A stretch of 64,000 nt of DNA from Armatimonadota bacterium (GTDB lineage Bacteria > Armatimonadota > Fimbriimonadia > Fimbriimonadales > Fimbriimonadaceae), in contig JACRPN010000021.1 of the NCBI GenBank assembly GCA_016223145.1, positions 62,001 through 126,000 on the forward strand, written 5' to 3'. This document shows, one piece after another, positions 1 through 64,000 of this stretch; positions within the stretch are counted from its first letter, which is position 1; every line of letters starts with the position of its first letter. The notes under the pieces were generated by a model. It saw nothing but the letters and a program-made list of their open reading frames with translations, did not search any database and was not told where the DNA came from. The translations under genes were made by a program, and so were the position numbers.

Positions 1-1776
1 GGCCGTAAAGACCACGCGCATGACCTCTTGCGGGTCCGTGATACCCGCAAGGACCTTGTGCAAACCGTCTTCGCGCAACTCCTTCATGCCATTGGCCTTG
101 GCAGCTTCTTTGATATCCGTCAGCGGCGCCCTTCGGACCACCAACTCCCGAATCTCGTCGTTCAAGAGCATCAGCTCATGAATGCCGGTTCGTCCGCGGT
201 AGCCGGTCATTCGGTTGTCTTCGTGAGGCACGCCCCGATAAAGAGTGACCTCCTCTTCGGGATCGGTCATTTTGAATCCAAATCGTCTGAGGTCTTGCGC
301 CTTGACCGTATAAGGCTCCTTGTGGTCCTGGTCGACCTTTCGGCCAAGCCTCTGGGCCATGATGCCGACGACGGTCGCGGCGATCAGATACGGCTCGACG
401 CCCATGTCGATCATACGGATCGTGGCGGAAGGCGCATCGTTCGTGTGCAGCGTGGAAAGCACCATATGTCCCGTCAGCGAGGACTCAATGGCGATTTCTG
501 CCGTTTCAAGGTCGCGCATTTCGCCGACCATGATGATGTCCGGGTCTTGCCGAAGGAAGGAGCGCAGCGCCGTCGCAAAGGTCAAGCCGGCCTTACGGTT
601 GACCTGGACCTGGGCGATGCCGGGAAGCTGGTACTCGATCGGGTCCTCAATGGTAAGGATGTTCACGCCGACCGTGTTCAGCCGGTTGAGAACCGAGTAC
701 TGCGTGGTCGTTTTTCCAGAACCCGTAGGGCCCGTGGAAAGGAACATGCCGTTCGGCTGCGAGGTGACCTCTTCCACCAGGAGCTGGTGCTCTTCGGTGA
801 ATCCCAGCTTGCCAAGGCCGATCATGACGCTCGACTTATCGAGAATACGCATGACGACCTTTTCGCCGTAGGGGGTCGGGATGCTGGAAACGCGAAGGTC
901 GAAGTCCTTGCTTTGGTGGCGCACCTCGATACGGCCATCCTGAGGGATGCGGCGCTCGGCGATGTTCATGTCCGCCATGATTTTGAGGCGGCTGACGAGC
1001 GGCGCCTGAAGGTTTTTCGGCACCGTCATCGCCTCCATCAAGACGCCGTCGATTCGGTACCGGATGCGGACCGAGCGGTGCTGGGGCTCGACGTGGATGT
1101 CGCTGGCTCTGTCGTAGATGCCTTGCTGGATGAGGGCGTTCGCCAATTTGATGATGGGCGCCTGCTCTGCCATTTTTTCGGCATCGCTGTCCGGCATCTC
1201 CTCATCGATCTCTTTGCCGCGCGCCACCTGAGCGCTGGCTATCGCCGCCCGAATTTCACCGTGCGCCGCTGCAGGCGCGGCCGCTTGGGGTTGCTGCTGG
1301 GCGGGGGTCGCCGCCGAGGGAGCGGCCACCTCTTCCGACTTGCCGGTATAGAACCGCTTAATGGCGTCCTCGACGGCGCCGGCGACCGCCATGACCGGTA
1401 TCACCTTGCAGCCGCTGGACATGCGCACGTCGTCCTGCGCCTGAATGTCCGAAATCTTGGCCATCGCCAGCCAGAGGTTCGTGCCCTCTTTGCGAATGGG
1501 GATCACGTTGTGCAGCTTGGCGATGCGCTCAGGAACGATATTGAGCGCGCTTGAATCGATCTGAACGTTATCTAGGTCCGCAAAAGCGTAGCCGAGCTCT
1601 TGGGCGCGGGCTTCGAGAACCTCGCGCTCTCCGACCATGCCGAGCTGCATGAGGACGCGGCCGAGATCCACTTCTTTGGTTTGCTCTTGAACCTGCTTCG
1701 CCTCATCCAGTTGCTCCGGTTTGACGTAGCCTTTCTTGACCAAATAATCCGCCATCGGCATACGAGTGACTGCCAT
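1..1776 (-). CDS. pilB: Type IV pilus assembly ATPase PilB/GspE family (3' end cut by window edge)
   Basis: Cytoplasmic hexameric ATPase that powers pilin polymerisation. 592 codons are visible from ATG 1776 to base 1 without a stop; the reading ends in a typical PilB C-terminus, so only a few residues are missing. A degenerate MshEN domain lies at about residues 1-150, then a proline/alanine/glutamine-rich linker near 155-175 and the secretion-ATPase core: Walker A GPTGSGKTTT near residue 350, an Asp-box IEDPIEYQ, and Walker B-like IIMVGEMRD followed by TGHMVLSTLHTND. The tetracysteine zinc motif usual in this family is absent: the places of both CxxC pairs (near residues 480 and 515) read VDQDH and VPHED. 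It could be a GspE for type II secretion; the PilB reading is favoured by the MinD/MshEN genes nearby. Confidence 0.9.
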   Translation of the reverse strand, partial: MAVTRMPMADYLVKKGYVKPEQLDEAKQVQEQTKEVDLGRVLMQLGMVGEREVLEARAQELGYAFADLDNVQIDSSALNIVPERIAKLHNVIPIRKEGTNLWLAMAKISDIQAQDDVRMSSGCKVIPVMAVAGAVEDAIKRFYTGKSEEVAAPSAATPAQQQPQAAAPAAAHGEIRAAIASAQVARGKEIDEEMPDSDAEKMAEQAPIIKLANALIQQGIYDRASDIHVEPQHRSVRIRYRIDGVLMEAMTVPKNLQAPLVSRLKIMADMNIAERRIPQDGRIEVRHQSKDFDLRVSSIPTPYGEKVVMRILDKSSVMIGLGKLGFTEEHQLLVEEVTSQPNGMFLSTGPTGSGKTTTQYSVLNRLNTVGVNILTIEDPIEYQLPGIAQVQVNRKAGLTFATALRSFLRQDPDIIMVGEMRDLETAEIAIESSLTGHMVLSTLHTNDAPSATIRMIDMGVEPYLIAATVVGIMAQRLGRKVDQDHKEPYTVKAQDLRRFGFKMTDPEEEVTLYRGVPHEDNRMTGYRGRTGIHELMLLNDEIRELVVRRAPLTDIKEAAKANGMKELREDGLHKVLAGITDPQEVMRVVFTA

Positions 1777-2022
1777 GCTTACTGACTCCACCTTCCAGAC
1801 CCAAACGAGCGCCGGCCTCTCGTGCGCCGCTCAGGAATCTCCTATTGTAGACCAACTTCCAGCCCAGATAGGGGGATTGTTCCGACCTCCCCCACTATCG
1901 CTCCAAATTGAGACGCGCGTTCTGCCGCCGAACGTTCAGTTCGGCGCCAATTCCTTGCCCCAACAAACGAGCGCCCGGCGAGGGCGCGATCGCCATCGCC
2001 GGGCTCGCACATGAGAGGCTCT
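1777..2022. other. Intergenic region upstream of pilB, with two inverted repeats
   Basis: This gap lies between the start of pilB and the stop of prpC, both on the minus strand. It holds an 8-bp perfect inverted repeat with a 5-base spacer at 1926-1946 (arms CGCCGAAC and GTTCGGCG), which could be an operator or a hairpin. It also holds a 9-bp stem at 1973-2004. No clear -35/-10 pair was found. Confidence 0.5.
1973..2004 (-). terminator. GC-rich hairpin after prpC
   Basis: A perfect 9-bp stem (GCCCGGCGA at 1973-1981, TCGCCGGGC at 1996-2004) with a 14-base loop lies about 20 bases after the prpC stop on the minus strand. No clean U-tract follows, so it may be a Rho-assisted or RNA-stabilising hairpin rather than a strong intrinsic terminator. 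Confidence 0.4.
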
Positions 2023-3165
2023 TTAACGGCTTTCGAGAGCCGGCCAGGGCCGGAGTCCGGGGCCTTCGTAGATGCAGGCCGGGCGGATCAACCGGTTGTT
2101 GTCGAGCTGCTCGATCGCATGGGCGCTCCATCCTGTCACGCGCGCCACGACGAAGATGGGCGTGTAGATCTCGATCGGGATGCCCAACTGGTAGTAAGCG
2201 TATGCCGCTGGGAAGTCCACGTTCGGGATGATCCCCTTGATGTCCATCATCGTCTTCTCGACGATCTCGGCGGTCTCGACCCAGTGCATGTCGCCTTTGC
2301 GTTCGCCGATTTCGCGCGCAAGCTTCTTAAGGATCGGAACCCGGCTGTCCCCCTTCTTATACTCGCGGTGGCCGAAGCCCATGATTTTCTTCTTGGTCTC
2401 GAGGGCGTCCTTGACCCAGGCCTCGGCCCTATCGGCAGACCCGATCTCGATCAGCATCTTCATGGCTTCTTCGTTCGCCCCGCCGTGCAGCGCCCCGTGG
2501 AGCGTGCCAATGCCCGTGACGATGCCGCTGTAGATGTCGCTGAGCGTCGCGACCGTCACGCGGCAGGCAAAGGTCGAGGCATTGAAGCCGTGCTCGGCAT
2601 AGAGAGTGAGCGAGGTGTCCAAGACCTTCTCGGTGAACGCATCCTGCCTTTTGCCGTGGAGCATGTACAGGAAGTTGCCCGCGGTTCCAAGGCTGGGATC
2701 GGGTTCGATGATTGGCTGTCCGTGACGAATCCGGTGCGAGTTGGCGACGATCGTCCCTGCCTTCGCCGTGATGCGAACGGCCTTGCGGACGTTGGCGGCG
2801 CGATCCAAAGGAGACGTTGCGTAGTCCGGATCGAAAGATGCCAGCGCCGCAAACCCCGCCCGCGCATAGTCCATCGGATGGGTATTCGTGGGCAGGAGAC
2901 GAAGCACGTCGTAAACCTGTCCGGGAATCTGGCGCTCCTCGCCGAGCGTCTTTCGGAACGCCGCAAGCTCCTGGGCGTTGGGGAGCGCGCCGTGAATCAA
3001 TAGGTGGGCGGTCTCCTCAAAACTTCCCCATTCGGCGATGTCGTGGGCGTCGATGCCCCGGTAGATGAGTCGGCTGTGTTCCTTGTCGATCTCGCAGATC
3101 TTGGTGATCCCGGCGACAATGCCCTCAAGCCCAGGGCTGTAATTTGGATAAGCGGTAGCTGCCAT
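2023..3165 (-). CDS. prpC: Citrate synthase family, probably 2-methylcitrate synthase
   Basis: Condenses oxaloacetate with acetyl-CoA or propionyl-CoA. The 380-residue length is typical of short type citrate/2-methylcitrate synthases. The family catalytic histidines are visible in LYAEHGFNAS and LHGALHGGANE, and the catalytic aspartate in NVDFPAA, followed by the conserved GIPIEIYTPIFVVAR stretch. ATG 3165 is chosen because an AGGGGGG Shine-Dalgarno lies just upstream and the family N-terminus (GLEGIVAG) follows. It begins 4 bases after prpB ends, so the two form one operon. That linkage favours the methylcitrate reading (propionate breakdown); a general citrate synthase cannot be excluded, and no prpD is present. 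Confidence 0.88.
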   Translation of the reverse strand: MAATAYPNYSPGLEGIVAGITKICEIDKEHSRLIYRGIDAHDIAEWGSFEETAHLLIHGALPNAQELAAFRKTLGEERQIPGQVYDVLRLLPTNTHPMDYARAGFAALASFDPDYATSPLDRAANVRKAVRITAKAGTIVANSHRIRHGQPIIEPDPSLGTAGNFLYMLHGKRQDAFTEKVLDTSLTLYAEHGFNASTFACRVTVATLSDIYSGIVTGIGTLHGALHGGANEEAMKMLIEIGSADRAEAWVKDALETKKKIMGFGHREYKKGDSRVPILKKLAREIGERKGDMHWVETAEIVEKTMMDIKGIIPNVDFPAAYAYYQLGIPIEIYTPIFVVARVTGWSAHAIEQLDNNRLIRPACIYEGPGLRPWPALESR

Positions 3166-3169
3166 GTAC

Positions 3170-4069
3170 CTAACCCCCCTCTCGATGCGCGCTTCCAGAC
3201 CAACGTCGGTCCTTGTCGTTGTAGGCTCGGTACTCGAGCGTCTCGTATAGCTCAGCCCGGGTCCGCATCCGGTCGAGGATCCCCGCCTGTGTGCCCGTCC
3301 GCACCAGTTCGGCGTAAGTTTCCTCAACGGCCTTCAACATGACCCGGAAGGCGGTCATCGGAAAGATTACAAGATTGTACCCAAGGGTCCTGAACTCAAA
3401 AGTTGACAAAAAAGGAGTCTTTCCGAACTCGGTCATGTTGGCCAAGAGCGGCGCTGAAACTGCGCTCCGAAACGCCTCGAACTCAGAGGCAGATTCCAGC
3501 CCCTCGGGGAAGATCGCGTCGGCCCCAGCATCTTCATAGGCTTTGGCACGATCAATGGCCGCATCGAGCCCTTCCACGCCTCGGGCGTCGGTCCGAGCGA
3601 TGATCAAAAAGGAGGGGTCCTTCTTGCTGTCCACGGCAGCGCGAACCTTGGCGCACATCTCGTCCCGCGTGATGAGCGCCTTGCCGTCCAGGTGCCCGCA
3701 TCGCTTGGGGCTGATCTGGTCTTCGATGTGGATGCCGGCAAGACCAGCCTGCTCCATTTCGATGACCGTTCGCGAGACGCTGAGCGCGGAACCAAAACCC
3801 GTATCGGCATCGGAGATCACCGGGAGAGGGGCAATCTGAGTGACATAGCGAGCCTGACGCGCCATCTCTTCCAGGGAGATCAGTGCGATGTCCGGCACCG
3901 CCAGCAAGCCGTTGGTCACGCCCGCCCCGCTCAAGTAGAGGCCCTGCGCTCCGGCACGATGGGCAGCCTTCGCGGTGATCGCGTTGAACACGCCGGGAAG
4001 CATTACGATGTCCTCCGCCATGAGTTGGCGAAGGCGCGCCCCAGGCGAGGGAATCGAGGGTCCAAGCAT
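3170..4069 (-). CDS. prpB: 2-methylisocitrate lyase (isocitrate lyase/PEP mutase superfamily)
   Basis: Cleaves 2-methylisocitrate to pyruvate and succinate, the last step of the methylcitrate cycle. 299 residues, as expected for PrpB. The superfamily signature appears as SPKRCGHL with the catalytic cysteine, preceded by the metal-binding DADTGFG; GLYLSGAGVTN near the N-terminus and the TDARGVEGLDAAIDRA region are also typical. ATG 4069 is preferred over the longer frame start at 4147 because the family N-terminus (LGPSIPSPGARLRQLM) begins there. It is first in a two-gene operon with prpC and is divergent from the DUF454 gene across a 94-base gap that should hold both promoters. Confidence 0.87.
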   Translation of the reverse strand: MLGPSIPSPGARLRQLMAEDIVMLPGVFNAITAKAAHRAGAQGLYLSGAGVTNGLLAVPDIALISLEEMARQARYVTQIAPLPVISDADTGFGSALSVSRTVIEMEQAGLAGIHIEDQISPKRCGHLDGKALITRDEMCAKVRAAVDSKKDPSFLIIARTDARGVEGLDAAIDRAKAYEDAGADAIFPEGLESASEFEAFRSAVSAPLLANMTEFGKTPFLSTFEFRTLGYNLVIFPMTAFRVMLKAVEETYAELVRTGTQAGILDRMRTRAELYETLEYRAYNDKDRRWSGSAHREGG

Positions 4070-4163
4070 GGGGAGCAGGTTACCTCTGACATTGCGATCC
4101 CCTGGGCGACTATGGAGAGCATGAACTTCGCCAGAAACGCCCAGCAATCGTCATGCGCGGCAA

Positions 4164-4598
4164 ATGTCGGTTTGCAAGAAGAGGTTCTATGGATTCATGT
4201 CCCCGATGGATCGCGGGCAATCGCTCGCGCGCACCCTTTGGCGGCCGCTCTACCTGAGTGGTGGTGTGCTGTTCGTGGCCATGGGGGTCATCGGCATCTT
4301 CGTTCCCGTCTGGCCGACCACCATTTTCTTTATCATGGCGCTTTGGGCCTTCAAGAGAAGCAGCCCGCCGCTTGAAGCCTGGCTTCTGAACCACCGCCTG
4401 TTCGGGCGCACGTTGCGCGATTGGGAGCAGGGGCGCTCGATGCGCCGCAGGGCCAAGGTGGTTTCGATTTCGGCCATCTGGCTGTGTATGGCGATCTCCG
4501 CCGCCTTGACCCAGAAGCCCTATGCCTGGGCCATCCTCGGCGGGATCGGGATAGCTCTGACAGTCTATCTGGCCACTCGCCCTACAGCGCCGGAGTAG
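4164..4598 (+). CDS. DUF454/YbaN-type inner membrane protein
   Basis: Small integral membrane protein of unknown role. It matches the DUF454 (YbaN) pattern: a first membrane hairpin with the GVIGIFVPVWPTTIFF motif near residues 36-55, then a hydrophilic stretch with LLNHRLFGRTLRDWEQG, then two more membrane segments near the C-terminus. 144 residues from ATG 4164; ATG 4197 is an alternative start with a purine-rich AGAGG upstream. Its last 17 bases overlap the 3' end of the convergent DNA glycosylase gene. Confidence 0.8.
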   Translation: MSVCKKRFYGFMSPMDRGQSLARTLWRPLYLSGGVLFVAMGVIGIFVPVWPTTIFFIMALWAFKRSSPPLEAWLLNHRLFGRTLRDWEQGRSMRRRAKVVSISAIWLCMAISAALTQKPYAWAILGGIGIALTVYLATRPTAPE

Positions 4599-5223
4599 CC
4601 CGAAACGCGGCGATAGCTTCAAGCGGGTCCAGCCCGGAGTGGGGCCGGGAGACCCACTTCAGAGCGCCCGAATCGGCGAGCCTCCAAAGATGGCCGTCTC
4701 CCTTGCCTGGCGAAAGGCCGACCCGCGGCCCAAAGAGGAGCCGAGATGGGCGCTCCCCTGGCACGATCCTCAGGAGTGAAGCGGGATCGAGCAGGTCGAT
4801 CCCGTAGTCTTTACCGGTGACACCAAAGGCCGCGGCGAGCTTCCCGGGACCGCTGAGAAGGTCGGTCTCGCCCTTGCACTTTGGACGCCGCTGGGCCATG
4901 AGCTCAAGTCCTGTGAGAGGCTGAGCCGCGCGGATCAGCACGGCGGAACCCTCCCCTTCGGGTCCGGCAACCACGTTCAGCATCCAGTGGTTTCCATAGG
5001 TGAAGTAAGTGTAGGCGTATCCCGCTGGACCGAACATCACGCGGTTTCGGGGCGTTATTCCGCGGAACGCGTGGCAGCCAGGGTCATCGCCTCCTCGGTA
5101 CGCCTCGACCTCGACGATCTTCGCCGAGAGTTCCTCGCGAACAAGGATGCAACCCATAAGCGCGAGCGCAGCTTCGTGGACGCTTGAGGCGAGGCGCTCG
5201 CGAAACGGCAGCTCATGGGGCAT
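4582..5223 (-). CDS. mpg: 3-methyladenine DNA glycosylase (AAG/MPG family)
   Basis: Excises alkylated purines such as 3-methyladenine by base flipping. The family core is clear: VEVEAYRGGDDPGCHA, then TPRNRVMFGPAGYAYTYFTYGNHWMLNVV with the catalytic glutamate in VEVEAY and the intercalating tyrosine region. ATG 5223 (MPHELPF) gives 213 residues; an upstream extension has no family match. It is divergent from imuB, whose promoter lies only 36 bases away, so two DNA-damage genes share one control region. Its 3' end overlaps the YbaN-type gene by 17 bases. Confidence 0.9.
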   Translation of the reverse strand: MPHELPFRERLASSVHEAALALMGCILVREELSAKIVEVEAYRGGDDPGCHAFRGITPRNRVMFGPAGYAYTYFTYGNHWMLNVVAGPEGEGSAVLIRAAQPLTGLELMAQRRPKCKGETDLLSGPGKLAAAFGVTGKDYGIDLLDPASLLRIVPGERPSRLLFGPRVGLSPGKGDGHLWRLADSGALKWVSRPHSGLDPLEAIAAFRATPAL

Positions 5224-5258
5224 GGGGAAAATGTAGCAAAAATGACCGGCAATTGGCC

Positions 5259-5310
5259 TTGGCAAATGCGCCAACATGCCCTATAATAGTAGACATATAT
5301 GCACTATATT
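5259..5310 (+). promoter_or_regulatory. Near-consensus promoter of imuB-dnaE2 with overlapping inverted repeat
   Basis: TTGGCA (5259-5264) and a perfect TATAAT (5282-5287) are spaced by exactly 17 bases. The predicted transcript start (about 5293-5295) lies only 4-6 bases before ATG 5299, so the message would be nearly leaderless. An inverted repeat with arms ATAGT (5286-5290) and ACTAT (5303-5307) surrounds the palindrome CATATATG and overlaps the -10 element, the position expected of a repressor site such as a LexA-type box. Which repressor binds is inference. Confidence 0.6.
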
Positions 5311-6510
5311 GTTTATGTGCGTCTGCTTCATTTCTATGCTTCAAGCCTTGCCGAATCCCGACCGGATCTTCAGGGCCGGCCATTCATCGTTCACAAAGAC
5401 AAGGCCGTTCTTGAAGCGAGCTCCGAGGCGCTGTCTCTCGGCATCGCGCCAGGCATGCGCCTGCAGGAAGCGAAAATCCTGCTCAAATCCAACTCTGGAG
5501 TCTGCATCGCATGGGAAGAGGATCTGTTTCGAGCCCATCAGGAGGCCTGGCTGGACGCGTGTTGCCGGTTTACCGACGTCGTCGAGCCCGACCGGCAGCA
5601 TGGGGCTTATCTCGACATCTCAGCGCACCCCGACCCCTTCGATATCGCCGAGCAGCTCGCCTTGAGTCTCAAGGACAACGGCTACATGGGCTCTCGAGTC
5701 GGGCTATCCCGGTGCAAATGGGTTGCGCTACTGGCCACCGAGCGCCTGAGCCTCGATGTCGGCAGCCCTGAATGGCGGGTCACGGCGTGTGAAGCCATCG
5801 AGCGCCCGTCGGAGTTCCTTGCGGCGTTCCCCACCGATTGCCTGTTGCCGGTGCTCCCCGAGCATCGGCAGCGGATAGGCTTCCTGGGCTACCGCACGAT
5901 CGGCGAAGTGCAGCGCATCCCCATGCGGGTGCTCAAGGAGCAGTTCGCGGAGCACGCACCCCTGATCCACGCTGCATCGAGGGGCGGCATATCGGAGCCC
6001 GTCGCTGCGGTGTATCCCAAGGCGCGCGTGTTGGCGGCAGTCGCCTTTGAGGGGGGAACCGATTCGCCTGAGACCCTGGATCGAGGCCTGCGCGATCTCG
6101 GCCAACGCGTCGCCGGCATGCTGATGCGGCGGGACGCCGTCAGCTACCACCTTCAACTTGAGATCGAATACGAAGACGGCAAGTTGGAACCCCGACAAAG
6201 GGTCTTCGCCAAGCCCATTTCCAACCTTGCAAGCGCGATCATGGCGATCCGGCTCCTCACGGGGGAACGGTTTCAGCAGCCTATCGTGCGGATCTCAGTA
6301 AGGATCGACAAACTCGAACCCGCGCAGAAGGAGCAGTACGAACTCGGCGGCCGAACCGCCTCTACGGTCCAAGCGCTGCACCTCGGCAACGCGTTTCGGT
6401 CCATCCGCACGAGCTTTGGCGACCGCGCCATTCAGAGCGGCGCCTCTCTCCCCCTAACGAGGCGCGAAAGGGTACTGAAAGCCTGGAAGGAAGCGACGGG
6501 CTGGGTGTAA
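5299..6510 (+). CDS. imuB: ImuB-like catalytically inactive Y-family polymerase
   Basis: Accessory subunit of the DNA-damage mutasome that links DnaE2 to the sliding clamp. The fold is recognisable from FYASSLAE near the N-terminus, the EASSEALSLGIAPGM region and the HhH/little-finger regions. The Y-family catalytic acids are missing: the first DxD site reads VYVRLLHFYAS and the SIDE motif reads QHGAYLDIS. That is the hallmark of ImuB as opposed to Pol IV. 403 residues. The C-terminus contains SLPL, only weakly like a clamp-binding motif. The gene ends 2 bases before dnaE2, so the two are co-transcribed. No imuA gene is visible. Confidence 0.82.
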   Translation: MHYIVYVRLLHFYASSLAESRPDLQGRPFIVHKDKAVLEASSEALSLGIAPGMRLQEAKILLKSNSGVCIAWEEDLFRAHQEAWLDACCRFTDVVEPDRQHGAYLDISAHPDPFDIAEQLALSLKDNGYMGSRVGLSRCKWVALLATERLSLDVGSPEWRVTACEAIERPSEFLAAFPTDCLLPVLPEHRQRIGFLGYRTIGEVQRIPMRVLKEQFAEHAPLIHAASRGGISEPVAAVYPKARVLAAVAFEGGTDSPETLDRGLRDLGQRVAGMLMRRDAVSYHLQLEIEYEDGKLEPRQRVFAKPISNLASAIMAIRLLTGERFQQPIVRISVRIDKLEPAQKEQYELGGRTASTVQALHLGNAFRSIRTSFGDRAIQSGASLPLTRRERVLKAWKEATGWV

Positions 6511-6512
6511 AG

Positions 6513-9500
6513 ATGGATCCCAAAGACCGCAAGCAACCGCCTGACAACACGCTTCTGGCGCGATGGCGCGAAACCGGCGAGTGGTGGTCCGGCGCCCCAC
6601 AGCTTGAGTTTGCGCGTTATCTCGATGGGCGAGGCATTCGGCGTGAGAAGTCTAGGGAGGGACCCAGCATCGGCCAGTTCCGTTCGACGCCACCCAAGCC
6701 CGAGGATCAGGACTACCACGACGAATGGAACCTGCGCCTGAAGAAGACGCGCGACGAGAAGGTCGCCAAAGCCTGCGGCCTCATCCCCAAAGAGAGGATT
6801 TTGGAGGATGAAGCCACCTCGCCCCATCGGGGAGAGGTCGGTGAACGAAGTGAACCGGGTGAGGGGGGAATGGGTCCGAGGTCTCAGGTCCGAGGTCCGG
6901 GTCCCGAGGGGAAACAGGGACAAAGGGACGAAGGGACAAAGGGACGGAATCCCACCTCGCCCCATCGGGGAGAGGTCGGTGAACGAAGTGAACCGGGTGA
7001 GGGGGGAATGCAATCACCTCGTGAACGCAAAAAGGAAGAAACCCTCTCCATCGGTGAAGCACTGACCCCCTATGGCGTCTCACGAAAAGAGGTAGGCCGC
7101 GCCAGAAGGCTCGGAACGCTCACCGAACTGAGCCCGCAACACGCGATCAGAACCTCGAAACTACATAGCGTCTCGAACTCGACAAAACCTCTAGAGCGCA
7201 ACTCCAGAGGAGCATTGCCGAGACCAAAGGGCCGACCTGCTGGAGCGAAGGGCGAAGCCCTGGACCGTGGCGCCCAATCGGAGCCAAGCCCCGAAGGGAC
7301 GACACGACTGACCCTACCCTACGCCCCATTACACCTCTACACCGGATACGCCTTTGGCCGGGGCACCATGCTCGCCGAGGAAATCCCGCTCATTTGTGCT
7401 GCGGCCGGCATCAAGGTGGCTGCCATCGCCGATCCGTTCGCACTCACGGGCTGCGTCGAGTTCGTCAAGCGGTCAAAAGCCTCCGGCATCAAACCCCTGG
7501 TCGGTGCCAGCGTCCAACTGCCCGAGGGCGGCTGGCTGGTGCTCATCGCCAAAACCAAGGTGGGCTACCAGAGCCTCTCGGAGCTGCTTTCCGCGTGCCA
7601 TCTGGATGAGCCCAGGCAGTTCCCCATGGCCACTTGGTCCCGTCTGCAACGTTACAGCCGCGATCTGATCTGCCTGACCGGAGGTGACATCGGTCCGCTG
7701 GATCGCTTGCTTGTTCAAGGCCAACTCCCAGAAGCGCAAAAACTTGTCGAGCGGCTTTGCGAGATCTACGGGCGCTCGAACGTCGCCATCGAAATCGAGA
7801 TGAGCTATCTGCCCTGGCAGATCGTCGCCAACCGCCGCCTGCTCGAACTGGCGGAGGCCTGCGAAGTCCTGCCCGTAGCGGGGGGTTGCATCACCCACGC
7901 AAGGCCGCAACACTTCCCCGCCCAGGACATGCTCGTCTGCGCCGAGACGCTGTGCACCGTCGACGAGATCATCGGGCGCAAGCTCCAGCGGGAAGCCAGC
8001 CAGCCTCAACTCGACCCGCGCCCCGAGCGAGCCATCAACGCCGAGCGCTACCTGAGAACCCCAGCCGAGATGACGCGCCTCTTCGTCGACCGTCCGGACC
8101 TTCTCGAAAACACCCTCCGTATCGCGGATCGCTGCGAGGACGACGTGCTGCCAGGGCGCACCCGTCTGCCCGAAATCTTCCCGGACCCCTGCCACGCATT
8201 GAGGGAAATCACGTTGGCGGGGGCTCACCAGCACTATGGGACGATGCAGCCCAGGCTCAAAAGGCGCATCGAGCAGGAGCTTTCCCGCATCAACGCGCTC
8301 AACTTCGCCGACCACTTTCTCGCGATTTGGGACGCCTGCAATTGGGCTCGCGAGCAGGGCATCCAGTTCAGCGGACGGGGGTCGGTGGTGGATTCCGCCG
8401 TCGCGTATTGCCTGGGGCTCTCGCGCATCGACGCCTTCAAGCACAACCTCCACTTCGACCGATTCCTGCCCGCAGATGGCAGCAAGCGCCCGGATATCGA
8501 CGTCGACTTCGAGGCGCGGCGACGCGACGACGTCAGGCTCTATTTCGCTCGCAAGTACGGCGAGGACAGGGTTGCCGGCATCTCCGCCATCGGTGCTTAT
8601 TGCACGCGTGGCATCATCCGGGAAGTCGGCAAAGCGCTGGGACTACCCAACGAAACCATCGGGTTCCTGGCCAAGAAAGTGCACGGGGGAATCCCTCCCG
8701 ACCAGCTTGAATCGGCGCTCACCAGCAGGCCCGAATTGGCGGGTTCGGGGATTCCCAAAGAGCGGTTCCGCTGGGTCTTTGAACTCTCGGAGAGGCTGAT
8801 GGACATCCCGCGCAACATGCGCTCCCACTCGAGCGGCCTGCTGCTCTCCAGCCGCCCGATCCGCGAGACCGCCCCGCTCCTCTGGAGCGCCTCACCGTTT
8901 TCCATGGAGCGGATCCCGAGTAATGGTGATCAGGTTTTCAGGTTTTCAGGTTTTCAGGATTATTCAGCAGCTATTGCCCACTCTGACGATAGACATCTCG
9001 CCCCTGAGCACCTGAGCACCCAAAACCTGAACACCACTTCCTCCCCCCTCTTCCCCATCATCCAGTGGGACAAACGCTCGGCCAAGCACTTCTTCGACAA
9101 GTTCGACATCCTCTGCCTGCGCGGCCAGGACGTGCTTTCGGGAACCCAAGAGCGCATACGGCTGAGAGCGAGGTCTGAGGTCCGATGCCCGAGGTCCGAG
9201 GCATCGCGAAGCGAGGAATCTGATCGTCATCCTCTTTGCGATAGTCAAATAAAGTCTGTTTCAGGGGAGAGTCACAGCAGATTCCTCGCTTCGCTCGGAA
9301 TGACGCCGGCACCGATTCCCTCCCCCCAGCACCCAGCACCCAACACCCAACACCATCCCTACGCCGATTTCAGCGTTGAGCGCCTCCCCACCGACGATGA
9401 GGAAACCTACCGCGCCATGCGCTCGGGGGAACTCATCGGCATCCCGCAATCCGCATCGCCCGCCATGCGCCAGGCACACATTCGCCTGAGAACCCAAGAC

Positions 9501-11120
9501 CTGCACGACGCGAGCTTGGTTCAAGCGGGCATCCGCCCGGGGGTCGGCGGCGCCGTCAAGATCAACGAACTGATCGCCCGGCGGCGGGGCAAGCCCTACT
9601 CCTTCGAGCACCCCGAACTGGAGCGCATTCTGGGACTGACCTACGGGATCATCGTGTTTCAGGAGCAGGTCGACCAACTCTTGCAGACCTTCTGTGGCTA
9701 CACCAGCGGCGAGGCCGAGGACATGCGCGAGGCGATCCACAAGCGCCGAAGTGAAGATTACGGCCGGCAAATGAAGGAGCAGATCGTGGCCAAAGTGCTC
9801 TCGAACGGCTTCAGCGCGTCCGTTGCGGAGCAGGTCTACGATTACGTCTCGGGTTTTAAGGGCTATGGGTTCGCCCAGGGCCATGCCCTCGCGTTCGCTG
9901 AGATTTCCATCCGCTCCATCTATTGCCAGCAGAACTTCCCCGCCGAGTATTTCGCGGCCCTGCTGACCGCCCAGCCGGCGGGCTATTACGGCGAGAGCAC
10001 GCTCTGCAACGAGGCACGCATTCGCGGTGTGAAGATGCTCCCTCCAGATGTGAACCTAAGCCAGGTCACCTATTCGGTCGAAGACGTGAAGTCGGACATG
10101 GATCCGAAGATCGTGCTGCCCAACGCCGCGATCCGGGTTGGACTCATGCGCGTGCAAGGGCTATCAAAGGAGACAAGGGAGAGGATCACCAGAGGTGATG
10201 GGGATGGTGAGAATTGTATGTATGGTGAGAGTGGTGAGAGTTGTCTCCGGAACGACTCTCACCATGCGTACAATCCTCACCACTCTCACCACTCTCACCA
10301 TCCTCACCAGTTCTTTTCCTTCTTCGACTTCGTCCTGCGCGTCCGACCCGACCGTGACGAGCTTGAGAACCTCATCCTTTGCGGTGCGCTGGACTCCCTG
10401 CATCCCAACCGCCGAGCCCTGCTCTGGGCAATCCCAAGCGCGATAGAGTTCGCGGAATTGCACGGGGCGATGCACGATGCGCGAATAAAGAGAAGTGGTT
10501 CTCAGGTGGTCGGGTTGTCAGGTCTTCCGGTCCGGCCTGAAAACCCAACACCCGAGAACCTGAACACCCCAGCACGTCGTAAACCGTCAATCTCAAATCG
10601 TAAATCCGAAATTCCCCTCCCCCTCTCCTTCCCCGAACCCGAACTCCCCACAGGCATCGAGGACTTCTCAGAAGCTGAGAAGGCGGTCTTTGAGCGCAGT
10701 CTCCTGGGCCTCGACGTCGAGCGGCACCTGATGGCGTTTGAACGGGAGCGAGTACGAAACCGTGGCGGGATCACCTGCCTTGAAGCGAAATCTCTCGCAC
10801 CCGGCCGCAAAACGATCGTCGTCGGCAACCCGATCCGGCTGCGCTTCCCACCGACGCCCAGCGGAAAGCGCGTGGTGTTTTTCGACCTGGAAGACGAAAC
10901 GGGGCTCCTGAATGTGACTTGCTTCGACGCCACGTACCGGCGGGATGGGCACGCCATCGTGTGCTCACCTTACGTGACGCTGATTGGTGTGGCACAGGAT
11001 CGAGACGGCCACACGGCCTTCCTGGCGCAGAGGGTCTTCCCCTATCACCCCGTCCTCGGCAAGCTCACCCCCGCCGATACGGCGCTACCCCTCACCACGG
11101 CCGATTTCTTAGCGCAATAA
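6513..11120 (+). CDS. dnaE2: Error-prone DNA polymerase III alpha subunit DnaE2/ImuC with in-frame repeat insertions
   Basis: Translesion polymerase of the ImuB/DnaE2 mutasome. The PHP domain begins near residue 270 (YAPLHLYTG), the palm carries GRGSVVDS and the acidic PDIDVDF (Asp 661/663/665) with the third Asp in KFDIL (865), then YGIIVFQEQV, the HhH region and a C-terminal OB-fold near 1410-1500. At 1535 residues it is some 400 longer than usual DnaE2 (about 1050-1150). Much of the excess is repeat-like, low-complexity inserts at about residues 101-166, 805-846, 882-949, 1227-1267 and 1328-1369, whose DNA matches intergenic repeat families in this window. Catalytic motifs are intact and no stop interrupts the frame. 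A short N-terminal segment with GEWW (residues 14-50) precedes the first insert. Confidence 0.92.
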   Translation: MDPKDRKQPPDNTLLARWRETGEWWSGAPQLEFARYLDGRGIRREKSREGPSIGQFRSTPPKPEDQDYHDEWNLRLKKTRDEKVAKACGLIPKERILEDEATSPHRGEVGERSEPGEGGMGPRSQVRGPGPEGKQGQRDEGTKGRNPTSPHRGEVGERSEPGEGGMQSPRERKKEETLSIGEALTPYGVSRKEVGRARRLGTLTELSPQHAIRTSKLHSVSNSTKPLERNSRGALPRPKGRPAGAKGEALDRGAQSEPSPEGTTRLTLPYAPLHLYTGYAFGRGTMLAEEIPLICAAAGIKVAAIADPFALTGCVEFVKRSKASGIKPLVGASVQLPEGGWLVLIAKTKVGYQSLSELLSACHLDEPRQFPMATWSRLQRYSRDLICLTGGDIGPLDRLLVQGQLPEAQKLVERLCEIYGRSNVAIEIEMSYLPWQIVANRRLLELAEACEVLPVAGGCITHARPQHFPAQDMLVCAETLCTVDEIIGRKLQREASQPQLDPRPERAINAERYLRTPAEMTRLFVDRPDLLENTLRIADRCEDDVLPGRTRLPEIFPDPCHALREITLAGAHQHYGTMQPRLKRRIEQELSRINALNFADHFLAIWDACNWAREQGIQFSGRGSVVDSAVAYCLGLSRIDAFKHNLHFDRFLPADGSKRPDIDVDFEARRRDDVRLYFARKYGEDRVAGISAIGAYCTRGIIREVGKALGLPNETIGFLAKKVHGGIPPDQLESALTSRPELAGSGIPKERFRWVFELSERLMDIPRNMRSHSSGLLLSSRPIRETAPLLWSASPFSMERIPSNGDQVFRFSGFQDYSAAIAHSDDRHLAPEHLSTQNLNTTSSPLFPIIQWDKRSAKHFFDKFDILCLRGQDVLSGTQERIRLRARSEVRCPRSEASRSEESDRHPLCDSQIKSVSGESHSRFLASLGMTPAPIPSPQHPAPNTQHHPYADFSVERLPTDDEETYRAMRSGELIGIPQSASPAMRQAHIRLRTQDLHDASLVQAGIRPGVGGAVKINELIARRRGKPYSFEHPELERILGLTYGIIVFQEQVDQLLQTFCGYTSGEAEDMREAIHKRRSEDYGRQMKEQIVAKVLSNGFSASVAEQVYDYVSGFKGYGFAQGHALAFAEISIRSIYCQQNFPAEYFAALLTAQPAGYYGESTLCNEARIRGVKMLPPDVNLSQVTYSVEDVKSDMDPKIVLPNAAIRVGLMRVQGLSKETRERITRGDGDGENCMYGESGESCLRNDSHHAYNPHHSHHSHHPHQFFSFFDFVLRVRPDRDELENLILCGALDSLHPNRRALLWAIPSAIEFAELHGAMHDARIKRSGSQVVGLSGLPVRPENPTPENLNTPARRKPSISNRKSEIPLPLSFPEPELPTGIEDFSEAEKAVFERSLLGLDVERHLMAFERERVRNRGGITCLEAKSLAPGRKTIVVGNPIRLRFPPTPSGKRVVFFDLEDETGLLNVTCFDATYRRDGHAIVCSPYVTLIGVAQDRDGHTAFLAQRVFPYHPVLGKLTPADTALPLTTADFLAQ
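6814..7010 (+). repeat. Two exact 59-bp repeat copies (family A) inside dnaE2
   Basis: Bases 6814-6872 and 6952-7010 are identical over 59 bp. They are 138 bp apart (46 codons), so both are read in the same frame, as TSPHRGEVGERSEPGEGGM. Between them is a family B tract built from GGGACAAAGGGAC units (6913-6949). Diverged copies of family A lie between genes at 28947-29025 and 44749-44830, both in reverse orientation. Confidence 0.9.
8925..9050 (+). repeat. CAGGTTTTCAGG-type inverted repeat (family C) inside dnaE2
   Basis: Tandem GGTTTTCA units on the left face CCTGAGCACC and AACCTGAACACC units on the right, so the RNA could fold into a long imperfect hairpin. It is translated in frame within residues 805-846. 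The same family lies between genes at 20998-21088 and again in dnaE2 at 10494-10590. Confidence 0.8.
9156..9357 (+). repeat. Composite hairpin repeat (GCGAAGCGAGGAATCTG/CAGATTCCTCGCTTCGC) inside dnaE2
   Basis: The left arm GCGAAGCGAGGAATCTG and the right arm CAGATTCCTCGCTTCGC are exact reverse complements about 60 bases apart. They are followed by tandem CCCAGCACCCAGCACC units at 9323-9355. The segment is translated in frame (residues 882-949) just after the third catalytic aspartate region. Confidence 0.8.
10191..10311 (+). repeat. GTGAGAGT/ACTCTCAC inverted repeat (family D) inside dnaE2
   Basis: GGTGAGAGTGGTGAGAG-type units are followed by their complement, CTCACCACTCTCACC-type units, giving a histidine-rich in-frame insert (residues 1227-1267). 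The same units occupy the gap upstream of hslU (20401-20670). Confidence 0.8.
10494..10617 (+). repeat. Second family C inverted repeat inside dnaE2
   Basis: CTCAGGTGGTCGGG and GTCAGGTCTTCCGG units face CCTGAAAACCCAACACC and GAACCTGAACACCCC units. The segment is translated in frame (residues 1328-1369) between the HhH region and the C-terminal OB-fold. Confidence 0.75.
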
Positions 11121-11135
11121 GCTCCCGACACCCGG

Positions 11136-12098
11136 TCACGACCTTAGTCGAAATCCAAGTCTGCGCGCCGAAATCCCCACTACACAAACACCCAGTGCCG
11201 ATCCAAGCACGATCAGACCCCAACCCAGTGGCGCATTTCGTTGCTCATTTTGTGCCTTATCCGAGACCTCAACCAATTTCCACGATCCGTCCGGCTGTAC
11301 CAAGTAATGCTTTCCCTCCTCGATCAGTCCGATTGTGGACCCAGGCGGAAAGGCAGGTTCAAACGCCCTACCATCAACCGGCCTGAAACTAACCTTGTCC
11401 ACGACCAACGTACATGCATAAAGAGGTTTTCCCGGATCGCTCCTATGATACGACTTGAACTCGACCTTCTCAGGGAAACCACTCCCTAAGCGCGAAATGA
11501 CCCTATGTTCCAACACGACGTCGTTTGGCCCGGACCGGCCGACCCGAACGACATCAGGTGTCTTTTGAGAGGCAAATTCGACTTCCAGCAAACGCTCGCG
11601 AGGAAGTCGAGCAGTAAGGCGCTCGCCGCCGTTCTTGAGCCGCATCACAGTTGGCCGCGGCCCAATAGCATCAATAAGGGATCCCGACCCAAAGCGCAAG
11701 AATGTCTCGATCGGTGACCGGCTCGAATGTCGGCGATTGCCAATTGCTGCGCTAACAGCCCCATTCGGATCCTCTGGATTGACGCCAATGGAAACGGACC
11801 TCTCGTCAGCAAAGATATCGATCATCGGTGGCAGCTCGGCTCGCTCCCTGAGGCTAGCATCCAGAGGCGTCCTGACGCATAGTTCATCGTTGCCTCTGTA
11901 TTTTAGCTGCACATGCCAATTGGTGATTGATGGCTTCTCACCGTATGTGTGCTCAATCATCCAGTACGACAGGTCGCCGGCATTCCAGGACTCGACGGCC
12001 TCGCGCCATGCCCTGATCCGATCGCCTGCCATCGCGAACGGCAAGGTAGCAGCTGTTAGGCAACAGAGAAGTAATCCCCGACAGAGATTTGTCCTCAT
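11136..12098 (-). CDS. Exported hypothetical protein with C-terminal membrane anchor
   Basis: I do not recognise a family. ATG 12098 begins a signal peptide (MRTNLCRGLLLCCLTAATLP, cleavage likely near AMA) and has a G-rich stretch upstream. The mature part is about 260 residues, rich in beta-type segments, and resembles in style the outer-membrane-lipoprotein-sorting LolA/LolB-like fold (FRLRFGSGSLIDAIG, then a region ending in PVDGRAFEPAFP), but this is only impression. One hydrophobic segment near the C-terminus (WGLIVLGSALGVCVVGISA) should anchor it with a short basic tail. It is convergent with dnaE2, 15 bases away. Confidence 0.6.
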   Translation of the reverse strand: MRTNLCRGLLLCCLTAATLPFAMAGDRIRAWREAVESWNAGDLSYWMIEHTYGEKPSITNWHVQLKYRGNDELCVRTPLDASLRERAELPPMIDIFADERSVSIGVNPEDPNGAVSAAIGNRRHSSRSPIETFLRFGSGSLIDAIGPRPTVMRLKNGGERLTARLPRERLLEVEFASQKTPDVVRVGRSGPNDVVLEHRVISRLGSGFPEKVEFKSYHRSDPGKPLYACTLVVDKVSFRPVDGRAFEPAFPPGSTIGLIEEGKHYLVQPDGSWKLVEVSDKAQNEQRNAPLGWGLIVLGSALGVCVVGISARRLGFRLRS

Positions 12099-12398
12099 AT
12101 CCCGACCCCCTATAGACCGCAGCAATAGGCGAAAATGCAATTCGCCAGGCTTCCGGAACAGGTCGCAATCATATTACGCCGAGTCTTGGGCACTTTTCAT
12201 CCGAAAAATAGTATAGATTCCCGGATCTTTCTGATAGCTTCCCGCATCTTTTTGCGATCCAGCTCACAAACAGGGCGCAAGCGGAATAAGTCGCTAAGCG
12301 CCCAATCGCATCCGCCCCATCGCTATTTCGGCACCGTGTGGAAGGGCGCGGGTTCTCTGGGCCAGCACGCGAGTCTGTAAGCCCGAGGATCAGGACGG
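12099..12398. other. Intergenic region, nothing clear
   Basis: 300 bases between two minus-strand genes. The part near 12195-12260 is AT-richer than its surroundings and includes a loose repetition of TCCCGGATCTTT and TCCCGCATCTTT. It may hold the promoter of the 11136-12098 gene. I see no gene or strong hairpin. Confidence 0.4.
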
Positions 12399-13061
12399 CT
12401 AGTCGCTTGTCGGCACAATCCAGATGTTTCGAAAGTGGATGGGGTTTCCGTGGTTCTGAATCAGGATCGGCCCCTTATCCACCCACGGACCTTCGATCCC
12501 TGCCGTCGTGGACTTCTGGATCTCCACGTTGTTGTGGATCCGAATGCCGTTGTGCCAGACCGAGATGCGAGGCTTCTCAAGCAGCTTCCCAGCGCTGTCC
12601 AGCCGGGCCGATCGGAACACAATATCGTAGGTGTTCCACCACTCCGGCGGCACAATCGCGTCTTTGTCGGGGTCCTTCTGTCCGTAGATCGCCCCGATGC
12701 CGCCGTTCGCGTAGGTTTTGTTGTTCCAATTGTCCAAAATCTGAATCTCGTACCGGCCCTGGCTATAGACCCCGCTGTTCGCCCTGCCCTGGTCCTTGGC
12801 GTCGGCCATCAGAGGCAACCAGAACTCCAAATGCAGCCTAAAGTCCCCAAACTCCTGCTTCGTCATGATGTCCGGCTTTCCGGCTGTGACGATCATCTCG
12901 CCGTTCTCGACCTTCCATCCAAACGGCTCGTTCGTATTGCGGTGCCTCCACGCCGAAGTGTCGGTCCCATTGAAGAGAACGATGGCCCCCGGCGGCAACT
13001 GTGCGGGCTGAGGCGTTCCGAACGACATGGCGGCAAGCGCCGTGGACAACCATGCAGACAT
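12399..13061 (-). CDS. Secreted DUF1080 (3-keto-disaccharide hydrolase/LamG-like) protein
   Basis: Predicted secreted carbohydrate-active or binding protein of the DUF1080 jelly-roll family, common in Planctomycetes-like and Armatimonadota genomes. The signal peptide is MSAWLSTALAAMSFG. Family motifs are LFNGTDTSAWRH near the start, GWKVENGEMIV, the FGDFRLHLEFWLP strand, RANSGVYSQGRYEIQILDNW, and HGNPIHFRNIWIVP at the end. 220 residues, normal for a single domain. The substrate is not deducible. A second, more typical member lies at 59876-60541. Confidence 0.85.
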   Translation of the reverse strand: MSAWLSTALAAMSFGTPQPAQLPPGAIVLFNGTDTSAWRHRNTNEPFGWKVENGEMIVTAGKPDIMTKQEFGDFRLHLEFWLPLMADAKDQGRANSGVYSQGRYEIQILDNWNNKTYANGGIGAIYGQKDPDKDAIVPPEWWNTYDIVFRSARLDSAGKLLEKPRISVWHNGIRIHNNVEIQKSTTAGIEGPWVDKGPILIQNHGNPIHFRNIWIVPTSD

Positions 13062-13127
13062 GGCCCATTTTAGCGAGTGCGCAGGGGGATTGTCTCGTGT
13101 AAAGCCACAGGCGCCTGACTTTCGTAA

Positions 13128-14174
13128 CTACCAGGACGCCCGTTTCCAGACCGGCGACTGAAGCAGCCAGGTTTCCAGAGCCTTCCCGATGGTGCCGAGC
13201 GAGTTCGCCGAGCACTTGTCGGGAGTATCGGCCGTCGAATGCCACCACGAGTGGTTCGGGCCGTAGTCGAAGTCGATGAGGTCCATCGTCGGCACCCCGG
13301 CCTCGATCAGCGGGAGGTGGTCATCCTCGATCGTCGGTCCCCAACGGCTTGGAAACGCCGCCGAGAATCCTGCATTCCGCACCACGCGATAAAACGTTTG
13401 AACGAGGTCGGTCGCGTTGTTGTAGCTGTTCGGCTCGACTGGAACCGCAAGGTCCCTGTCCCCGATCATGTCGAGCAGAATTCCGTAGTGTGGCTTCGGG
13501 TTTGGCAAGTTCTTGGCAAAGTACTTGGCGCCGATGAACATCTCCTCAAGCTCGGGTCCGAGGTCCTCGCCGTCGGTCATCAGAAAGAGAACTCCAAGGT
13601 CCTTGGGCAACCGATCCTTCATCGCCCTCGCCAGTTCCAGCAGCACGGCGACACCGCTCGCACCATCGTTCGCGCCAAGGATCGGCTTCTTTTGGTTCGC
13701 TTCGACGGCGTCATAGGGGGCGTGCGGCCGAGTGTCCCAGTGCGCCAGCAAAACGACTCGCACCTTGGCGTCCTTCCAATTCTGCTCGCCGAGGATGTTC
13801 CACATCGTGTAGGTCTTCCCGTCTTCGGACCATTTGTGGGTCAGCTCCTGCAGGCGCACGTTACCACACGACTTCTTGAGTTCGTCCTGAATGAAGTCGC
13901 GGCACTTCTTGTGCTGCTCGGTTCCGGGCACGCGCGGGCCGAAATCGCACTGTTTGATCAGGTGGTCCCAAGCCTTCTTCTGATCGAAGGCATAGTCGAT
14001 CTTGGGTTTGGGGGGAGCCTGTCCGGCGGGGAAATTGAACTCGGACTCCGTTGAAAACTCGCCTGATGGCTGGCCAGGGGCGGGCGTGATGCCTTTCGAC
14101 GAGGCAGGCGTGGCGCCGCAGGCAGCACCCAGAAAGACCGCAGCCGCTAGAACGAGGACGACTGAGCCACCCAA
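13128..14174 (-). CDS. M28-family zinc peptidase / glutaminyl cyclase-like lipoprotein
   Basis: Secreted di-zinc aminopeptidase or glutaminyl-peptide cyclotransferase. Metal ligands are visible in order: HWDTRP, GANDGASG, TDGEDLG (catalytic Glu then metal ligand), DMIGDRD and the C-terminal HSWWHSTADT. A signal sequence VVLVLAAAVFLGAACG precedes the domain and may end in a lipobox cysteine. The start is uncertain: the only in-frame candidates are ATG 14264, which overlaps the upstream gene by 118 bases, and TTG 14174, which overlaps by 28; I list the latter. The DxxxD pattern and the W-rich C-terminus favour the glutaminyl-cyclase branch. Confidence 0.82.
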   Translation of the reverse strand: MGGSVVLVLAAAVFLGAACGATPASSKGITPAPGQPSGEFSTESEFNFPAGQAPPKPKIDYAFDQKKAWDHLIKQCDFGPRVPGTEQHKKCRDFIQDELKKSCGNVRLQELTHKWSEDGKTYTMWNILGEQNWKDAKVRVVLLAHWDTRPHAPYDAVEANQKKPILGANDGASGVAVLLELARAMKDRLPKDLGVLFLMTDGEDLGPELEEMFIGAKYFAKNLPNPKPHYGILLDMIGDRDLAVPVEPNSYNNATDLVQTFYRVVRNAGFSAAFPSRWGPTIEDDHLPLIEAGVPTMDLIDFDYGPNHSWWHSTADTPDKCSANSLGTIGKALETWLLQSPVWKRASW

Positions 14175-14788
14175 CGCGGCTTCGTATCGGCGGCTTTCTT
14201 TCCTGCGGCCGCCTTCTCGACGGTCATGTCCGCGACGGTTGAGACGATCTTTTGCTCGTTCCATATTTTGAAATAACCGTACCCGCCGCGAGCGAGCCCG
14301 ATGGGCATCGCGACCTGATAGTTTTTGAGGTCGTCCAGGCGCTGTCCGCTCGCCGTGATCGACTTCACGCGCTGGTTGGCCGCCCCTTCGGGGTTGAATA
14401 CGACCTCAAAGCCCGAAATCTGGAGGAACCCCCAGTAGGGCTGAGGATAGAGCGACAGCGAACGCTCGAACGCCTGCCGAACCTGGCTGCCCGTGAGCGA
14501 AACGATCACAACGCCGTCGGTGGGATAGACCAAAAGCTTGGAAAGATCATCGGCTTGGTGCTTTTTGGGGTCGAGCATCGCCGCCGCGATGAACGCGCCA
14601 TCCGCGCCTGCAACCTCCCGCAAGATGTCCGCGACATTCTGGCCGGGACCGTAGGCATCCGATTCCGGCCCCTTGCCCTGGCTTCCAGAAACAGCCTGCC
14701 CCAAGCCGATCGCCGAAGCGATCAGCAGGATCAAGAGGGCACAAACGCGGGCTTTCAATGTCGTTTCTCCGAGACAGACTCCTAGCAT
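14147..14788 (-). CDS. Stand-alone 5'-nucleotidase C-terminal-domain protein, exported
   Basis: Contains only the domain that follows the metallophosphatase in UshA-type 5'-nucleotidases. Motifs are VADILREVAGADGAFI, LLVYPTDGVVIVSLTGSQVRQAFERSL, then GFLQISGFEVVFNPEG and YQVAMPIGLARGGYGYF. ATG 14788 has CAGGAAAG upstream and begins a signal peptide (ARVCALLILLIASAIGLGQA). There is no phosphatase domain, so it is unlikely to hydrolyse nucleotides alone; it may bind nucleotides or be an adaptor. It overlaps the 5' end of the M28 peptidase gene, suggesting coupled translation. Confidence 0.75.
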   Translation of the reverse strand: MLGVCLGETTLKARVCALLILLIASAIGLGQAVSGSQGKGPESDAYGPGQNVADILREVAGADGAFIAAAMLDPKKHQADDLSKLLVYPTDGVVIVSLTGSQVRQAFERSLSLYPQPYWGFLQISGFEVVFNPEGAANQRVKSITASGQRLDDLKNYQVAMPIGLARGGYGYFKIWNEQKIVSTVADMTVEKAAAGKKAADTKPRWVAQSSSF

Positions 14789-14917
14789 GATACGCTTTCC
14801 TGACCCCAAAGTTACGCCACAAGCGGGACCATTAGCGGTCAATTCTCCGCCAAGGACTGCCACAGATTCAGGCCAAGTCCCCGGCTGTTTCCGACCATTC
14901 CGCCAGGATTCGCCGGA

Positions 14918-15733
14918 CTAGGCCGCGCGCTTCGCGCCGAACCCGAACACGCCGAGGAACCTGTCGGCCAGGCTCGTCTTCTGAGCGGGCGCCTGGCTTG
15001 CGGTTCCCGCCACGGCGGCGGCGAGGCGCGCCACGTCGCGAGAGGCCGCGCCGGTCGGGTTCGCCAGCGCAAAAGGCTTTCTCTGCCGTGTGCAGGCGGC
15101 GGCCTGAGGGTCCATCCGCACGAAGCCCGCCATGTCGAACGACTTGCCCAAAAATTGGTTCGCGATGGAGTAAAGCTTGGCGTATACCGATCGGGCCTCC
15201 GATTCGTCCGTCGCCAAGTTCACGATCACTCGGACCTTCGCGTTCGGCGTATGGCCCCAGAGAACCTTCGCGGTGGCATAGGCGTCCACCATGCTGCTCG
15301 GGTCTGGTGTGACCACCAGCAAGACCTCGTCTGCGGCCTGCAGAAAGGCCATGACATTCTGGTCGATCCCGGCGCCGGTGTCGAAGATCAAGAAGTCCGT
15401 CTGAGCTTCAAGATCGCTGAGCTCGCTCAAGAAGGTGTTGAGGTGCCGTTGGTCCAGGTTGACCAAGGACTCGACGCCCGAGCCTCCCGCGATGAATTTG
15501 ACGCCGGCTGGGCCTTCCGCCATGGATTCGATGAGCCGCACCTGCCCTGCGAGCACCTGCTCCAGGGTGTGGGCAGGCTTCGTGCCAAGCATGACGTCGA
15601 GGTTCGCAAGGCCGAGGTCCGCGTCGAAGAGTACGACGCGCTTCCCCGACTGAGAAAGCGTGATGCCGAGGTTCGTGGAGATGCTGGTCTTGCCGACGCC
15701 GCCCTTGCCGCTCGTAATCGCAATCGTTTTCAT
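14918..15733 (-). CDS. MinD/FlhG-like ParA-family ATPase
   Basis: P-loop ATPase that positions polar or membrane machines. The deviant Walker A is ITSGKGGVGKTSISTNLG near the N-terminus, with the switch I region DADLGLANLDVMLG and Walker B FLIFDTGAGIDQNV; the gene continues with PDPSSMVDAYATAK as in FlhG/YlxH. 271 residues. The C-terminus (LADRFLGVFGFGAK) could form an amphipathic membrane-targeting helix. ATG 15733 overlaps the stop of the upstream MshEN gene by 4 bases, so the two are translationally coupled. No flagellar genes are nearby except a FlgM-like gene, so a role in pilus positioning is inferred. Confidence 0.85.
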   Translation of the reverse strand: MKTIAITSGKGGVGKTSISTNLGITLSQSGKRVVLFDADLGLANLDVMLGTKPAHTLEQVLAGQVRLIESMAEGPAGVKFIAGGSGVESLVNLDQRHLNTFLSELSDLEAQTDFLIFDTGAGIDQNVMAFLQAADEVLLVVTPDPSSMVDAYATAKVLWGHTPNAKVRVIVNLATDESEARSVYAKLYSIANQFLGKSFDMAGFVRMDPQAAACTRQRKPFALANPTGAASRDVARLAAAVAGTASQAPAQKTSLADRFLGVFGFGAKRAA

Positions 15734-16965
15734 GCGGCCTCCCTTCGGCCAAACAGTCGCGACCAGAACGACCGCGACGGCTGAATGACGTTGGTGGACT
15801 GTTCGAGCAGGGCATCGCGATCGTAGGCCGCCGAACTCCCAGCCTGGGTGGAAACCTGCCAGGTACAGGAGGCCAGGGCCTGGGCCACTTGTACGGCTGC
15901 AGCGAACCTGTCGGGGTTTGAAGGGTCGCATCGCTCCATCGTCTCTCGGAGCTTTTGGGGCAGCGCCTCAAGGAGCGCGGCGGCCTGGCTGCCGCTCGAA
16001 AGCCCGGTCAGGCACTCCCGCAGCAGCGACCCTAGCGCCGCCACCTCGACCATCTCGTCGCCTTCGACGCTGGGAGCGCCCCAGAACGGGGCCAGAAGCG
16101 GCCCGTTCGCTGTGACTAGAATGTTGCTGGCGTGGATCAACCCGCAGCCGCTTGTGGCGCGGAGAAGCTGATCGCTGACCTCCGCCATGCGGGCGACGAT
16201 CTGGGCGGACTCCACGGCTGACCGGGGGCCGCGCGTGCGGATCATCAAGCCCAGGTTCTCGCCCTCAAGGCGCGGCATCACAACCCACCCAAACCCGTTG
16301 AACTCAAAGAAATCGTAGACCTCCGCGATCCAGTCCGACGAGACGGAAGCGAGCTTCTTGGCGCGTCGGAGGACCTCTGCGGTCTCCATATCGCCGATCA
16401 GTGTGACGGCGCGGCTCAGGACGCTGTCGACGGCGTCGTACTGCACGCTCGTGCCGATCTGCCGTCGGCGCTTGACGTTCTCGAACCGCTCGGGCAGCGG
16501 CGTCTCAATGGGCGTTGCCTCAGGCTCGACGCTCAGGCCGTAGGCCTTGGCGATCGCCTCGCGGAGCGACGACTCTGTCGCGACGGCAAGCTTGATGCGG
16601 TGCCCAGAGAGCATCGTCGCCACATCGGTGCCATAAACGTCCAGCGGGTCGCAGATCGCGCAAAACATGACGCCTTCGGTGGCGGAAACCGGAAGAACCA
16701 TGTGTCTCATCGCCATCTCGGGCGAAATGCACTGAAGGGCTTCGGACATCGGTTCGAGCGTCGCGGCGTCGACGAACGCGTAACCGTATTGGTCGGCGAG
16801 CGCTTCGGCAATTTCAAATTCAGTCACGAACCCGCGTTCAACCAGGATTTCGCCCAACCGCCGTCGGCAGGTCTGCTGCGCCGCGAGGGCTACCTGAAGT
16901 TGAAGGTTCGTGATCGAGCCGCGCTCAATGAGCAGCTCGCCCAGCTTGGTGTAGAGACCGATCAT
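15730..16965 (-). CDS. MshEN c-di-GMP-sensor domain fused to a pseudokinase
   Basis: Residues 5-145 form an MshEN domain with both c-di-GMP-binding repeats intact: LGELLIERG...LQVALAAQQ (8-31) and RRLGEILVERG...AEALADQ (35-59). Residues 168-375 match a Hanks-type kinase in outline (SVQYDAVDSVLSRAVTLI, then EVYDFFEFNGFGWVVMPRLEGENL). The catalytic residues are gone: no VAIK lysine (AVTLI), HRD replaced and shortened (GLIHASNILV, 275-284), and DFG replaced by PFWGA. ATG 16965 has AGGAG 8 bases upstream; an in-frame TTG 6 bases earlier is too close to it. The stop overlaps the MinD-like gene by 4 bases. Function inferred: a c-di-GMP-responsive scaffold for that ATPase. Confidence 0.78.
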   Translation of the reverse strand: MIGLYTKLGELLIERGSITNLQLQVALAAQQTCRRRLGEILVERGFVTEFEIAEALADQYGYAFVDAATLEPMSEALQCISPEMAMRHMVLPVSATEGVMFCAICDPLDVYGTDVATMLSGHRIKLAVATESSLREAIAKAYGLSVEPEATPIETPLPERFENVKRRRQIGTSVQYDAVDSVLSRAVTLIGDMETAEVLRRAKKLASVSSDWIAEVYDFFEFNGFGWVVMPRLEGENLGLMIRTRGPRSAVESAQIVARMAEVSDQLLRATSGCGLIHASNILVTANGPLLAPFWGAPSVEGDEMVEVAALGSLLRECLTGLSSGSQAAALLEALPQKLRETMERCDPSNPDRFAAAVQVAQALASCTWQVSTQAGSSAAYDRDALLEQSTNVIQPSRSFWSRLFGRREAA

Positions 16966-17156
16966 GCACAAGTTCTCCTAAGGGTATGTTCGGAGGCCCA
17001 AACCCGAATCAACAGGCCGGCCTTCCCAGCTGAAAACGGGATCGAATGTGCCCCACAGCCCTATTCCGCATCGCCGGACACTTTGTGCCCGGCAATTGCG
17101 CCTATGGAGGCCAGTGCCTGCGCAAGCGCCATCGCCAAAGGCGTATAACAGGAACG

Positions 17157-17855
17157 ATGTACACGCCGTACGACTGGCAGGAAGCGATCGGGCATCGAGC
17201 GCAGTTCATTGAAAGCAAGCTCGCGCTAGGAACCCCGGTGATCGCCGCTTCGTGCGATGCCGGCGTGCTGATGTTCACGCTTCGCAGGCAGTCGAGGAAG
17301 GTCTTCGAGGTGTATGACCGGCTCATCATGGGCGCCATCGGACAGCAATCCGACATCGAGGCGGTCCGACTCGCAGCCATAGACTTCTGCCATCGAGAAG
17401 GCTACGCGCACAGTGAAGAGGATGTGACCTTGCACCGCCTGATGAACGCGATCAGCGCTCCGATCAAGCGGGCTTTTGCAGACTTTTCCTCCGCGCCGAT
17501 CGTGGCCTCGAGCCTGTTTGGCGAGGTCGGGACGGCGCCTGAAGACGATCAGTTCGCCGTGATGGATTACGACGGCGACTATCGGACCAGCAAAGTCAGC
17601 GCGTTCGTCGCGGCAGACCCGAACCTGTCGGATTCCCTTCACAAGAAGCTCTCGGCTCTGGAGCTTGCCGGCAAGACCCCGGAGGAGGGAATTGCCATGC
17701 TGCAGAGCATTTGGGAGAGCGCCCTAAAGGAAACGGCCTCAAGGATCGACGGCTATGAGCCGGAAGAAGGCCTAAGGCCGGAAGGAGCCATCTTGCTGCG
17801 TAAGCCGATGGGAGAATCCCGATACCGGCACGTGAGCGACAACCTTGGTGAGTGA
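17157..17855 (+). CDS. prcA: 20S proteasome alpha-type subunit (PrcA-like)
   Basis: Non-catalytic outer-ring subunit of a bacterial proteasome. The order of elements matches PrcA: MYTPYDWQEAI N-terminal region, RAQFIESKLALGTPVIAASCDAGVLMFT first strands, KVFEVYDRLIMGAIGQQSDIEAVR, REGYAHSEEDVT, and the AEVG-type strand LFGEVGTAPEDDQFAVMDYDGD. There is no N-terminal catalytic threonine. ATG 17157 (232 residues) is chosen because the family begins there; AGGAAC lies just upstream. No beta subunit, Pup/UBact modifier, ligase or Mpa/ARC ATPase gene is in the window. It is divergent from the MshEN gene. Confidence 0.75.
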   Translation: MYTPYDWQEAIGHRAQFIESKLALGTPVIAASCDAGVLMFTLRRQSRKVFEVYDRLIMGAIGQQSDIEAVRLAAIDFCHREGYAHSEEDVTLHRLMNAISAPIKRAFADFSSAPIVASSLFGEVGTAPEDDQFAVMDYDGDYRTSKVSAFVAADPNLSDSLHKKLSALELAGKTPEEGIAMLQSIWESALKETASRIDGYEPEEGLRPEGAILLRKPMGESRYRHVSDNLGE

Positions 17856-17898
17856 GGAATCCTGCCTCCTCTATGAGCATACAATTGAACCCTCCACC

Positions 17899-18252
17899 AT
17901 GCTGTTACCACACGCCGAAGTGGCCGAGATACCGGAAGCCAAAGTGCGCCATTACCTCTTGAGTAAAGAGCACAAGGACGGAAGAAGCAAAGCGCTCTTT
18001 TTCGAGCAATTTGGATTCAAATCTGATATGTGGATGGTTTTGCTCGCGGCGCTCAAGGAGCATGCTCGGGTGCACGAAGTCTCGAAGATCGAGACAACAC
18101 CCTTCGGGACCAAGTACACCATTGACGGTGTCCTGAATACTCCGACCGGCGACATGCCGAACGTGAGGGTCGTGTGGTTCGTCGAAAGAGATGAGGAGAT
18201 ACCGAGGCTGGTGACGGCGCATCCGCTCGCTCGAAAGCCGCAGACGGAATAG
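17899..18252 (+). CDS. DUF6883-type protein, first of a putative toxin-antitoxin-like pair
   Basis: Short protein with the features I associate with DUF6883: start LLPHAEVAEIPEAKVRHYLLS, KEHKDGRSKALFFEQFGF, then a beta-rich part TKYTIDGVL...VRVVWFVERDEEIPRLVTAHPL. ATG 17899 gives 117 residues; an upstream GTG (17845) extends it without family support. It is followed after 18 bases by a DUF4926 gene. The pair recurs across bacteria next to each other and has been treated as a toxin-antitoxin candidate; activity is not established. The region is somewhat less GC-rich than its neighbours, consistent with transfer. Confidence 0.65.
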   Translation: MLLPHAEVAEIPEAKVRHYLLSKEHKDGRSKALFFEQFGFKSDMWMVLLAALKEHARVHEVSKIETTPFGTKYTIDGVLNTPTGDMPNVRVVWFVERDEEIPRLVTAHPLARKPQTE

Positions 18253-18270
18253 ACTAAGATAGGAGGAGCC

Positions 18271-18522
18271 ATGTCGAAAGGTCATCGAATTAAGGAGTTG
18301 GATCGGGTGGTGCTGACCAAAGCACTGCCCGAACACGGCTTGGTGGCAGGCGACGTGGGGACTGTCGTGCTCATCCATCGGGGCAGCGCTGGCTACGAGG
18401 TCGAGTTCGTTGCGCTTGACGGAGAGACAGTCGCGGTGGCAACCGTATCGGCGAGCCAGGTCCGATCGATCTTGCCGAAGGAGCTCTCGCATGCCCGAAG
18501 CTATGTGGGCGCTTCAGGTTAA
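18271..18522 (+). CDS. DUF4926 small protein, partner of the DUF6883 gene
   Basis: 83 residues with the SH3-like DUF4926 pattern: IKELDRVVLTKALPEHGLVAGDVGTVVLIH, then GYEVEFVALDGETVAVATVSASQVR. A good Shine-Dalgarno (TAGGAGGAGCC) precedes ATG 18271, better than that of its partner, which would fit an antitoxin made in excess. The small size and fixed pairing suggest a stable two-protein module. Confidence 0.72.
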   Translation: MSKGHRIKELDRVVLTKALPEHGLVAGDVGTVVLIHRGSAGYEVEFVALDGETVAVATVSASQVRSILPKELSHARSYVGASG

Positions 18523-18702
18523 TGTTGGCGCATAAAGTTCGTGGCTGATCTTGCCGACGGCGAACATCACCTATGGGGCAAGGCCTTGGGCTGCCGGACA
18601 GCCCGAGCCGTTGGGACAACGTTGCCAAAGAATACTGAACAACCTCAGAGTATGGAGAGTCTCGATGGCCGAGAATGCAGAGGTAATGGCGTGAGACTGC
18701 GT
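18523..18702. other. Intergenic stretch, no gene seen
   Basis: This stretch lies between the DUF4926 gene and a possible small membrane protein. I see no strong hairpin or promoter. Confidence 0.3.
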
Positions 18703-18873
18703 ATGAGTCACCGGGCCGAGGTGTGGCTCTTATTGGCCTGCGCCATCGGCATTCTTGGTCTCAGCCTTCCTGACCTGGTTGGCGGACGTGTCGATTCTGG
18801 GGTAAGAGGACTTCTAACCTGTGCAATCGTTTTGCTGCTCTTCTGGTCCAAGCTTTCCCAGAAGAAAACCTGA
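18703..18873 (+). CDS. Possible small two-span membrane protein
   Basis: 56 residues from ATG 18703. Two hydrophobic segments, VWLLLACAIGILGLSL and GLLTCAIVLLLFW, are separated by a short polar loop, and the C-terminus is basic (SKLSQKKT), so topology would be two transmembrane helices. No family recognised and no strong ribosome binding site; a GTG at 18691 is an alternative start. Convergent with hslU. Confidence 0.4.
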   Translation: MSHRAEVWLLLACAIGILGLSLPDLVGGRVDSGVRGLLTCAIVLLLFWSKLSQKKT

Positions 18874-18934
18874 TCGGTCTCAGCCTGAAGTCTAGCGCCA
18901 ACTGCATCTTGTCAATCGTTTCTCGCCTCTCGCC

Positions 18935-20395
18935 TCAGAGGATATACCGGCTCAAATCGACGTCCTGGGATAGCTTCGCCAGCCGCTCGCGAACCTTCGC
19001 GTCGTCGATCTCCACCTTCTTCGCCGCGCCCTCGGGAGCGTCGAACATCAGGTCCTCCAGCAGCCGCTCCATGACGGTGTGAAGCCGCCGCGCCCCGATG
19101 TTCTCGGTCTTGCTGTTCACCTCCACTGCGATCCGCGCGATCTCATCGAGGGCCTTCTCCGTGAACGTCAGCGAGACCCCGTCGGCCTTCAACAGCTTCG
19201 AATATTGGGTGGTCAGGGCGTTCTGCGGCTCGCGCAGGATCCGCCGGAAATCGTCTTCCGTGAGGTTCTCAAGCTCCACACGGATCGGCAGCCGGCCCTG
19301 CAATTCCGGGATCAAGTCGCTTGGCTTGCTCATGTGGAACGCCCCGGCGCAGATGAACAAGATGTGGTCCGTCCGCACCGGCCCAAACTTGCTGGCCACC
19401 GTCGAACCTTCGATGATCGGCAGCATGTCGCGCTGCACGCCCTCGCGGCTCACATCCGGCCCCGATCCGCCCGACTTCCCCGCCACCTTGTCAATCTCGT
19501 CGATGAACACGATGCCTGTCTGCTCGGCGCGCTGCACGGCCTCCCGATGCACGCCCTGCCGGTCCACCATCTTCTGGGCTTCCTGCTGGAACAAAACCTC
19601 CTTGGCTTCGGCGACCGTCACCTTTCGAGTCGAACGGCGCGACTGGAAAGGACTCGACATCCCTCCCACATCCAGGCCCATCTCCTCCAGCCCTTGCGGA
19701 CTGAACACCTGCACAAACGGGCTGCTCGGCTCCTCGACCTCCACCTCGACGACCTTGTCATCAAGCGCCTTGCCCTGAAGCTGCTTGAGCAGCCGCTTAC
19801 GAAGCGCGGCTCTACGCTTTTCGGCTTCCTCATAGCTTTCGGAATCGACTTCCTCATCCTCTTCCGGATAGTCGTCCTGCATCTTGGAGCCAAAGATGGC
19901 GAAGGCCTGCTTGACGATCGGGTTGTCCAGCTCCGCCGGACGCTTGCGCTTCTTTGGCCGATCGGGAGAGGCGTCCACCAGCAGGTCGGCAAGCGTCTCA
20001 AGAGCACGGCGCTCGGCTTCGGGGCGGATCGCCTCGATCTTCTCTCGTTCAACGAGCCTTACCGCTGCTGCGGCAAGGTCGCGAATCATGGATTCCACAT
20101 CGCGGCCTACATAGCCGACCTCGGTGAACTTGGTGGCCTCGACCTTGACGAATGGCGCGCGCGCGAGCTGGGCAAGGCGCCGGGCGATTTCGGTCTTTCC
20201 GACGCCCGTGGGGCCGATCATCAGGATGTTTTTGGGCAGAATATCCTCCCGTTCTTCCTGGGGGAGCTGCTGGCGACGGTAGCGATTGCGCAGGGCGACT
20301 GCCACGGCACGCTTGGCGGCATCTTGCCCGACGATGTACTTGTCGAGGGCCGCGACAATCTGCCTTGGGGTCAGGTCTTCAATGGGGAGCGACAT
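18935..20395 (-). CDS. hslU: HslU, ATPase subunit of the HslVU protease
   Basis: AAA+ unfoldase that feeds substrates to the HslV peptidase. Motifs: LTPRQIVAALDKYIVGQDAAKRAVAVALRNR at the N-terminus, Walker A GPTGVGKTE, the pore GYVGRD loop, Walker B GIVFIDEIDK, and the C-terminal LSRYIL tail that docks into HslV. The I-domain is charged and long, as usual. 486 residues from ATG 20395 (MSLPIEDLTP). The intact docking tail implies that an hslV exists, but it is not next to hslU as is common, nor elsewhere in this window. The upstream gap is full of GTGAGA repeats. Confidence 0.93.
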   Translation of the reverse strand: MSLPIEDLTPRQIVAALDKYIVGQDAAKRAVAVALRNRYRRQQLPQEEREDILPKNILMIGPTGVGKTEIARRLAQLARAPFVKVEATKFTEVGYVGRDVESMIRDLAAAAVRLVEREKIEAIRPEAERRALETLADLLVDASPDRPKKRKRPAELDNPIVKQAFAIFGSKMQDDYPEEDEEVDSESYEEAEKRRAALRKRLLKQLQGKALDDKVVEVEVEEPSSPFVQVFSPQGLEEMGLDVGGMSSPFQSRRSTRKVTVAEAKEVLFQQEAQKMVDRQGVHREAVQRAEQTGIVFIDEIDKVAGKSGGSGPDVSREGVQRDMLPIIEGSTVASKFGPVRTDHILFICAGAFHMSKPSDLIPELQGRLPIRVELENLTEDDFRRILREPQNALTTQYSKLLKADGVSLTFTEKALDEIARIAVEVNSKTENIGARRLHTVMERLLEDLMFDAPEGAAKKVEIDDAKVRERLAKLSQDVDLSRYIL

Positions 20396-20719
20396 GAGGT
20401 GTGGGTGAAGACTCAGAACAACTCTCACCACTCTTGCGATTCTCACAAAATCGCCCTAAAGATCTCTCTCCAACCTGCCGTCATTTACTGATGTAGGAGC
20501 ACTCCGCTCAAACAGAAACAGGGCACGACGGGGGTAACCCCGCTCACGCAAAGCCTAGGGTCTCTGGAGCCTTGTGAGGATTGTGAGAGTGGTGAGAATC
20601 GTGAGAATCGTCCGGAACTCCGGAATCAACTCTCACCAATCTCACCAGATTCACCCTTCTCACCGTTCCGAGAAAGCCGGGTTGCCTGTCTGAGATCGTG
20701 GGCTGCCGTGGAGCAAGCC
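20396..20719. repeat. Intergenic GTGAGA/TCTCAC repeat tract (family D) between hslU and flgM-like gene
   Basis: Near 20410-20450, ACTCTCACCACTCTTGCG-type units; near 20573-20613, GTGAGGATTGTGAGAGTGG units; near 20630-20665, TCTCACCAATCTCACC units. Opposed units can pair into long hairpins. The same family lies in frame in dnaE2 at 10191-10311. Promoters for both flanking divergent genes must lie within or around it. Confidence 0.7.
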
Positions 20720-20995
20720 ATGCGCATATCAGACGCCGAAGTACAACGTATCCTGCAAAAGCAGGCCTCTCTCGTTGCCGACATCGACTCGATCGCCGAC
20801 GGGATCGACGAACCCACCTATGAGATCGACCCCCAGTTCGTGAAGGAGCTGGCGCGCCGCGTCAACGAGATGCCGGACCGAGAAGACTTCATCACCGAAC
20901 TGAAAGCCCGGATCGACGCTGGGACCTATAACCCCACTGCGGACGAAATCGCCGAAGCGATGATCCGAAGGACGATTGCGGATCGGGTGCGGTGA
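20720..20995 (+). CDS. FlgM-like anti-sigma factor domain protein
   Basis: 91 residues from ATG 20720, which has GGAG 6 bases upstream (a GTG at 20708 also opens the frame). The C-terminal half matches the FlgM anti-sigma-28 pattern: VKELARRVNEMPDREDFITELKARIDAGTYNPTADEIAEAMIRR (helix, MPD.R, I..G.Y......IA). FlgM holds the flagellar sigma factor FliA inactive. No flagellar or fliA gene is in the window, so this may regulate another sigma factor or flagellar genes elsewhere. Confidence 0.7.
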   Translation: MRISDAEVQRILQKQASLVADIDSIADGIDEPTYEIDPQFVKELARRVNEMPDREDFITELKARIDAGTYNPTADEIAEAMIRRTIADRVR

Positions 20996-20997
20996 CG

Positions 20998-21088
20998 GGT
21001 GCTCAGGTGCTCAGGTGTTCAGGTGTTCGGAAGCTGAGTTTAAGGGCTCTATCCTGAAAACCTGAAAACCCGAACACCACAGCACCAA
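20998..21088. repeat. Intergenic family C inverted repeat
   Basis: Left part: tandem GCTCAGGTGCTCAGGTG and TTCAGGTGTTCGG units. Right part: CCTGAAAACCTGAAAACC and CGAACACCACAGCACC units, roughly their reverse complement, with about 25 bases between. The same family occurs in frame in dnaE2 (8925-9050, 10494-10617). Here it fills the gap between two convergent genes and could act as a bidirectional terminator-like hairpin. Confidence 0.75.
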
Positions 21089-21093
21089 CAGAC

Positions 21094-21375
21094 TTACACA
21101 ATCAGTTCTTTCGTCAGCGAGGAATTGACGACGCCCACGTACCAGCTTCCCTTTTCCTCATTCGGCGATTCGTGCCAATCGTAGAGGTAGCCCGTCACAA
21201 GGTCATCCGATTGCAGCGCGTCGGAGAGTTGGAGCCGGGGGACCCACACCTCCTTCAGCACCGGATAGAACTCCGAGGGCATCGGCCCGAGCATGAGGCG
21301 GTAATCATCGGTCACATCCACGACCACGATCCGCGCGAGATTCCATTCCCAGAGGTTTCCGTCGATTGCATCCAT
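21094..21375 (-). CDS. Hypothetical small acidic protein
   Basis: 93 residues from ATG 21375 (MDAIDGNLWEWNLARIVVVDV). No family recognised. It is acidic, has no signal peptide or membrane segment, and is rich in tryptophan and tyrosine (LVTGYLYDWHESPNEEKGSWYVGVV). It is separated by about 105 bases from a small membrane protein on the same strand. Confidence 0.5.
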   Translation of the reverse strand: MDAIDGNLWEWNLARIVVVDVTDDYRLMLGPMPSEFYPVLKEVWVPRLQLSDALQSDDLVTGYLYDWHESPNEEKGSWYVGVVNSSLTKELIV

Positions 21376-21481
21376 GGTCCACGTCCTGTGTTCCAGTAGA
21401 GGGGACGGATGGAATCGCGAATTGGATTTATGGGTTCGGGCCAATGGGGCGGCCAGTTGTCCACAAATGAGGCTCATCGGC

Positions 21482-21691
21482 TCATTTTCGTAGAGCTTTC
21501 AACACCAGTCCGGCGCCTATGCTTCCGAGGATCACTACCCCCGAGTAGAAGATCACCCAAATCACGTATCCGCCGGAAACTCGGCCATGTCCCGCCGCAT
21601 TCAATCCGAAGACGATGAGAAGCACCGCAAGAGATGTCAGCGCGAAGCCAGTGATTCCTGATCGCCACCTTCCTGATGTGCCGGACCCCAT
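21482..21691 (-). CDS. Small two-span membrane protein
   Basis: 69 residues from ATG 21691. Two transmembrane segments: GITGFALTSLAVLLIVFGL and a long one with VIWVIFYSGVVILGSIGAGL, ending in a basic tail LKALRK. No family recognised. It starts 42 bases after the stop of the ABC ATPase gene, so it may be the last gene of that operon. Confidence 0.5.
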   Translation of the reverse strand: MGSGTSGRWRSGITGFALTSLAVLLIVFGLNAAGHGRVSGGYVIWVIFYSGVVILGSIGAGLVLKALRK

Positions 21692-21733
21692 CAAATTTGA
21701 TTATGAAATCTATGGAGCCTTGCACCACTTCCG

Positions 21734-22513
21734 TCAAGGATCTACCAATCTCCCCTCCACAATCCTCAGAACCCGGTCGGCGGCGGAGAGCATCGACTCG
21801 TCGTGCGTCACCATCACCAGCGACCCCTCACCCCGGTGCTCGTTCAGGAGCGCCACGACCTGTTCCCCGGTCTTGTGGTCGAGGGCGGCGGTGGGCTCGT
21901 CGGCGAAAATCACCTTGGGGTCCCCCAGAAGCGCCCTCGCCACACAGACCCTTTGACGCTCGCCGACGCTGAGCTCGTGGGGCAGCCGGTGTGCTTTCCC
22001 GCCCAAGCCAAGGACTTCGAGGAGTTCACGCGCCCGTTCCTCTGGTGAATTCGCCGCCACGGAGCGCCCAGACACCCCCTCGGCATCCGCTGCGCTACCC
22101 TGCGACCTCTGCGAGAACTCCGCCTGCGCCGGTACGAAACCCCGATTCATCGGGGCAGGCCCGGCGGCTACGGCCCTCCCCTTTGGAGGGGACGCCAACA
22201 CGACGTTCTCAAGCGCACTCAAGTAACCCAGCAAGAACGGCTGCTGAAATACGAAGCCAAACTCCCTCAGCCTCAAGCGGCTTCGCTCGACCTCCGGCAT
22301 AGCTGCCAGGCATTGCCCGTCGTAGGTGATCCTCCCGGAGGTTGGCGTCTTGAGCCCACTGAGCAGGTAGAGAAGCGAAGACTTTCCAGAGCCTGAGGGT
22401 CCAAGGATGCCGACGAACTCCTTGCTCTCGATCTGAAGATCCAGATCGCGGCAGGCGAAGACCTCCCGCCCGTGATCCTCGTACCGAAGGCTGGCCCTCT
22501 CCGATAGGATCAA
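21734..22513 (-). CDS. LolD/MacB-type ABC transporter ATP-binding protein with in-frame insertion
   Basis: ATPase of an FtsX-type ABC exporter. Walker A is GILGPSGSGKSS, the Q-loop FGFVFQQPFLL, the signature LSVGERQR (LSVGE instead of LSGGE), Walker B VIFADEPTAALD and the switch histidine MVTHDE. Residues about 105-150 between the Q-loop and signature are an extra segment (SPPKGRAVAAGPAPMNRGF...) not found in LolD homologues. Its DNA has repeat-like features: a CCGATTCATCGG palindrome and CCCCTTTGGAGGGG hairpin. The start overlaps the end of the permease gene by 4 bases (ATGA), so the two subunits are made together. Confidence 0.87.
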   Translation of the reverse strand: MILSERASLRYEDHGREVFACRDLDLQIESKEFVGILGPSGSGKSSLLYLLSGLKTPTSGRITYDGQCLAAMPEVERSRLRLREFGFVFQQPFLLGYLSALENVVLASPPKGRAVAAGPAPMNRGFVPAQAEFSQRSQGSAADAEGVSGRSVAANSPEERARELLEVLGLGGKAHRLPHELSVGERQRVCVARALLGDPKVIFADEPTAALDHKTGEQVVALLNEHRGEGSLVMVTHDESMLSAADRVLRIVEGRLVDP

Positions 22514-23670
22514 ACGAGCCTCCTTTCAACGATGGCCACCGGGTCGAACTTGCGAAACCGAAGGAACACCGTCGTGGTTCCCGCCAGCAACACGGCAACA
22601 GGGACGGGGATCGTGTATATAAAGGCGCCCTGGTTCAGCACATCCAGCGCATAGGCATTGGGGTCCATCACGACAGCCTTGATCGCGTTGAGCATCCCGT
22701 ACGCGCCAAGAACACCCAGCACCCAACCTCCCAGCATCACCCACAGGGTCTCGCGAAACATCCGGCTCAAGAGCTGCCTCCGGGTGTAGCCAATGGCTTG
22801 CAGCAACCCAAACTCCACCAGCCGCTGCGACTGGTAGATGTTCATCAGCATTGCCATCATCACCGTAATCACGAGCACCAAGATCCCGATAACGAGGTCG
22901 AGGATCTTGTAGAGCGTGTTGAACATCTCGCGGGTGTCCTTCTCCAGAAGATGATAGGCGTAGAGCTGCACCCGCTCGCCCTTGAAGGCCCGTTCCGCCC
23001 AGCGGTCGAGCTTCTCCTGGTCTACACGATTGCCCGCGAACACAAGGAGGTACTCAAGGGGCGGGAGGTGGTTGAGCTGGAGGTAGGTGGTGTCGGCGAG
23101 CATGACCCAGCTTTGAGTTTTCGCGATGCCGACCACCTTGACCGCATACGGCGAATAGCGCTCCCTCTCGGTGGGGCTCAAGAGAGCGTCTCCGATCTTG
23201 AGCTTGAGGTTGGTTGCCACCGGCTCGCTGATCACGCACTCGGGCATGCCGGCTTCCGGGTACCGCCCCTTGAGCTCGGTCATCCCCACCCTTTCGAGGT
23301 AGTAGCGAAGGTCGTCGGGAGCCAAACCCAGTACGGCAAAGGGCCACTTGCCCACGATGCTCTTGACCACAGCGCTGGTGGCCCTGCAGGTCAGAACTCG
23401 ATCGATGGGTACCGGCGCGTGCGTCTCAATTCCCCTCCGGATCTTGGGAAGAGAGGTAACGTCGCCGCGCGTACTCACGGCCAGCATGAATTTGGAGTAG
23501 CTGTAGGTGGTTCGGATGGAGAGCGGGATGGAATCCATCATCGCGACGATCCCCGCGATCAGCAGCACCGCGAGCAAGATAACGGCGACCAGGGGAACCG
23601 TCCGGCCCCAATTTCGAAAGAGATAGGTGCTCGGCGCAAGCGGTTTGGAGGTGATGCGTCGGGCGGACAT
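22510..23670 (-). CDS. FtsX-like ABC permease (MacB/LolC type)
   Basis: Membrane subunit partnering the following ATPase. One N-terminal helix (VPLVAVILLAVLLIAGIVAM) is followed by a periplasmic domain of about 200 residues, then three C-terminal helices beginning ILDLVIGILVLVITVMMAMLMN, with the coupling motif EFGLLQAIGYTRRQLLSRMF typical of FtsX-family permeases. 386 residues from ATG 23670. Likely exports or extracts a lipid, lipoprotein or peptide; the substrate is unknown. No adaptor (MacA) gene is adjacent. Confidence 0.87.
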   Translation of the reverse strand: MSARRITSKPLAPSTYLFRNWGRTVPLVAVILLAVLLIAGIVAMMDSIPLSIRTTYSYSKFMLAVSTRGDVTSLPKIRRGIETHAPVPIDRVLTCRATSAVVKSIVGKWPFAVLGLAPDDLRYYLERVGMTELKGRYPEAGMPECVISEPVATNLKLKIGDALLSPTERERYSPYAVKVVGIAKTQSWVMLADTTYLQLNHLPPLEYLLVFAGNRVDQEKLDRWAERAFKGERVQLYAYHLLEKDTREMFNTLYKILDLVIGILVLVITVMMAMLMNIYQSQRLVEFGLLQAIGYTRRQLLSRMFRETLWVMLGGWVLGVLGAYGMLNAIKAVVMDPNAYALDVLNQGAFIYTIPVPVAVLLAGTTTVFLRFRKFDPVAIVERRLV

Positions 23671-23814
23671 AGATTCAAGAGAGTACTACGGCAGCAGGAT
23701 GCCAGATGTGCGTTATTACGCGTGGCCGCAGGTCTTTAGCCTGCGAACAGGACGCCAAGAGGTGCGTGCGCCACATCGGCCGGGAATCATCGAACGCAAG
23801 TTTTGGACCTGAGG
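23671..23814. other. Intergenic with short hairpin repeat
   Basis: The stretch contains GGCCGCAGGTCTTTAGCCTGCG at about 23722-23746, whose GCAGG...CCTGC arms pair. A related unit (CCGCAGAGCCTG and GGTCTTTAGCCTGCGTCC) lies at 60617-60663. Confidence 0.4.
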
Positions 23815-24513
23815 TTACGACTTTCTTCGATACCGCAAGAACAACTCATCCCCGACTCGGCACTCCGAAATCAGTTCGAAGTTCTGTAGATGCCCGCGCG
23901 GCAAAGGCTCGCCTCCCGCATACGTCGGGGTGGTTCTACCCAGCTTCACCCTCGGCGCCAGCGTCAGGAACAGCTCGTCGACCACTCCAAGGCCAAACAG
24001 CTCCCCGTTGAGTTCGCTTCCGCCCTCCACCAGTAGCCTTGCGACACCCCGCTCGACCCTCAAGAACCGAAGCAAGCCGCGGAGATCGAGCTCTCCATCA
24101 ACTGAGGGAAAGTGCATCACCCCGTGGGGCAGGCTCTTGGGCTGCCTTTCCAGAGCCCTGGCCTCCCCACCGGCGATGATCGCCTTTTCAGGCACGTCGG
24201 TGAAAAACCGGGATCCCAGAGGCACCTGCCCCGACCGGGTTACCACCACCCGCACCAAGTGAGTTGGAAACCAAATGCCCTTGGTCGCCCTGAGCGTTCC
24301 TGCGCCGATCATCACCGCATCGGCGGCGGCCTGGATTTGGCGCATGGCCGCGTGGTCTGCCGGCGATCCAAGGTCCATCACCGCCTCCTCGCGCGAGCCG
24401 GACACCGTCTTGCCATCCAGCGTCATCACCATGTTGGTGAACACGTATGGCCGATCCTCCGGCGCGGCGGGGAACAGAAGGTCTTCGTAGAGCGGGGGTA
24501 TCGTGTCCGCCAT
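23815..24513 (-). CDS. RibD C-terminal/dihydrofolate-reductase-like reductase
   Basis: NADPH-dependent reductase of the RibD_C fold, as in riboflavin synthesis, but here without the deaminase domain. Motifs: PYVFTNMVMTLDGKTVSGSREEAVMDLGSPADHAAMRQIQAAADAVMIGAGTLRATKG, then LLVEGGSELNGELFGLGVVDELFLTLAPRVK. 232 residues from ATG 24513 (MADTIPPLYEDL). The start codon shares the four bases CATG (24511-24514) with that of the divergent lipoprotein gene. No other riboflavin gene is nearby, so its substrate is unclear. Confidence 0.82.
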   Translation of the reverse strand: MADTIPPLYEDLLFPAAPEDRPYVFTNMVMTLDGKTVSGSREEAVMDLGSPADHAAMRQIQAAADAVMIGAGTLRATKGIWFPTHLVRVVVTRSGQVPLGSRFFTDVPEKAIIAGGEARALERQPKSLPHGVMHFPSVDGELDLRGLLRFLRVERGVARLLVEGGSELNGELFGLGVVDELFLTLAPRVKLGRTTPTYAGGEPLPRGHLQNFELISECRVGDELFLRYRRKS

Positions 24514-24892
24514 GCGAGGCTTGTACCCTACGTTGGCCCTCGCAGGCGCCTGTTTCATCGCAATATCGGGCTGCTCGGGCCGAACCATCCAGGGCGTGTG
24601 GTACGGCGACCTGCCGGGCACGCGATACAAAGAGTGCCGAATCGAATTGCGACCGGCCGCAGAACTCCGCGCCTCCTGCAAGAGCCCGTCCGAGACAATT
24701 GTGCAAGGGAGCTACCGTCTCGAAGGCGACACATTGACCCTCAACCTTTACCGTGCTCTGGAAGGCGAGAGGCTCAAGAACCTCGAGATCCGGGAGTCCG
24801 CGTGGAGTCTCAAAGGCCCGGGAAACCACATCGTTCTTTCGCCTCCCCTCTCCTATCTGCAAGAGGTCGAATGGGAAAGAAGACCGCAGTAG
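24512..24892 (+). CDS. Small lipoprotein of unknown function
   Basis: 126 residues from ATG 24512; an in-frame GTG at 24503 is an alternative with GGGGG upstream. Lipoprotein signal RGLYPTLALAGACFIAISGC ends in the lipobox ISGC. The mature part starts SGRTIQGVWYGDLPGT and is about 105 residues of alternating strands ending in SAWSLKGPGNHIVLSPPLSYLQ, which suggests a lipocalin-like or META-like small barrel, but I do not recognise a family. Its start codon overlaps that of the divergent RibD-like gene. Confidence 0.65.
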   Translation: MRGLYPTLALAGACFIAISGCSGRTIQGVWYGDLPGTRYKECRIELRPAAELRASCKSPSETIVQGSYRLEGDTLTLNLYRALEGERLKNLEIRESAWSLKGPGNHIVLSPPLSYLQEVEWERRPQ

Positions 24893-24946
24893 AGGTCTTG
24901 CGTGGCATACTTCGTCGTGACGATCTGCAGTCCCGGAGCCAACTCT

Positions 24947-27900
24947 ATGCGTCAACGAGCCTTTGCCCTCGCAGCCAGCCTGCTCTTAGTCGCCATCGCC
25001 GCCGCCTCGGCCGCTCAAACGGTCGATAGCCTGACCTTCGCCAACCTCAAGTGGCGCTTGATCGGCCCCTTCCGCGGTGGCCGTTCGATCGCCGTGGCCG
25101 GCGTGACCTCGCGCCCAACCGAGTTCTACATGGGCGCGACGGGCGGCGGCGTCTGGAAATCTAGCGACAGCGGCGACACCTGGAAGTGCGTCTCGGACGG
25201 CTTCTTCGAGTCGTCCACCATTGGCGCGCTGCAGGTCTCCGAGAGCGACCCGGACATCGTGTGGGCGGGTACGGGCGAGGGCTGCGTGCGCGGCAACATC
25301 ACGGTGGGCGAGGGGGTTTACAAGTCCACCGATGCGGGCAAGTCGTGGACCCATATGGGCCTTCGTGAGACCCAAACTGCAACCCGCATCCGCATTCACC
25401 CCACGAATCCAGACATCGTCTATGTGGCGGCGCTCGGGCACATTTTCGGGCCCAACAAGGAGCGCGGAGTCTACAAGACTACCGACGGCGGCAAGACCTG
25501 GAAGCAAGTGCTCTTCGTCAGCGACAAGGCCGGCGCCGTGGACCTCTGCATGGATGCCAAGAACCCGGAGGTTCTTTACGCCGCAACCTGGGAGGTCTAT
25601 AGGACTCCTTACACCTTGAGCAGCGGAGGGCCGGGCTCCAAGATCTTCAAGTCCACCGACGGCGGCAAGACCTGGACCGACCTCTCGGCAAATCCAGGGC
25701 TCCCCAAGGGCGTGCTTGGACGCATCGGCATCGCCGTTTCGCCCGCGAACCCCCAGCGGCTCTACGCAAGCGTCGAAGCGCTGGACGGCGGCCTGTTCAC
25801 CAGCACCGACGGCGGCGCGACCTGGGCCCTCACCAGCGACAACCGCAACTACCGCCAGCGGGCCTGGTACTACAGCCACGTCTACGCCGACCCGAAGGAC
25901 GAGCAGACGATGTACGTCCTGAATGTCGGCGCGGGCAAGTCCACTAACGGCGGCAAGACCTTTACGGGGTTTAGCCCGCCTCACAGCGACAACCACGATC
26001 TTTGGATCAACCCGAACGATCCCAAGATTTGGATCAGCGGGAATGACGGGGGCGCCTCAGTCACGAAGGATGCTGGCCGCACATGGACGGCGCAGGATAT
26101 GCCGACCGCACAGTTCTATCACGTTACGACCGACAGCTTCTATCCGTACCGAGTCTATGGAGCCCAGCAAGACAACAGCTCCATCCGCATCGCCAGCCGA
26201 ACCTTCGGGTTCGGGATCGGGCGAACGGACTGGGAGGGAACCGCCGGTGGCGAGAGCGGCTATCACGCCGTCAAGCCCGACGACCCCGACATTGTCTTCG
26301 GCGGCAACTACAGCGGCGACCTTTCCATGATCAACCACAGGACCGGCGACCGCCGTCAGGCGGACCCTTGGCCCGACAACCCGATGGGCCACGGCGCCAT
26401 TGACTCGGTTCAGCGATTCCAATGGACCTTCCCGATCCTCTTCTCGCCCCACAACCCTAACAAGCTTTATACGTGCAGTCAGTTCGTGCTCGAGTCAACA
26501 GATCTGGGCCAATCCTGGAAGAAGATCAGCCCGGACCTGACCCGAAACGACCCCAAAACCCTGCAATCCTCCGGCGGACCGATCACCAAGGACAACACCG
26601 GCGTGGAGGTGTATGGAACGGTCTTTACATTGGCCGAGTCGCCCGTCCAGAAGGGCGTGCTTTGGGCTGGATCAGACGATGGACTCGTCCACGTCACCCG
26701 CAATGGCGGGCGGTCTTGGACGAACGTAACCCCCAAGGGTCTCCCCGAGTGGGTGCGGTGCAGCATGATCGAGGCTTCACCGCACGATGCCGGCTCGGCG
26801 TTCCTGGCGGCGAACAACTTTCAGAACGACGACAGGGCGCCCTACGTCTATGTGACGCACGACTACGGCAAGACTTGGGAGCGCAGGGTCAACGGCATCC
26901 CGCGCGAGTGGTTTGTGCGCGTGGTGCGCGAGGACCCGAAGCGCAAGGGCCTGCTCTTTGCGGGCACAGAGCGCGGCGTGTTCGTCACCTGGAACGACGG
27001 CCTGTCGTGGCAGCCCCTCAAGATCAACCTGCCGAATACGCCGATTCACGACCTGACGATCAAGGATGACGACCTGGTGGCCGCCACGCACGGGCGCGCA
27101 TTCTGGATCCTCGACGACATCTCGCCGCTCCGGCAGCTCGACGACGCCAAGCGCAAGGCGCAGCGCCTGTTCGTCTTCAACCCGCGCGACGCGGTGATGG
27201 GCGGCGGTGGCGGCCGGCGCGGTCCCCGTGGGGCAGGTTCTCAACCTGCCTCCGACGCGAATGAGGAGATGGGTGAGAACCCGATGCGCGGACTCGTCGT
27301 GGGCTATCAGCTCAACGACAAAGCCGACTCGGTCACGATAGAGATGTTCGATAGGGACGGAGTCTTGATTGGGCGCTCGAATTCGGCCCCGACGGAAAAG
27401 GGCTTCCAGCGCGCGACGATCAGCACGGTGAACTACCCTGGTTACCGCAGCTTTCCGAACATGATCTTCTGGTTCGGTACCGGCGGCGGCGTACCCATTC
27501 CACCTGGAACCTACAAGGTGAAGGTCACCGCAAAGGGCAAGGACGGGGCAGGCAAGGATTGGACTGAGGCCGGCGAGACCACGATCCACGCGATGCAGGA
27601 TCCCCGGTGGTCCTGCTCCGAGGCCGACCTTCAGGAGCGGACCAAGTTCGCGCGCCAGATCGTCGAGCGGGTGAACGAGGCCAACGACACCGTGGTGCAG
27701 ATCCGCAACCTGAAGGCGGACATCACGCAGGCGATCACCGACTCGAAGGACGATGGGGACCTGAAGCTCGCTGGCAACCGCCTTTCGGCCGCGCTCTCGG
27801 CGGTCGAGGAAGAGCTTTACCAGGTGAAGAACCGCGCCGGGCAGGACCCCCTGAACTACCCGATCAAGCTGAACAACAAGCTAGCGGCGCTGCTCGGCGT

Positions 27901-28150
27901 GGTGCAGGGCAACAACCACGCGCCGACGGCACAGTCGCGCGAGGTCTACGCGATGCTCACCAAGCTGCTGAAGACTCAGCTCGACCTCTTCAAGGGCTTC
28001 ACGACGAAGGAGCTCGCCGACTTCAACAAGCTGGCGACGGCGAAGGGTCTGAAGGCGATCGCGGTTCGGGGCAAAGCCGAAGCCGGCGGTGGCGGCGGCT
28101 TCGGGGGTGAGGAGGACGAGGATCGAGATAGGGATGGGGACGGAGGTTAG
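24947..28150 (+). CDS. Large secreted BNR/VPS10-type beta-propeller protein
   Basis: Secreted protein of 1067 residues from ATG 24947, with signal peptide RAFALAASLLLVAIAAASAA. It carries many sialidase/BNR repeats with STDGGKTW and SGDTWK signatures (first near residues 60-80, further ones near 130, 180, 240 and 280, then later in the second propeller), as in sortilin/VPS10 and xyloglucanase-like two-propeller proteins. The C-terminal third has a helical region (VQIRNLKADITQAITDSKDDGDLKLAG) and ends in a glycine/acid-rich tail. A small insert near residue 760 contains a GCAGGTT/AACCTGC hairpin. Catalysis is not evident; this family is often annotated as glycosyl hydrolase. Its end overlaps the next gene by 4 bases. 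Confidence 0.85.
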   Translation: MRQRAFALAASLLLVAIAAASAAQTVDSLTFANLKWRLIGPFRGGRSIAVAGVTSRPTEFYMGATGGGVWKSSDSGDTWKCVSDGFFESSTIGALQVSESDPDIVWAGTGEGCVRGNITVGEGVYKSTDAGKSWTHMGLRETQTATRIRIHPTNPDIVYVAALGHIFGPNKERGVYKTTDGGKTWKQVLFVSDKAGAVDLCMDAKNPEVLYAATWEVYRTPYTLSSGGPGSKIFKSTDGGKTWTDLSANPGLPKGVLGRIGIAVSPANPQRLYASVEALDGGLFTSTDGGATWALTSDNRNYRQRAWYYSHVYADPKDEQTMYVLNVGAGKSTNGGKTFTGFSPPHSDNHDLWINPNDPKIWISGNDGGASVTKDAGRTWTAQDMPTAQFYHVTTDSFYPYRVYGAQQDNSSIRIASRTFGFGIGRTDWEGTAGGESGYHAVKPDDPDIVFGGNYSGDLSMINHRTGDRRQADPWPDNPMGHGAIDSVQRFQWTFPILFSPHNPNKLYTCSQFVLESTDLGQSWKKISPDLTRNDPKTLQSSGGPITKDNTGVEVYGTVFTLAESPVQKGVLWAGSDDGLVHVTRNGGRSWTNVTPKGLPEWVRCSMIEASPHDAGSAFLAANNFQNDDRAPYVYVTHDYGKTWERRVNGIPREWFVRVVREDPKRKGLLFAGTERGVFVTWNDGLSWQPLKINLPNTPIHDLTIKDDDLVAATHGRAFWILDDISPLRQLDDAKRKAQRLFVFNPRDAVMGGGGGRRGPRGAGSQPASDANEEMGENPMRGLVVGYQLNDKADSVTIEMFDRDGVLIGRSNSAPTEKGFQRATISTVNYPGYRSFPNMIFWFGTGGGVPIPPGTYKVKVTAKGKDGAGKDWTEAGETTIHAMQDPRWSCSEADLQERTKFARQIVERVNEANDTVVQIRNLKADITQAITDSKDDGDLKLAGNRLSAALSAVEEELYQVKNRAGQDPLNYPIKLNNKLAALLGVVQGNNHAPTAQSREVYAMLTKLLKTQLDLFKGFTTKELADFNKLATAKGLKAIAVRGKAEAGGGGGFGGEEDEDRDRDGDGG

Positions 28151-28908
28151 CGGTTCCCGGTGCAGAACCCGCCCTGCACCAGATACTTGTAGCTCTCCTC
28201 GACGGCTTGCATCATGTCGGTCGCGCATTCGTCGAGTTCGACCGTCGCCCAGCGCAGCACGCTCGGGTCGGCGGCCGCCATGATCGCGCCGATGTCCTGC
28301 TTGCCTGCCCCGACCGCCTGATGCGGCTGGCCCTGGACCAGCGGTCCATCCTTCACGTGGATCATAGGGGTGCGGTCTGCGTACTTCGCCAGCATGGCCG
28401 CGGGATCGTTCGCCCCGAACGCCGCCGCCCAATACACGTCCATCTCCAGCTTGAGGTTGGGGCAATCGTCCAACAGCCACTCGATCGCCAGCCTCCCCTC
28501 GACCGGTTGGAATTCGAACCAGTGGTTGTGCAGGCACATGGTGAGCCCAGCGGCCTCCAGCCCGGGCAGCACGGCGTTGACCTTCTCGGCGGTGCGCTTG
28601 ATCGCCTCGACGCTCTCGTAGTCGGGAATCCAAAAGCCCGCCATCAAGAGGTCCGTGCCCAGGATCTTGGCGGTGTCAATGGTCTCCTGAAGGGTCTCGG
28701 GGGTCGGAAAGGCGCAGCTATAGGCTGAGACCTGCATCCCGAATTGGTCGACTGCATTGCGAAACTGAGCCGCGTTCATCCCGGAGCCGGGACCGCTTTC
28801 GACCGCCTTGTAGCCAATCCTGGCGATGCGCCCGAGGATGGACAGGTGGTTGCTGTTCGCCATCTCGTTGCGGACGGTGTAGAGCTGGATGGAGATGGGA
28901 ATGACCAT
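28147..28908 (-). CDS. Sugar phosphate isomerase/epimerase (xylose isomerase-like TIM barrel)
   Basis: AP-endonuclease-2/hydroxypyruvate isomerase fold enzyme. N-terminus ISIQLYTVRNEM is typical, followed by GYKAVESG, the metal-site segments LHNHWFEF, LEMDVYWAA and MIHVKDG, and the final VELDE with a metal-binding glutamate. 253 residues from ATG 28908, normal length. The substrate is not deducible. Convergent with the BNR protein gene, with a 4-base overlap at the stops. Confidence 0.85.
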   Translation of the reverse strand: MVIPISIQLYTVRNEMANSNHLSILGRIARIGYKAVESGPGSGMNAAQFRNAVDQFGMQVSAYSCAFPTPETLQETIDTAKILGTDLLMAGFWIPDYESVEAIKRTAEKVNAVLPGLEAAGLTMCLHNHWFEFQPVEGRLAIEWLLDDCPNLKLEMDVYWAAAFGANDPAAMLAKYADRTPMIHVKDGPLVQGQPHQAVGAGKQDIGAIMAAADPSVLRWATVELDECATDMMQAVEESYKYLVQGGFCTGNR

Positions 28909-28944
28909 GTTGCGAACGCTACCCGATATTCAGGGGCTTCCCCG

Positions 28945-29103
28945 GTGCCGCCTCACCCCCGTTCACTTTGTTCGCCGAAGGAACCGGGGCAGGCACCGAC
29001 CCTCTCCCACGAGGGGAGAGGGAGTCATCGCCTCACCGACTCACCGTTTCTCCCCTTCCCCTGTCTCCGTCTCACCCACTCTCCGACTCTCCGACTCACC
29101 GTC
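28945..29103. repeat. Intergenic family A repeat followed by ACTCTCCG/ACTCACCG tandem tract
   Basis: 28947-29025 is a diverged reverse copy of the repeat found twice in dnaE2: CCTCACCCCCGTTCACTTTG, then ACCGACCCTCTCCC and ACGAGGGGAGAGG. It is followed to 29103 by short tandem units such as CTCACCGACTCACCG and CTCTCCGACTCTCCGACTC. Confidence 0.75.
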
Positions 29104-29700
29104 TCAGCCCTTCCGCCCTTGGCCACGGAGCTCGAAGCAGTTGCGGCAGCGTGCTTCGTAGGCTTCGGTCGCGCCGATCAGCACGGTCGGGTCGTCCACA
29201 TGCGCGGGCTTGCCGTCGATTTGGCGGTAGGTGTGGCTGGCCGGTGCGCCGCACTTCATGCAGATCGCCCGCAGCTTGATCACCTCGTCCGCCGCCACCA
29301 TCAGCGCCCCCATCGGGCCGAACGGCTTTCGTCGAAAGTCCTGGTCCAGCCCCGCGCAGATGACCTCCTTTCCCAAGTCGGCGAGCCGGACGACGAGATC
29401 GGTCAGCGAGGGATCGAAGAACTGAGCCTCTTCGATGCAGACGACCTGCGTATCCTTGTCGATCTTGTCCGCCAGTTCACGGACGTTCCGCACCGGCACG
29501 GCCTCGTGCTTGACGCCCATGTGCGTGACCACCATCATCTCGTCGTAGCGGGTGTCGATGCTGGGCTTGAAGACCTGCACCCTCTTCTTGGCATAGAGCG
29601 CACGCCGTGCCAGCCGGATCAGCTCCTCGCTCTTGCCGGCGAACATGCTGCCGCAGACGACCGTGATCTGGCCGAGCGGCCTGGTGCGGGGGCGGGACAT
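29104..29700 (-). CDS. tdk: Thymidine kinase (type II)
   Basis: Phosphorylates thymidine in nucleotide salvage. 198 residues with P-loop [26 protein letters not shown], Walker B-like [11 protein letters not shown], the lid/flexible region [13 protein letters not shown], and the structural zinc ligands CMKCGAPA (two Cys) and CRNC (two Cys). ATG 29700; the RPLG region preceding the strand ITVVCGS is normal. It stands alone, divergent from the methyltransferase gene at 29921. Confidence 0.93.
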
Positions 29701-29920
29701 GGGTGAATGTTAGCGCAATGGGGGCGAAGGGGTTCGGGGTTCAGGGTTTGGGGGTTCCGGACTTTGCGTTTCTTTGCGTATAGGCGGCTTTGCGAGAAAT
29801 CCGATAGCCGGCGACAACAAGGAGCTTCGGAGCTCGCCCGGAGTCTCCACCCCAAAACCCCCCTCCTTGTCTTCGCTGTGCGAAAACAAGGAGGGGGGTC
29901 GCCGGAGCTACCATAGCGGT
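29701..29920. repeat. Intergenic hairpin element upstream of the methyltransferase gene
   Basis: 29858-29870 (CCCCCCTCCTTGT) and 29886-29898 (ACAAGGAGGGGGG) are perfect 13-bp arms, with TTCG/CGAA pairing again inside the loop. A GTCTCCACCCC block (29843-29853) precedes it. A related element, also led by GTCTCCACCCC, lies at 55214-55258. The earlier part is G-rich tandem text such as GGGGTTCAGGGTTTGGGGG (29728-29755). Confidence 0.7.
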
Positions 29921-30538
29921 GTGAGCGAGATCAAGCGCCATTGGGAGGAGGTCTATGGGCGAAATGCGCCGGAGGACGTGAGTTGGTATCAGGTGGAGCC
30001 CGAGCCCTCACTTTCGCTGATCCTGCGTTGCGGCCTACCTCTCGAGGCGCCGATCTTGGAGGTCGGAGGCGGGGCCTCGCGCCTGGTGGATGCGCTGCTC
30101 GACCATGGTTTTAGCAGGCTATCTGTTCTGGACGTCTCTGGCGCGGCGCTTGCCATCGTGCGGCGAAGGCTGGGGGACCGGGCCTCTCAAGTTCGCTGGA
30201 TCGAATCTGACGTCTTTGATGCGCCGCTGGAGCCGGGTTCGCTGACGCTCTGGCACGACCGGGCGGTGTTTCATTTCTTGGTCGAACCGGAATCGCGGCG
30301 GGCGTATTTCCAGCTTCTTTCGGAGTCGTTGATGAAGGGCGGCTTCGCGGTGTTGGGAGCGTTTGGGCCTGAGGGACCGGAGTCGTGCAGCGGCCTGCAG
30401 GTCCAGAGGGTCTCGGAGGCCTCACTCGTGGGGGAAATGGGGCCTGGGTTTGAACTTGTGGAGAGCCTGATTCATGAACACCGGACGCCGTTTGACACCG
30501 TCCAGCAGTTCCTGTTCGCACGGTTCATGAAACTCTGA
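29921..30538 (+). CDS. SAM-dependent methyltransferase (class I)
   Basis: 205 residues from GTG 29921, with GGAG upstream. Begins KRHWEEVYGRNAPEDVSWYQ, a pattern of the thiopurine/TehB-like methyltransferases, then SAM-binding ILEVGGGASRLVDALL, LSVLDVSGAALA and the motif WHDRAVFHFL. Substrate unknown; relatives act on tellurite or thiols, but this is inference. The coding region begins right after a strong hairpin (29858-29898). Confidence 0.83.
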   Translation: MSEIKRHWEEVYGRNAPEDVSWYQVEPEPSLSLILRCGLPLEAPILEVGGGASRLVDALLDHGFSRLSVLDVSGAALAIVRRRLGDRASQVRWIESDVFDAPLEPGSLTLWHDRAVFHFLVEPESRRAYFQLLSESLMKGGFAVLGAFGPEGPESCSGLQVQRVSEASLVGEMGPGFELVESLIHEHRTPFDTVQQFLFARFMKL

Positions 30539-30621
30539 CAGCCCATGCCCTCTTACTTCATCTCTTCATCCCTTCATCTCCCTAGCTCCCCCCGGCAGGG
30601 ATCACCACCCGTCTCGCCGAA

Positions 30622-32517
30622 ATGGGATCCATGCTTTGCGCGGCGCTATGCCTTCTTGCGGCTTCGGGAGCCCCCATGACCGGTCCCTCACTATCGCAGA
30701 TACCTCGCCTTACCAGTCCCTTCTTCGACCTCGCGCTCGATCCAATAAGGCCCCGGTTCGAGAAGCTCGCGATTGACGGCCTGGGCAAGGGGCGCTATGG
30801 GGATGGGGCCTGTTTGCCGAGCGAGGAACCCGAGAGCACCCTGAAGCTCACCTGGGTGAACCCGTCCATGGCCGTCTATGCCGACTCCAAAGGCTACGCC
30901 GCCTGGACGGTCTCATTGAAAGGGCGAATCCTGACGCTGCGCTCGAACTTTGTCCAGGGATCTCCGGTGAACCGCCCTTTTGAGCTTCGGTTTCGCCAGA
31001 AGGCCAACCATGCCACGCTACTCGGGCTGATGGCTCCTGACAGCCGCGCGGTCCAGCTTCCCTGTGTGCTGCACTTGCCAGACCAGGGCTCGATTCGCAT
31101 CAAGGGCCAGGGCGCGCTGCCCTATGACGCCAGGCGCTATGTCAAGCCGGAGCCCTATGTCTCGATTGCCTTTCCGGCCGCGACCGTTGGCCAAAAGAAG
31201 GTGAGCTACACCCTTGATGCCACCTGCATTTTCCCAAACTGGAAGGGCGCGGACGGTCCCCTGTTCGACGGCTTCAAGCGGGGCTATCTGAACATCTTCC
31301 AGCTCAACCCAAGGTTCCGAATGCTGTGCAACAACGCGTCCAGCGACGCGGTGCCGTTCACCGTCTACATGCTCGCTGAGGTCGCCAAAAAGGCCCCCGA
31401 ACTCGTCCCCGGCCTGCGCGCCATGGACCTGGTCAAGGCGACCGTAGACCGCTATCTCGCCGGCGAGAAGGGCTACGGGCTGCGCGGGTATGGGTCCACC
31501 GGATCCGACGCCGACATCGTGGGCTGGGCCACCCCTTACGATTCGCTCGACACCTACCCAAGCCTCCTCATCGCCGCGTGCGAAGTGGCGAAAGCCGAGC
31601 GCGACACGACCTGGGCCAAAGCCAGCTTTGCGACAATCTCTTCCTGGGCTAAGGAGATGATGGCCGGGGACCGCGACGGCAACGGCCTGGTTGAATACCC
31701 GCGGACCGGGAACTTCGGCGATCGACCCGTTCCCTCGAACCGCCCCTCGAACTGGTGGGATTGCATCAACTTCGGGCACGAGGACGCCTATGCGAATGCG
31801 CTGGCTTATCGCGCCTCTGTCCTGCTCGCCGAACTCGCTAGACGGCTCGGGCACAAGGACGAGGCTGCTTCCGCGACGGCTTTCGCCGTCAAGCTCAAAG
31901 CAAGCTACCATGCCACCTTCCTGAACCCCAAGACCGGCCTCCTTGCGGGATGGCGAAGCAAGGACGGGCAACGGCACGACTATGCGTTCCCCTTCGTCCA
32001 GGGCATCGCCGTGGCCTATGGTCTGCTAACCCCTGAGCAGGGAAACAAGGCGATGGACGTGCTGCTGGCCAAGATGAAGGCTGTGGGGTTCAACCGGTTC
32101 GATCTGGGTCTCCCGGGCAACCTGATCCCTGTTCCCAAGGGCGACTACGTCAAGCACGATTGGGCCGGGGCGATCGGCGTTGGAGAGCCCAGCCTGGACG
32201 ACGGCTCGGACGCTTTTCAGATCTATGAGAATGGTGGCGCGACGGGGTGCTATGCCTTCTTCACGGTCCGGGCGCTCTACCAGCTTGGGCGGATCGAAGA
32301 TGCACGGCGGGTGTTCCTTCCCATGCTTCAGGGCTATGCCGAGGGCAACTTCATGGGGTTTGGGCCGAATGGGCAGTCGAAGGACTGGCGCGCCTGGGAC
32401 GGGACCTGCCACGGCTATGAGGGGTTGCTGGTGGACGCATTCATGACGCTCCTCTGCGTTGAGGATGAACTGATGTCGCGGCTCATCGGCGTGCCCAAGT
32501 TGAACGAGCGGCCCTGA
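30622..32517 (+). CDS. Secreted six-hairpin-type glycosidase-like protein
   Basis: 631 residues from ATG 30622 with signal peptide MGSMLCAALCLLAASG. An N-terminal beta-rich part (about residues 20-215) is followed by an alpha/alpha-barrel: VPFTVYMLAEVAKKAPELVPGLRA, then SNWWDCINFGHEDAYANALAYRASVLLAELARRLG, a pattern of GH63/GH37-like six-hairpin glycosidases and amylo-alpha-1,6-glucosidases, and VGEPSLDDGSDAFQIYENGG. Acidic residues suitable for inverting catalysis are present (WDCINFGHED and EPSLDDGS), but I cannot assign the pair. Likely degrades an oligosaccharide outside the cytoplasm. Confidence 0.68.
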   Translation: MGSMLCAALCLLAASGAPMTGPSLSQIPRLTSPFFDLALDPIRPRFEKLAIDGLGKGRYGDGACLPSEEPESTLKLTWVNPSMAVYADSKGYAAWTVSLKGRILTLRSNFVQGSPVNRPFELRFRQKANHATLLGLMAPDSRAVQLPCVLHLPDQGSIRIKGQGALPYDARRYVKPEPYVSIAFPAATVGQKKVSYTLDATCIFPNWKGADGPLFDGFKRGYLNIFQLNPRFRMLCNNASSDAVPFTVYMLAEVAKKAPELVPGLRAMDLVKATVDRYLAGEKGYGLRGYGSTGSDADIVGWATPYDSLDTYPSLLIAACEVAKAERDTTWAKASFATISSWAKEMMAGDRDGNGLVEYPRTGNFGDRPVPSNRPSNWWDCINFGHEDAYANALAYRASVLLAELARRLGHKDEAASATAFAVKLKASYHATFLNPKTGLLAGWRSKDGQRHDYAFPFVQGIAVAYGLLTPEQGNKAMDVLLAKMKAVGFNRFDLGLPGNLIPVPKGDYVKHDWAGAIGVGEPSLDDGSDAFQIYENGGATGCYAFFTVRALYQLGRIEDARRVFLPMLQGYAEGNFMGFGPNGQSKDWRAWDGTCHGYEGLLVDAFMTLLCVEDELMSRLIGVPKLNERP

Positions 32518-32572
32518 TCCCACGCAAGCAATGCTCGTTAGCTCTTTCGAAGCGTGGATTCAGCGAACATCG

Positions 32573-33187
32573 TCAGGACGGCTTTTTCGCTTGTGGTTCC
32601 GGCGGCTGTGCCCTAAGCGCGGCGCCAAAACACCTATTGAGCTTGCGTGTTTCTCCGTCGAACTCGGCCATCCACGATTCACCCCTCCCAGGCCATAGGA
32701 AATTGATGCGGTAGTACGGACTCCCATTAGGGGTGAAACGGCCACCAAAAAGCGGTTCTGGTCCCGCGCTATATCCTCTGATCGTGGCCCTGGACGCAAC
32801 TTGCTTGCCGACATAAGGCTCAAGGAGCGCCCTGGCGAACTGCTCGCTAAGCGGCCCGGATTCGGTGCATGCTTGATGTTCAAGTGGCGGCAACGTGGCG
32901 GACGCAATGCCGAACTCTGGAGTCGCCATCAGGGACGCCTGCACTCCGGATTCGTCTTGGAGAAGCACGACGAACACCTTTCCTTGGTGGTTCCGGTCCA
33001 TCACCCTAATGGAAGCCCACCGCGAAAGATCTGGTAGTCCCCACCGAGCCAAGAACTGCTTGGCGGCAGGGAGCGCCACAGCTTCGGCGTGCCGCTCTTC
33101 GGCAAGCGCCCGAAGCCGGTTAGAAACCGGGATCGAGCCGGCAGCCAGCAACACCAGGACAACGAAGAACAGAGTGTACTTACGCAC
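32573..33187 (-). CDS. Hypothetical exported or membrane-anchored protein
   Basis: 204 residues from GTG 33187 (reads VRKYTLFFVVLVLLAAGSIP). One N-terminal hydrophobic segment serves as signal anchor, then a coiled or helical part with LAEERHAEAVALPAAKQFLARWG and a beta-rich domain ending in a proline-rich tail. No family recognised. Start inferred from the hydrophobic segment; no ATG lies nearby. It is convergent with the glycosidase-like gene. Confidence 0.5.
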   Translation of the reverse strand: MRKYTLFFVVLVLLAAGSIPVSNRLRALAEERHAEAVALPAAKQFLARWGLPDLSRWASIRVMDRNHQGKVFVVLLQDESGVQASLMATPEFGIASATLPPLEHQACTESGPLSEQFARALLEPYVGKQVASRATIRGYSAGPEPLFGGRFTPNGSPYYRINFLWPGRGESWMAEFDGETRKLNRCFGAALRAQPPEPQAKKPS

Positions 33188-33348
33188 GCCTACCAGGCAC
33201 CTTACCTTGCCTTGCGCTTCCCGCCGATCGAGGCTCCTGTCTCCTCGTCCACAACGAGGATGCACTTGTCGAAGCGCACGACGTAGGCATAGCGAAGTCG
33301 TCGCGCCGCAAGCAACGAAGCGCCTGACGGGTAACCTCAGACCTCCCC

Positions 33349-33867
33349 ATGCCCCACGACGTCCTACTCACTTCAGCCGAGATCCAAGGCAAGATCAAAG
33401 ACCTTGCCCACCAAATCAAGAACGACTATGGGGACGACCCCGTGCTGCTCGTAGGTGTGCTCAAGGGCTGCGTCTACTTCCTGACCGACCTATCGCTAGA
33501 ATTGGGACTGAACTTCACGCTCGACTTTGTCCAGGTGTCCAGCTATGGCAGCGGAAAGAGCTCGACCGGCGTGGTCCAGATCGTCAAGGACCTGGACGTG
33601 AACATCGAGGGCAAAAACGTGCTGATCGTGGAGGACATCGTGGACACGGGCCTCACGCTCAGTCACCTTCGCGACTTGCTCGGAACACGCCACCCAAAGA
33701 CCCTAAAAGTCGTCTCTTTGCTCACCAAACCTGAAGCCCGCGTGGCCCACGCGCCGATAGAATATGTTGGATTCGAGATACCGAACGAATTTGTGGTAGG
33801 ATACGGGCTGGACTACGCAGAGCGGTATCGCAATCTGCCCTACATCGCGGTTTTGCGCGAAGAGTAG
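33349..33867 (+). CDS. hpt: Hypoxanthine-guanine phosphoribosyltransferase
   Basis: Purine salvage enzyme joining hypoxanthine or guanine to PRPP. 172 residues, as usual. The PRPP-binding motif VLIVEDIVDTGLTL is perfect, preceded by LLVGVLKGCVYFLTDL and VSSYGSGKSSTG, and followed by base-recognition region YVGFEIPNEFVVGYGLDYAERYRNLPYIAVL. ATG 33349. It is followed by rho after 76 bases on the same strand. Confidence 0.93.
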   Translation: MPHDVLLTSAEIQGKIKDLAHQIKNDYGDDPVLLVGVLKGCVYFLTDLSLELGLNFTLDFVQVSSYGSGKSSTGVVQIVKDLDVNIEGKNVLIVEDIVDTGLTLSHLRDLLGTRHPKTLKVVSLLTKPEARVAHAPIEYVGFEIPNEFVVGYGLDYAERYRNLPYIAVLREE

Positions 33868-33943
33868 GCCTCCAGACTTCCTTTTCTGATTCGGGCTGGG
33901 ACCTTCTACCGGCCCATTGAATCTCACACCAATCAAGACCATC

Positions 33944-35329
33944 ATGTCGCACACATTCCGTCCACGAAAAGGCGACGGCGGAGCTGGACAGCGCCGCCAT
34001 CGTTCACGCCAACGCGAGGGCCTGCCCAAGCTCGACTCCCAATCCGATCTGGAGCTTCTTCCCGAGCTCGATTACAACCAGCTCGACCAGATGTCGCCGG
34101 CCGACCTGGCGAAGATGGCCAAGAAGGCCAAGATCGAGCTCACCTCCGAGCGCAGCAAAGTGCTCGAAGCGCTGCTGATCCAGGCCAACTCCGACTTTGG
34201 GGCGCTCTACGCCCGCGGCATCCTCGAAGTCATGCAGGATGGCTGGGGCTTCCTGCGCCGCGAGAACTACGTGCCCTCGCCCGGCGACGTGTATGTGTCC
34301 CAATCGCAGGCCAAACGCTTTGGGCTTCGCGGCGGCGACATGGTTTTCGGCCAAGTCCGGCCTCCCAAGGAGGGAGAAAAGTACCAAGGCATGCTCCGCG
34401 TGGAGAGCGTGAACGGCAATGCAACGCAATCGGAAGAGATGCAGCGTCGGCGCAACTTCGACGACCTGACGCCTCTTCACCCCGATGCTCGCATCAAGAT
34501 GGAGACCGGAGCGGAGAACATCCTCGCCCGAGTTATCGACCTCATTTCCCCCATCGGCAAGGGCCAGCGCTGCGTGATCGTCTCGCCCCCCAAGGCCGGC
34601 AAGACCACAATCCTCAAAACCATTGCCAACTCAATCACCACCAACCACCCGGAGATCTATTTGATGGTCCTGCTGGTGGACGAGCGGCCCGAAGAAGTCA
34701 CCGATTTCCGGCGCTCTGTACGCGGCCAGGTCATCAGCAGCACCTTCGACGAGCCCGCCGAGAACCATATGCGCGTCGCCGAGCTATGTCTAGAGCAGGC
34801 AAAGCGACTCGTGGAGAGCGGCCGAGATGTGGTCATCCTCTTGGACTCGCTGACCCGCTTCTCGCGCGCCAGCAACCTGACGATCAACCCTTCAGGACGC
34901 ACGCTCTCCGGTGGTCTCGACCCCTCGGCGCTCTATCGGCCAAGGCGGTTCTTCGGTTCGGCGCGGAACATCGAAGAGGGCGGCTCGCTGACGGTCATCG
35001 CCACTGCGCTGATCGACACGGGCTCCAAGATGGACGACGCCATCTTTGAAGAATTCAAGGGCACCGGCAACAGCGAAATCGTGCTCGACCGCGACCTCGC
35101 CGAGCGCCGCATCTGGCCCGCCGTGGACGTGCGACGCAGCTCCACCCGACATGAAGAGAAGCTCTTCCACAAGGACGAGCTCGAGGGCGTGGTCCAGCTT
35201 CACCGGCTGCTCGCGAACCAGCAAAACAGCTGGGAGGCGACCGATAACCTCATCAAACTGCTCAAGCGCTCGCCGAACAACCAGGCGTTCTTGGACGGGG
35301 TCGTACAACGCTTGAAGCCCACGGCGTAG
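33944..35329 (+). CDS. rho: Transcription termination factor Rho
   Basis: Hexameric RNA helicase that ends transcription. 461 residues from ATG 33944; an in-frame TTG at 33917 is less likely. A basic N-terminus ([18 protein letters not shown]) precedes the Rho_N helix set and the cold-shock-like RNA-binding domain [26 protein letters not shown]. Walker A is [14 protein letters not shown], Walker [15 protein letters not shown], the Q-loop/R-loop regions follow ([20 protein letters not shown]) and the C-terminus is standard. Given the scarcity of intrinsic terminators in this window, Rho may do much of the termination work. Confidence 0.95.
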
Positions 35330-35402
35330 ACACATGTCACATTCCGGCGTTCATTAGCGGACTTCTATTGGGTGTGCAACGGCACGCTCAAGAAAGAGAG
35401 CT

Positions 35403-35987
35403 ATGAACACACGCGTCTTTGGGCTCGGGATTGCCGTTGGCGTCTCCACGATCGCGAGCGCAACCAACCTGAATTTCACCGGTACCTGCGATGACGCCTT
35501 TGCGGCCTACATCTCCACAAACGACTCCGTTCAGGGTACGCAGTTCGTGACGGACGACAATTGGTGGCCCTCGGTCGAAACCGGTTCAACGGCGTTAACC
35601 CCGAACGTCACCAATTACTTGCATGTGATGGGTTGGGACATCTATGGCGCTTCGTCTGCCATGATCGCCAGCCTAAGCCTCTCCGATGCCGGATTTCAGT
35701 TCGACAACGGCGGACAGACGCTGGACACAGACACCGTCTACTGGGGGTTGAGCACGACGGGCTGGGGAATCAACGACCTCATACCGACGGACTACGGCCC
35801 CAACGGCACCGGACCGTGGGGATCGATCAGCGGCGTAAGCGCGTCGGCGCGCTTCCTGTGGTCAGCCACATATGGCGTACCCGGGGTCTACCACCACTTT
35901 TCGGTTCGGATCACTCCGGTGCCGGAGGTGGCGAGTTGGATGGTTCTTGGCTTGTTTGCCGTCGGCCTCAGACGGCGCCGACGATAG
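35403..35987 (+). CDS. PEP-CTERM sorting-domain protein
   Basis: 194 residues, ATG 35403 with AAAGAGAG upstream. Signal peptide (VFGLGIAVGVSTIASA), a beta-rich mature part starting LNFTGTCDDAFAAYIS, and a C-terminal tripartite sorting signal: VPEVASWMVLGLFAVGLRRRRR without a canonical PEP but with VPE, a hydrophobic span and arginines. These proteins are cut and anchored by an exosortase; none is in the window. A second one lies at 51588-52154. Function unknown, probably extracellular matrix. Confidence 0.82.
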   Translation: MNTRVFGLGIAVGVSTIASATNLNFTGTCDDAFAAYISTNDSVQGTQFVTDDNWWPSVETGSTALTPNVTNYLHVMGWDIYGASSAMIASLSLSDAGFQFDNGGQTLDTDTVYWGLSTTGWGINDLIPTDYGPNGTGPWGSISGVSASARFLWSATYGVPGVYHHFSVRITPVPEVASWMVLGLFAVGLRRRRR

Positions 35988-36059
35988 GCACTCTGGGTCC
36001 GGCTTCGATTTGGCGCAGCCCACCTCCAACGGAAACCCCTCTGGAGGTACATTCACTTC

Positions 36060-39741
<3,682 letters not shown>

Positions 39742-39749
39742 AAGACAAT

Positions 39750-39791
39750 TATGGCATAGAATTTCAGAATGTTCTGAAACTACATGCCATA
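39750..39791. promoter_or_regulatory. Nested perfect palindromes upstream of the SRPBCC gene
   Basis: Outer arms TATGGCAT (39750-39757) and ATGCCATA (39784-39791) are perfect reverse complements. Inside them TTTCAGAA (39762-39769) and TTCTGAAA (39772-39779) are perfect reverse complements separated by 2 bases. The region is AT-rich, lacks a T-tract and lies immediately upstream of ATG 39741, so an operator is more likely than a terminator. The regulator is unknown. Confidence 0.6.
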
Positions 39792-39827
39792 CGCTGAGCC
39801 ATTTGCTGCGGAAATCAGAGGGTGGAC

Positions 39828-40778
39828 CTAGATGCGCGCGGCTCTGCGCGCGCCCAGACGCTTCACCGTCTCGTCGCCGATCACGCCGAGGAGAATCACC
39901 AATCCGATCACCGCAAACTCCAGCTGCGTGGCGATACCCAGGATGTTGATGGCGTTATAGAGCACCCTCACGATCGCCGTGCCGATCAGCACACCCAAAA
40001 TCGTGCCCGTCCCACCTCTCAGGCTGCACCCGCCCAGCACTGCCCCAGCAATCGCGTAGAGCTCATAGAAGTTGCCGTGGCCGCTGGGCTGGACGGAGTT
40101 CACGTCCAATCCGAAGATGATCCCGCCTATCCCCGCCAAGAGTGCGCTGATCATATAGGTCATCGTTACGGTGCGATCGGTGTTCACCCCGCTGTAGCGC
40201 GCGGCCTCCTCGTTGCCGCCCACGGCAAAGAGGTGCCTGCCGAACACCGAGAAGTTCAGCACCCAGCCCGCCAAGAGTGCCGTACCGATCAGCAGCACAA
40301 AAGGCATCGGAACGCCGAACGGCGCCCCCTTCGCGAGCAGTTTGAGGCCGTCATAACCGGTTCCATACCCCTGCGTGGCATCGCCCGTGATGTAGCGCGC
40401 CAGACCCCGGTAGACGAACAGCCCACACAGCGTGACGATGAACGGCTGGACCCGAACCTTGGTGATCAGCACCCCGTGGAGCCACCCAATGAAGAGCGCC
40501 AGGCCCAAGACGGCCAGCAGCGCCGGAAGCACCGGCCAGCCGCTCCCTACGAGCAGCATCGGCAGCAGCACCCCAGTGAGGCCCACCACCGACCCGATCG
40601 AAAGGTCGATGCCGCCGGTGATGATGACGAACGCCGCGCCGATGGTCAAGAGGCCGTAAAGTCCGGTCCACCGCGCGATGTTCGAGAGGTTGCCGACTTC
40701 CAGAAACTGAGGGTTCTTGAGCGCGGTGAGCATCACCACGGCCACCAGAATGCCGAAGATGCCCGCCACTCGCTTCAT
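39828..40778 (-). CDS. Ribose/sugar ABC transporter permease (RbsC type)
   Basis: Inner membrane permease of a carbohydrate importer. 316 residues from ATG 40778; 8-10 hydrophobic segments, with the RbsC signatures TGGIDLSIGSVVGLTGVLLPMLL, ALFIGWLHGVLITKVRVQPFIVTL, GVNTDRTVTMTYMISALLAGIGGIIFG and YELYAIAGAVLGGCSLRGGTGTILGVLIGTAIVRVL. It should work with the binding protein at 41176-42249. The ATPase (RbsA) that normally lies between or next to them is missing; a 397-base repeat-rich gap is there instead. Confidence 0.88.
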   Translation of the reverse strand: MKRVAGIFGILVAVVMLTALKNPQFLEVGNLSNIARWTGLYGLLTIGAAFVIITGGIDLSIGSVVGLTGVLLPMLLVGSGWPVLPALLAVLGLALFIGWLHGVLITKVRVQPFIVTLCGLFVYRGLARYITGDATQGYGTGYDGLKLLAKGAPFGVPMPFVLLIGTALLAGWVLNFSVFGRHLFAVGGNEEAARYSGVNTDRTVTMTYMISALLAGIGGIIFGLDVNSVQPSGHGNFYELYAIAGAVLGGCSLRGGTGTILGVLIGTAIVRVLYNAINILGIATQLEFAVIGLVILLGVIGDETVKRLGARRAARI

Positions 40779-41175
40779 AGATCTGCACTCCCACAAAGCC
40801 CGAAGGGGGCTGATCCCGAAGACGAATGCCTACGAACGCTGCATTGGCGCGCGGAAACGGCCGTCGCTGAGCCAACATCACCCGGACGGGACGTCTGCGC
40901 TATACCGGTTCTGGCAGATCCCAAAGGGATCTCAGAGAGGTGCCAGGGGTTGAGCGAAGCGAAACCCCTGGTTCGACGCCACCCCATTCCAGTCTCTGGT
41001 GACCCCAACGGGGTCAGAAGAGAGTAGCCAGGGGTTGAGCGAAGCGAAACCCTTGGCGGGTTCACTCCAACGCCCGCACCTCGCAAGAGGTGCCACCACT
41101 GCAGAACCCTGCCCCTCAACGGGTCTTCGCGAAGGCTCGCCGGCTGAGCGATCTCGGAGCGGGATGGACTCACGG
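40779..41175. other. Repeat-rich gap between binding protein and permease genes, where an ATPase gene would be expected
   Basis: 397 bases with no gene. It contains two tandem REP-like units and further short palindromes such as AAGGGGGCTGATCCCGAAG near 40803. A typical rbsA (about 1500 bases) could not fit. I see no recognisable ATPase remnant. Confidence 0.5.
40917..41056. repeat. Two tandem double-hairpin REP-like units
   Basis: Each unit has a first palindrome (GATCCCAAAGGGATC at 40917-40931; GACCCCAACGGGGTC at 41001-41015) and then a larger hairpin with arms CCAGGGGTT and AACCCCTGG around GAGCGAAGCGA (40943-40971; 41028-41056, one mismatch). Units repeat every 84-85 bases. No REP-associated transposase is in the window. 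Confidence 0.8.
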
Positions 41176-42249
41176 TCACTTCTCGGGCTTGCCACTCAGC
41201 TCGTCGATGATGCCGGCCTGGCGCTCCATTGCGTTCTGTGCGTCGATCTTGCCCACGAACAGCATCAGCTTGCCGCCGTTGGGCAGGGCTTCCTTGATCA
41301 GCTTGCCCGCCGCGCGGCCCGCACGATAGTTGTTGGTGCCGATGTAGCAAAGCCGCTTGCTGGCGGGGGCGTCGCTGTCCTGGGTGACCACGCTCATCAC
41401 ATCGCAGGCCTTGTTCAGCATGTCGACCTGGTTCTTCGGGTCCACCGGGCTGATGGCCATGCCGCTGATTTTCCTCGTAATCAGGTCTTCGACGATGCGC
41501 TGCTGCTCGGTTGGAGTGCCGTCCGCAGGCATCCTGAAGTCCACATTCACGCCAAGCTCACCCACGGCCTTGTTCACCCCTGCGCGGGCGATTTTCCAGA
41601 AGTCTGAGGCGTTGTTGGTGACAAAGGCAAAGCTCGCAGCGCCCACTTTGGCAGTCGGCGACGTCTCCCCGCTCTTCAGCCGCTCGGCAAGTTGGCCCTT
41701 AAAGCCCTCGACGTCTCCCTTCTTCAGGATTTGAATCGGGATGTCCATCACACCGTTCGCCGGGATGCCGGTTTTGTCGCCCTTTGCCAGCGAGGCCAGC
41801 AGCTTGACCGATTGGTAGCCAAACTCAAACGGCTGCTGCACGACCGTGCCCAGGATCGCCCCATCCAAGATTCCCTGAAGGGTGTCGGCCTCTTCGTCGA
41901 ACGCCACGATCTGGACCTTGCCCACCTTGTTTTGCCCTTGGACGGCACTCAGGATCGCCGGACCGTTATAGCTCCAGAGGCCCACCAGGCATCCGAGGTC
42001 GGAGTTGGCGGTCAGCGCGTCCTCAACGTTCTGCTTGGCCCGTGCACGGTCGGTGAGGTCGGTGCGGGTGTCGAGGATCGTCCACGCGCCGCACTTCACT
42101 TCGCCGGTCACACCGGTGATGGCAGCTTCCCTCCCGTCTTCCGGTGGTCCTGCCTCCTTCTCGATGATCTTGGGCGCTCCGCCCGAGCATCCAATGACGG
42201 TGAAGACGAAAAGAGCGGCGGCCAGCAGGCTCAGCGAAGCGGATTTCAT
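41176..42249 (-). CDS. Sugar-binding lipoprotein of an ABC importer, circularly permuted
   Basis: 357 residues, ATG 42249. Lipoprotein signal LSLLAAALFVFTVIGC ends in VIGC at residues 18-21. Residues 50-192 correspond to the usual C-terminal half of RbsB-type proteins: VKCGAWTILDTRTDLTDRARAKQNVEDAL, GLWSYNGPAILSAV, VVQQPFEFGYQSVKLLASLAKG. Residues 200-355 correspond to the usual N-terminal half: KVGAASFAFVTNNASDFWKIARAGV, RMPADGTPTEQQRIVEDL, ISPVDPKNQVDMLN, SKRLCYIGTNNYRAGR. The order is thus reversed compared with the family, with linker PIQILKKGDVEGFK...SGETSPTA joining the old C- and N-termini. The break lies between a C-lobe helix (MERQAGIIDEL) and the following strand. It may bind ribose- or xylose-like sugars. 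Confidence 0.85.
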   Translation of the reverse strand: MKSASLSLLAAALFVFTVIGCSGGAPKIIEKEAGPPEDGREAAITGVTGEVKCGAWTILDTRTDLTDRARAKQNVEDALTANSDLGCLVGLWSYNGPAILSAVQGQNKVGKVQIVAFDEEADTLQGILDGAILGTVVQQPFEFGYQSVKLLASLAKGDKTGIPANGVMDIPIQILKKGDVEGFKGQLAERLKSGETSPTAKVGAASFAFVTNNASDFWKIARAGVNKAVGELGVNVDFRMPADGTPTEQQRIVEDLITRKISGMAISPVDPKNQVDMLNKACDVMSVVTQDSDAPASKRLCYIGTNNYRAGRAAGKLIKEALPNGGKLMLFVGKIDAQNAMERQAGIIDELSGKPEK

Positions 42250-42343
42250 GGTGTTCCCTCAGTTCGGCACGCCCAGGGCGTGCCGCTATCCAACGGCATA
42301 TTACCGAAGCAGGGCATACTCTTTCGAATCCGGTCGGTGAAGC

Positions 42344-44683
42344 ATGGTGGGTCTCTCTGTTCTTGTCGCGTTGGCAATGGGGTATGGAGCTGTGGCGCCC
42401 CCTGATGAGGTGGCCCCAATCGCCATCGTTCCGGAGCCCGTGCAATGGGATCGCGCTGAAGGTTCCTTCAAGCTGGCCAAGGACACGCCGATCGTTGTTG
42501 CGGCCAACGAGTCTGGCGCTTATGGCGTGGCCTACACCCTTGCCGAATCGCTGAAGACCGGGCTGGGGGAAACGCCCAAGGTCCACGTCGGCGCCGTGAA
42601 CCCTCCGCCTCCCGGCGCGATCACGTTGACGACTTCAGGCGCGGACTTGACCCTGGGCGAGGAAGGCTACGAACTCAAGGTAACCGCCAATTCGGCGCTG
42701 GTGCGTGCGCCAACGGATACGGGGCTGGCACGAGGTATTCAGAGCCTGAGGCAGCTCTTGCCGCCCGAGTTTGAGGAGGGCAAACCCAGGGCCTCGTGGC
42801 AGATTCCCGGCATTTCGGTCCGCGATTGGCCCCGCTACCGTTGGCGGGGCATGCTGCTCGATTCGTGCCGCCACTTCTATTCCAAGGACTTCGTGAAGCG
42901 GGCGATCGACCTGCTCGCCTACCACAAGATGAACGTGCTGCACTGGCACCTCACCGAGGATCAGGGTTGGCGCATCGAGATCAAGAAGTACCCCAAACTC
43001 ACCGAGGTCGGTGCATTTCGCCAGGCGTCCGGCAACGACCAGGTCGGCGACCCCTTGCCGATTGAGACCGGTCTGAGAGCGGTCCATCCCGATCCTGGCC
43101 AACTCAAAGAATCTGGAAAGTACGGCGGTTTCTATACGCAGGCCGAGATCAAGGAGATCGTGGCTTACGCCGCAGCGCGCCGGGTGGCCATCGTTCCCGA
43201 GATCGAGATGCCCGGCCACGCCCTGGCGGCGCTGGCCACCTTCCCGGAGCTTTCCTGCACGGGAGGTCCGTTCCAAGTGGGCAACGAGTGGGGGGTGTAC
43301 TCCGACGTGTATTGCGCGGGGAACGACAAGGTTTTCGAGTTCCTTCAAGACGTGCTCAACGAGGTCATCGACCTCTTTCCTGGCACATACATTCACATTG
43401 GCGGGGATGAGGTGCCGAAGCAGCGCTGGCAGGCGTGCGCCAAGTGCCAAGCGCGCATGAAGGCCGAGGGACTCGCCGGCGAGCACGAACTCCAGAGTTG
43501 GTTCATTAAGCGGATCGACAAGTTCCTTACGTCGCGGGGCAAGCGGCTAATCGGGTGGGATGAGATCCTCGAGGGCGGGCTCTCCCCTGGGGCGACGGTT
43601 CAATCGTGGCGAAGCTTTGCTGGTGGGATCGCCGCCGCTCGAGCGGGGCACGACGTGATCATGTCGCCGACGAGCCACTGCTATCTCGACGCCCCGAACG
43701 AGTCCACGACCCTGGAGAGGGTCTACTCGTTCGAGCCGATGCCGGCCGAACTCGAAGCGTCGGGGGCCAAGTTCATCTTGGGGGGCGAAGGCAATCTCTG
43801 GTCCGAGCGCATCCCTCAAGGACGTTGGGATCGGCAGGCATTTCCCAGGCTCTCGGCGCTCTCGGAAGTGCTCTGGAGCCCGCGCGAGAAGCGCGTTTGG
43901 GACGACTTTGAGAAGCGTATCGACCCGCACCTGCGGCGGCTCTTCGGGATGGGCGTGCGCTACTACGTCCCGCCGCCGGTGTTCATCGACACGCCGACGG
44001 TCTTTACCGAGCGAACCACGGCTGCCTTCAAGGACCCCGTGAAGGGCGCTGCGCTCTTCTTTACACGGGACGGGAGCCTGCCTACGGCCCATTCCAGCCG
44101 CTACGCCGGCCCCATCGAGATCGCGGCTACAACGCGCCTTCGCGCGGTTGCGCTGTACCCCAACGGCGTTGCGAGCGAATCTGTCAGCCGGACCTTCCGC
44201 AAGGAGCCCTACCTCGACGCTTTGAGCCCGGCGCCAACGGTGGAAGCGGGGGTGGACGTCCGCTACTTCGAGGGCACGTGGCTGCGGATTCCCGAATTCT
44301 CCGCGATGACGCCCGCCGCTTCCGGCGTTGCTAAACGCGTTGGCCTCGAACTCCGGAAGCGGGACTTCGACTTCGCCCTCGAGTTCACCGGCTACCTGAG
44401 CGCCCCAGCCGACGGGATCTACACGTTCTTCCTCGAATCGGATGACGGGAGTGTCCTCTGGGTCGACGGCAAGCCAGTGGTCAACAACGATGGGATCCAC
44501 CCTCCAACAGAGCGCTCGGGGCAGGTAGCCCTGCGCAAGGGCTTTCACACCGTGCGAGTCGGATTCTTCCAGGGCTCCCAGGCTCTCGTACTGAACCTGA
44601 AATGGGCGCCTCCAGGCGGACAGAAATCTGGACTGGATTCGGCGCTCTTTCGGGCAGTCGCCCCCAGGGGCGGCCGCCGATAG
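42344..44683 (+). CDS. Secreted GH20 beta-N-acetylhexosaminidase with PA14 domain
   Basis: Releases terminal N-acetylglucosamine/galactosamine. 779 residues from ATG 42344; signal peptide VGLSVLVALAMGYGAVA. The GH20b domain is at about residues 28-155, then the TIM barrel starting YRWRGMLLDSCRHFYSKDFVKRAIDLLAYHKMNVLHWHLTEDQGWRIEI, with the catalytic Asp-Glu pair in YIHIGGDEVPK and IPEIEMPGHALA-like IVPEIEMPGHA. A chitobiase C-terminal-like domain (FTRDGSLPTAHSSRY) and a PA14-type module (YTFFLESDDGSVLWVDGKPVV) follow. Divergent from the sugar-binding protein 94 bases away, so its products may be its cargo. Confidence 0.92.
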   Translation: MVGLSVLVALAMGYGAVAPPDEVAPIAIVPEPVQWDRAEGSFKLAKDTPIVVAANESGAYGVAYTLAESLKTGLGETPKVHVGAVNPPPPGAITLTTSGADLTLGEEGYELKVTANSALVRAPTDTGLARGIQSLRQLLPPEFEEGKPRASWQIPGISVRDWPRYRWRGMLLDSCRHFYSKDFVKRAIDLLAYHKMNVLHWHLTEDQGWRIEIKKYPKLTEVGAFRQASGNDQVGDPLPIETGLRAVHPDPGQLKESGKYGGFYTQAEIKEIVAYAAARRVAIVPEIEMPGHALAALATFPELSCTGGPFQVGNEWGVYSDVYCAGNDKVFEFLQDVLNEVIDLFPGTYIHIGGDEVPKQRWQACAKCQARMKAEGLAGEHELQSWFIKRIDKFLTSRGKRLIGWDEILEGGLSPGATVQSWRSFAGGIAAARAGHDVIMSPTSHCYLDAPNESTTLERVYSFEPMPAELEASGAKFILGGEGNLWSERIPQGRWDRQAFPRLSALSEVLWSPREKRVWDDFEKRIDPHLRRLFGMGVRYYVPPPVFIDTPTVFTERTTAAFKDPVKGAALFFTRDGSLPTAHSSRYAGPIEIAATTRLRAVALYPNGVASESVSRTFRKEPYLDALSPAPTVEAGVDVRYFEGTWLRIPEFSAMTPAASGVAKRVGLELRKRDFDFALEFTGYLSAPADGIYTFFLESDDGSVLWVDGKPVVNNDGIHPPTERSGQVALRKGFHTVRVGFFQGSQALVLNLKWAPPGGQKSGLDSALFRAVAPRGGRR

Positions 44684-45071
44684 GGCGACTCTTGAAAGGG
44701 GCCTAAACCAGGCGTCTCGCCCATTGCGGTTTCGTGAAGGCCGCCCGGATCCCCTCACCCGGTCCCGCAAAGCGCGGGATCTACGATTCGCCCGCCCACC
44801 GACCTCTCCCCGCCGGGAAGAGGTGGCTCCCAAGTTGACTGCCTTGGGCTTCCCGCCCGGGTAACTCTGCGCGGACCGTGCAAGCCAGCGGCCCGGGAGC
44901 CTCAGTCTACGTCACCCAGGCGTCTCGCCTGGGTGACTTCGGTTCAGGACTTGGGGTCCCCGAGCGCCAGGACAGCACCTCGCGACAGTCCCCAGCGGGC
45001 ATGCTTCACCCCAGAAAGCGAATCGGCCCGGCGAGAGACTCGCCGGGCCGATTCGCTTTAGCGAGGAGACC
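44684..45071. repeat. Repeat-filled intergenic region
   Basis: 388 bases without a gene. 44749-44830 is a diverged reverse copy of family A (CCCTCACCCGGTCCCGCAAAG and CACCGACCTCTCCCCGCC blocks). 44911-44937 is a perfect 12-bp stem with a TCT loop (arm GTCACCCAGGCG). 45015-45059 is a perfect 21-bp stem with a 3-base loop. Confidence 0.7.
45015..45059 (-). terminator. Perfect 21-bp hairpin after the 45072-46499 gene
   Basis: Arms at 45015-45035 and 45039-45059 are exact complements (inner part CGGCCCGGCGAG) with loop AGA. It lies 13 bases after the stop of the minus-strand gene. On that strand the stem ends in CTTTC rather than a long U-tract, so it is a terminator candidate or a repeat hairpin. 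Confidence 0.5.
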
Positions 45072-46499
45072 TCATTTCTTGTTGGCCGCGCCACCCGTCT
45101 CGGGTCCGGGCCGAGGGATCACGCCGCCCGGCTTGTCGGCTCGCAGCCCTGGCACCACGATCAGCTCGCCGGTCGAGGTGTTCTGCGTTTTGATCGGGAT
45201 GTAGTTCGCGGTAGCCACCACCGGCGTCTTGTCGAGCCATTCGCCCTGGCGCAGGAGCTGGTCCTTCGTGAGCTTGAGCCGGGCAAACACCACGCGCGTT
45301 CCTGGCCGGATGTCCTCCCTCAGGAAGTTCTTGTCCGTCATGCCCTCGCCGTTCCATCCGAACTTGTCCTGGATATGCGCGGCGGCGCTCCTGGGGTTGT
45401 AATAGAACTCGAGGTAGTACTCCTTCGACACGCAGGGGTACATCGTGGGGTCACGGCTCATGTCGATCTTGCGGTTGAACTGCTGGTGTTTCACAAACAG
45501 CCCGTCTTGCATCCATGTGAGGCCCTTGGGAGGATCGAGAATCACCTCCTTCGAATAGTCCCATTCCATGCCCGCCTCTTTGGCGCGCGGGAAGTCGGCG
45601 TCCCTCAAGACGAACCGGATTCGCGTACCGACCGGCAACACGTTCCAGGTGCCTGAAACACGCACGACACGAGACTCTTCCACGACCGCCTGGACGCTAA
45701 AGCCCACGTCGAAGGGCGGCTTGGTGTCGTAAGGGAATTTGTCGTAGCTCCCGTCGTTGCGCTCCTGCGCCAAGGTACCGCGCGTGGAAAGCCGGACCAG
45801 AAGGTTGTCGAGGTTGCCCTCGATGGTGTCCCGGTTCGTACGCGCCGCGTAATCGGCGGTTTCCTTCCAGAGCGTCTCCGCCTTTTTGAGCAAGTCGCCG
45901 TACCAGTCGATGGCGCCCTTCAGGTCGCCCGCCCGCTGAAGCGCCACGGCCTGCAAGTTGCGGCGGGCGTTCAGCATGTCTTCGCGCTTGTTGGCTTCGT
46001 TGAACCACTTGACCGCGTTCTCGTAGTCGTCGTCCACTTTGTTGAACCACATCCAGCCGGTCTCAAAGAACATCTCGTACGTGTCCGAGTTGTTCTCCGC
46101 GCCTTCCTTTCCAAGAGCCAGCGCGTAAGGGATGTAGCGGCGGTCTGAGCGGCTCTCTTCGTCGGTGAAGTTGTAGCCCAGGTGCCACATGCCTGTCGCG
46201 TAGACGTCCACGTAGTGCGGATCGAGCCAGGTGACCATGCGGATGATCGGCAAGATCGCATCATAGTCGCCGCTCTCGAAGTAGGTGTCTCCCCGGACCC
46301 AAAGAATGCCTGCAAGGAACTCGCGGAACCCAAAAAGCTGCAGGAACATCAGCTCCGAGCTCAGCGCTGAGCCTCCCGAACTGGAGGTTTTGGGAAGGAA
46401 GTCCTTGATGTAGCGCGGCATCACCACGAAATTGCTGAACGCGCCCTGAAGCACCATGAGAACAGCAATCGCACCGAGCAGCTTCTTCTTCGAAAGCAC
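45072..46499 (-). CDS. Membrane-anchored TPR-like hypothetical protein of an ABC exporter operon
   Basis: 475 residues from GTG 46499, two bases after the permease stop. N-terminal anchor LLGAIAVLMVLQGAFSNFVVM, then helical TPR-like repeats (GDTYFESGDYDAILPIIRMVTWLDPHYVDVYATGMWHLGYN and later DDYENAVKWFNEANKREDM ... LQRAGDLKGAIDWYGDLLKKAETLW) and a beta-rich C-terminal half ending in a proline/glycine-rich tail. I do not recognise a named family. Operon position implies that it assists the ABC-2 exporter or is anchored with it. Confidence 0.65.
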   Translation of the reverse strand: MLSKKKLLGAIAVLMVLQGAFSNFVVMPRYIKDFLPKTSSSGGSALSSELMFLQLFGFREFLAGILWVRGDTYFESGDYDAILPIIRMVTWLDPHYVDVYATGMWHLGYNFTDEESRSDRRYIPYALALGKEGAENNSDTYEMFFETGWMWFNKVDDDYENAVKWFNEANKREDMLNARRNLQAVALQRAGDLKGAIDWYGDLLKKAETLWKETADYAARTNRDTIEGNLDNLLVRLSTRGTLAQERNDGSYDKFPYDTKPPFDVGFSVQAVVEESRVVRVSGTWNVLPVGTRIRFVLRDADFPRAKEAGMEWDYSKEVILDPPKGLTWMQDGLFVKHQQFNRKIDMSRDPTMYPCVSKEYYLEFYYNPRSAAAHIQDKFGWNGEGMTDKNFLREDIRPGTRVVFARLKLTKDQLLRQGEWLDKTPVVATANYIPIKTQNTSTGELIVVPGLRADKPGGVIPRPGPETGGAANKK

Positions 46500-46501
46500 C
46501 G

Positions 46502-47290
46502 TCAGACCTCCCTCTTGTCGAAGATCAGCATGCCCGCGATCAGAAGCGCAGCCACGTAGATGATCCCGTACCCCGCCGCATTGACGTAGTACGTCAGGGT
46601 GTTTTGCACCTTGACCTCCGAGTGGACCAGCGGGTTCGAGACGTTGTACAGGCTGAAGTTGGGCAGGATCATCGTGATGACGTTTGCGGCGCTCTTCACC
46701 ACCGGATGCGTTTCTGGGTTCTTCGTGAACGAGTCATACAGTGTCGACAGCGTGGTCCCCATCAGGTAGATGCCTGTGGAGAGGAAGAAATTGACCAGCG
46801 GCGAGGCGAACGTCGAGAAGAAGATGGTCACCGCCGTCAGCAGGCACATCTGAACGAAGAACATGAGCGGGCCCTGAACGAGCTCCACGAGCGCTGAGGG
46901 CGACGGCCTCAACTGGATGTAGAACAGCGCCAGCGAGACGAGCGTCATCAGGCCCATCATCAAGCCCACCGAGAGCACCGCGCCGAAGTACTTCCCAAGC
47001 AAGAATTGCCAGCGGGACACCGGCTTGCAGAGGATCGTGTAAATGGTTCTGCGTTCGATCTCGTTCGGGATCATGTACACAGTGAGCACGATCGATATGA
47101 GCACGCTGGTGCCCTGAATCACGAAGAACATCGTGCTGATCAGGTTCGAGGTCTGCCCACGGGTCGAGAGCACGGACATGCCCGGCAAGATCGAGAGCAG
47201 CAAAAGACCCGCCAGTAGGATGACGAGCAGCACGCGCCGGCGAATGGCCTCGCCGAGCGTGGTGGTGGCTATAGAGACGATCGGCTTCAA
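46502..47290 (-). CDS. ABC-2 type transporter permease
   Basis: 262 residues; the start is TTG 47290, overlapping the ATPase stop as TTGA. Six or seven hydrophobic spans (RRVLLVILLAGLLLLSILPGM, FVIQGTSVLISIVLTVYMI, YFGAVLSVGLMMGLMTLVSLALFYI, LMFFVQMCLLTAVTIFFSTFA, then NFFLSTGIYLMG, YGIIYVAALLIAGMLIF). The motif IPNEIERRTIYTILCKPVSRWQFLLGKYFG is typical of NatB/GldF-like ABC-2 permeases. The export substrate is unknown. Confidence 0.85.
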   Translation of the reverse strand: MKPIVSIATTTLGEAIRRRVLLVILLAGLLLLSILPGMSVLSTRGQTSNLISTMFFVIQGTSVLISIVLTVYMIPNEIERRTIYTILCKPVSRWQFLLGKYFGAVLSVGLMMGLMTLVSLALFYIQLRPSPSALVELVQGPLMFFVQMCLLTAVTIFFSTFASPLVNFFLSTGIYLMGTTLSTLYDSFTKNPETHPVVKSAANVITMILPNFSLYNVSNPLVHSEVKVQNTLTYYVNAAGYGIIYVAALLIAGMLIFDKREV

Positions 47291-48207
47291 TTCTTGGTGT
47301 CTCCCTTGGTTCGAACGGCCTCTACGAAGAGGTCTTCCAGCCTTCTGCGGCGAGGAATCATGCTGATGATCTTGCCCTTGGCCTTCCTAAGGGCGTCGAG
47401 TACGCTTCCCGCGTCCTCGGTCTCCGGCATGTCGATGATCAGACGGCCGTCGTGAAGCGAAATCAGCGTGTCGGGAAGCTTCATGGCGTCGGCGACTTCG
47501 CGGGCCACGCCCTCGGCAATGATCTCGATTCGGCCTCCCCGCAGGAGGTCGTCCAGGCTGCCCATCTTTTCGAGCTTGCCCTTGTTGATGATTGCGACTC
47601 GGTCGCAAATGCGCTCGACTTCGCTCAACTCGTGGCTGGAGATGAACACCGTGCGTCCCTCGTCGCGGAACTGGAGGATCAGGTCGCGGATTTCGGTGTG
47701 CGCGATCGGGTCCAGGCCCGCGGTCGGCTCGTCGAGGAACAGCAGTTTGGGATCGTTTAGGAGGCTCTGCGCCAATCCGACGCGCTGCTGCATACCCTTT
47801 GAGTACTGGTTGAGCGTCTTGTGCATGTCGTTGTGGAGGTTTACTTTCTCCAGCAGCTGCAGGCACTTTTCGTTGTCGCTGATTCCGAAGAGCGAGGCAT
47901 AAAACTTGAGCAGTTCCATGCCGGTCATGTGCTCGTAGTAATAGGGCCGCTCGGGAAGGTAGCTGATGACCCTGTGAACGTCCATATCGCCCACCTCTTT
48001 GTCGAGCACGAACGCCTCGCCGGAGGTGGGGTAGATGATGCCGAGCAGCATCTTGATGGTCGTCGTCTTCCCGGCGCCGTTCGGGCCCAGGAACCCAAAG
48101 ATCTCGCCCTCTTCAACGGTCAGGTTCAAGTTGTCGACGACGTTGACCCTTCCAGCACGAGACTTGTAGGATTTTGTTAAATTCTTTATTTCAATGGCAG
48201 CGCCCAA
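47287..48207 (-). CDS. ABC-2 exporter ATP-binding protein
   Basis: 306 residues from TTG 48207; GGAGG lies 9 bases upstream, strong support for the unusual start. Walker A GPNGAGKTTTIKMLLG, Q-loop YLPERPYYYEHMTGMELL, signature QYSKGMQQRVGLAQSL, Walker B LLFLDEPTAGLDP, H-loop SSHELSEVERICDR, and a C-terminal regulatory strand region after GSLDDLLRG. It belongs to the CcmA/NatA/GldA-like group. First gene of a three-gene operon (ATPase, permease, TPR-like protein), each coupled tightly. Confidence 0.9.
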   Translation of the reverse strand: MGAAIEIKNLTKSYKSRAGRVNVVDNLNLTVEEGEIFGFLGPNGAGKTTTIKMLLGIIYPTSGEAFVLDKEVGDMDVHRVISYLPERPYYYEHMTGMELLKFYASLFGISDNEKCLQLLEKVNLHNDMHKTLNQYSKGMQQRVGLAQSLLNDPKLLFLDEPTAGLDPIAHTEIRDLILQFRDEGRTVFISSHELSEVERICDRVAIINKGKLEKMGSLDDLLRGGRIEIIAEGVAREVADAMKLPDTLISLHDGRLIIDMPETEDAGSVLDALRKAKGKIISMIPRRRRLEDLFVEAVRTKGDTKN

Positions 48208-48397
48208 AGCGGGTGGCCTCCCTCTTCTGTGAAGTCCGCGAGAGTATACCAGGGGTCCGGGTTAGGTTCCCCAGTGTCGGCTCGGTACCTCATAACGGCT
48301 GACCTGCGCCGGCAGTTCCCAAGCCTGTGATCAATTCGGGGAAAGGTGTGGCGCGGCGTCTGAAATCGGCAGAGTGGTCATCTATACTTCCTTGTAT

Positions 48398-49231
48398 ATG
48401 AAACCTGTTTACCCGACCAGAAGCGCATGGACCCTCCGCTCTGGCGCCCTCTTCGCATTGCTCGCTGTCGGCTCGCTTTCAGGCGCTCAGGACTGGGCCA
48501 AGGCCCGGGTCGAGAAATCCCCTAGGCATCTGGAATGGGTCAAGATCGACGCCGGAAGCAGGAAGGTGAGCAGTCTGGTCGCCTACCCGGAGGTCAAGGA
48601 CAAGGCGCCCGTCGTCATCGTCATTCACGAGATTTTCGGGCATACCGACTGGATCATCGACGTGGCCGACCGTTTGGCGGAAGCCGGGTACATCGCCATC
48701 GCCCCGGATCTGCTCTCGGGCATGGCGCCAGGCGGTGGGCGCACCACGGACTTTAAGGACTCCGGCGCGTTGCGCGAGGCTATTTCGGGCTTGCCGCCAG
48801 ACCAGATCACCGCCGACCTGAAGGCGGTCGCTGCCTATGGCAAGTTGCTGCCTTCCTCGAACGGCAAGACCGCCGTCATGGGCTTCTGCTGGGGAGGCGG
48901 CCAGAGCTTTCGCTTCGCCACGAACCAGGCAGACCTCAGCGCCGCGCTCGTCTTCTACGGTCCGCCGCCCGCCAAGGAAGCTCTCGCCAACATCACTGCC
49001 CCGGTCTACGGGTTCTATGGCGGCAACGACAACCGCATCAACGCGACGATCCCGGAGACCGAGGCCGCGATGAAGGAGCTGAAGAAGACCTTTGAGCCGG
49101 TGGTCTATGAGGGCGCGGGACATGGGTTCCTGCGAGCAGGGGAGGCACCGGACGCCAACGAGGGCAACAAGAAGGGCTTCGAGGCCGGCTGGAAACGCGT
49201 GTTCGAGGTTCTGAAGAAGGTGTTTGGCTAG
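48398..49231 (+). CDS. Dienelactone hydrolase family protein, exported
   Basis: 277 residues from ATG 48398 with N-terminal signal-like segment (SGALFALLAVGSLSGA). Alpha/beta hydrolase of the DLH type: VVIVIHEIFGHTDWIIDVADRLAEAGYIAIAPDLLSG, nucleophile elbow GFCWGGGQSF with cysteine, Asp in YGGNDNRI and His in GAGHGFLR. The catalytic triad is therefore Cys-Asp-His. Substrate unknown; not a classic chlorocatechol context. Convergent with the oxidoreductase gene by a 4-base overlap. Confidence 0.87.
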   Translation: MKPVYPTRSAWTLRSGALFALLAVGSLSGAQDWAKARVEKSPRHLEWVKIDAGSRKVSSLVAYPEVKDKAPVVIVIHEIFGHTDWIIDVADRLAEAGYIAIAPDLLSGMAPGGGRTTDFKDSGALREAISGLPPDQITADLKAVAAYGKLLPSSNGKTAVMGFCWGGGQSFRFATNQADLSAALVFYGPPPAKEALANITAPVYGFYGGNDNRINATIPETEAAMKELKKTFEPVVYEGAGHGFLRAGEAPDANEGNKKGFEAGWKRVFEVLKKVFG

Positions 49232-50223
49232 AACTTTTCCTCGCATCCCGTCCTTGCGCTCTTGACCGCCAATTCGATAATCCGCGCCGCATCGGCAGCA
49301 ACTTCGGGATCCAAGAGACCCTCGGGAACACGGCCAGACTGGATGCACTCCCTAAAGTAGGGCGCCGGACTCTTCGCAGGCGGGGCAGCGCCCTCAAACG
49401 TCCTCATCTCCATGCCGGCCGCATATCGCCGCACCTGGTTGCCGTAGACGCCCAGCGTTCCATTCTTGGCATGGACCACCGGGTTCGCGCTTTCATCGAA
49501 CCCAAAAGTGGCCCAGGTGCCCTCTATAATGCAGTTCATCGTGGGGTACTTCAGCACAACGACCGCGTGGTCGTCGGGGACCTCGCCCGGCGCCTTCGTG
49601 TAGTTGCCTCGAACGGCGAACACAGAGTTCGGCTTCCCGAAGTACCACCTCGAAAGGGCCGCGCCATAGCAGCAGAAATCCGCCATTGCACCGCCGCCGT
49701 TTCGGTGTTCGTCGTACAGCCACCCGACGAAATACTCGTCGCACCCGATCTCCTTGGGGCCGTGGTGCCCGGTGCGGAAACGGAAATGGAACACCTGTCC
49801 CAAGGACACGTCCTGAAGTTGCCGGTGAAGCTCGTATGGCCAGGACGACCAGGCAATCGGCCAGTTGATGAGAAGGGTCTTGCCGGACTTTCGCTGCGCC
49901 TTCAGCATGCGCTGGGCATCGATGCCGTCGGCGGCCATTGCTTTCTCGACGAAACAGGGGACTCCGCGCTCCAGCGCTTCGATGGCGATCTCGGCAGACT
50001 CGCGGTTGTCGCTGCACACCACGAGGCCGTCGAGGGTCTCGGCATCGAGCATCGCGCGCCAGTCGGTGTAGCTCATCGAGAACCGGTCCTTTGCCTTTTC
50101 AAGGAGGGGCGTGGGATCGGCTACCGCTGCCAACTCCCAACCGGGGTCCTCATCAAAGCGGTCGATCAATCCCCAAACGTGTCCGTGAATGAGCCCGGCA
50201 AATCCGATACGCATGAGGCTCAT
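49228..50223 (-). CDS. Gfo/Idh/MocA-family NAD(P)-dependent oxidoreductase
   Basis: 331 residues from ATG 50223, whose start overlaps the stop of the upstream gene by 4 bases (ATGA). Rossmann start MRIGFAGLIHGHVWGLIDRF, then ELAAVADPTPLLEKAKDRF, GLVVCSDNRESAEIAIEALERGVPCFVEKAMAADGIDA with the EK(A) motif, and a C-terminal alpha/beta substrate domain (CDEYFVGWLYDEHRNGGGAMADFCCYGAALSRWYFG). Sugar or inositol derivatives are typical substrates; none can be named here. Confidence 0.87.
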   Translation of the reverse strand: MSLMRIGFAGLIHGHVWGLIDRFDEDPGWELAAVADPTPLLEKAKDRFSMSYTDWRAMLDAETLDGLVVCSDNRESAEIAIEALERGVPCFVEKAMAADGIDAQRMLKAQRKSGKTLLINWPIAWSSWPYELHRQLQDVSLGQVFHFRFRTGHHGPKEIGCDEYFVGWLYDEHRNGGGAMADFCCYGAALSRWYFGKPNSVFAVRGNYTKAPGEVPDDHAVVVLKYPTMNCIIEGTWATFGFDESANPVVHAKNGTLGVYGNQVRRYAAGMEMRTFEGAAPPAKSPAPYFRECIQSGRVPEGLLDPEVAADAARIIELAVKSARTGCEEKF

Positions 50224-51485
50224 TTCGGAGCCGCGCCGTCCGACTCCTGCCAAGCCCTTGCCGCCGCTTCGCCGGCCACCCAGCCCGTGGCGAACGCAGC
50301 CTGAAGGTTGTAGCCGCCCACGGGTCCGGCGACGTCCAATGCCTCTCCGCAGCAATAGAGCCCATGGCACTTCCTCGAGGCCATCGTGTGGGGATCCACT
50401 TCATCAAGCGCTACTCCCCCGGCGACCACTTCCCCTTTCTCAAGGATCACCTCGGCAACATCGCCTAGCTTGAACCCCTTCATGGCTTCGACGAGGCGGT
50501 TGCGCGATTTTCGGTCCAGGTCCCTGAACGCCTGCTCAAGCGGAACGGCCGCCTGGATCAGCGCTTCGGCTCGCATCCGCTCGGGCAGATAATCCTCCAG
50601 GAATCCGAGGACTCTCCTTTGCGGGTTGCGCTCACCCGCCCCGAGCAACTCCGAAGCAAGCGCCTCGTAGCTCGCATCCGGCGCGAGGTCCGCTTCAGCC
50701 TGAACGCCCCCGTTTGTCTGCGCCTCTGCGATGGACCGGCTGCACTCCAGTGCGCAGGGCCCGCTGAGTCCGGAATGCGTGAAGAGCAGGTCGCCGCGCC
50801 AGCGCACGATCTCCTTGCCCGCTTGCCGCGCCTTCAACATGCAGTCCCTGAGGGCCACACCCGCGTATTCGCCCCATTTTCGGTCTGCGAGCCTCAAAGG
50901 CGCCAGAGCCGCCCGGACGGGGACGATCGTGTGGCCAAGCGCCTTGGCCCAGGCCCAACCGTCGCCCGTCGTACCCGACTTCGGATAGGAGCTTCCGCCG
51001 ACGGCGAGGACCACATGCCGGCTTGGGATCGCGCCCTCAAAGGTCTGAACTCCGCTTATGCCGCGATCGTCTCGAAGGATGTTCGTCACGGGCGAGTTCA
51101 GCCGCATCTCGACTCTGCGTCTCCGAAGCTCCTGACAAAGGATGGCAACCACGTCTTTGGCAGTTTGATGGACCGGAAACACCCGCCCATCAGGCCGAGT
51201 CATCACCTCCAGTCCACGGCTTCGGAAGAACTCGATGATGGCCCGGTTGGGCAGACGGTAGCAGGCGGGGCGCAGGAACCTGGCCTCATTGGGCCGGAAG
51301 GCGCGGATGACGTCCTCAAGCGGCCCGTCGTGCGCGACGTTGCACTTGCCCCCGCCCGACATCAGGATCTTGGTGCCTACGCGAGGGGTCTTCTCAAGGA
51401 GCAAGACGCTCGCACCCAACTCTGAAGCTCGAATCGCCGCCATGAGGCCCGCAGCCCCCGCACCCACGACGATCACCGGCTCCAC
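50220..51485 (-). CDS. FAD-dependent oxidoreductase, HI0933/BaiN-like
   Basis: 421 residues from ATG 51485. FAD-binding GxGxxG in VIVVGAGAAGLMAAIRASELGASVLLLEKTPRVGTKILMSGGGKCNVA, which is diagnostic of the HI0933-like flavoproteins; then LAVGGSSYPKSGTTGDGWAWAKALGHTIVPVRAALAPL and the C-terminal GEALDVAGPVGGYNLQAAFATGWVAGEAAA. Relatives include the bile-acid 7-dehydroxylation enzyme BaiN; the physiological role is mostly unknown. Coupled to the Gfo/Idh/MocA gene. Confidence 0.88.
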   Translation of the reverse strand: MEPVIVVGAGAAGLMAAIRASELGASVLLLEKTPRVGTKILMSGGGKCNVAHDGPLEDVIRAFRPNEARFLRPACYRLPNRAIIEFFRSRGLEVMTRPDGRVFPVHQTAKDVVAILCQELRRRRVEMRLNSPVTNILRDDRGISGVQTFEGAIPSRHVVLAVGGSSYPKSGTTGDGWAWAKALGHTIVPVRAALAPLRLADRKWGEYAGVALRDCMLKARQAGKEIVRWRGDLLFTHSGLSGPCALECSRSIAEAQTNGGVQAEADLAPDASYEALASELLGAGERNPQRRVLGFLEDYLPERMRAEALIQAAVPLEQAFRDLDRKSRNRLVEAMKGFKLGDVAEVILEKGEVVAGGVALDEVDPHTMASRKCHGLYCCGEALDVAGPVGGYNLQAAFATGWVAGEAAARAWQESDGAAPK

Positions 51486-51587
51486 CTGACGATTGTAGCT
51501 GCAGGCGCCAAATTCCGCGGCTCAGGGGCACCCTGAGCCCTTGCCCCAGCCCATACCAACCACGCCCGTTTGACAACCTCGGAGAGT

Positions 51588-52154
51588 CTATCTGCGCTTT
51601 AAGTGGAGCAGCAACGCCACTCCGAGGCCCGCGCACATCAGCGATGACGGTTCTGGTACGACGGCCTGGAAGGTTGCCTCGGGCACCGACGAAGCGATCA
51701 CGTCGAGCTCCCCCATGTTCGTCGAAACATTCTGGAATCCCACGACTGAAAGCGCCGTGCCAGTTATCGGTCCGACCGACGATGCAAGATCATAGGTGGG
51801 GCCAAGAGCGGTCTGTACGTCCAGATAGTCACTGCCGTTGAACTTTCCGAAGCCGACAATCGAGTTGCCCTGGTTGTAAAACACGGAGCAGTTGGCGGAG
51901 TCACTGAACGTCGCCGTACCCACCCCCGCGATCCAAATCGTCGATGGCGAGTCCACTGGCAAGGCCGGGTCGCCAAAGGCGTTCAGCACAAGGAGAGTCG
52001 TATCCGAGGTGACTTTGATCAGGAACTCGGCAGATTCGAAATCCGAGGCCCCAAGGCTCCCCGACATCCTCCCCGAGAAGAGGTAAGCCGACGGTACAGC
52101 GCAGGCGACAACTGCGGTGGAAAGGGCGATAGCCAAGGCTGTCAGTCTCTTCAT
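51588..52154 (-). CDS. PEP-CTERM sorting-domain protein
   Basis: 188 residues from ATG 52154. Signal peptide LTALAIALSTAVVACAVPSA, beta-rich mature part, and a canonical C-terminal sorting signal: VPEPSSLMCAGLGVALLLHLKRR (PEP, hydrophobic span, basic tail). Likely exosortase-processed and surface-attached. No family for the main domain recognised. Confidence 0.82.
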   Translation of the reverse strand: MKRLTALAIALSTAVVACAVPSAYLFSGRMSGSLGASDFESAEFLIKVTSDTTLLVLNAFGDPALPVDSPSTIWIAGVGTATFSDSANCSVFYNQGNSIVGFGKFNGSDYLDVQTALGPTYDLASSVGPITGTALSVVGFQNVSTNMGELDVIASSVPEATFQAVVPEPSSLMCAGLGVALLLHLKRR

Positions 52155-52302
52155 AGCACTAGACCATTGAGTCTGCGCCTCCTGACTGTGACGCCGCCAA
52201 TATGGGAATCCGAGTAGGGATTGCCGGTCGTCCATGTTTGTCGAGATGGAGTTATCCGATCTGCCACGGGGCACGTTGCGAAGGAGGTGCGTAAGTACTT
52301 CC

Positions 52303-54516
52303 CTACGCCCCAAAATCCTCGTCGTCGGGCGTTGGGCCCGTGTCGTACCGCATCGGCACGCCGCTCAAGTAGCCCTCCACCTCAGAGGCGCTGATGAGCA
52401 CTTCTCGAGGCCTTGGGCCGTCTCGCGGACCCACGATCCCGCGCTCTTCCATGGTGTCGAGGAGCCGCGAAGCCCGCTGAAAACCGATGCTGAACTTGCG
52501 CTGAAGCATGCTCGTACTGGCCTCGCCTCGGTTGACCACCCATCGAACCGTGTCTTCCCAAAGGGCGTCGGGGCCCTCGTCGTCGCCGCCTCTGGTTCCT
52601 CCGTCCCTCTGTCCCTCGGACGCCGAAAAGGCCGCGGGATCGATAGCGTAGTGCGGCTTCTCCTGTTCCTTCCAGTGGCCTACCACCCGCTCGATCTCTT
52701 TTTCCGACACGTAGCAACCCTGGATTCGCGAGGGCTTGCTGGCGTCGATCGGCATGAACAGCATGTCGCCCATGCCGATGAGCTTCTCCGCGCCGGCCGA
52801 GTCGAGGATGGTCCTCGAGTCGATCTGGGAGGTGACAGAGAAGGCGATTCGCGAGCTGATGTTGGCTTTGATGGTGCCTGTAATGACGTCCACGCTCGGG
52901 CGCTGGGTGGCGACCACCAGGTGTATGCCCGTCGCGCGGGCAAGCTGTGCCAGACGCGCAATGCTCGTCTCAACCTCTGCGGCGGCTTGGATCATGAGGT
53001 CGGCGAGCTCGTCGATGACCAGTACGATGTAAGGCATCTTCTCCTGGAAGCTCGCCTTGCCGTTCCAGCCCTCGATGTTTCGGACCCCGGCATCGCTGAA
53101 CACGTCGTATCGGCGGTCCATCTCCCTCCAGAGCGCCCGCAGGACGCCGGGAGTCTGTTTCACGTCCTTGACCACTGGGCACATGAGGTGTGGCAGCCCC
53201 TCGAAGAGCGTGAACTCGACGCGCTTCGGGTCGACGAGCACCAGGCGCACGTCCTTGGGCGTGTTGCGCATGACGAGCGCCATGATGAGCGACGCGAGGC
53301 CGATGGACTTGCCGCTGTTGGTGGCGCCGCCGATCAGCAAGTGGGGCATTTTCGAAAGGTCGGTAAAGCGGTTCGCGCCCCCCACGTCTTGGCCGAGGGC
53401 AATGCATAGTCGAGAGGCGTGGTCGCGAAAGTCCTTGGTGTCCAGCATCTCGCGCAGCGCGATGCTGGAGCGGTGCGCGTTTGGCACTTCGACGCCGATA
53501 GCGGCCTTTCCAGGGATCGGAGCCTCGACGCGAACGTGCGACGCGGCCATGTTCATCGCCATGTTGTCGGCCAGCGCCACGATGCGGTTGACCTTGATGC
53601 CGGGGCCAAGCTGAACCTCATAGCGGGTGATGGTCGGACCCGTGGCGACCTCTACGACGTTGGCCTCGATGCCGAACTCCTCCAAGGTGGATTCCAGTAT
53701 CTGGATGTTCTGCGACATCTCCTGCGGCGAGCGGGTGGGCCTGGGCTTGGGCTCATCGAGCAGGCTTAGCGGCGGCAACGTGTAGCCCTCTTTCGGGCCA
53801 AGGTCGGTTTCAATTCCGAGCGTCGGTTGCTCCAGGTCCCGAATGACCGGTTTGGGCTTGGGCCGTTCGGTGGGCTGCTCGTCGGACTCAGACTCTGGGA
53901 CCTGCGCGACCGCTCGGCTTTCAAACGGCCGTTTGGTTGGGCGCGCGGGGACCTTGCCCGCTTGCTTCTTTGGCTTGAGCTTCAGGGCCTGGGCTCGCTC
54001 TGCAAGCGCTCCCAGTATCGCGTGAAGGGGCATCTGGAAGCAGAGCACCAGCCCGACCATGCCGAGCGCGCCAAGACCCACGGGCTTGGCCTTTCCCAAA
54101 AGGGCTTCAAGGGCCCAGCCAATGACGGCGCCGACGAGTCCGCCGGACTCCCCGGCCACGATCGGGTCGAAATAGTCGCCCTGGCCCGCTCTTGCGATTG
54201 CGCCCAGAAGCGCAAAGAACAGGAGCCCAAGCCCCCAACCCAGTCGCAGGCGGTCGGAGTGCCGCTTGCCTGCGATGAACCCAATACCTAGGAGCGCCGC
54301 ATAGGCGGCCACGCCCCACGAGCCCACCCCAAAGAGAAGCTGGAAGAAACTGCCGATGGCAGAGCCGAACAGCCCGGCGTCCGCGGTCCAAAGGGCGATG
54401 CCGATGGTGATCCCTAGGGCGAGCAGGACCACACCCCACAGGTCCGCAACGCGGTGGCTGGGAGCAGCAGCGCGCTGACGCCCTGCCGTAGTCGGCTTCC
54501 GGGGTCGGGTCTTCAT
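52303..54516 (-). CDS. ftsK: DNA translocase FtsK/SpoIIIE
   Basis: Septum-located motor clearing chromosome DNA during division. 737 residues from ATG 54516. Four N-terminal membrane segments at about residues 28-185, a charged linker (RPTKRPFESRAVAQVPESESDEQP...), the alpha domain, then Walker A LLIGGATNSGKSIG, Walker B YIVLVIDELADLM, and a C-terminal winged-helix gamma domain (EASTSMLQRKFSIGFQRASRLLDTMEERGIV). A short extra tract near residues 631-651 (SEGQRDGGTRGGDDEGPD) between motor and gamma domain is encoded by family B-like CCGTCCCTCTGTCCCTC units. Confidence 0.93.
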   Translation of the reverse strand: MKTRPRKPTTAGRQRAAAPSHRVADLWGVVLLALGITIGIALWTADAGLFGSAIGSFFQLLFGVGSWGVAAYAALLGIGFIAGKRHSDRLRLGWGLGLLFFALLGAIARAGQGDYFDPIVAGESGGLVGAVIGWALEALLGKAKPVGLGALGMVGLVLCFQMPLHAILGALAERAQALKLKPKKQAGKVPARPTKRPFESRAVAQVPESESDEQPTERPKPKPVIRDLEQPTLGIETDLGPKEGYTLPPLSLLDEPKPRPTRSPQEMSQNIQILESTLEEFGIEANVVEVATGPTITRYEVQLGPGIKVNRIVALADNMAMNMAASHVRVEAPIPGKAAIGVEVPNAHRSSIALREMLDTKDFRDHASRLCIALGQDVGGANRFTDLSKMPHLLIGGATNSGKSIGLASLIMALVMRNTPKDVRLVLVDPKRVEFTLFEGLPHLMCPVVKDVKQTPGVLRALWREMDRRYDVFSDAGVRNIEGWNGKASFQEKMPYIVLVIDELADLMIQAAAEVETSIARLAQLARATGIHLVVATQRPSVDVITGTIKANISSRIAFSVTSQIDSRTILDSAGAEKLIGMGDMLFMPIDASKPSRIQGCYVSEKEIERVVGHWKEQEKPHYAIDPAAFSASEGQRDGGTRGGDDEGPDALWEDTVRWVVNRGEASTSMLQRKFSIGFQRASRLLDTMEERGIVGPRDGPRPREVLISASEVEGYLSGVPMRYDTGPTPDDEDFGA

Positions 54517-54776
54517 CCGTGTGATCCTATCATGCCATCCATGGCACGATGCGAATCATTATAGCTTGAGGAATCGGGGAAGCTGGGCCATCCCCCTCCT
54601 CTTGCACCGGAGGAGAGGAGGGGTCATGGGTCGCAGGTCGCAGGTCAGAGATAGCGGAAGGCCCCCTCCTCCCGCCCTGGAGGAGGAGCGGGCTGGCGGT
54701 GGAGGTTCCGGGGTATGGGGTCCAGGGTTTGGGGTCGCGGGTAGCAGGTCGCAGGTCGCGATTAGTGGAAGGCCCC
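54517..54776. repeat. Repeat tract with two direct copies (GCAGGTCGCAGGTC ... GGAAGGCCCC)
   Basis: Copies at about 54628-54665 and 54740-54777 share GTCGCAGGTCGCAGGTC-like blocks followed by a short spacer and GTGGAAGGCCCC or GCGGAAGGCCCC. Between and around them are CCCTCCTC/GAGGAGGGG pairs (54593-54623, 54660-54690) and GGGGTCCAGGGTTTGGGG. No gene. Confidence 0.7.
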
Positions 54777-55130
54777 TTAGGCCGCCGCGAACTGCACCAG
54801 CCCGATCGGGTTGCCGTCCGGGTCCTTGATCTCCGCGCCGAACCCGACACCTGGAATCTCATACCGTTCGCGAACGACTTGACCTCCCGCCGAGCCGGCC
54901 TTCTGCGCCGTGGCCGTCACGTCCTCGACCTGAATCCAGATCGCCGTGAAGCTGGCTGGGGTCACCGAGTCGGTCTGAAAGAGCCCGCCGACGTGGTCAT
55001 CCCCCGACGCGAAGACACGCATGGGCCCGAACTCCCGAAACTGCCAGCCAAAGGTGGCCTCAAAGAAGCTTTGCGAGCGGTCGAAGTTGGTGCATTCGAA
55101 TTCGATGTGGCAGACAGTGTTCATGGCCAT
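54777..55130 (-). CDS. VOC/glyoxalase-fold protein
   Basis: 117 residues from ATG 55130, with GGAG 6 bases upstream. Vicinal-oxygen-chelate fold: NTVCHIEFECTNFDRSQSFFEATFGWQFREFGPMRVFASGD, TAIWIQVEDVTATAQKAGSAGGQVV and YEIPGVGFGAEIKDPDGNPIGLVQF, with the final PDGN motif typical of the family. Role could be glyoxalase-like or ring-cleavage-like; not assignable. Confidence 0.82.
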   Translation of the reverse strand: MAMNTVCHIEFECTNFDRSQSFFEATFGWQFREFGPMRVFASGDDHVGGLFQTDSVTPASFTAIWIQVEDVTATAQKAGSAGGQVVRERYEIPGVGFGAEIKDPDGNPIGLVQFAAA

Positions 55131-55382
55131 GGTCTTCTCCAATTGGGTCGGAAGTGCATTGTAAGCCAATCCACTGGATTGGGAATTGTCCTGACTTGCG
55201 AAAAGTGGTGCGTGTCTCCACCCCCAGACCCCCTCTTCGTTTTGGCAACAAAGGGGTCCCCACGCTTCATCCCTTCATCACCTCGATTCACCAGTGCCAC
55301 GATGCCTTAAAGCCCTCGAGCTTCCGCACCGCTTCTCCCTTCGCCCAGCACCCCGCACCCCTTCCTCTTCCTCCGCCGGTTA
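55131..55382. repeat. Intergenic hairpin element related to 29842-29898
   Basis: GTCTCCACCCC at 55214-55224 leads into GACCCCCTCTTCG and AACAAAGGGGTC (55227-55258), a stem with partially matched arms. The rest is C-rich tandem text ending near GCACCCCGCACCCC (55345-55360). No gene. Confidence 0.6.
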
Positions 55383-56825
55383 TCAGTAAGCCAAGAGCTG
55401 CAGCAACACCATCGCGTTGTGCAGCACGTGCAGGAGGATGGAAGGAACCAACGACCGGGTTTGGTAGGCAAGCATCGCGCTCATCGCGCCGACCGTCGCC
55501 AGGGGCAGCCAAGCGGGGATTCCCGTGGGGTGGATAGCCCCGAAGAGCAGACTCGAAGCCACGATCGCCCAAACCGGCTTCTTGAAAAGACCCTCGAACG
55601 CGGGCAGCAGAATGCCGCGAAACAAGATTTCCTCGAAAATCGGCCCCAGCACCACCGCCGTCAGCCCGAAGCAGACCCAATTCGCTGTGCTCTGCCCACC
55701 CTTGAAAACCTCGACCAACGGATGCTCAGGCGGGGGCAGGCTCCTTAGGAACATAAAGGAGACGGACTCGGCGATGATGAGCAGCGGCTGGAGTGCAGCA
55801 AGGCCGCACAGCGACCATGTCGCATAAGTCGCGAACGAGCTTGCGCGAAACCCTAGCGCGTGGAGGATGGAAACACCGCGGAGCGGCTGGCCATGGAGTA
55901 CCGCGAAGACGACGGCCAGGGTGAGCACCGTCGAAACCAGCGACCTACCCGGCATCGTCAGTGTCGACGCTCCTGCGAAGTGCACGACGGTCCCGATCAG
56001 GTTGAACAGCGCGAAAAAGCCGACGGCGATCAGAGCAAAGCGGTCCGACTCTGCAAAGGAAAGTCGTCCGGCGGGGTGCCCCAATGGCGCCCACTTGCCC
56101 TTGCGCCGCTGAATCGAATAGGTCACCAAGAGGATGCCTCCGGCGGCCAACAGGAACTGCAGCCCCAGCAGGGATCCTCCATAAAGCATGATCTTGCCAA
56201 AGGGAAGCTCGCGCTTGCGGGCGCCCTTGTCCCCGGCAAGCTCACCGGCGTGCACCCGAGCCATCGTCCAGGCGAACCCCTGCCCGACGAGCTTGGGTAC
56301 GGTTTCCTTCGCCAGATTCGGCGATGGAGCAGGTTCGGCGTAGATCACCGCCGCAGCCTGGAACGCAGCGTCCTTCGACCGCTTCAGCGCGGCCACGGCC
56401 TCGGGTGGAACCTTGGACCGCTGCTCGCGCCGGATCGCGGCGAGCAGCAGCGCCGCCTCTGGCTCGGTTTTCGACGGAACCGCCAGCGTTTCCGCCGCGC
56501 CGTCGAGCATGGACAAAAACTGCTTTCGGTCGCGCTCCTCCGCTTCGATAGCCGCCTTCTTCCCGGGCGTCATCGGCCCCTCTTGAGACTCCTTTGGGGA
56601 CAATCGCTCGAGCCATTCGTGCGTGTAGACCGCCGATCGGAGGATCTGCTCCTGGTTGGAGTATTTCGGACCCTCCGCCTTGCTCCGGCTGAAGTAGCCC
56701 GCGGTCTGAGCCACGACCAGGAAGCCAAACAGCAAGACGACCAGGATCCAGCCGATCGGCGGGGGCTTGGGGCCACTCGGCTCCGGCGGCTCAGGTGCCG
56801 ACAAATCGAATTCAGGAAGGCTCAC
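55383..56825 (-). CDS. CPBP-family intramembrane metalloprotease with long N-terminal extension
   Basis: 480 residues from GTG 56825, which overlaps the stop of the upstream gene as GTGA. The C-terminal third carries the CPBP (CAAX protease) motifs EEILFRGILLPAFEGLF and later GAIHPTGIPAWLPLATVGAMSAMLAYQTRSLVPSILLHVLHNA, with metal-binding Glu/His residues. About 8 membrane spans in the C-terminal part. The N-terminal part (residues 1-200) has one membrane helix (GWILVVLLFGFLVVAQTAGYF) and a soluble helical segment not found in short CPBP proteins. Coupled to the big membrane protein. Confidence 0.83.
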   Translation of the reverse strand: MSLPEFDLSAPEPPEPSGPKPPPIGWILVVLLFGFLVVAQTAGYFSRSKAEGPKYSNQEQILRSAVYTHEWLERLSPKESQEGPMTPGKKAAIEAEERDRKQFLSMLDGAAETLAVPSKTEPEAALLLAAIRREQRSKVPPEAVAALKRSKDAAFQAAAVIYAEPAPSPNLAKETVPKLVGQGFAWTMARVHAGELAGDKGARKRELPFGKIMLYGGSLLGLQFLLAAGGILLVTYSIQRRKGKWAPLGHPAGRLSFAESDRFALIAVGFFALFNLIGTVVHFAGASTLTMPGRSLVSTVLTLAVVFAVLHGQPLRGVSILHALGFRASSFATYATWSLCGLAALQPLLIIAESVSFMFLRSLPPPEHPLVEVFKGGQSTANWVCFGLTAVVLGPIFEEILFRGILLPAFEGLFKKPVWAIVASSLLFGAIHPTGIPAWLPLATVGAMSAMLAYQTRSLVPSILLHVLHNAMVLLQLLAY

Positions 56826-58780
56826 TGGGCCCCGAGCCCCCGCTCTCCGAAGCTGATCGTATAGGTGCTCTGACGGGTGATGATTGCCATGACCATCCAA
56901 ATCGCATCCGCGGCATATTCGGCCACCAAAATGCCCAGCGCCGCGTCGCGAAGCTTGTCATACCCCTTCAGGCCGTAGTAGCGCTGGACAAAGCGCTTGA
57001 TGAGGAGCACCACGAGGATGCCAAACCAGTAGTAATCCACCCCGAAATTCATCGCCAGCACGTAGCCGGCGGGGTGCAGCGGGAACGCTGGGACGCGGAA
57101 CCGCACAAAGTCGAGCAGCGCCACTACCGCGAACCCGAACACAGTCATGGTGATGCCGATGACATCGGGTCCGTGGCGGTTGTTGACCATGTTCTGAAGG
57201 TAATAGAGCCCGTCGTCCCATCGCCGGTACTCACCGGTCCGATAGCTAAAGACGTGCAGGAAGAAGTAGGCCAGGAGCAGGGCCACAGCGCTCGATGCAA
57301 AGGTGAGGCCGAAAATGCGCTTGAGGTTGAGCCCCTCCATTTGGCCCATCTTCAGGGTCTCGAGCTGGTATGGCTGCGGATGAGTGCGATAGATCCGGTT
57401 CATGATGATGAACACTTGGTTCACCCACACGGCCTGGCGGTTCGTGACCCACTGGTTGCCCAGGAACCGGTGCATGATGCTGTTCGGCCCAAAGAACGCG
57501 AACTCGTGCGTTGGCGGCCCCAACTGGGCCCGGATGCGGGTCAGCACGAAGCTGAACACCAGGAACAGCCCGAAGTAGGGGACCATGTAGGCTACCGAGA
57601 GCGAGCCGACCAGCCCATACCAGACCACCACGCCAAAGGAGAACAGAAGCATCAGGAAGGCCCAGCGGTGGGTGATGCCCCCATCATCCTCCTTTTCCCC
57701 TGTCCAGATGGCACGCCAAACGCCCCTCAGATAGGAGCGAGATACCCACAGCGCGCCGAGGAACATCGCAATCACACCACCCCAGGTCTGTTCGTCGAAG
57801 TAAGGCGGCCCGGGCGAGATGTAGGTGCCGGCAAACGTCCCCTGGGGATAGCCGTAGGAGGCCAGAACCACGTGCGTCGCCTTTCTGAGCAAGAAGAAGA
57901 AGACCAGGCTGAAGATCAGGTCATTCGGCATGAACACGGCGATCGCAGCCATGAACGGGTAAATCGAGATGCTGAACTGCCCGATCTGGTTCCAGGGCGG
58001 CTCGGTGAAGATCCAACTGATTTCGGCGAGGTCCTTGACCGGCACGCGGGGAAGGTTCGGATACAGGAAGTTGAAGCCGTTTAGGATGTCGATGGCGAAC
58101 ATCACCCCGAACGCGATCCACATGGTTTTGGAGCGCCACATCGGGCCTGCGCCGCCCTTCTCGTTGATCGCGACGGGGAGTTGGATCAACGGGAAGGTGA
58201 GCCGCTCGGTCTTGCACCAAGCCCCACGCATCAGCGAGTTCACGCAGTAACAGGCCAGGCTGATCGCCAAGAACAGCCCCGCCCAACCCAGATAGAGAGG
58301 CCAAAAGATGGGGAGTTTGCCCACCACGTACCAGAAGCCGCGCCCGCCGTGGGCGATGTCCATGACCTTGTCCGGGTCCTTGATCGCCAGCCAGTCCGGC
58401 ATTTCCTTGAGGAAGTACTTTTGGATCGTGGGGTCTTTCGCGCCATCCACGGCGAACATGTGCATCGCCGAATGCTCGACCCAGGCCCATTCGGACCCCA
58501 CCGCTGAGCCCACGCTCAGGATGGCCCAAATCACCAGGAAGTCGGGCTGATTGAAGGCCAGCCTCGGGGTCCAAAGACGGAGCGGAAGGTTTACAAGCGC
58601 GAGCAAAAGCATCGCGCCAACCGGCGCCACCAGCAGCGAGAACATCGAGGAGTACTGCTGGTTCGCGCAGGCAAAGACTACGAAAGGCAGGAGCACGAAC
58701 GCGGCTACAACCGCCCGCCCCCTGATCCGCTTGAAAGCGGGCTCAGGAAGGGGTTGTGCGGCCTGGTCGGGCTCGGTCAT
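56822..58780 (-). CDS. Large multi-span membrane protein (DUF6785/DUF6784-like)
   Basis: 652 residues from ATG 58780. About 12 hydrophobic spans, an extracytoplasmic-like WAWVEHSAMHMFAVDGAKDPTIQKYFLKEMPDWL region and conserved-looking GGAGPMWRSKTMWIAFGVMFAIDILNGFNFLYPNLP. The pattern resembles the DUF6785/DUF6784 proteins seen in Planctomycetes and Armatimonadota, possibly distant oligopeptide-transporter (OPT) relatives; I am not certain. It is translationally coupled to the CPBP protease, which suggests a joint function. Confidence 0.65.
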   Translation of the reverse strand: MTEPDQAAQPLPEPAFKRIRGRAVVAAFVLLPFVVFACANQQYSSMFSLLVAPVGAMLLLALVNLPLRLWTPRLAFNQPDFLVIWAILSVGSAVGSEWAWVEHSAMHMFAVDGAKDPTIQKYFLKEMPDWLAIKDPDKVMDIAHGGRGFWYVVGKLPIFWPLYLGWAGLFLAISLACYCVNSLMRGAWCKTERLTFPLIQLPVAINEKGGAGPMWRSKTMWIAFGVMFAIDILNGFNFLYPNLPRVPVKDLAEISWIFTEPPWNQIGQFSISIYPFMAAIAVFMPNDLIFSLVFFFLLRKATHVVLASYGYPQGTFAGTYISPGPPYFDEQTWGGVIAMFLGALWVSRSYLRGVWRAIWTGEKEDDGGITHRWAFLMLLFSFGVVVWYGLVGSLSVAYMVPYFGLFLVFSFVLTRIRAQLGPPTHEFAFFGPNSIMHRFLGNQWVTNRQAVWVNQVFIIMNRIYRTHPQPYQLETLKMGQMEGLNLKRIFGLTFASSAVALLLAYFFLHVFSYRTGEYRRWDDGLYYLQNMVNNRHGPDVIGITMTVFGFAVVALLDFVRFRVPAFPLHPAGYVLAMNFGVDYYWFGILVVLLIKRFVQRYYGLKGYDKLRDAALGILVAEYAADAIWMVMAIITRQSTYTISFGERGLGAQ

Positions 58781-59056
58781 GGCTACATGGAGTGTTCGGG
58801 GTGGATGGGTTCAATCCTGCCTGTGTTGCCTGGGGCGCAGGAGCAGCTTGTTTCCATAGCGCCTCACTAAATCCCCCGTCCCTTGGAGGGCGAAGCTCCG
58901 TCCGAGCCGACCAAGGCTATAAGCTCACTCAGAGGCGCGCCAAAAGCCAAGGACCCGTTGTCAGGCTGACACCCGAGCCTATTGCAGAGATTGGCAACCG
59001 GGCCGAGTCTGGAGACTCGCGCTCCTCGGCCCGCGAGACCGTTCATGGGATCAGCC
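58781..59056. other. Intergenic region with one hairpin
   Basis: 276 bases. A GC-rich hairpin with arms CGGGCCGAG and CTCGGCCCG lies at about 59000-59035. The rest includes CCTTGGAGGGCGAAGCTCCGTCC near 58882, which also pairs. No gene is seen. Confidence 0.4.
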
Positions 59057-59824
59057 TCACGGTGCTTTTCGCTTGCTCTTTCCTGCCGCCCACTCGATTC
59101 CCTTCGCAAGGCTCTGCATGAACAAAGGCTCAGCGTAGGTCTCCTTTACGTGGCCCATGGCGTTGTACCAGGCCCTTCCGCCGCCGTATTCGTGCTTCCA
59201 CATGATCGGGTGGTCGCCCATGCCCCCGCCCTGGTAGGTGCTCTCATCGAGCGAAGCCAATACGTGGACCTGGCCCCTAGGATTGCTCCGAAAGCTGTAC
59301 CACTCGTCGCGCCGCTTCCAGAGCTCGGGAAGCATCCTGGTGCTCGGATCATTGCGGTCTTCGACCTTCGTCACGGCTTCTTGGATGGCCGGGTGGCTTT
59401 TGAACCATGCGCCCACCAGCTTGCCGTACCAGGGCCAGTCGTATTCCGTGTCACTTGCGGCGTGAATGCCAACATAGCCGCCGCCCCTTTTCACAAAGCC
59501 CTCGAAGGCGGTCTGCTGATCGTTGTTCAGACAGTCGCCGGTGGTGCATTCGAAGATGACCACATCGAAGCGTTGAAGGCTTACCGGGTTGAACACGGAA
59601 GCGTCCTCCGTGTGCTCCGAGGTCCACTTCAAGTCCGCGCACATCTTCCGAATCGCCTCGTGGGCCACGGGGATGCAGTCGTGGCGGAAGCCGGCGGTCT
59701 TTGAAAAGACCAAAACCGAAATCGGCTTGGGTTGGCTCCTGACCCTCTCAGGGAACTCTCCGAACTGGGGATCCTGGCCGACAGCAGAGGTCAAGACAGC
59801 GGCAAGAAGCATCGAGATGGCCAT
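59057..59824 (-). CDS. ThuA-like domain protein, exported
   Basis: 255 residues from ATG 59824, with signal peptide MAISMLLAAVLTSAVG. The ThuA (glutamine-amidotransferase-like) fold is visible: ISVLVFSKTAGFRHDCIPVAHEAIRKM, FDVVIFECTTGDCLNNDQQTAFEGFVKRGGGYVGIHAASDTEYDWPWYG, then KHEYGGGRAWYNAMGHVKETY. ThuA proteins act in disaccharide use; exported forms frequently neighbour DUF1080 genes, as here. The 51-base gap to the divergent DUF1080 gene must hold both promoters. Confidence 0.88.
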   Translation of the reverse strand: MAISMLLAAVLTSAVGQDPQFGEFPERVRSQPKPISVLVFSKTAGFRHDCIPVAHEAIRKMCADLKWTSEHTEDASVFNPVSLQRFDVVIFECTTGDCLNNDQQTAFEGFVKRGGGYVGIHAASDTEYDWPWYGKLVGAWFKSHPAIQEAVTKVEDRNDPSTRMLPELWKRRDEWYSFRSNPRGQVHVLASLDESTYQGGGMGDHPIMWKHEYGGGRAWYNAMGHVKETYAEPLFMQSLAKGIEWAAGKSKRKAP

Positions 59825-59875
59825 ATCGTAGTTATAGCGCAACGAAAGCAGACAATTTGGGGTCAAAATGGCGAC

Positions 59876-60541
59876 ATGATCGCATTGCTCGCTGCAACCG
59901 TTCTTCTGCAAACCGACAACATGCTCACTCCGGCAGAGGTCAAGGCCGGCTGGCAGCTTCTTTTCGACGGCAAGACCACCAAGGGTTGGCACAACTTCAA
60001 GGCCAAGGGCGTAAAGCCCGGCTGGACCGTCAAAGACGGCGTGCTGACCAGCAGCGACCCCGGCAACGCCGGTGACATCGTCACCGACGAGCAGTTCACT
60101 TGGTTCGAACTGCAGCTCGACTACAGGAACACCGTCGGCGGCAACAGCGGGATCATGTTCCGCGTCGTGGACGGCGAGGAAACCTGGCACAGCGGCCCCG
60201 AGGTCCAGATTTATGACTATCAGGGCGCCGCAGGCGCGCAAAAGACCGGGTGGCTCTATGAGCTTTATCCCGGTGAGAAGGAAACCACCAACCCGCCCGG
60301 CCAGTGGGACCACCTTCGGCTGCTCGTTTCACCCGAGAAGTGCCAGACCGACATCAACGGGGCGAAGTACTACGAGTTTGTGATCGACAGCAAGGACTGG
60401 TGGGACCGGGTAGCCAAGAGCAAGTTCTCTGAGCATCCCGAGTTTGCCAAGGCCAAAACGGGTTCAATCGGCATCCAGGGCGACCACGGCGTGGTCAGCT
60501 TCCGAAACATCAAGATTCGGAAGATCAAACCCAGAGGCTAG
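59876..60541 (+). CDS. Secreted DUF1080 (3-keto-disaccharide hydrolase-like) protein
   Basis: 221 residues from ATG 59876, with GGGG upstream. Signal peptide IALLAATVLLQT. Motifs: AGWQLLFDGKTTKGWHNFKAKG, GWTVKDGVLTSSDPGNAGDIVTDEQFTWFELQLDYRNTVGGNSGIMFRVVDGEETWHSGPEVQIYDYQG, and the C-terminal GSIGIQGDHGVVSFRNIKIRKI. All are classic for the family. It is divergent from ThuA, the usual partner. A rho-independent terminator lies about 170 bases downstream. Confidence 0.9.
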   Translation: MIALLAATVLLQTDNMLTPAEVKAGWQLLFDGKTTKGWHNFKAKGVKPGWTVKDGVLTSSDPGNAGDIVTDEQFTWFELQLDYRNTVGGNSGIMFRVVDGEETWHSGPEVQIYDYQGAAGAQKTGWLYELYPGEKETTNPPGQWDHLRLLVSPEKCQTDINGAKYYEFVIDSKDWWDRVAKSKFSEHPEFAKAKTGSIGIQGDHGVVSFRNIKIRKIKPRG

Positions 60542-60714
60542 TAGCCATCTCAACATCCTGGACGACGTGTACCGGAGGAACTGAGGGACAAAGGAACGAA
60601 GGGACGCGGACCTGTAGCCGCAGAGCCTGCCCCGACTCGTCGGGGTCTTTAGCCTGCGTCCGGGCATTTATGAGATAGCTTGGTGCCTATCAGGCCGGTT
60701 TCAAAGTCGCTGAA
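60542..60714. repeat. Intergenic repeat fragments
   Basis: Family B units (GAGGGACAAAGGAACGAAGG, 60582-60605) followed by a CCCCGAC/GTCGGGG hairpin at about 60631-60647 and GCAGAGCCTG...AGCCTGCG blocks, similar to those at 23722-23746. No gene. Confidence 0.6.
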
Positions 60715-60749
60715 CCCTCATGACGCTTCTTCGTCATGGGGGTTTTTCT
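60715..60749 (+). terminator. Intrinsic terminator after the DUF1080 gene
   Basis: Stem CCCTCATGACG (60715-60725) with CGTCATGGGGG (60732-60742), one weak pair, a 6-base loop, then TTTTTCTT. This is the clearest rho-independent terminator in the window. It also lies immediately beside the 3' end of the convergent activator gene. Confidence 0.8.
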
Positions 60750-62351
60750 TCATGGCAGCGACAGTTGGTCCAGATAAGTGTCTTCGAACGTCGGGTCCAG
60801 GTTGAGTTCGACAACCTCCACGCCGTGCCGAGCCAAGGAAAGTTCATTCAAGGTGTTCATGTCCAGCAGACAAAGGGTGGCTCCGGCGAGCGACGTGTTG
60901 CCCACCAGTTGGATTTGGCTCTCTGTGAACCCGGGAAGTAGGCCGCAGCCAATGGCTTTGCCCAAGTCCAAGTGCATGCCGAAACCGCCGGCAAGGTACA
61001 GGGTCTTGACGTTCTTCGGCGACATCCCCTTGCGTGCGAGCAACGTGAGGATTCCTGCCGCGATCGCGGCTTTGGCTTGCAGAAGTTTGGCGACGTCGCC
61101 TTCCGTGACCACAATTGGACGCTTGCCTTGGCCGTAAGCCAGCCGAAGGCTCACGCCGTGGTCGGAGGGCATCTTCCAGGCGTCGAGCCCCTCCACCTCC
61201 TGAATGCGCCCAGTCGGGCTGAGCAGCCCAACGCGCCGACCCTCTGATAAAAAATCCACATACGCCGAGCCGCAGATGCCGGTCGGTTTCATTCCGGGCG
61301 GGCCTATCTTCTCGACCGTGACGCCCAGGGGATCGGCGGAAAGGTGGACGTAGGAGATTGCTCCCTCACCGGCACGGATACCGCATTGGAGCCCGCTGCC
61401 CTCGAATGCCGGACCTGCGGCGGTAGCGCAACCGAGCACATGCCCGTCCACGTTCAGCAGGATCTCGCCGTTCGTGCCGACGTCTACTAATAGGCTTGGC
61501 CCTTCGTCGTAGAGCAAACCCGATGCGAAGAGCCCGGCCGTCAAATCCGCGCCGATGTAAGCCGCAATCGAAGGCAGCAGATGAACAACGGCCCCGGGTG
61601 GATCCAGGCCCAATTGACCCGCCTCGAAGGGAGCCTGCTCCAGAAAGGCAGGTGTGAAGGGGGCGAAGCCGAGCGGCGTCGGGTCCACTCCCATCAAGAG
61701 GTGCAGCATCGTCGTGTTCCCGGCGATGGAAAGAGCCCTGATTCTGCTCGAATCGGGTGCGGCTTCGGCGATCAGCGGCTTCAGCGTCTCCTCGACAATA
61801 GCCTTCTGCAAGAGGCCGAGCATCGTCGGATCGGTCGAGCACAAGTTGATTCGTGTGAGCACATCGTCGCCAAAGTGCATTTGCTTGTTGAATCCCGAGG
61901 CTCGGCCAACGACCTCCCCACGGCTTAGGTCCAGCGCCTGAATCGCGATGGTGGTCGTCCCGATGTCGATGGCGACGCCAATGCCTTCTTGAGCCACCGG
62001 ATCCTTCGCGATGGGAACGTTCACCCGGTAGCTGTCGAGAACCTGTGGCGCGTAGGCGAGCCGCGAGCGCTGAGGCACCCTGAGCACCAGCAAATCGCCG
62101 CTCGGCTTGTACCGGCAGCCCTGCAGTTCCATCGGGGAGTCTGGCGTGACTTCAAGTTCGCCGCCATCGACATGCTGCAGGGAACCCTGAATCACATCCA
62201 CCATGCACCCTGCGCAAAGGTCGCGCTCGCCGCAACGGGTGTTGAGCGGCAGATTGAACGACCTGAGGATCTGTGCGATCGACCGATTTGCCTGATCTGC
62301 GCCGAGCACCAATTGCTCGGTTTGCTCTTCTAGCTGCACCTCAATGCGCAT
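60750..62351 (-). CDS. Reductive activator of corrinoid proteins (2Fe-2S + ASKHA, DUF4445)
   Basis: 533 residues from ATG 62351. N-terminal 2Fe-2S domain with ligands in RCGERDLCAGC and LQGC (near residue 75), then the ASKHA ATPase part: GIGVAIDIGTTTIAIQALDLSRGEVV, ALSIAGNTTMLHLLMG, LLVDVGTNGEILL, GSGLQCGIRAGEGAI, and YLAGGFGMHLDLGKAIGCGLLP. Such proteins reduce inactive Co(II) corrinoid to Co(I) for methyl transfer. It overlaps the DUF1638 gene by 11 bases and stands with a corrinoid protein gene. Confidence 0.88.
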   Translation of the reverse strand: MRIEVQLEEQTEQLVLGADQANRSIAQILRSFNLPLNTRCGERDLCAGCMVDVIQGSLQHVDGGELEVTPDSPMELQGCRYKPSGDLLVLRVPQRSRLAYAPQVLDSYRVNVPIAKDPVAQEGIGVAIDIGTTTIAIQALDLSRGEVVGRASGFNKQMHFGDDVLTRINLCSTDPTMLGLLQKAIVEETLKPLIAEAAPDSSRIRALSIAGNTTMLHLLMGVDPTPLGFAPFTPAFLEQAPFEAGQLGLDPPGAVVHLLPSIAAYIGADLTAGLFASGLLYDEGPSLLVDVGTNGEILLNVDGHVLGCATAAGPAFEGSGLQCGIRAGEGAISYVHLSADPLGVTVEKIGPPGMKPTGICGSAYVDFLSEGRRVGLLSPTGRIQEVEGLDAWKMPSDHGVSLRLAYGQGKRPIVVTEGDVAKLLQAKAAIAAGILTLLARKGMSPKNVKTLYLAGGFGMHLDLGKAIGCGLLPGFTESQIQLVGNTSLAGATLCLLDMNTLNELSLARHGVEVVELNLDPTFEDTYLDQLSLP

Positions 62352-63090
62352 CGTTCGGCACCGCCTCGATCACCCGCTCGTCGGCTGTCAGCCGGAGGGT
62401 CTGTCCTGCCTCCAGAACCAGGAACCTGTCGGAGTCCCAATCCCCATTCAAGAGCGCCTGTAACAAGCTAGGATCGCCTTGCTGCCGGTCGAACGCCCAG
62501 CCCAGCCACGTCGCGCACTTCTGGGTGTAGCGAATGTCCCGCTCGGTGGCGCCGGGACCGAGGTCCACATAAGTCGCCCGGTCATACGTCGAAAACCAGT
62601 GCTGCTCGGTCTCCATCAAGAACTCGGCGTTGTCCTCGCCGTACTTCTCGACATACTCGCCCTTCAGACGGTTGTAGCGCTCCTCCCCTGGTGGGATGTG
62701 GTGGCGGTTCCAGCCGGGGCTGTACCAATAGGTCCCAGGGTTCTTCCTGACGTATTCGGCGTAGCGCTCCTTGCTGCCGAGGAGGAGCGTGATGCAGTCG
62801 TGAGCCCGTGATATCACCAGCTTGGCACGGCGCGACGTCACGCCCTCGGTGCCCCGGCTGCAGAGCCCGTAGCCCAGGACAATGGCCTCGGCGTCCGTCT
62901 CCGCCTCCACCTTGTCGATGGCGGCCTGGAGGTCGCGGCGCAGACGGTCCGGCTCGTTGTGCAGTCCCTGGGGCATCAGGTCGATGCGCAGAATGTGCGA
63001 TAGACCCTGGGCAAAGTGGGCCACCTCGTCCTCCAGCACCGCGCAGGTGATCACGACGGTTCTGGGTTTTGGGTTCTCAGGCGGATTCAT
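62341..63090 (-). CDS. DUF1638 family protein of a corrinoid methyltransfer module
   Basis: 249 residues from ATG 63090. Family motifs: TVVITCAVLEDEVAHF, AIVLGYGLCSRGTEGV, AKLVISRAHDCITLLLGSKERYAEYVRKNPGTYWYSPGW, and later THKCATWLGW-like YTQKCATWLGW. DUF1638 genes recurrently neighbour corrinoid methyltransferase systems, although the biochemical role is not established. Conserved cysteines (LCSRG, HDC, KCA) could bind metal. Divergent from the corrinoid protein gene across 241 bases. Confidence 0.82.
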   Translation of the reverse strand: MNPPENPKPRTVVITCAVLEDEVAHFAQGLSHILRIDLMPQGLHNEPDRLRRDLQAAIDKVEAETDAEAIVLGYGLCSRGTEGVTSRRAKLVISRAHDCITLLLGSKERYAEYVRKNPGTYWYSPGWNRHHIPPGEERYNRLKGEYVEKYGEDNAEFLMETEQHWFSTYDRATYVDLGPGATERDIRYTQKCATWLGWAFDRQQGDPSLLQALLNGDWDSDRFLVLEAGQTLRLTADERVIEAVPNDAH

Positions 63091-63331
63091 GTCGCTCTCT
63101 TCTTGTTCGGCACGCGTCGTGGCCCCACCCAGAGACCCACAAGCTGATTTTGGTTCAACCCAGCCCCTACATGCCGGATTTCTATACTTTACAAAAATGG
63201 AACCTTTCAGTGTGCTCCTGGCACAATCTCGCAAGATAGACTGAACGCGCCATCACCCACGGGTGCCACTAGCGCTCGGGCATCGGCCAGGGGCACTAGA
63301 ACCAAGCTCGCGGGAAACTGAGCGAAGCACT
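63091..63331. other. Divergent intergenic region of the corrinoid module
   Basis: 241 bases between the start codons of the DUF1638 and corrinoid protein genes. It contains an AT-rich TCTATACTTTACAAAAA at about 63181-63197 and a weak stem GTGCC (63263) with GGCAC (63292). I looked for a cobalamin riboswitch and did not find a convincing B12 box. Confidence 0.4.
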
Positions 63332-63958
63332 ATGAGCGAACATCAACCCCTCACCGACGCGGTCGTCAAAGGGGACCGCGGCACTGCCACCCAACTCACC
63401 CAGTCCCTTCTCGACTCCGGCACACCGCCGCAAAACGTTCTCGCCAGCCTGGTCGAGGGCATGGACATCGTCGGCGACCGATTCCAGCGCAACGAGGCCT
63501 TTGTGCCTGAGATGCTGATCGCCGCTCGAGCGATGAAAGAGAGCATGGCCATCCTGGAGCCGCATCTGGTCAAGGCCGGCATCCGCCCCGAGTACACAGC
63601 CGTCATCGGCACGGTTCAAGGCGACCTTCACGACATCGGTAAGAACCTGGTCGCGATGATGTGGCGCGGCGCGCATTTCAATGTCGTGGACTTGGGCACC
63701 AACGTTTCGGCCGACAAGTTCGTCGAGGCGGCGCGCGACAACAACGCCCATCTTGTGGGCTTGAGCGCCCTGTTGACGACGACGATGCCGGCGATGAAGG
63801 ACACCGTTTCGGCCATCCGGTCAGCTGGACTTTCGTCGAAGGTCATGATTGGAGGCGCTCCCATTACGCAGGAGTTTGCCGACTCGATCGGGGCCGACGC
63901 CTTCGCTCCCGACGCCGCCAGCGGCGTGGACATCGCGCGCAAACTTTTGACCGCGTAA
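63332..63958 (+). CDS. Corrinoid (B12-binding) methyl-carrier protein
   Basis: 208 residues from ATG 63332. N-terminal four-helix cap (VVKGDRGTATQLTQSLLDSG ... LVEGMDIVGDRFQRNEAFVPEMLIAARAMKESMAIL) and Rossmann B12 domain with the DxHxxG motif in GTVQGDLHDIGKNLV, plus VVDLGTNVSADKFVEAA, GLSALLTTTMPAMKDTV and VMIGGAPITQEFADSIGADAFAPDA. It carries methyl groups between two methyltransferases, as MtbC/MttC/MtaC do. Divergent from its putative activase; a second gene follows after 6 bases. Confidence 0.92.
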   Translation: MSEHQPLTDAVVKGDRGTATQLTQSLLDSGTPPQNVLASLVEGMDIVGDRFQRNEAFVPEMLIAARAMKESMAILEPHLVKAGIRPEYTAVIGTVQGDLHDIGKNLVAMMWRGAHFNVVDLGTNVSADKFVEAARDNNAHLVGLSALLTTTMPAMKDTVSAIRSAGLSSKVMIGGAPITQEFADSIGADAFAPDAASGVDIARKLLTA

Positions 63959-63964
63959 ACCGTT

Positions 63965-64000
63965 ATGCGACAGACGCTTCTCAGCAGCCGAGAGCGTGTC
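63965..64000 (+). CDS. Start of a downstream gene, possibly a uroporphyrinogen-decarboxylase-type methyltransferase
   Basis: ATG 63965 reads MRQTLLSSRERV to the window edge (12 codons). SSRERV at this position is the usual N-terminus of UroD/MtaA/CmuA-type proteins, which would be the expected methyltransferase partner of the corrinoid protein. Only the first residues are visible, so the identification is a suggestion. Confidence 0.5.
   Translation, partial: MRQTLLSSRERV

Follow-up and report, generated by a model that had tools for sequence, protein, structure and literature searches.

Several described kinds of dispersed bacterial repeats bear on the locus reported here. The part of the study by Rehm et al. 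(2015; PMC4692102) drawn on here reports arrays of G-rich heptamers, with the unit GGGNATC in Xanthomonas and GGGGAYT in Nostoc; a Xanthomonas genome holds about 180 such arrays, most of them intergenic and a minority located within genes. Di Nocera et al. (2013; PMC3733652) described palindromic REPs tagged with GTAG or CGTC that reside in frame in genes for replication and repair, that for DnaE2 among them, with double REP insertions occurring within a single gene, and speculated that the REP-tagged repair genes may have an altered activity (e.g. a mutator effect). The Rickettsia palindromic elements (Ogata et al.; reviewed in PMC10969869) form families of about 150 bp, encode a conserved peptide and are found in frame in many unrelated genes. 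In the P6b region of the Nostoc trnL intron, the arms of the stem consist of complementary 7-nt repeats with a variable number of units (PMC4476775), and MacGregor (2015; PMC4679880) reported TAACTGA heptamers from Beggiatoaceae, Cyanobacteria and Bacteroidetes, which are sporadic in distribution, have spread by an unknown route and are in some cases located inside ORFs.

The phenomenon described here, encountered in a window of 64,000 nucleotides (the whole stretch of DNA to which positions refer) from an uncultured bacterium of the phylum Armatimonadota (Fimbriimonadaceae), is real, and it is an extreme case of repeat kinds already described in other bacteria. Short G-rich tandem repeats, missing from the closest relatives, number in the hundreds in this genome, and dozens lie in frame within working genes, at the highest density in that for DnaE2, which has six in-frame inserts.

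The DnaE2 gene and the composition of its inserts

The host gene (positions 6513–11120 of the window, forward strand, as are all the inserts given below) encodes a DnaE2 (ImuC)-type error-prone DNA polymerase of 1535 aa, as identified by alignment and by profile searches (NCBIfam PRK05672, E = 4e-155; Pfam PHP, DNA_pol3_alpha, finger and HHH_6 domains). Directly 5' of it, on the same strand (5299–6510), lies a gene for an ImuB-like Y-family polymerase (Pfam IMS and IMS_C), the product of which is weakly matched by DNA polymerase IV models. Measured from stop to stop, DnaE2 has a median length of 1204 aa among the 36 sequences compared and reaches 1289 aa in two copies from the same genus, as opposed to 1535 aa here. 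An earlier note, made from the sequence alone, had singled out five low-complexity inserts in this protein (residues ~101–166, 805–846, 882–949, 1227–1267 and 1328–1369), and an alignment with 18 relatives confirms all five as insertions specific to this genome; the complete set of inserts has no carrier among the 36 sequences of the wider comparison. The note was likewise right in placing the inserts outside the catalytic motifs: both PDIDVDFE and DKFDILCLRGQ are undamaged, and the neighbouring alignment columns are largely invariant.

The inserts are a mixture of at least three kinds of element, namely arrays of 7–9-bp units, frequently accompanied by a second, inverted arm, a dispersed element of 59 bp designated A1, and a REP-like element. 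Insert A (6814–7010) consists of two identical copies of A1 (6814–6872 and 6952–7010) flanking two G-rich arrays, one with 7-bp units (6873–6909) and the other with 8-bp units (6916–6946). Insert B (8921–9044), missing from relatives, is a hairpin composed of a G-rich 8-bp array (8925–8958) and a C-rich arm (9003–9036). Insert C (9168–9354) combines a G-rich (9169–9201) and a C-rich (9325–9354) 7-bp array with a perfect 17-bp inverted repeat (9206–9222/9278–9294), and its site in a congeneric genome is a clean gap. Inserts D (10188–10312) and E (10495–10600) are hairpins with arms of 9-bp units (GTGGTGAGA) and of degenerate 8-bp units (GGTnnTCA), respectively; the latter insert is missing from the congener and has 15 blastn matches in the sampled part of its own genome. 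More generally, the 8-bp units of the hairpin arms are GGTTTTCA-like. The description of the inserts as hairpins, put forward in the earlier note, applies to four of them: compared with dinucleotide shuffles, inserts B (z = −4.5), C (z = −3.4 for 9170–9310), D (z = −6.4) and E (z = −3.5 for 10497–10582) fold as DNA beyond chance, whereas insert A folds no better than chance (z = +0.5 for its array part and −1.0 for A1).

At sites B and D the congener holds residues of its own, and these do not recur as multicopy sequence in the 1.2 Mb sampled from it. The possibility that the inserts are conserved ancestral features, which the earlier note had itself proposed to check in orthologous genes, is rejected, since relatives lack these segments and the residues of the congener at site D are not multicopy.

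The sixth insert (approximately 7215–7310), situated in the N-terminal linker, is REP-like. Its blastn matches include a sequence (C5:138352) adjoining a gene for a RAYT-type transposase (Y1_Tnp, at C5:138613), and the piece corresponding to residues 246–263 of DnaE2 has five dispersed matches in the own-genome sample. As judged by reading the copies, GTAG is present in the transposase-flanking copies (CCCTGGTAGGC) and absent from the copy in DnaE2 (CCCTGGACCG). This genome has 12 matches to Y1_Tnp of the RAYT type, versus four in each of two congeners, and a transposase of this type is a plausible agent behind the REP-like piece. The adjoining part of the linker (approximately 7020–7215) is also specific to this genome; the 1.27 Mb sampled hold no second copy of it, and it was therefore not assigned to the repeats.

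An AlphaFold model of DnaE2 residues 270–1460 (17 sequences; mean pLDDT 63.5, pTM 0.46) is of modest quality. Its low-confidence residues 793–845, 884–953, 1230–1264 and 1324–1372 coincide with inserts B–E, which is weakly suggestive of unstructured loops, as low pLDDT is expected wherever homologues leave a segment uncovered.

The repeats in the rest of the genome and in other lineages

When the inserts were searched against the sampled part of the genome, as the earlier note had recommended, dispersed multicopy matches were found. Within the window, two intergenic hairpins belong to the same families as the inserts, one built of 9-bp units (20570–20665, fold z = −3.2) and matching insert D in blastn, the other built of 8-bp units (20996–21088, fold z = −4.6) and matching inserts B and E. 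A third gap, to which the note had assigned the same units (28945–29103), holds, by eye, an A1-like piece together with a different array. A1 itself has 48 BLAST matches in 1.27 Mb of the genome; its sense peptide is like TSPxRGEVGERSEPGEG, and at least one further frame appears open in the DnaE2 copy.

Our statistics cover 1.27 Mb of the 3.87 Mb of this genome and, for the congener (G001), 1.2 Mb of 2.9 Mb, and are based on home-made gene calls in metagenome assemblies. Short-period arrays number 202–205 in the former sample versus 10–15 in the latter; for units of 7–9 bp the density is 161 per Mb (205 arrays) here versus 8 per Mb (10 arrays) in the congener, with 102 of the 205 arrays having units of 7 bp, 77 of 8 bp and 26 of 9 bp. 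Frequent units are GAGGTCY, AGGGACNN, GGTGTTCA and GCGAAGG. Two array patterns are restricted to this genome among those compared: the pattern GAGGTCYGAGGTCYGAGG has 100 matches here and none in 84 other genomes of the family, and the pattern AGGGACNNAGGGACNNAGGGAC has 67 matches here and none in 200 other genomes of the phylum. The arrays are also depleted in coding DNA, as 119 TRF arrays lie outside and 83 inside predicted genes, which translates into 831 per Mb of noncoding versus 74 per Mb of coding sequence.

The claim that selection keeps the inserts translatable is better read as a filter against stop codons and frameshifts. In arrays located in coding sequence, the YGA codons comprise 21 CGA and no TGA in frame, versus 71 CGA and 31 TGA out of frame and 210 and 203, respectively, in intergenic arrays, the absence of in-frame TGA being partly circular because open frames had been chosen. 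A1 is coding in 15 of the 44 copies scored. All 11 sense-strand copies are read in one and the same frame, several of them being tandem and the number of independent cases correspondingly smaller, and a pure stop-codon filter may be insufficient as an explanation of this uniformity. We also considered whether the arrays are tolerated through an intrinsic lack of stops and rejected the idea, with 0.70 of the six readings open in intergenic arrays and 0.72 in other intergenic DNA.

DnaE2 was seen in the earlier note as the invaded gene; it is the richest host but not the sole one. Across 179 reciprocal-best orthologues, insertions of at least 15 aa number 31 in this genome versus 12 in the congener. 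Sixteen of the 31, distributed over nine of the orthologues, are repeat-derived, as judged by a minimum of five dispersed matches elsewhere; a further one that reaches this number lies in a glycine-rich protein and was treated as ordinary. None of the 12 insertions of the congener is repeat-derived, each having at most one dispersed match. DnaE2 supplies four of the 16, to which inserts B and D are additional. The gene ligA for the NAD-dependent DNA ligase (36626–38791, forward strand; NCBIfam PRK07956) contains 48 aa encoded by in-frame AGGGACNN arrays (37106–37258), an insert that is missing from the congener and has 25 dispersed matches in the own-genome sample. Further hosts, as annotated by Pfam, are a biotin carboxylase, a molybdopterin oxidoreductase, an aldehyde dehydrogenase, a Mur-ligase (FolC-like) protein, an ADP-ribosylglycohydrolase, a SufB/D core protein, an NrfD/4Fe-4S fusion and an RNase H-like protein. 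The host proteins are conserved enzymes whose domains remain recognisable.

Repeats of this sort were met in two other lineages, and bursts of them therefore arise more than once. In a representative of another genus (G021), the N-terminal linker of DnaE2 is filled in frame, at several places, with multicopy repeats that belong to that genome itself (63 matches) and are unrelated to those described above; the same linker has thus been filled independently, which marks it as a permissive site. A genome from another family of Armatimonadota (G274) contains 7–9-bp arrays with other words (CAGGGANN, GTGGACA and GTTGCTGTC), 22 of them in 204.5 kb of contigs selected for holding such arrays. Its pairs of arrays within 200 bp in this sample comprise six GG and two CC, and the order G-rich then C-rich was seen by eye at two loci.

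Origin of the inserts

We consider it probable, at roughly 0.8, that dispersed repeats spread in a burst confined to this lineage and that purifying selection then acted as a filter, leaving stop-free and frame-preserving copies in loops and linkers. The burst would comprise many families of G-rich 7–9-bp arrays (often as G-rich/C-rich hairpins), the 59-bp A1 and REP-like elements, all landing chromosome-wide. Selection would purge those insertions that introduce a frameshift or a stop or that disrupt a protein core, open copies in loops or linkers would survive within the reading frame, and slippage would likely alter the number of array units afterwards. The insertions, their many copies, their restriction to this lineage, the polarity of the arrays, their scarcity in coding DNA and their absence from the replicative DnaE are directly documented; beyond this, we infer that the inserts are near-neutral, that full-length DnaE2 protein is produced and that the repeats have a mobilising mechanism. 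DnaE2 is the array-richest gene of the sample (five arrays), an excess that concerns a single gene, in which the inserts may not be independent events; the excess is probably due to the length, the permissive linkers and the accessory role of this polymerase rather than to specific targeting.

The same excess might be taken as a sign that DnaE2 is decaying. The protein is an accessory, SOS-type enzyme, and under relaxed selection its gene would gather insertions en route to becoming a pseudogene, which would agree with its array count, the highest in the sample, and with the replicative DnaE (1157 aa), in which arrays were looked for and none was found. We nevertheless regard decay as unlikely, as 1535 codons stay open across six inserts, the invariant polymerase columns are retained, and inserts are also found in genes of an essential type, such as ligA.

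Still less probable, in our opinion, is that REP-type elements target repair and replication genes and that the inserts alter the activity of the polymerase, for instance with a mutator effect. The idea draws on the several bacteria with REPs in DnaE2, uvr and rec genes (PMC3733652), on the presence of both DnaE2 and LigA among the hosts in the genome studied here, and on the repeats in the same DnaE2 linker of another genus. However, most of the remaining hosts are metabolic enzymes, the sequences of the inserts vary between sites and lineages, and the inserts avoid catalytic motifs.

The arrays have a fixed polarity. Among 61 pairs scored within 200 bp, 25 inverted pairs have the order G-rich then C-rich and none the order C-rich then G-rich, the two arrays having the same sense in the remainder; when the distance is widened to 400 bp, three pairs of the reverse order are found. 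When only adjacent arrays are counted, the ratio is 17:0, with clustered pairs not being independent. Such polarity would fit several models without favouring one of them, for example a mobile element bounded by terminal inverted repeats, or a break at which both 3' ends are extended. It would also be expected if an unrecognised enzyme system extended DNA ends with short G-rich units prior to their joining, since the joining would yield G-rich-then-C-rich order as in fused telomeres, and hairpins would be continually made in this way, including in coding sequence. We give this idea little credence; if true, it would mean that the bacterium keeps gaining hairpins and thereby new protein loops. 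A telomerase-like or DRT-like reverse transcriptase was considered as a source of the arrays and rejected as unlikely, because the genome has no RVT_1 match. A search for plasmid proteins with an improvised query returned no match. Finally, an artefact of assembly or binning is highly improbable even for a metagenome-derived, multi-contig assembly about 1 Mb bigger than those of both congeners, given the hundreds of distinct arrays with unique flanks, the reading frame preserved in conserved enzymes, the contamination of 0.12% and the same kind of array in a genome from another family of the phylum.

Comparison with known systems

The repeats have their closest known counterparts among the systems introduced at the outset. 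The arrays share with those of Xanthomonas and Nostoc, in the part of the description considered, their dispersed and G-rich nature, an excess in noncoding DNA and close convergent pairs with the order G-rich then C-rich; in both cases the G-rich strand is the coding strand right after genes and the non-coding strand right before them. According to the same part of that account, Xanthomonas and Nostoc each have one main unit per species, whereas many 7-, 8- and 9-bp families coexist in the single genome studied here, and its frequent units differ from GGGNATC and GGGGAYT. In-frame insertion in conserved enzymes with empty orthologous sites occurs here and is not described in the portion of PMC4692102 used for the comparison. 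Intragenic REPs are tagged palindromes of 20–40 bp, in contrast to the inserted sequence of DnaE2, which is mostly made of short-period arrays and A1; one of the inserts does resemble a repeat flanking a RAYT gene, without the GTAG of that copy.

The likeness to Rickettsia palindromic elements, suggested in the earlier note, holds for the in-frame invasion of unrelated proteins (nine of the 179 orthologues here), which is comparable in its effect, and A1, like those elements, is read mainly as one peptide. It does not extend to a defined palindromic family of about 150 bp with one peptide, as at least three kinds of element are involved here, the arrays vary in length and family and A1 has 59 bp. 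The hairpins of Nostoc P6b are located in intron RNA, whereas the arrays described here are also found in protein-coding sequence. TAACTGA is a single A/T-rich unit, located mostly just 5' of start codons and with intragenic copies mainly at protein ends, in contrast to the G-rich families of this genome.

The locus provides a clear case, controlled by empty sites in a congener, in which conserved enzymes have taken up hairpins of short tandem repeats as well as REP-like DNA. It opens the way to tests of how DnaE2, LigA and biotin carboxylase tolerate insertions in their loops, and of what spreads G-rich 7–9-bp arrays, which are sporadic among unrelated bacteria. As far as the open-licence literature was compared, the number of unit families per genome, the six inserts in one gene, the empty orthologous sites and the phylum in which they occur are new.

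Follow-up and report, generated by a model that had tools for sequence, protein, structure and literature searches.

Two overlapping genes on the minus strand of the window (the whole stretch of 64,000 nucleotides analysed here) encode an MshEN-pseudokinase protein, P0001, and an FlhG-type ATPase of the MinD superfamily, P0002, and we are highly confident that together they constitute a functional two-gene unit. c-di-GMP is the ‘swim or settle’ signal, and the FlhG family elsewhere decides the place and number of flagella; on balance, we lean towards a reading in which the pair places an FlhG-type ATPase, cut loose from FlhF, under the control of c-di-GMP. The features of the unit, with positions counted along the window, are as follows:

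15730..16965, minus strand: MshEN-pseudokinase gene (P0001, 411 aa), ATG at 16965
16789..16947, minus strand: tandem putative c-di-GMP-binding motifs (MshEN_N), residues 7–30 and 36–59 of P0001
16531..16788, minus strand: MshEN C-terminal alpha/beta half, residues 60–145 (Pfam PF05157)
15859..16509, minus strand: pseudokinase domain, residues 153–369, a predicted kinase fold without VAIK Lys, HRD Asp and DFG Asp
15733..15780, minus strand: C-terminal tail of P0001, residues 396–411, short and conserved in long forms, with low model confidence
15738..15745, minus strand: Shine-Dalgarno-like AAGGGAGG for the ATPase gene, lying within the first gene (our reading of the sequence)
15730..15733, minus strand: ATGA start/stop overlap between both genes
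14918..15733, minus strand: FlhG-type MinD-superfamily ATPase gene (P0002, 271 aa)
15686..15712, minus strand: deviant Walker A motif SGKGGVGKT of P0002, residues 8–16, intact
14921..14977, minus strand: C-terminal tail of P0002, residues 253–271, two predicted short helices and a possible membrane-targeting sequence

An initial annotation of this DNA had reported a gene pair joined by an ATGA overlap and had left its strand unstated; the overlap stands, and both genes are read from the minus strand (the forward reading from 14918 is interrupted by stops). A TTG two codons upstream of the ATG at 16965 is also a possible start for the first gene.

The pairing of these genes goes far beyond chance. 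The DNA comes from Armatimonadota, from an order of the Fimbriimonadales type whose flagellated members have received little study. Searching 61 genomes of the window’s order with P0001 returned 30 loci, comprising 25 of the pair type and 5 secretion ATPases. All 25 pair-type loci (13 full-length, including our own, and 12 short forms of about 180–250 residues that hold MshEN only) adjoin an ATPase gene on the same strand, at spacings of −10 to +36 nt (exactly −4 in seven of the 25), whereas none of the order’s 5 secretion ATPases, which served as a control, is flanked by one in the same orientation. The pair is thus kept in relatives, a point on which the initial annotation had let its proposal stand or fall. 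The neighbourhood survey that it had also suggested, carried out by coordinates over 291 Armatimonadota genomes, places an ATPase beside 17 of 17 MshEN-kinase genes and beside 29 of 31 short MshEN-only genes, the latter count leaving out three doubtful MshEN rows (G035:C25, G084 and G087, with frames of 299, 289 and 232 aa). Of the two short-form exceptions, one (G166) is a pair divided between contig ends and the other (G006:C5) a genuinely solitary gene without an ATPase. Furthermore, among the matches listed for a collection of named genomes, 8 full-length relatives (of 80 loci) all have the ATPase, and none of the 72 MshEN loci from other groups has a same-strand ATPase neighbour. One of these 72, L131, shows a weak ATPase match on the opposite strand. 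Matches outside Armatimonadota, among those listed, cover the MshEN part alone, and most of them lie in frames about as long as a secretion ATPase. Across 21 contexts (20 relatives, L037–L056, and the window), every other neighbour family is matched at 4 or fewer of the other loci; this count disregards frames antisense to the pair, as well as two paralogues, namely an ApbC/Mrp-like ATPase in L038 and a secretion ATPase in L045. The ATPase can, however, do without its partner, since in G021 an ATPase inside the long clade has no MshEN upstream and the reduced genomes G030 and G159 carry the ATPase with no MshEN gene adjoining.

P0001 opens with two 24-residue motifs separated by a 5-residue spacer (spacing 29), the 24-5-24 arrangement by which the c-di-GMP motif is defined in excerpts of PMC5013675. 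The NCBIfam c-di-GMP_motif model scores the protein at 64.7 bits (cut-off 38) and Pfam MshEN scores residues 60–145 at 63 bits (cut-off 23.1), bearing out the two MshEN motifs that had been proposed at residues 8–59 and that we place at 7–30 and 36–59. In a predicted structure (nine input sequences, mean pLDDT 77.6), residues 3–142 superpose on c-di-GMP-bound MshE (5htl_B) with Z 18.2 and rmsd 2.0 over 138 residues. The six key residues of each motif (consensus R, L, G, L, L, Q) read KLGLLQ in motif I, which starts with KLG and not RLG, and RLGILQ in motif II, where Ile replaces the first Leu of LxxxLxxQ; both substitutions are conservative. From motif and predicted fold together, we consider it probable that the MshEN part of P0001 binds c-di-GMP. 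Among the 13 long forms, the motif I Arg is replaced by Lys in 4 and by Met in 2 and the motif II Leu has become Ile or Val in every one, and among the 12 short forms 5 have lost the motif I Gln; because of these substitutions, some relatives may bind c-di-GMP weakly or no longer at all. We rejected P0001 as a pilus ATPase of the PilB/GspE traffic type, given that Pfam yields no T2SSE match and a predicted kinase fold occupies that place.

That kinase fold is present in the predicted model, as the structure prediction called for in the initial annotation was to decide: residues 153–369 align with Mycobacterium tuberculosis PknB (1mru_B; Z 21.2, rmsd 2.6, 209 residues), and the top Foldseek ranks for the region are bacterial PknB and PknE. 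At the level of sequence, Pfam gives no kinase match on P0001 itself and other models match weakly (PknB_PASTA, 19.1 bits; PknE, E 1.2e-4), while Pfam Pkinase exceeds its cut-off in 4 of the 9 full-length orthologues scanned (L009, L010, L011 and L016). The extra N-terminal domains suggested by the frames of L009 and L011 (~290 and ~170 aa) gave no further family match and are read as overlong open frames. The residues that we take, from general knowledge, to be the VAIK Lys, HRD Asp and DFG Asp, by their positions on P0001 in the alignment, are missing in all 13 aligned full-length sequences, with an invariant Pro at the DFG Asp position and an invariant Asn281. An earlier description of a kinase-like region without these three motifs is therefore confirmed by the alignment, and the domain is, as judged from its residues, a pseudokinase across the whole clade, predicted to be catalytically dead in all 13 orthologues. 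We propose that it acts as a protein-docking scaffold and not as an enzyme. MshEN-ATPase pairs without a kinase domain occur in many relatives, and for this reason the conserved core appears to be MshEN plus FlhG, with the pseudokinase as an extra of one lineage; the initial annotation’s view of the pseudokinase as the link to the ATPase consequently gives way, as far as an essential link is concerned, because the short pairs lack the domain altogether.

Among solved structures, the best sequence relatives of P0002 are FleN and FlhG, and its predicted structure (pLDDT 88.5) is likewise closest to FlhG (4rz2, Z 33.8) and FleN (5j1j and 7ejw, Z 32.4 and 32.7), with MinD chains at Z 30.4 and below. 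Scores fall below the NCBIfam cut-offs for both MinD (105.7 vs 212.9 bits) and BcsQ (76 vs 157.85 bits). By sequence and by modelled fold, P0002 is nearest to FlhG/FleN, so the FlhG side of the earlier ‘MinD/FlhG’ label is upheld; a canonical FlhG it is not, as it has no DQAxxLR helix and its genome no FlhF beside FlhA. P0002 begins MKTIAITSGKGGVGKT, directly at the P-loop strand, and thus lacks the enhancer helix whose glutamine, according to excerpts of PMC12826062, stimulates FlhF. The DQAxxLR motif was found at 17 of 20 loci outside the window’s order, compared to 0 of 40 N-terminal extensions scanned inside it, all from ATPases other than those of the 25 reference pairs, which were entered from the Met aligned with P0002, the upstream gene ending within −10 to +36 nt of that Met. 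FlhF lies nearby at 8 of the 20 FlhG loci outside the order (by BLAST), and at 3 loci outside the order FlhA and FlhF, as named by NCBIfam, adjoin FlhG. Within the order, 14 of the 61 genomes have an FlhF match above cut-off, and G039 is the only one among them to carry the ATPase. Most of this split comes from a single family (f2), so that shared descent confounds it and it does not reflect many independent events. The best FlhF score in our own genome is 77.5 bits (cut-off 174.15), with none beside FlhA, and among the 20 pair-bearing genomes examined FlhF stands beside FlhA in two, G039 and, in a divergent form, G038. This coexistence of FlhF and pair was counted against an uncoupling from FlhF. 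On these two counts, the missing enhancer helix and the missing FlhF partner, P0002 cannot be placed within FlhG proper. The C-terminal tail of P0002 is conserved, with helices predicted at low to middling confidence, and the C-terminal tails of both long-pair proteins may be membrane tails.

Gene fusions in relatives bear on how the two proteins might meet. An N-terminal PF05157 domain scores above cut-off in 7 of the 8 long ATPases of the order that were scanned, and for 4 other ATPases the gene just upstream encodes a protein with PF05157 at its C-terminal end. The one exception among the 8, L184, had been a candidate MshEN-ATPase fusion on the strength of its N-terminus and was dropped when it failed Pfam. 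By gene-fusion logic, the joining of MshEN_C to the ATPase suggests that the contact runs between the MshEN_C half and the ATPase, and we think direct contact between the two proteins likely. Both the fused and the upstream MshEN forms carry the MshEN_C half only, without c-di-GMP motifs, and since the fused ATPases lack these motifs, c-di-GMP would not always be the input.

A second instance of the arrangement comes from another Armatimonadota family. Alongside an ordinary flhA-flhF-flhG set, genome G208 has another FlhG, one that lacks DQAxxLR. Next after it comes an MshEN-kinase protein of 713 residues, which also contains a hydrophobic stretch and an additional C-terminal region; its kinase retains a VAIK-type Lys (RPVLLK) and has lost the HRD Asp. 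By phylogeny, this pair ATPase is sister to the FlhG of the same genome’s flhA-flhF-flhG set (98/93). Forcing it into the pair clade carries a penalty of 40.9 log units and is rejected (p-AU 0.004) in a test that used 36 of 85 rows and was named after a first tree, built from 77 of these rows (eight near-duplicates dropped), had been seen. Judged from these sequences, the MshEN-kinase/FlhG coupling arose independently in the family of G208, a genome that is 9% contaminated and in which the two genes stand in reversed order, 243 nt apart. The kinase states form a series, from none (short pairs) through partly decayed (G208) to fully dead (the window). Further copies are seen in G038, where an additional, divergent pair likewise has a dead kinase, and in G157, with another divergent pair.

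Several described systems resemble the pair in part. It shares with the FlhF-FlhG switch (FlhG/FleN/YlxH) the ATPase sequence, fold and P-loop and the setting of flagellated genomes, but differs in having no DQAxxLR helix, in lying outside flhA-flhF-flhG, in the general absence of FlhF and in its MshEN partner. FleQ-FleN of Pseudomonas (8pb9, a c-di-GMP-bound complex according to the structure title) likewise joins a c-di-GMP sensor to an FlhG-family ATPase; FleQ, however, is an AAA+ transcription factor, whereas here the partner is MshEN plus pseudokinase, in which no DNA-binding domain was found. In excerpts of PMC7439463, BcsE-BcsQ of E. coli similarly combines a c-di-GMP sensor on a dead domain with a MinD-like ATPase and membrane targeting, although BcsE is a degenerate REC-GGDEF tandem, the ATPase is BcsQ and the genes lie in bcs operons, in contrast to MshEN-kinase and FlhG. 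The pair would work like FleQ-FleN and BcsE-BcsQ and belongs to neither. The MshEN proteins PilB, MshE and NfrB have the c-di-GMP fold and motifs in common with P0001, which differs from them in carrying a dead kinase in place of a traffic ATPase or glycosyltransferase and in its near-constant FlhG-type neighbour. The initial annotation’s statement that no system with this domain pair had been described was too strong, as MshEN plus Ser/Thr protein kinase has stood since 2016 among the architectures given in the excerpted text of Wang et al. 2016 (PMC5013675). For an MshEN protein paired with FlhG, no description was found in the open-access literature searched, in which two papers name both MshEN and FlhG, each a single time.

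These observations suggest a four-step scheme. MshEN would bind c-di-GMP, as motif and fold imply, and binding would alter the docking of MshEN and the attached pseudokinase on the ATPase. The ATPase would then shift between a membrane ATP-dimer, held by its C-terminal tail, and a free monomer, by analogy with FlhG/MinD biology: FlhG cycles between a cytosolic monomer and an ATP-dimer that binds the membrane via a C-terminal helix (excerpts of PMC12826062). The output would be how many copies of a cell-surface machine are built, or where; the flagellum is the most likely such machine and the type IV pilus the second. A flagellar output strikes us as evenly poised. It is favoured because FlhA or FliG occurs in all 25 genomes, out of the 61, that bear the pair (FlhA in 24; the 25th, G014, has FliG) and because the two genomes in which neither was found, G015 and G032, are also without the ATPase; the link is nevertheless statistically weak, as FlhA occurs in 55 of the 61 genomes overall. 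GGDEF domains are matched 6 times in our own genome, and their presence in 60 of 61 genomes makes this co-occurrence uninformative. More tentatively, and with somewhat less than even confidence, we suggest a fuller history, in which the classical FlhF-FlhG switch was rewired in this order: the helix that activates FlhF disappeared from FlhG, FlhF itself was lost in most lineages and an MshEN receptor, whether or not it carries a pseudokinase scaffold, became the partner, such that c-di-GMP would directly set flagellar number or position, through a coupling that arose at least twice in Armatimonadota.

Control of type IV pili, in which a sensor resembling the PilB N-domain would act on an ATPase that places or counts pilus machines, is an alternative that we regard as unlikely, though it deserves some weight. 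The closest solved relatives of the MshEN part of P0001 are pilus ATPases, 5 further MshEN genes in our own genome have frames as long as a secretion ATPase (550–732 aa), and PilM occurs in 61 of 61 genomes; yet PilM and PilB-type genes are ubiquitous, so that their co-occurrence is uninformative, G015 and G032 (neither FlhA nor FliG found) keep PilM and have no such ATPase, and elsewhere in the phylum 8 of 20 loci of the ATPase family have flagellar FlhF nearby. Regulation of an exopolysaccharide synthase is considerably less probable. It would follow the example of cellulose secretion, where BcsE, a c-di-GMP sensor with degenerate domains, recruits the MinD-like BcsQ (excerpts of PMC7439463), and the MshEN part of P0001 does resemble that of the glycosyltransferase NfrB (42.7 bits), but the 21 contexts hold no broadly conserved third gene and P0002 reaches 76 bits against the BcsQ cut-off of 157.85.

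It is slightly more doubtful still that the ATPase is the cell-division MinD and that the pair couples c-di-GMP to the choice of division site. Our own genome has one family member only at E≤1e-15, and a division role is ascribed to C. jejuni FlhG in excerpts of PMC12826062. Against this, MinC_C is matched in 0 of 61 genomes and in all 6 control genomes, for which reason we rejected MinD as the main reading; moreover, the 105.7 bits of P0002 are far under the MinD cut-off of 212.9, its structure is nearer FlhG (Z 33.8) than MinD (≤30.4), and the ATPase is missing from 27 of 61 genomes, which would be unexpected for an essential division protein. Least probable by our estimate, and very improbable indeed, is a living kinase that phosphorylates the ATPase by an unusual mechanism: the Lys retained by the G208 relative (RPVLLK) and the invariant Asn281 speak for it, whereas the loss of Lys, HRD Asp and DFG Asp in 13 of 13 orthologues with Pro at the DFG Asp throughout, the absence of catalytic residues from the second copy in G038 as well, and the short pairs without the domain all argue otherwise.

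To our knowledge, a minority of bacteria at most have a defined route by which c-di-GMP acts on the machinery that counts or places flagella or pili. As a c-di-GMP-responsive control unit, the pair would be a direct and genetically compact candidate for such a route, bringing a receptor with a known-ligand fold and an FlhG-type ATPase into one operon in genomes from which FlhF is mostly absent. It makes testable whether c-di-GMP alters the dimerisation or the membrane binding of the ATPase, and it offers an example of a pseudokinase in what is likely a bacterial system of spatial regulation.

FlhF occurs without FlhG in one family of the order, f2: in genomes such as G041 and G051 (loci L167 and L168), FlhF scored above the cut-off and FlhA was also present, and a search at E<=1e-15 found no FlhG-like ATPase. 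The 1.5-Mb reduced genomes of the window's own family, G030 (L158 / L178) and G159 (L227), retain an FlhG-like ATPase that no MshEN gene adjoins; G030 also retains FlhA and encodes a 443-residue low-complexity protein upstream of the ATPase. G026 carries two FlhG-like ATPases in tandem (L180:4241-6877), each with the MshEN C-terminal half at its N-terminus. The bacterial gene pair is also present at L057 (JADZEW010000035.1), in a record titled Methanoregulaceae archaeon, a title that seems erroneous.

In G208, which belongs to another family of the phylum, we examined the following protein:

L206:5022-7163: MshEN and kinase protein, continuing into a hydrophobic stretch and then ~200 more residues

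Its kinase region retains the Lys and has lost the HRD Asp, and the product is possibly a membrane-spanning MshEN-pseudokinase.

Three other genes in the window were also considered:

6513-11120, + strand: DnaE-type polymerase III alpha frame, 1535 aa
17046-17855, + strand: gene divergent from the pair, with a Pfam Proteasome-subunit match
18935-20446, - strand: HslU-like ATPase (our own reading of the frame), ~1 kb beyond the 17046-17855 gene

Two identical 59-nt repeats (6814-6872 and 6952-7010) lie within the first ~270 residues of the DnaE-type frame, ahead of the PHP domain; either the start is overlong or the repeats have invaded the gene. The Proteasome-subunit match is barely above its cut-off (25.6 bits against 22.4), and this gene, together with that of the HslU-like ATPase, possibly encodes an odd proteasome-like peptidase.

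Follow-up and report, generated by a model that had tools for sequence, protein, structure and literature searches.

A natural circularly permuted sugar-binding lipoprotein of probable CUT2 type from an Armatimonadota bacterium, and the probable repeated permutation of its family at an enlarged loop

The permuted gene and its protein

The window analyzed here, a 64,000-nucleotide stretch of a contig from an Armatimonadota bacterium, encodes a sugar-binding lipoprotein in which the two canonical halves occur in swapped order. Its gene lies upstream of a permease gene on the same strand, and the relevant features are as follows.

41176 to 42249, minus strand: gene for the permuted sugar-binding lipoprotein, 357 aa, order C1-C2-N (open reading frame list, Pfam Peripla_BP_4, colinear match to PDB 5ER3)
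42187 to 42249, minus strand: predicted signal peptide with lipobox (VIGC, Cys21) (sequence; similar motif in most relatives of every order)
41668 to 42102, minus strand: canonical C-terminal half (segments C1+C2, residues ~50-194), now first (segment HMMs, BLAST, AF2 secondary structure)
41638 to 41667, minus strand: new linker, residues ~195-204, between the former C- and N-termini (low pLDDT at 199-201; C2-N gap of relatives)
41179 to 41637, minus strand: canonical N-terminal half (residues ~205-357), now last (segment HMMs, BLAST)
40797 to 41175, no strand: intergenic stretch, site of the RbsA-like ATPase gene in relatives, with a dispersed repeat at ~40933-41096 (tblastn; genome copies)
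39828 to 40796, minus strand: gene for the operon's CUT2-type (RbsC-like) permease (Pfam BPD_transp_2; 63% identity with the permease encoded in the L006 operon)

The open reading frame is intact, with 357 codons and zero internal stops. A pattern scan across the family suggests that the product is a bacterial lipoprotein, as its N-terminal signal (MKSASLSLLAAALFVFTVIGC) is closed by the lipobox-like motif VIGC with Cys21; the original prediction that an export signal is retained at the new N-terminus is thus sustained. The Pfam profile Peripla_BP_4 matches the protein at 181.9 bits (cut-off 35.1) in two stretches, the better of which aligns residues 208-355 with positions 2-151 of the 258-position profile. 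Likewise, the glucose/xylose-binding protein of Thermotoga maritima (GBP; 3C6Q, 2H3H) matches as two pieces in swapped order: residues 212-351 align with chain positions 9-149 and residues 48-159 with 146-254. Segment HMMs and BLAST also place the C half before the N half, and the canonical N-to-C order is absent. It had been proposed, from peptides such as GLWSYNGPAI, that the C-terminal half follows the lipoprotein signal and the N-terminal half ends the protein. All of the quoted peptides are found in the translation, and the order is borne out by the matches to Peripla_BP_4, T. maritima GBP and 5ER3. The predicted new linker is also present: ~10-17 residues join the old termini, and the corresponding gap between segments C2 and N spans 15-23 aa in relatives of the same order. 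By fold and descent, the protein is a type I (cluster B) sugar-binding member with permuted topology. A divergent GH20 beta-hexosaminidase gene with a PA14 domain (42344-44683, plus strand) begins 95 bases upstream of the permuted gene.

Predicted fold and a crystal structure of the same order

The AF2 model of the window protein is a two-lobed alpha/beta structure (pLDDT 82, pTM 0.79) in which only residues 1-47 and 199-201 are of low confidence. In this model, the cut falls in the usual C-lobe between the last helix (338-351) and the first long strand (56-63), in agreement with the helix-strand position given in the original prediction.

The same exact order occurs in a crystal structure deposited in 2015, the ABC transporter solute-binding protein of Rhodopirellula baltica SH 1 (5ER3). 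Residues 50-355 of the window protein align with residues 24-333 of this chain as one colinear piece (E 4.8e-90), and the two proteins share the permuted order end to end at 45-46% identity. Superposition of the model on 5ER3 covers 310 residues and gives a structural Z of 36.5; the next chain, TpMglB-2, reaches a Z of 15. For most other solved relatives, the alignment takes in a single half, or roughly two thirds of the model at low identity. Because the colinear match is far beyond chance, the swapped order is natural. Misassembly as its source is ruled out by 5ER3 together with the same order in many genomes.

Relatives in permuted and standard order

Two permuted orders were distinguished: permA (C1-C2-N), which includes the window protein, and permB (C2-N-C1). 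There are 24 distinct permA sequences when the window protein and 5ER3 are counted, and the 22 further proteins, some on megabase contigs, answer the call for relatives of the same order. Scans detected this order in six of 291 genomes from the phylum to which the window belongs, in nine of the 392 genomes sampled from that of a Sedimentisphaerales MAG (G292), and in one of 388 from that of a Verrucomicrobiales MAG. With carriers in three phyla and 5ER3, the proposal of a natural circular permutation in a type I binding protein holds. The permA order is also found at three Verrucomicrobiota loci (L007-L009), and the taxonomic order to which the carrier of locus L010 belongs contributes five genomes. 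The group that contains 5ER3, labelled Pirellulales-like here, is a separate permA lineage from the window protein on the tree. Some proteins of this group carry long acidic/proline tails, and that of L120 (G677) has many EEAPK repeats.

The permB order is carried by two genomes (L123, G481:C7:138115; L124, G660:C1:1144666). Its cut is also in the C-lobe, between the helix ending in LEALDRAGRLGK and the strand VKVIAFDE. The N and C1 segments of permB proteins are mostly 53-59% identical to those of standard-order proteins of the same class. A GH20-like gene (L208, 11561-13645) also adjoins a permB gene.

Standard-order relatives differ in the loop at the permA cut site. This loop measures ~4-8 aa in nearly all short-loop proteins (12 by HMM boundaries in two close relatives) and 14-39 aa in the standard-order proteins nearest the permuted ones. 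In addition, loop residues of the standard long-loop relatives recur at the new termini of permuted proteins. For example, standard L054 reads VIDELAGKPVEKKFTIDKNFSGEVKLGKWTILDTRTD at this site, while the window protein ends in IIDELSGKPEK and its domain starts with TGEVKCGAWTILDTRTD; likewise, standard L223 reads VLDELAGTKDAKGPEKFGKYTLHH, while permuted L010 ends in VLDELAGAKNAQGK and starts with HYGKYTLHS. L054 matches T. maritima GBP and E. coli RbsB colinearly over its full length. In its model (pLDDT 91), the loop (~185-201) bridges helix 169-184 and strand 207-215 with confidence below that of its surroundings.

The original prediction missed three points: this topology was already in the PDB, permutation was apparently repeated, and the loop at the cut is enlarged in standard-order relatives.

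Phylogeny of the two orders

Trees were built on segments put in canonical order (N+C1+C2) and are limited by ~280 columns and long branches. The first tree (67 rows, short-loop root) placed permA proteins in four places, each supported. After relatives of L010 were added, the best tree contained six order changes, at least five of which are forced by supported branches, with 5-6 across bootstraps. The separate N-half and C-half trees gave six changes each. As the two halves are placed alike, the proteins are not chimeras of halves with different parents. In whole-domain, N-half, C-half and permease trees, permA proteins are interleaved with standard long-loop proteins. In the permease tree, L010 groups with the standard loci L053 and L211 at 100/99, and the permA operons of the Pirellulales-like group fall together with permB operons and standard long-loop ones at 96/97. 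Support for the long-loop clade itself is moderate, at 91/91 in the 67-row tree and 44/86 in the enlarged tree. The permB proteins are nested among standard long-loop proteins, and permB is a separate event from permA.

A single permA clade was rejected by AU tests on both the 67-row tree (p 3e-5) and the tree with L010 relatives added (p 2e-5). This was the only grouping defined before the trees were made; the others were picked afterwards, and their p values are uncorrected for number. Among these, groupings of all permA except L010 (p 0.003), of Armatimonadota with Pirellulales-like proteins (p 0.018) and of L010 with Pirellulales-like proteins (p 0.019) were rejected. The permA proteins of Armatimonadota could be joined with those of Verrucomicrobiota (p 0.11), and the latter with the Pirellulales-like group (p 0.08), without rejection.

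Operon, sugar contacts and predicted function

Most permA, permB and standard long-loop genes are found in an operon of the order solute-binding protein (SBP), RbsA-like ATPase and RbsC-like permease. In the L006 operon, genes named by eye as FGGY kinase and AraD-like are also found upstream. At the window locus, tblastn detected neither an ATPase gene nor a frameshifted remnant of one between the SBP and permease genes. A dispersed repeat lies in the 380-base gap between them, and 17 further partial copies of it occur elsewhere in the genome. On another contig, C9 (L129, G000:C9:197500-217400), a CUT2-type ATPase and permease are encoded at ~8112-11623 of this locus without an adjacent SBP and with a GH16 gene alongside; this ATPase is a match of 45-49% identity. 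Two copies of the dispersed repeat also lie on C9 (C9:205469 and C9:210298). Loci L005 and L205 have permuted SBP genes without a nearby CUT2-type ATPase or permease.

Sugar contacts were compared with the 13 classical contact residues of E. coli RbsB. The window protein keeps six of the 13 unchanged (F15, D89, R141, F214, D215 and Q235, corresponding to F217, D291, R343, F117, D118 and Q138), and these six are also identical in the standard relatives shown. F16 is replaced by tryptophan in the window protein (W218) and in all standard relatives shown. The remaining contacts differ from RbsB alike in permuted and standard order. Since the contact residues are largely kept, the window protein is best read as a working monosaccharide-binding lipoprotein, the ligand not necessarily being ribose; no NCBIfam equivalog that would name a ligand reached its cut-off for this protein. 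Transport by the window copy is uncertain because its operon is without an ATPase gene. The permutation would also have moved the lipid tether from the N-lobe to the C-lobe, which may affect docking.

Interpretation and alternatives

The window protein is probably a CUT2 sugar-binding lipoprotein of a family that has been permuted repeatedly at an enlarged C-lobe loop tolerant of new termini. It would serve as the substrate-binding lipoprotein of a ribose/glucose/xylose-type ABC importer, with the permuted chain folding as a normal two-lobed Venus flytrap, retaining the sugar contacts of each lobe and passing the bound monosaccharide to the RbsC-like permease. A long loop would have arisen after the first helix of the C-lobe, ahead of the next strand; new termini would then have been made inside it several separate times (permA), and one further cut would have been made in a neighboring C-lobe loop (permB). 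We consider it likely that the loop is an evolutionary hot spot, with at least five independent permutations there and one at the neighboring loop, and that close standard long-loop relatives of the pre-permutation type survive. At the DNA level, tandem duplication followed by trimming and re-fusion to the export signal, as suggested originally, is a plausible origin. Among the loci scanned, no open reading frame had the extra segments of a fused tandem intermediate (N-C-N-C or C-N-C); extra weak segment matches around operon loci came with a looser reporting cut.

Some of the order changes could be reversals from permA to standard order, which are hard to distinguish from gains. In the extreme case, one ancient permA permutation in the ancestor of the long-loop group would have been followed by repeated reversion, with the long loop of standard proteins as a rejoining scar. 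The Armatimonadota and Verrucomicrobiota permA groups do branch near the long-loop base, and a rejoined tail and linker would resemble a long loop. However, this history is quite unlikely: counted by hand on the rooted tree, it requires more order changes than independent gains do, although the count does not settle the matter for the deepest groups. Moreover, L010 and permB lie deep among standard long-loop proteins on supported branches, and the permease tree independently places L010 with standard L053 and L211. We regard it as highly unlikely that permA arose once and was scattered by long-branch or alignment artefacts. Some permA branches are indeed long and some pairwise joinings were not rejected, but the AU tests strongly reject one clade, and each half alone and the independent permease agree with the scatter.

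An assembly artefact or pseudogene in the window genome has a negligible probability. The assembly is split into 23 contigs, and the ATPase gene expected next to the SBP gene is missing; yet the crystal structure 5ER3 is colinear, the order is shared by many genomes, including single contigs of 3.8 Mb (permB, G660) and 6.4 Mb (permA, G635), the reading frame is intact and the contact residues are conserved. It is possible, if on balance unlikely, that the window copy no longer transports and is instead a sensor, a scavenging receptor or decaying, which would be compatible with the explanation proposed for the family. Consistent with such a loss, a dispersed repeat stands in place of the ATPase gene, and the SBP of L005 has neither partner; on the other hand, the SBP and permease reading frames are both intact, and the C9 ATPase and permease, which have no adjacent SBP, could act in trans.

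Most inferences of natural permutation come from isolated, old cases, which makes it hard to test how the process works and why a particular site tolerates it. In the present family, close relatives in both orders have an operon and a fold in common. With a precursor still visible as the long loop, and with two different cuts, the steps can be tested directly through sequencing and through measurements of binding and stability, and the family could serve to study the rearrangement of proteins in nature.

Comparison with known systems

In the open-licence literature searched, we did not find an earlier description of the recurrence, the precursor loop or the second cut. Nothing beyond TpMglB-2 was found there on natural permutation of such proteins in planctomycetes, nor any co-mention of 5ER3 and Rhodopirellula. 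Already known are a naturally permuted type I binding protein, TpMglB-2, and a structure of this exact order, 5ER3. The closest solved standard-order structure for the family is T. maritima GBP. This protein and E. coli RbsB have the same fold and most of the same contact residues as the window protein, but they have the standard order and no enlarged loop where the window protein is cut.

TpMglB-2 (Tp0684) of Treponema pallidum, assigned to 'Type Ic / Cluster Bc', is a naturally permuted type I sugar-binding lipoprotein that retains glucose binding and conformational change in vitro (PMC4990184). Its first three N-lobe strands are shifted to the C-terminus, with a fourth crossover added, and its authors raised a tethering idea for this protein (PMC4990184). 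In contrast, the window protein is cut in a C-lobe loop and is 11-13% identical to TpMglB-2. Membership of the 'Type Ic' class was ruled out, as the cut seen in the AF2 model differs from that described for TpMglB-2. The tolerance of ribose-binding protein lobes for permuted ends is known from engineered permuted halves of the T. maritima protein (PMC9815098); whereas those are designed single lobes, the window protein is natural and full-length.
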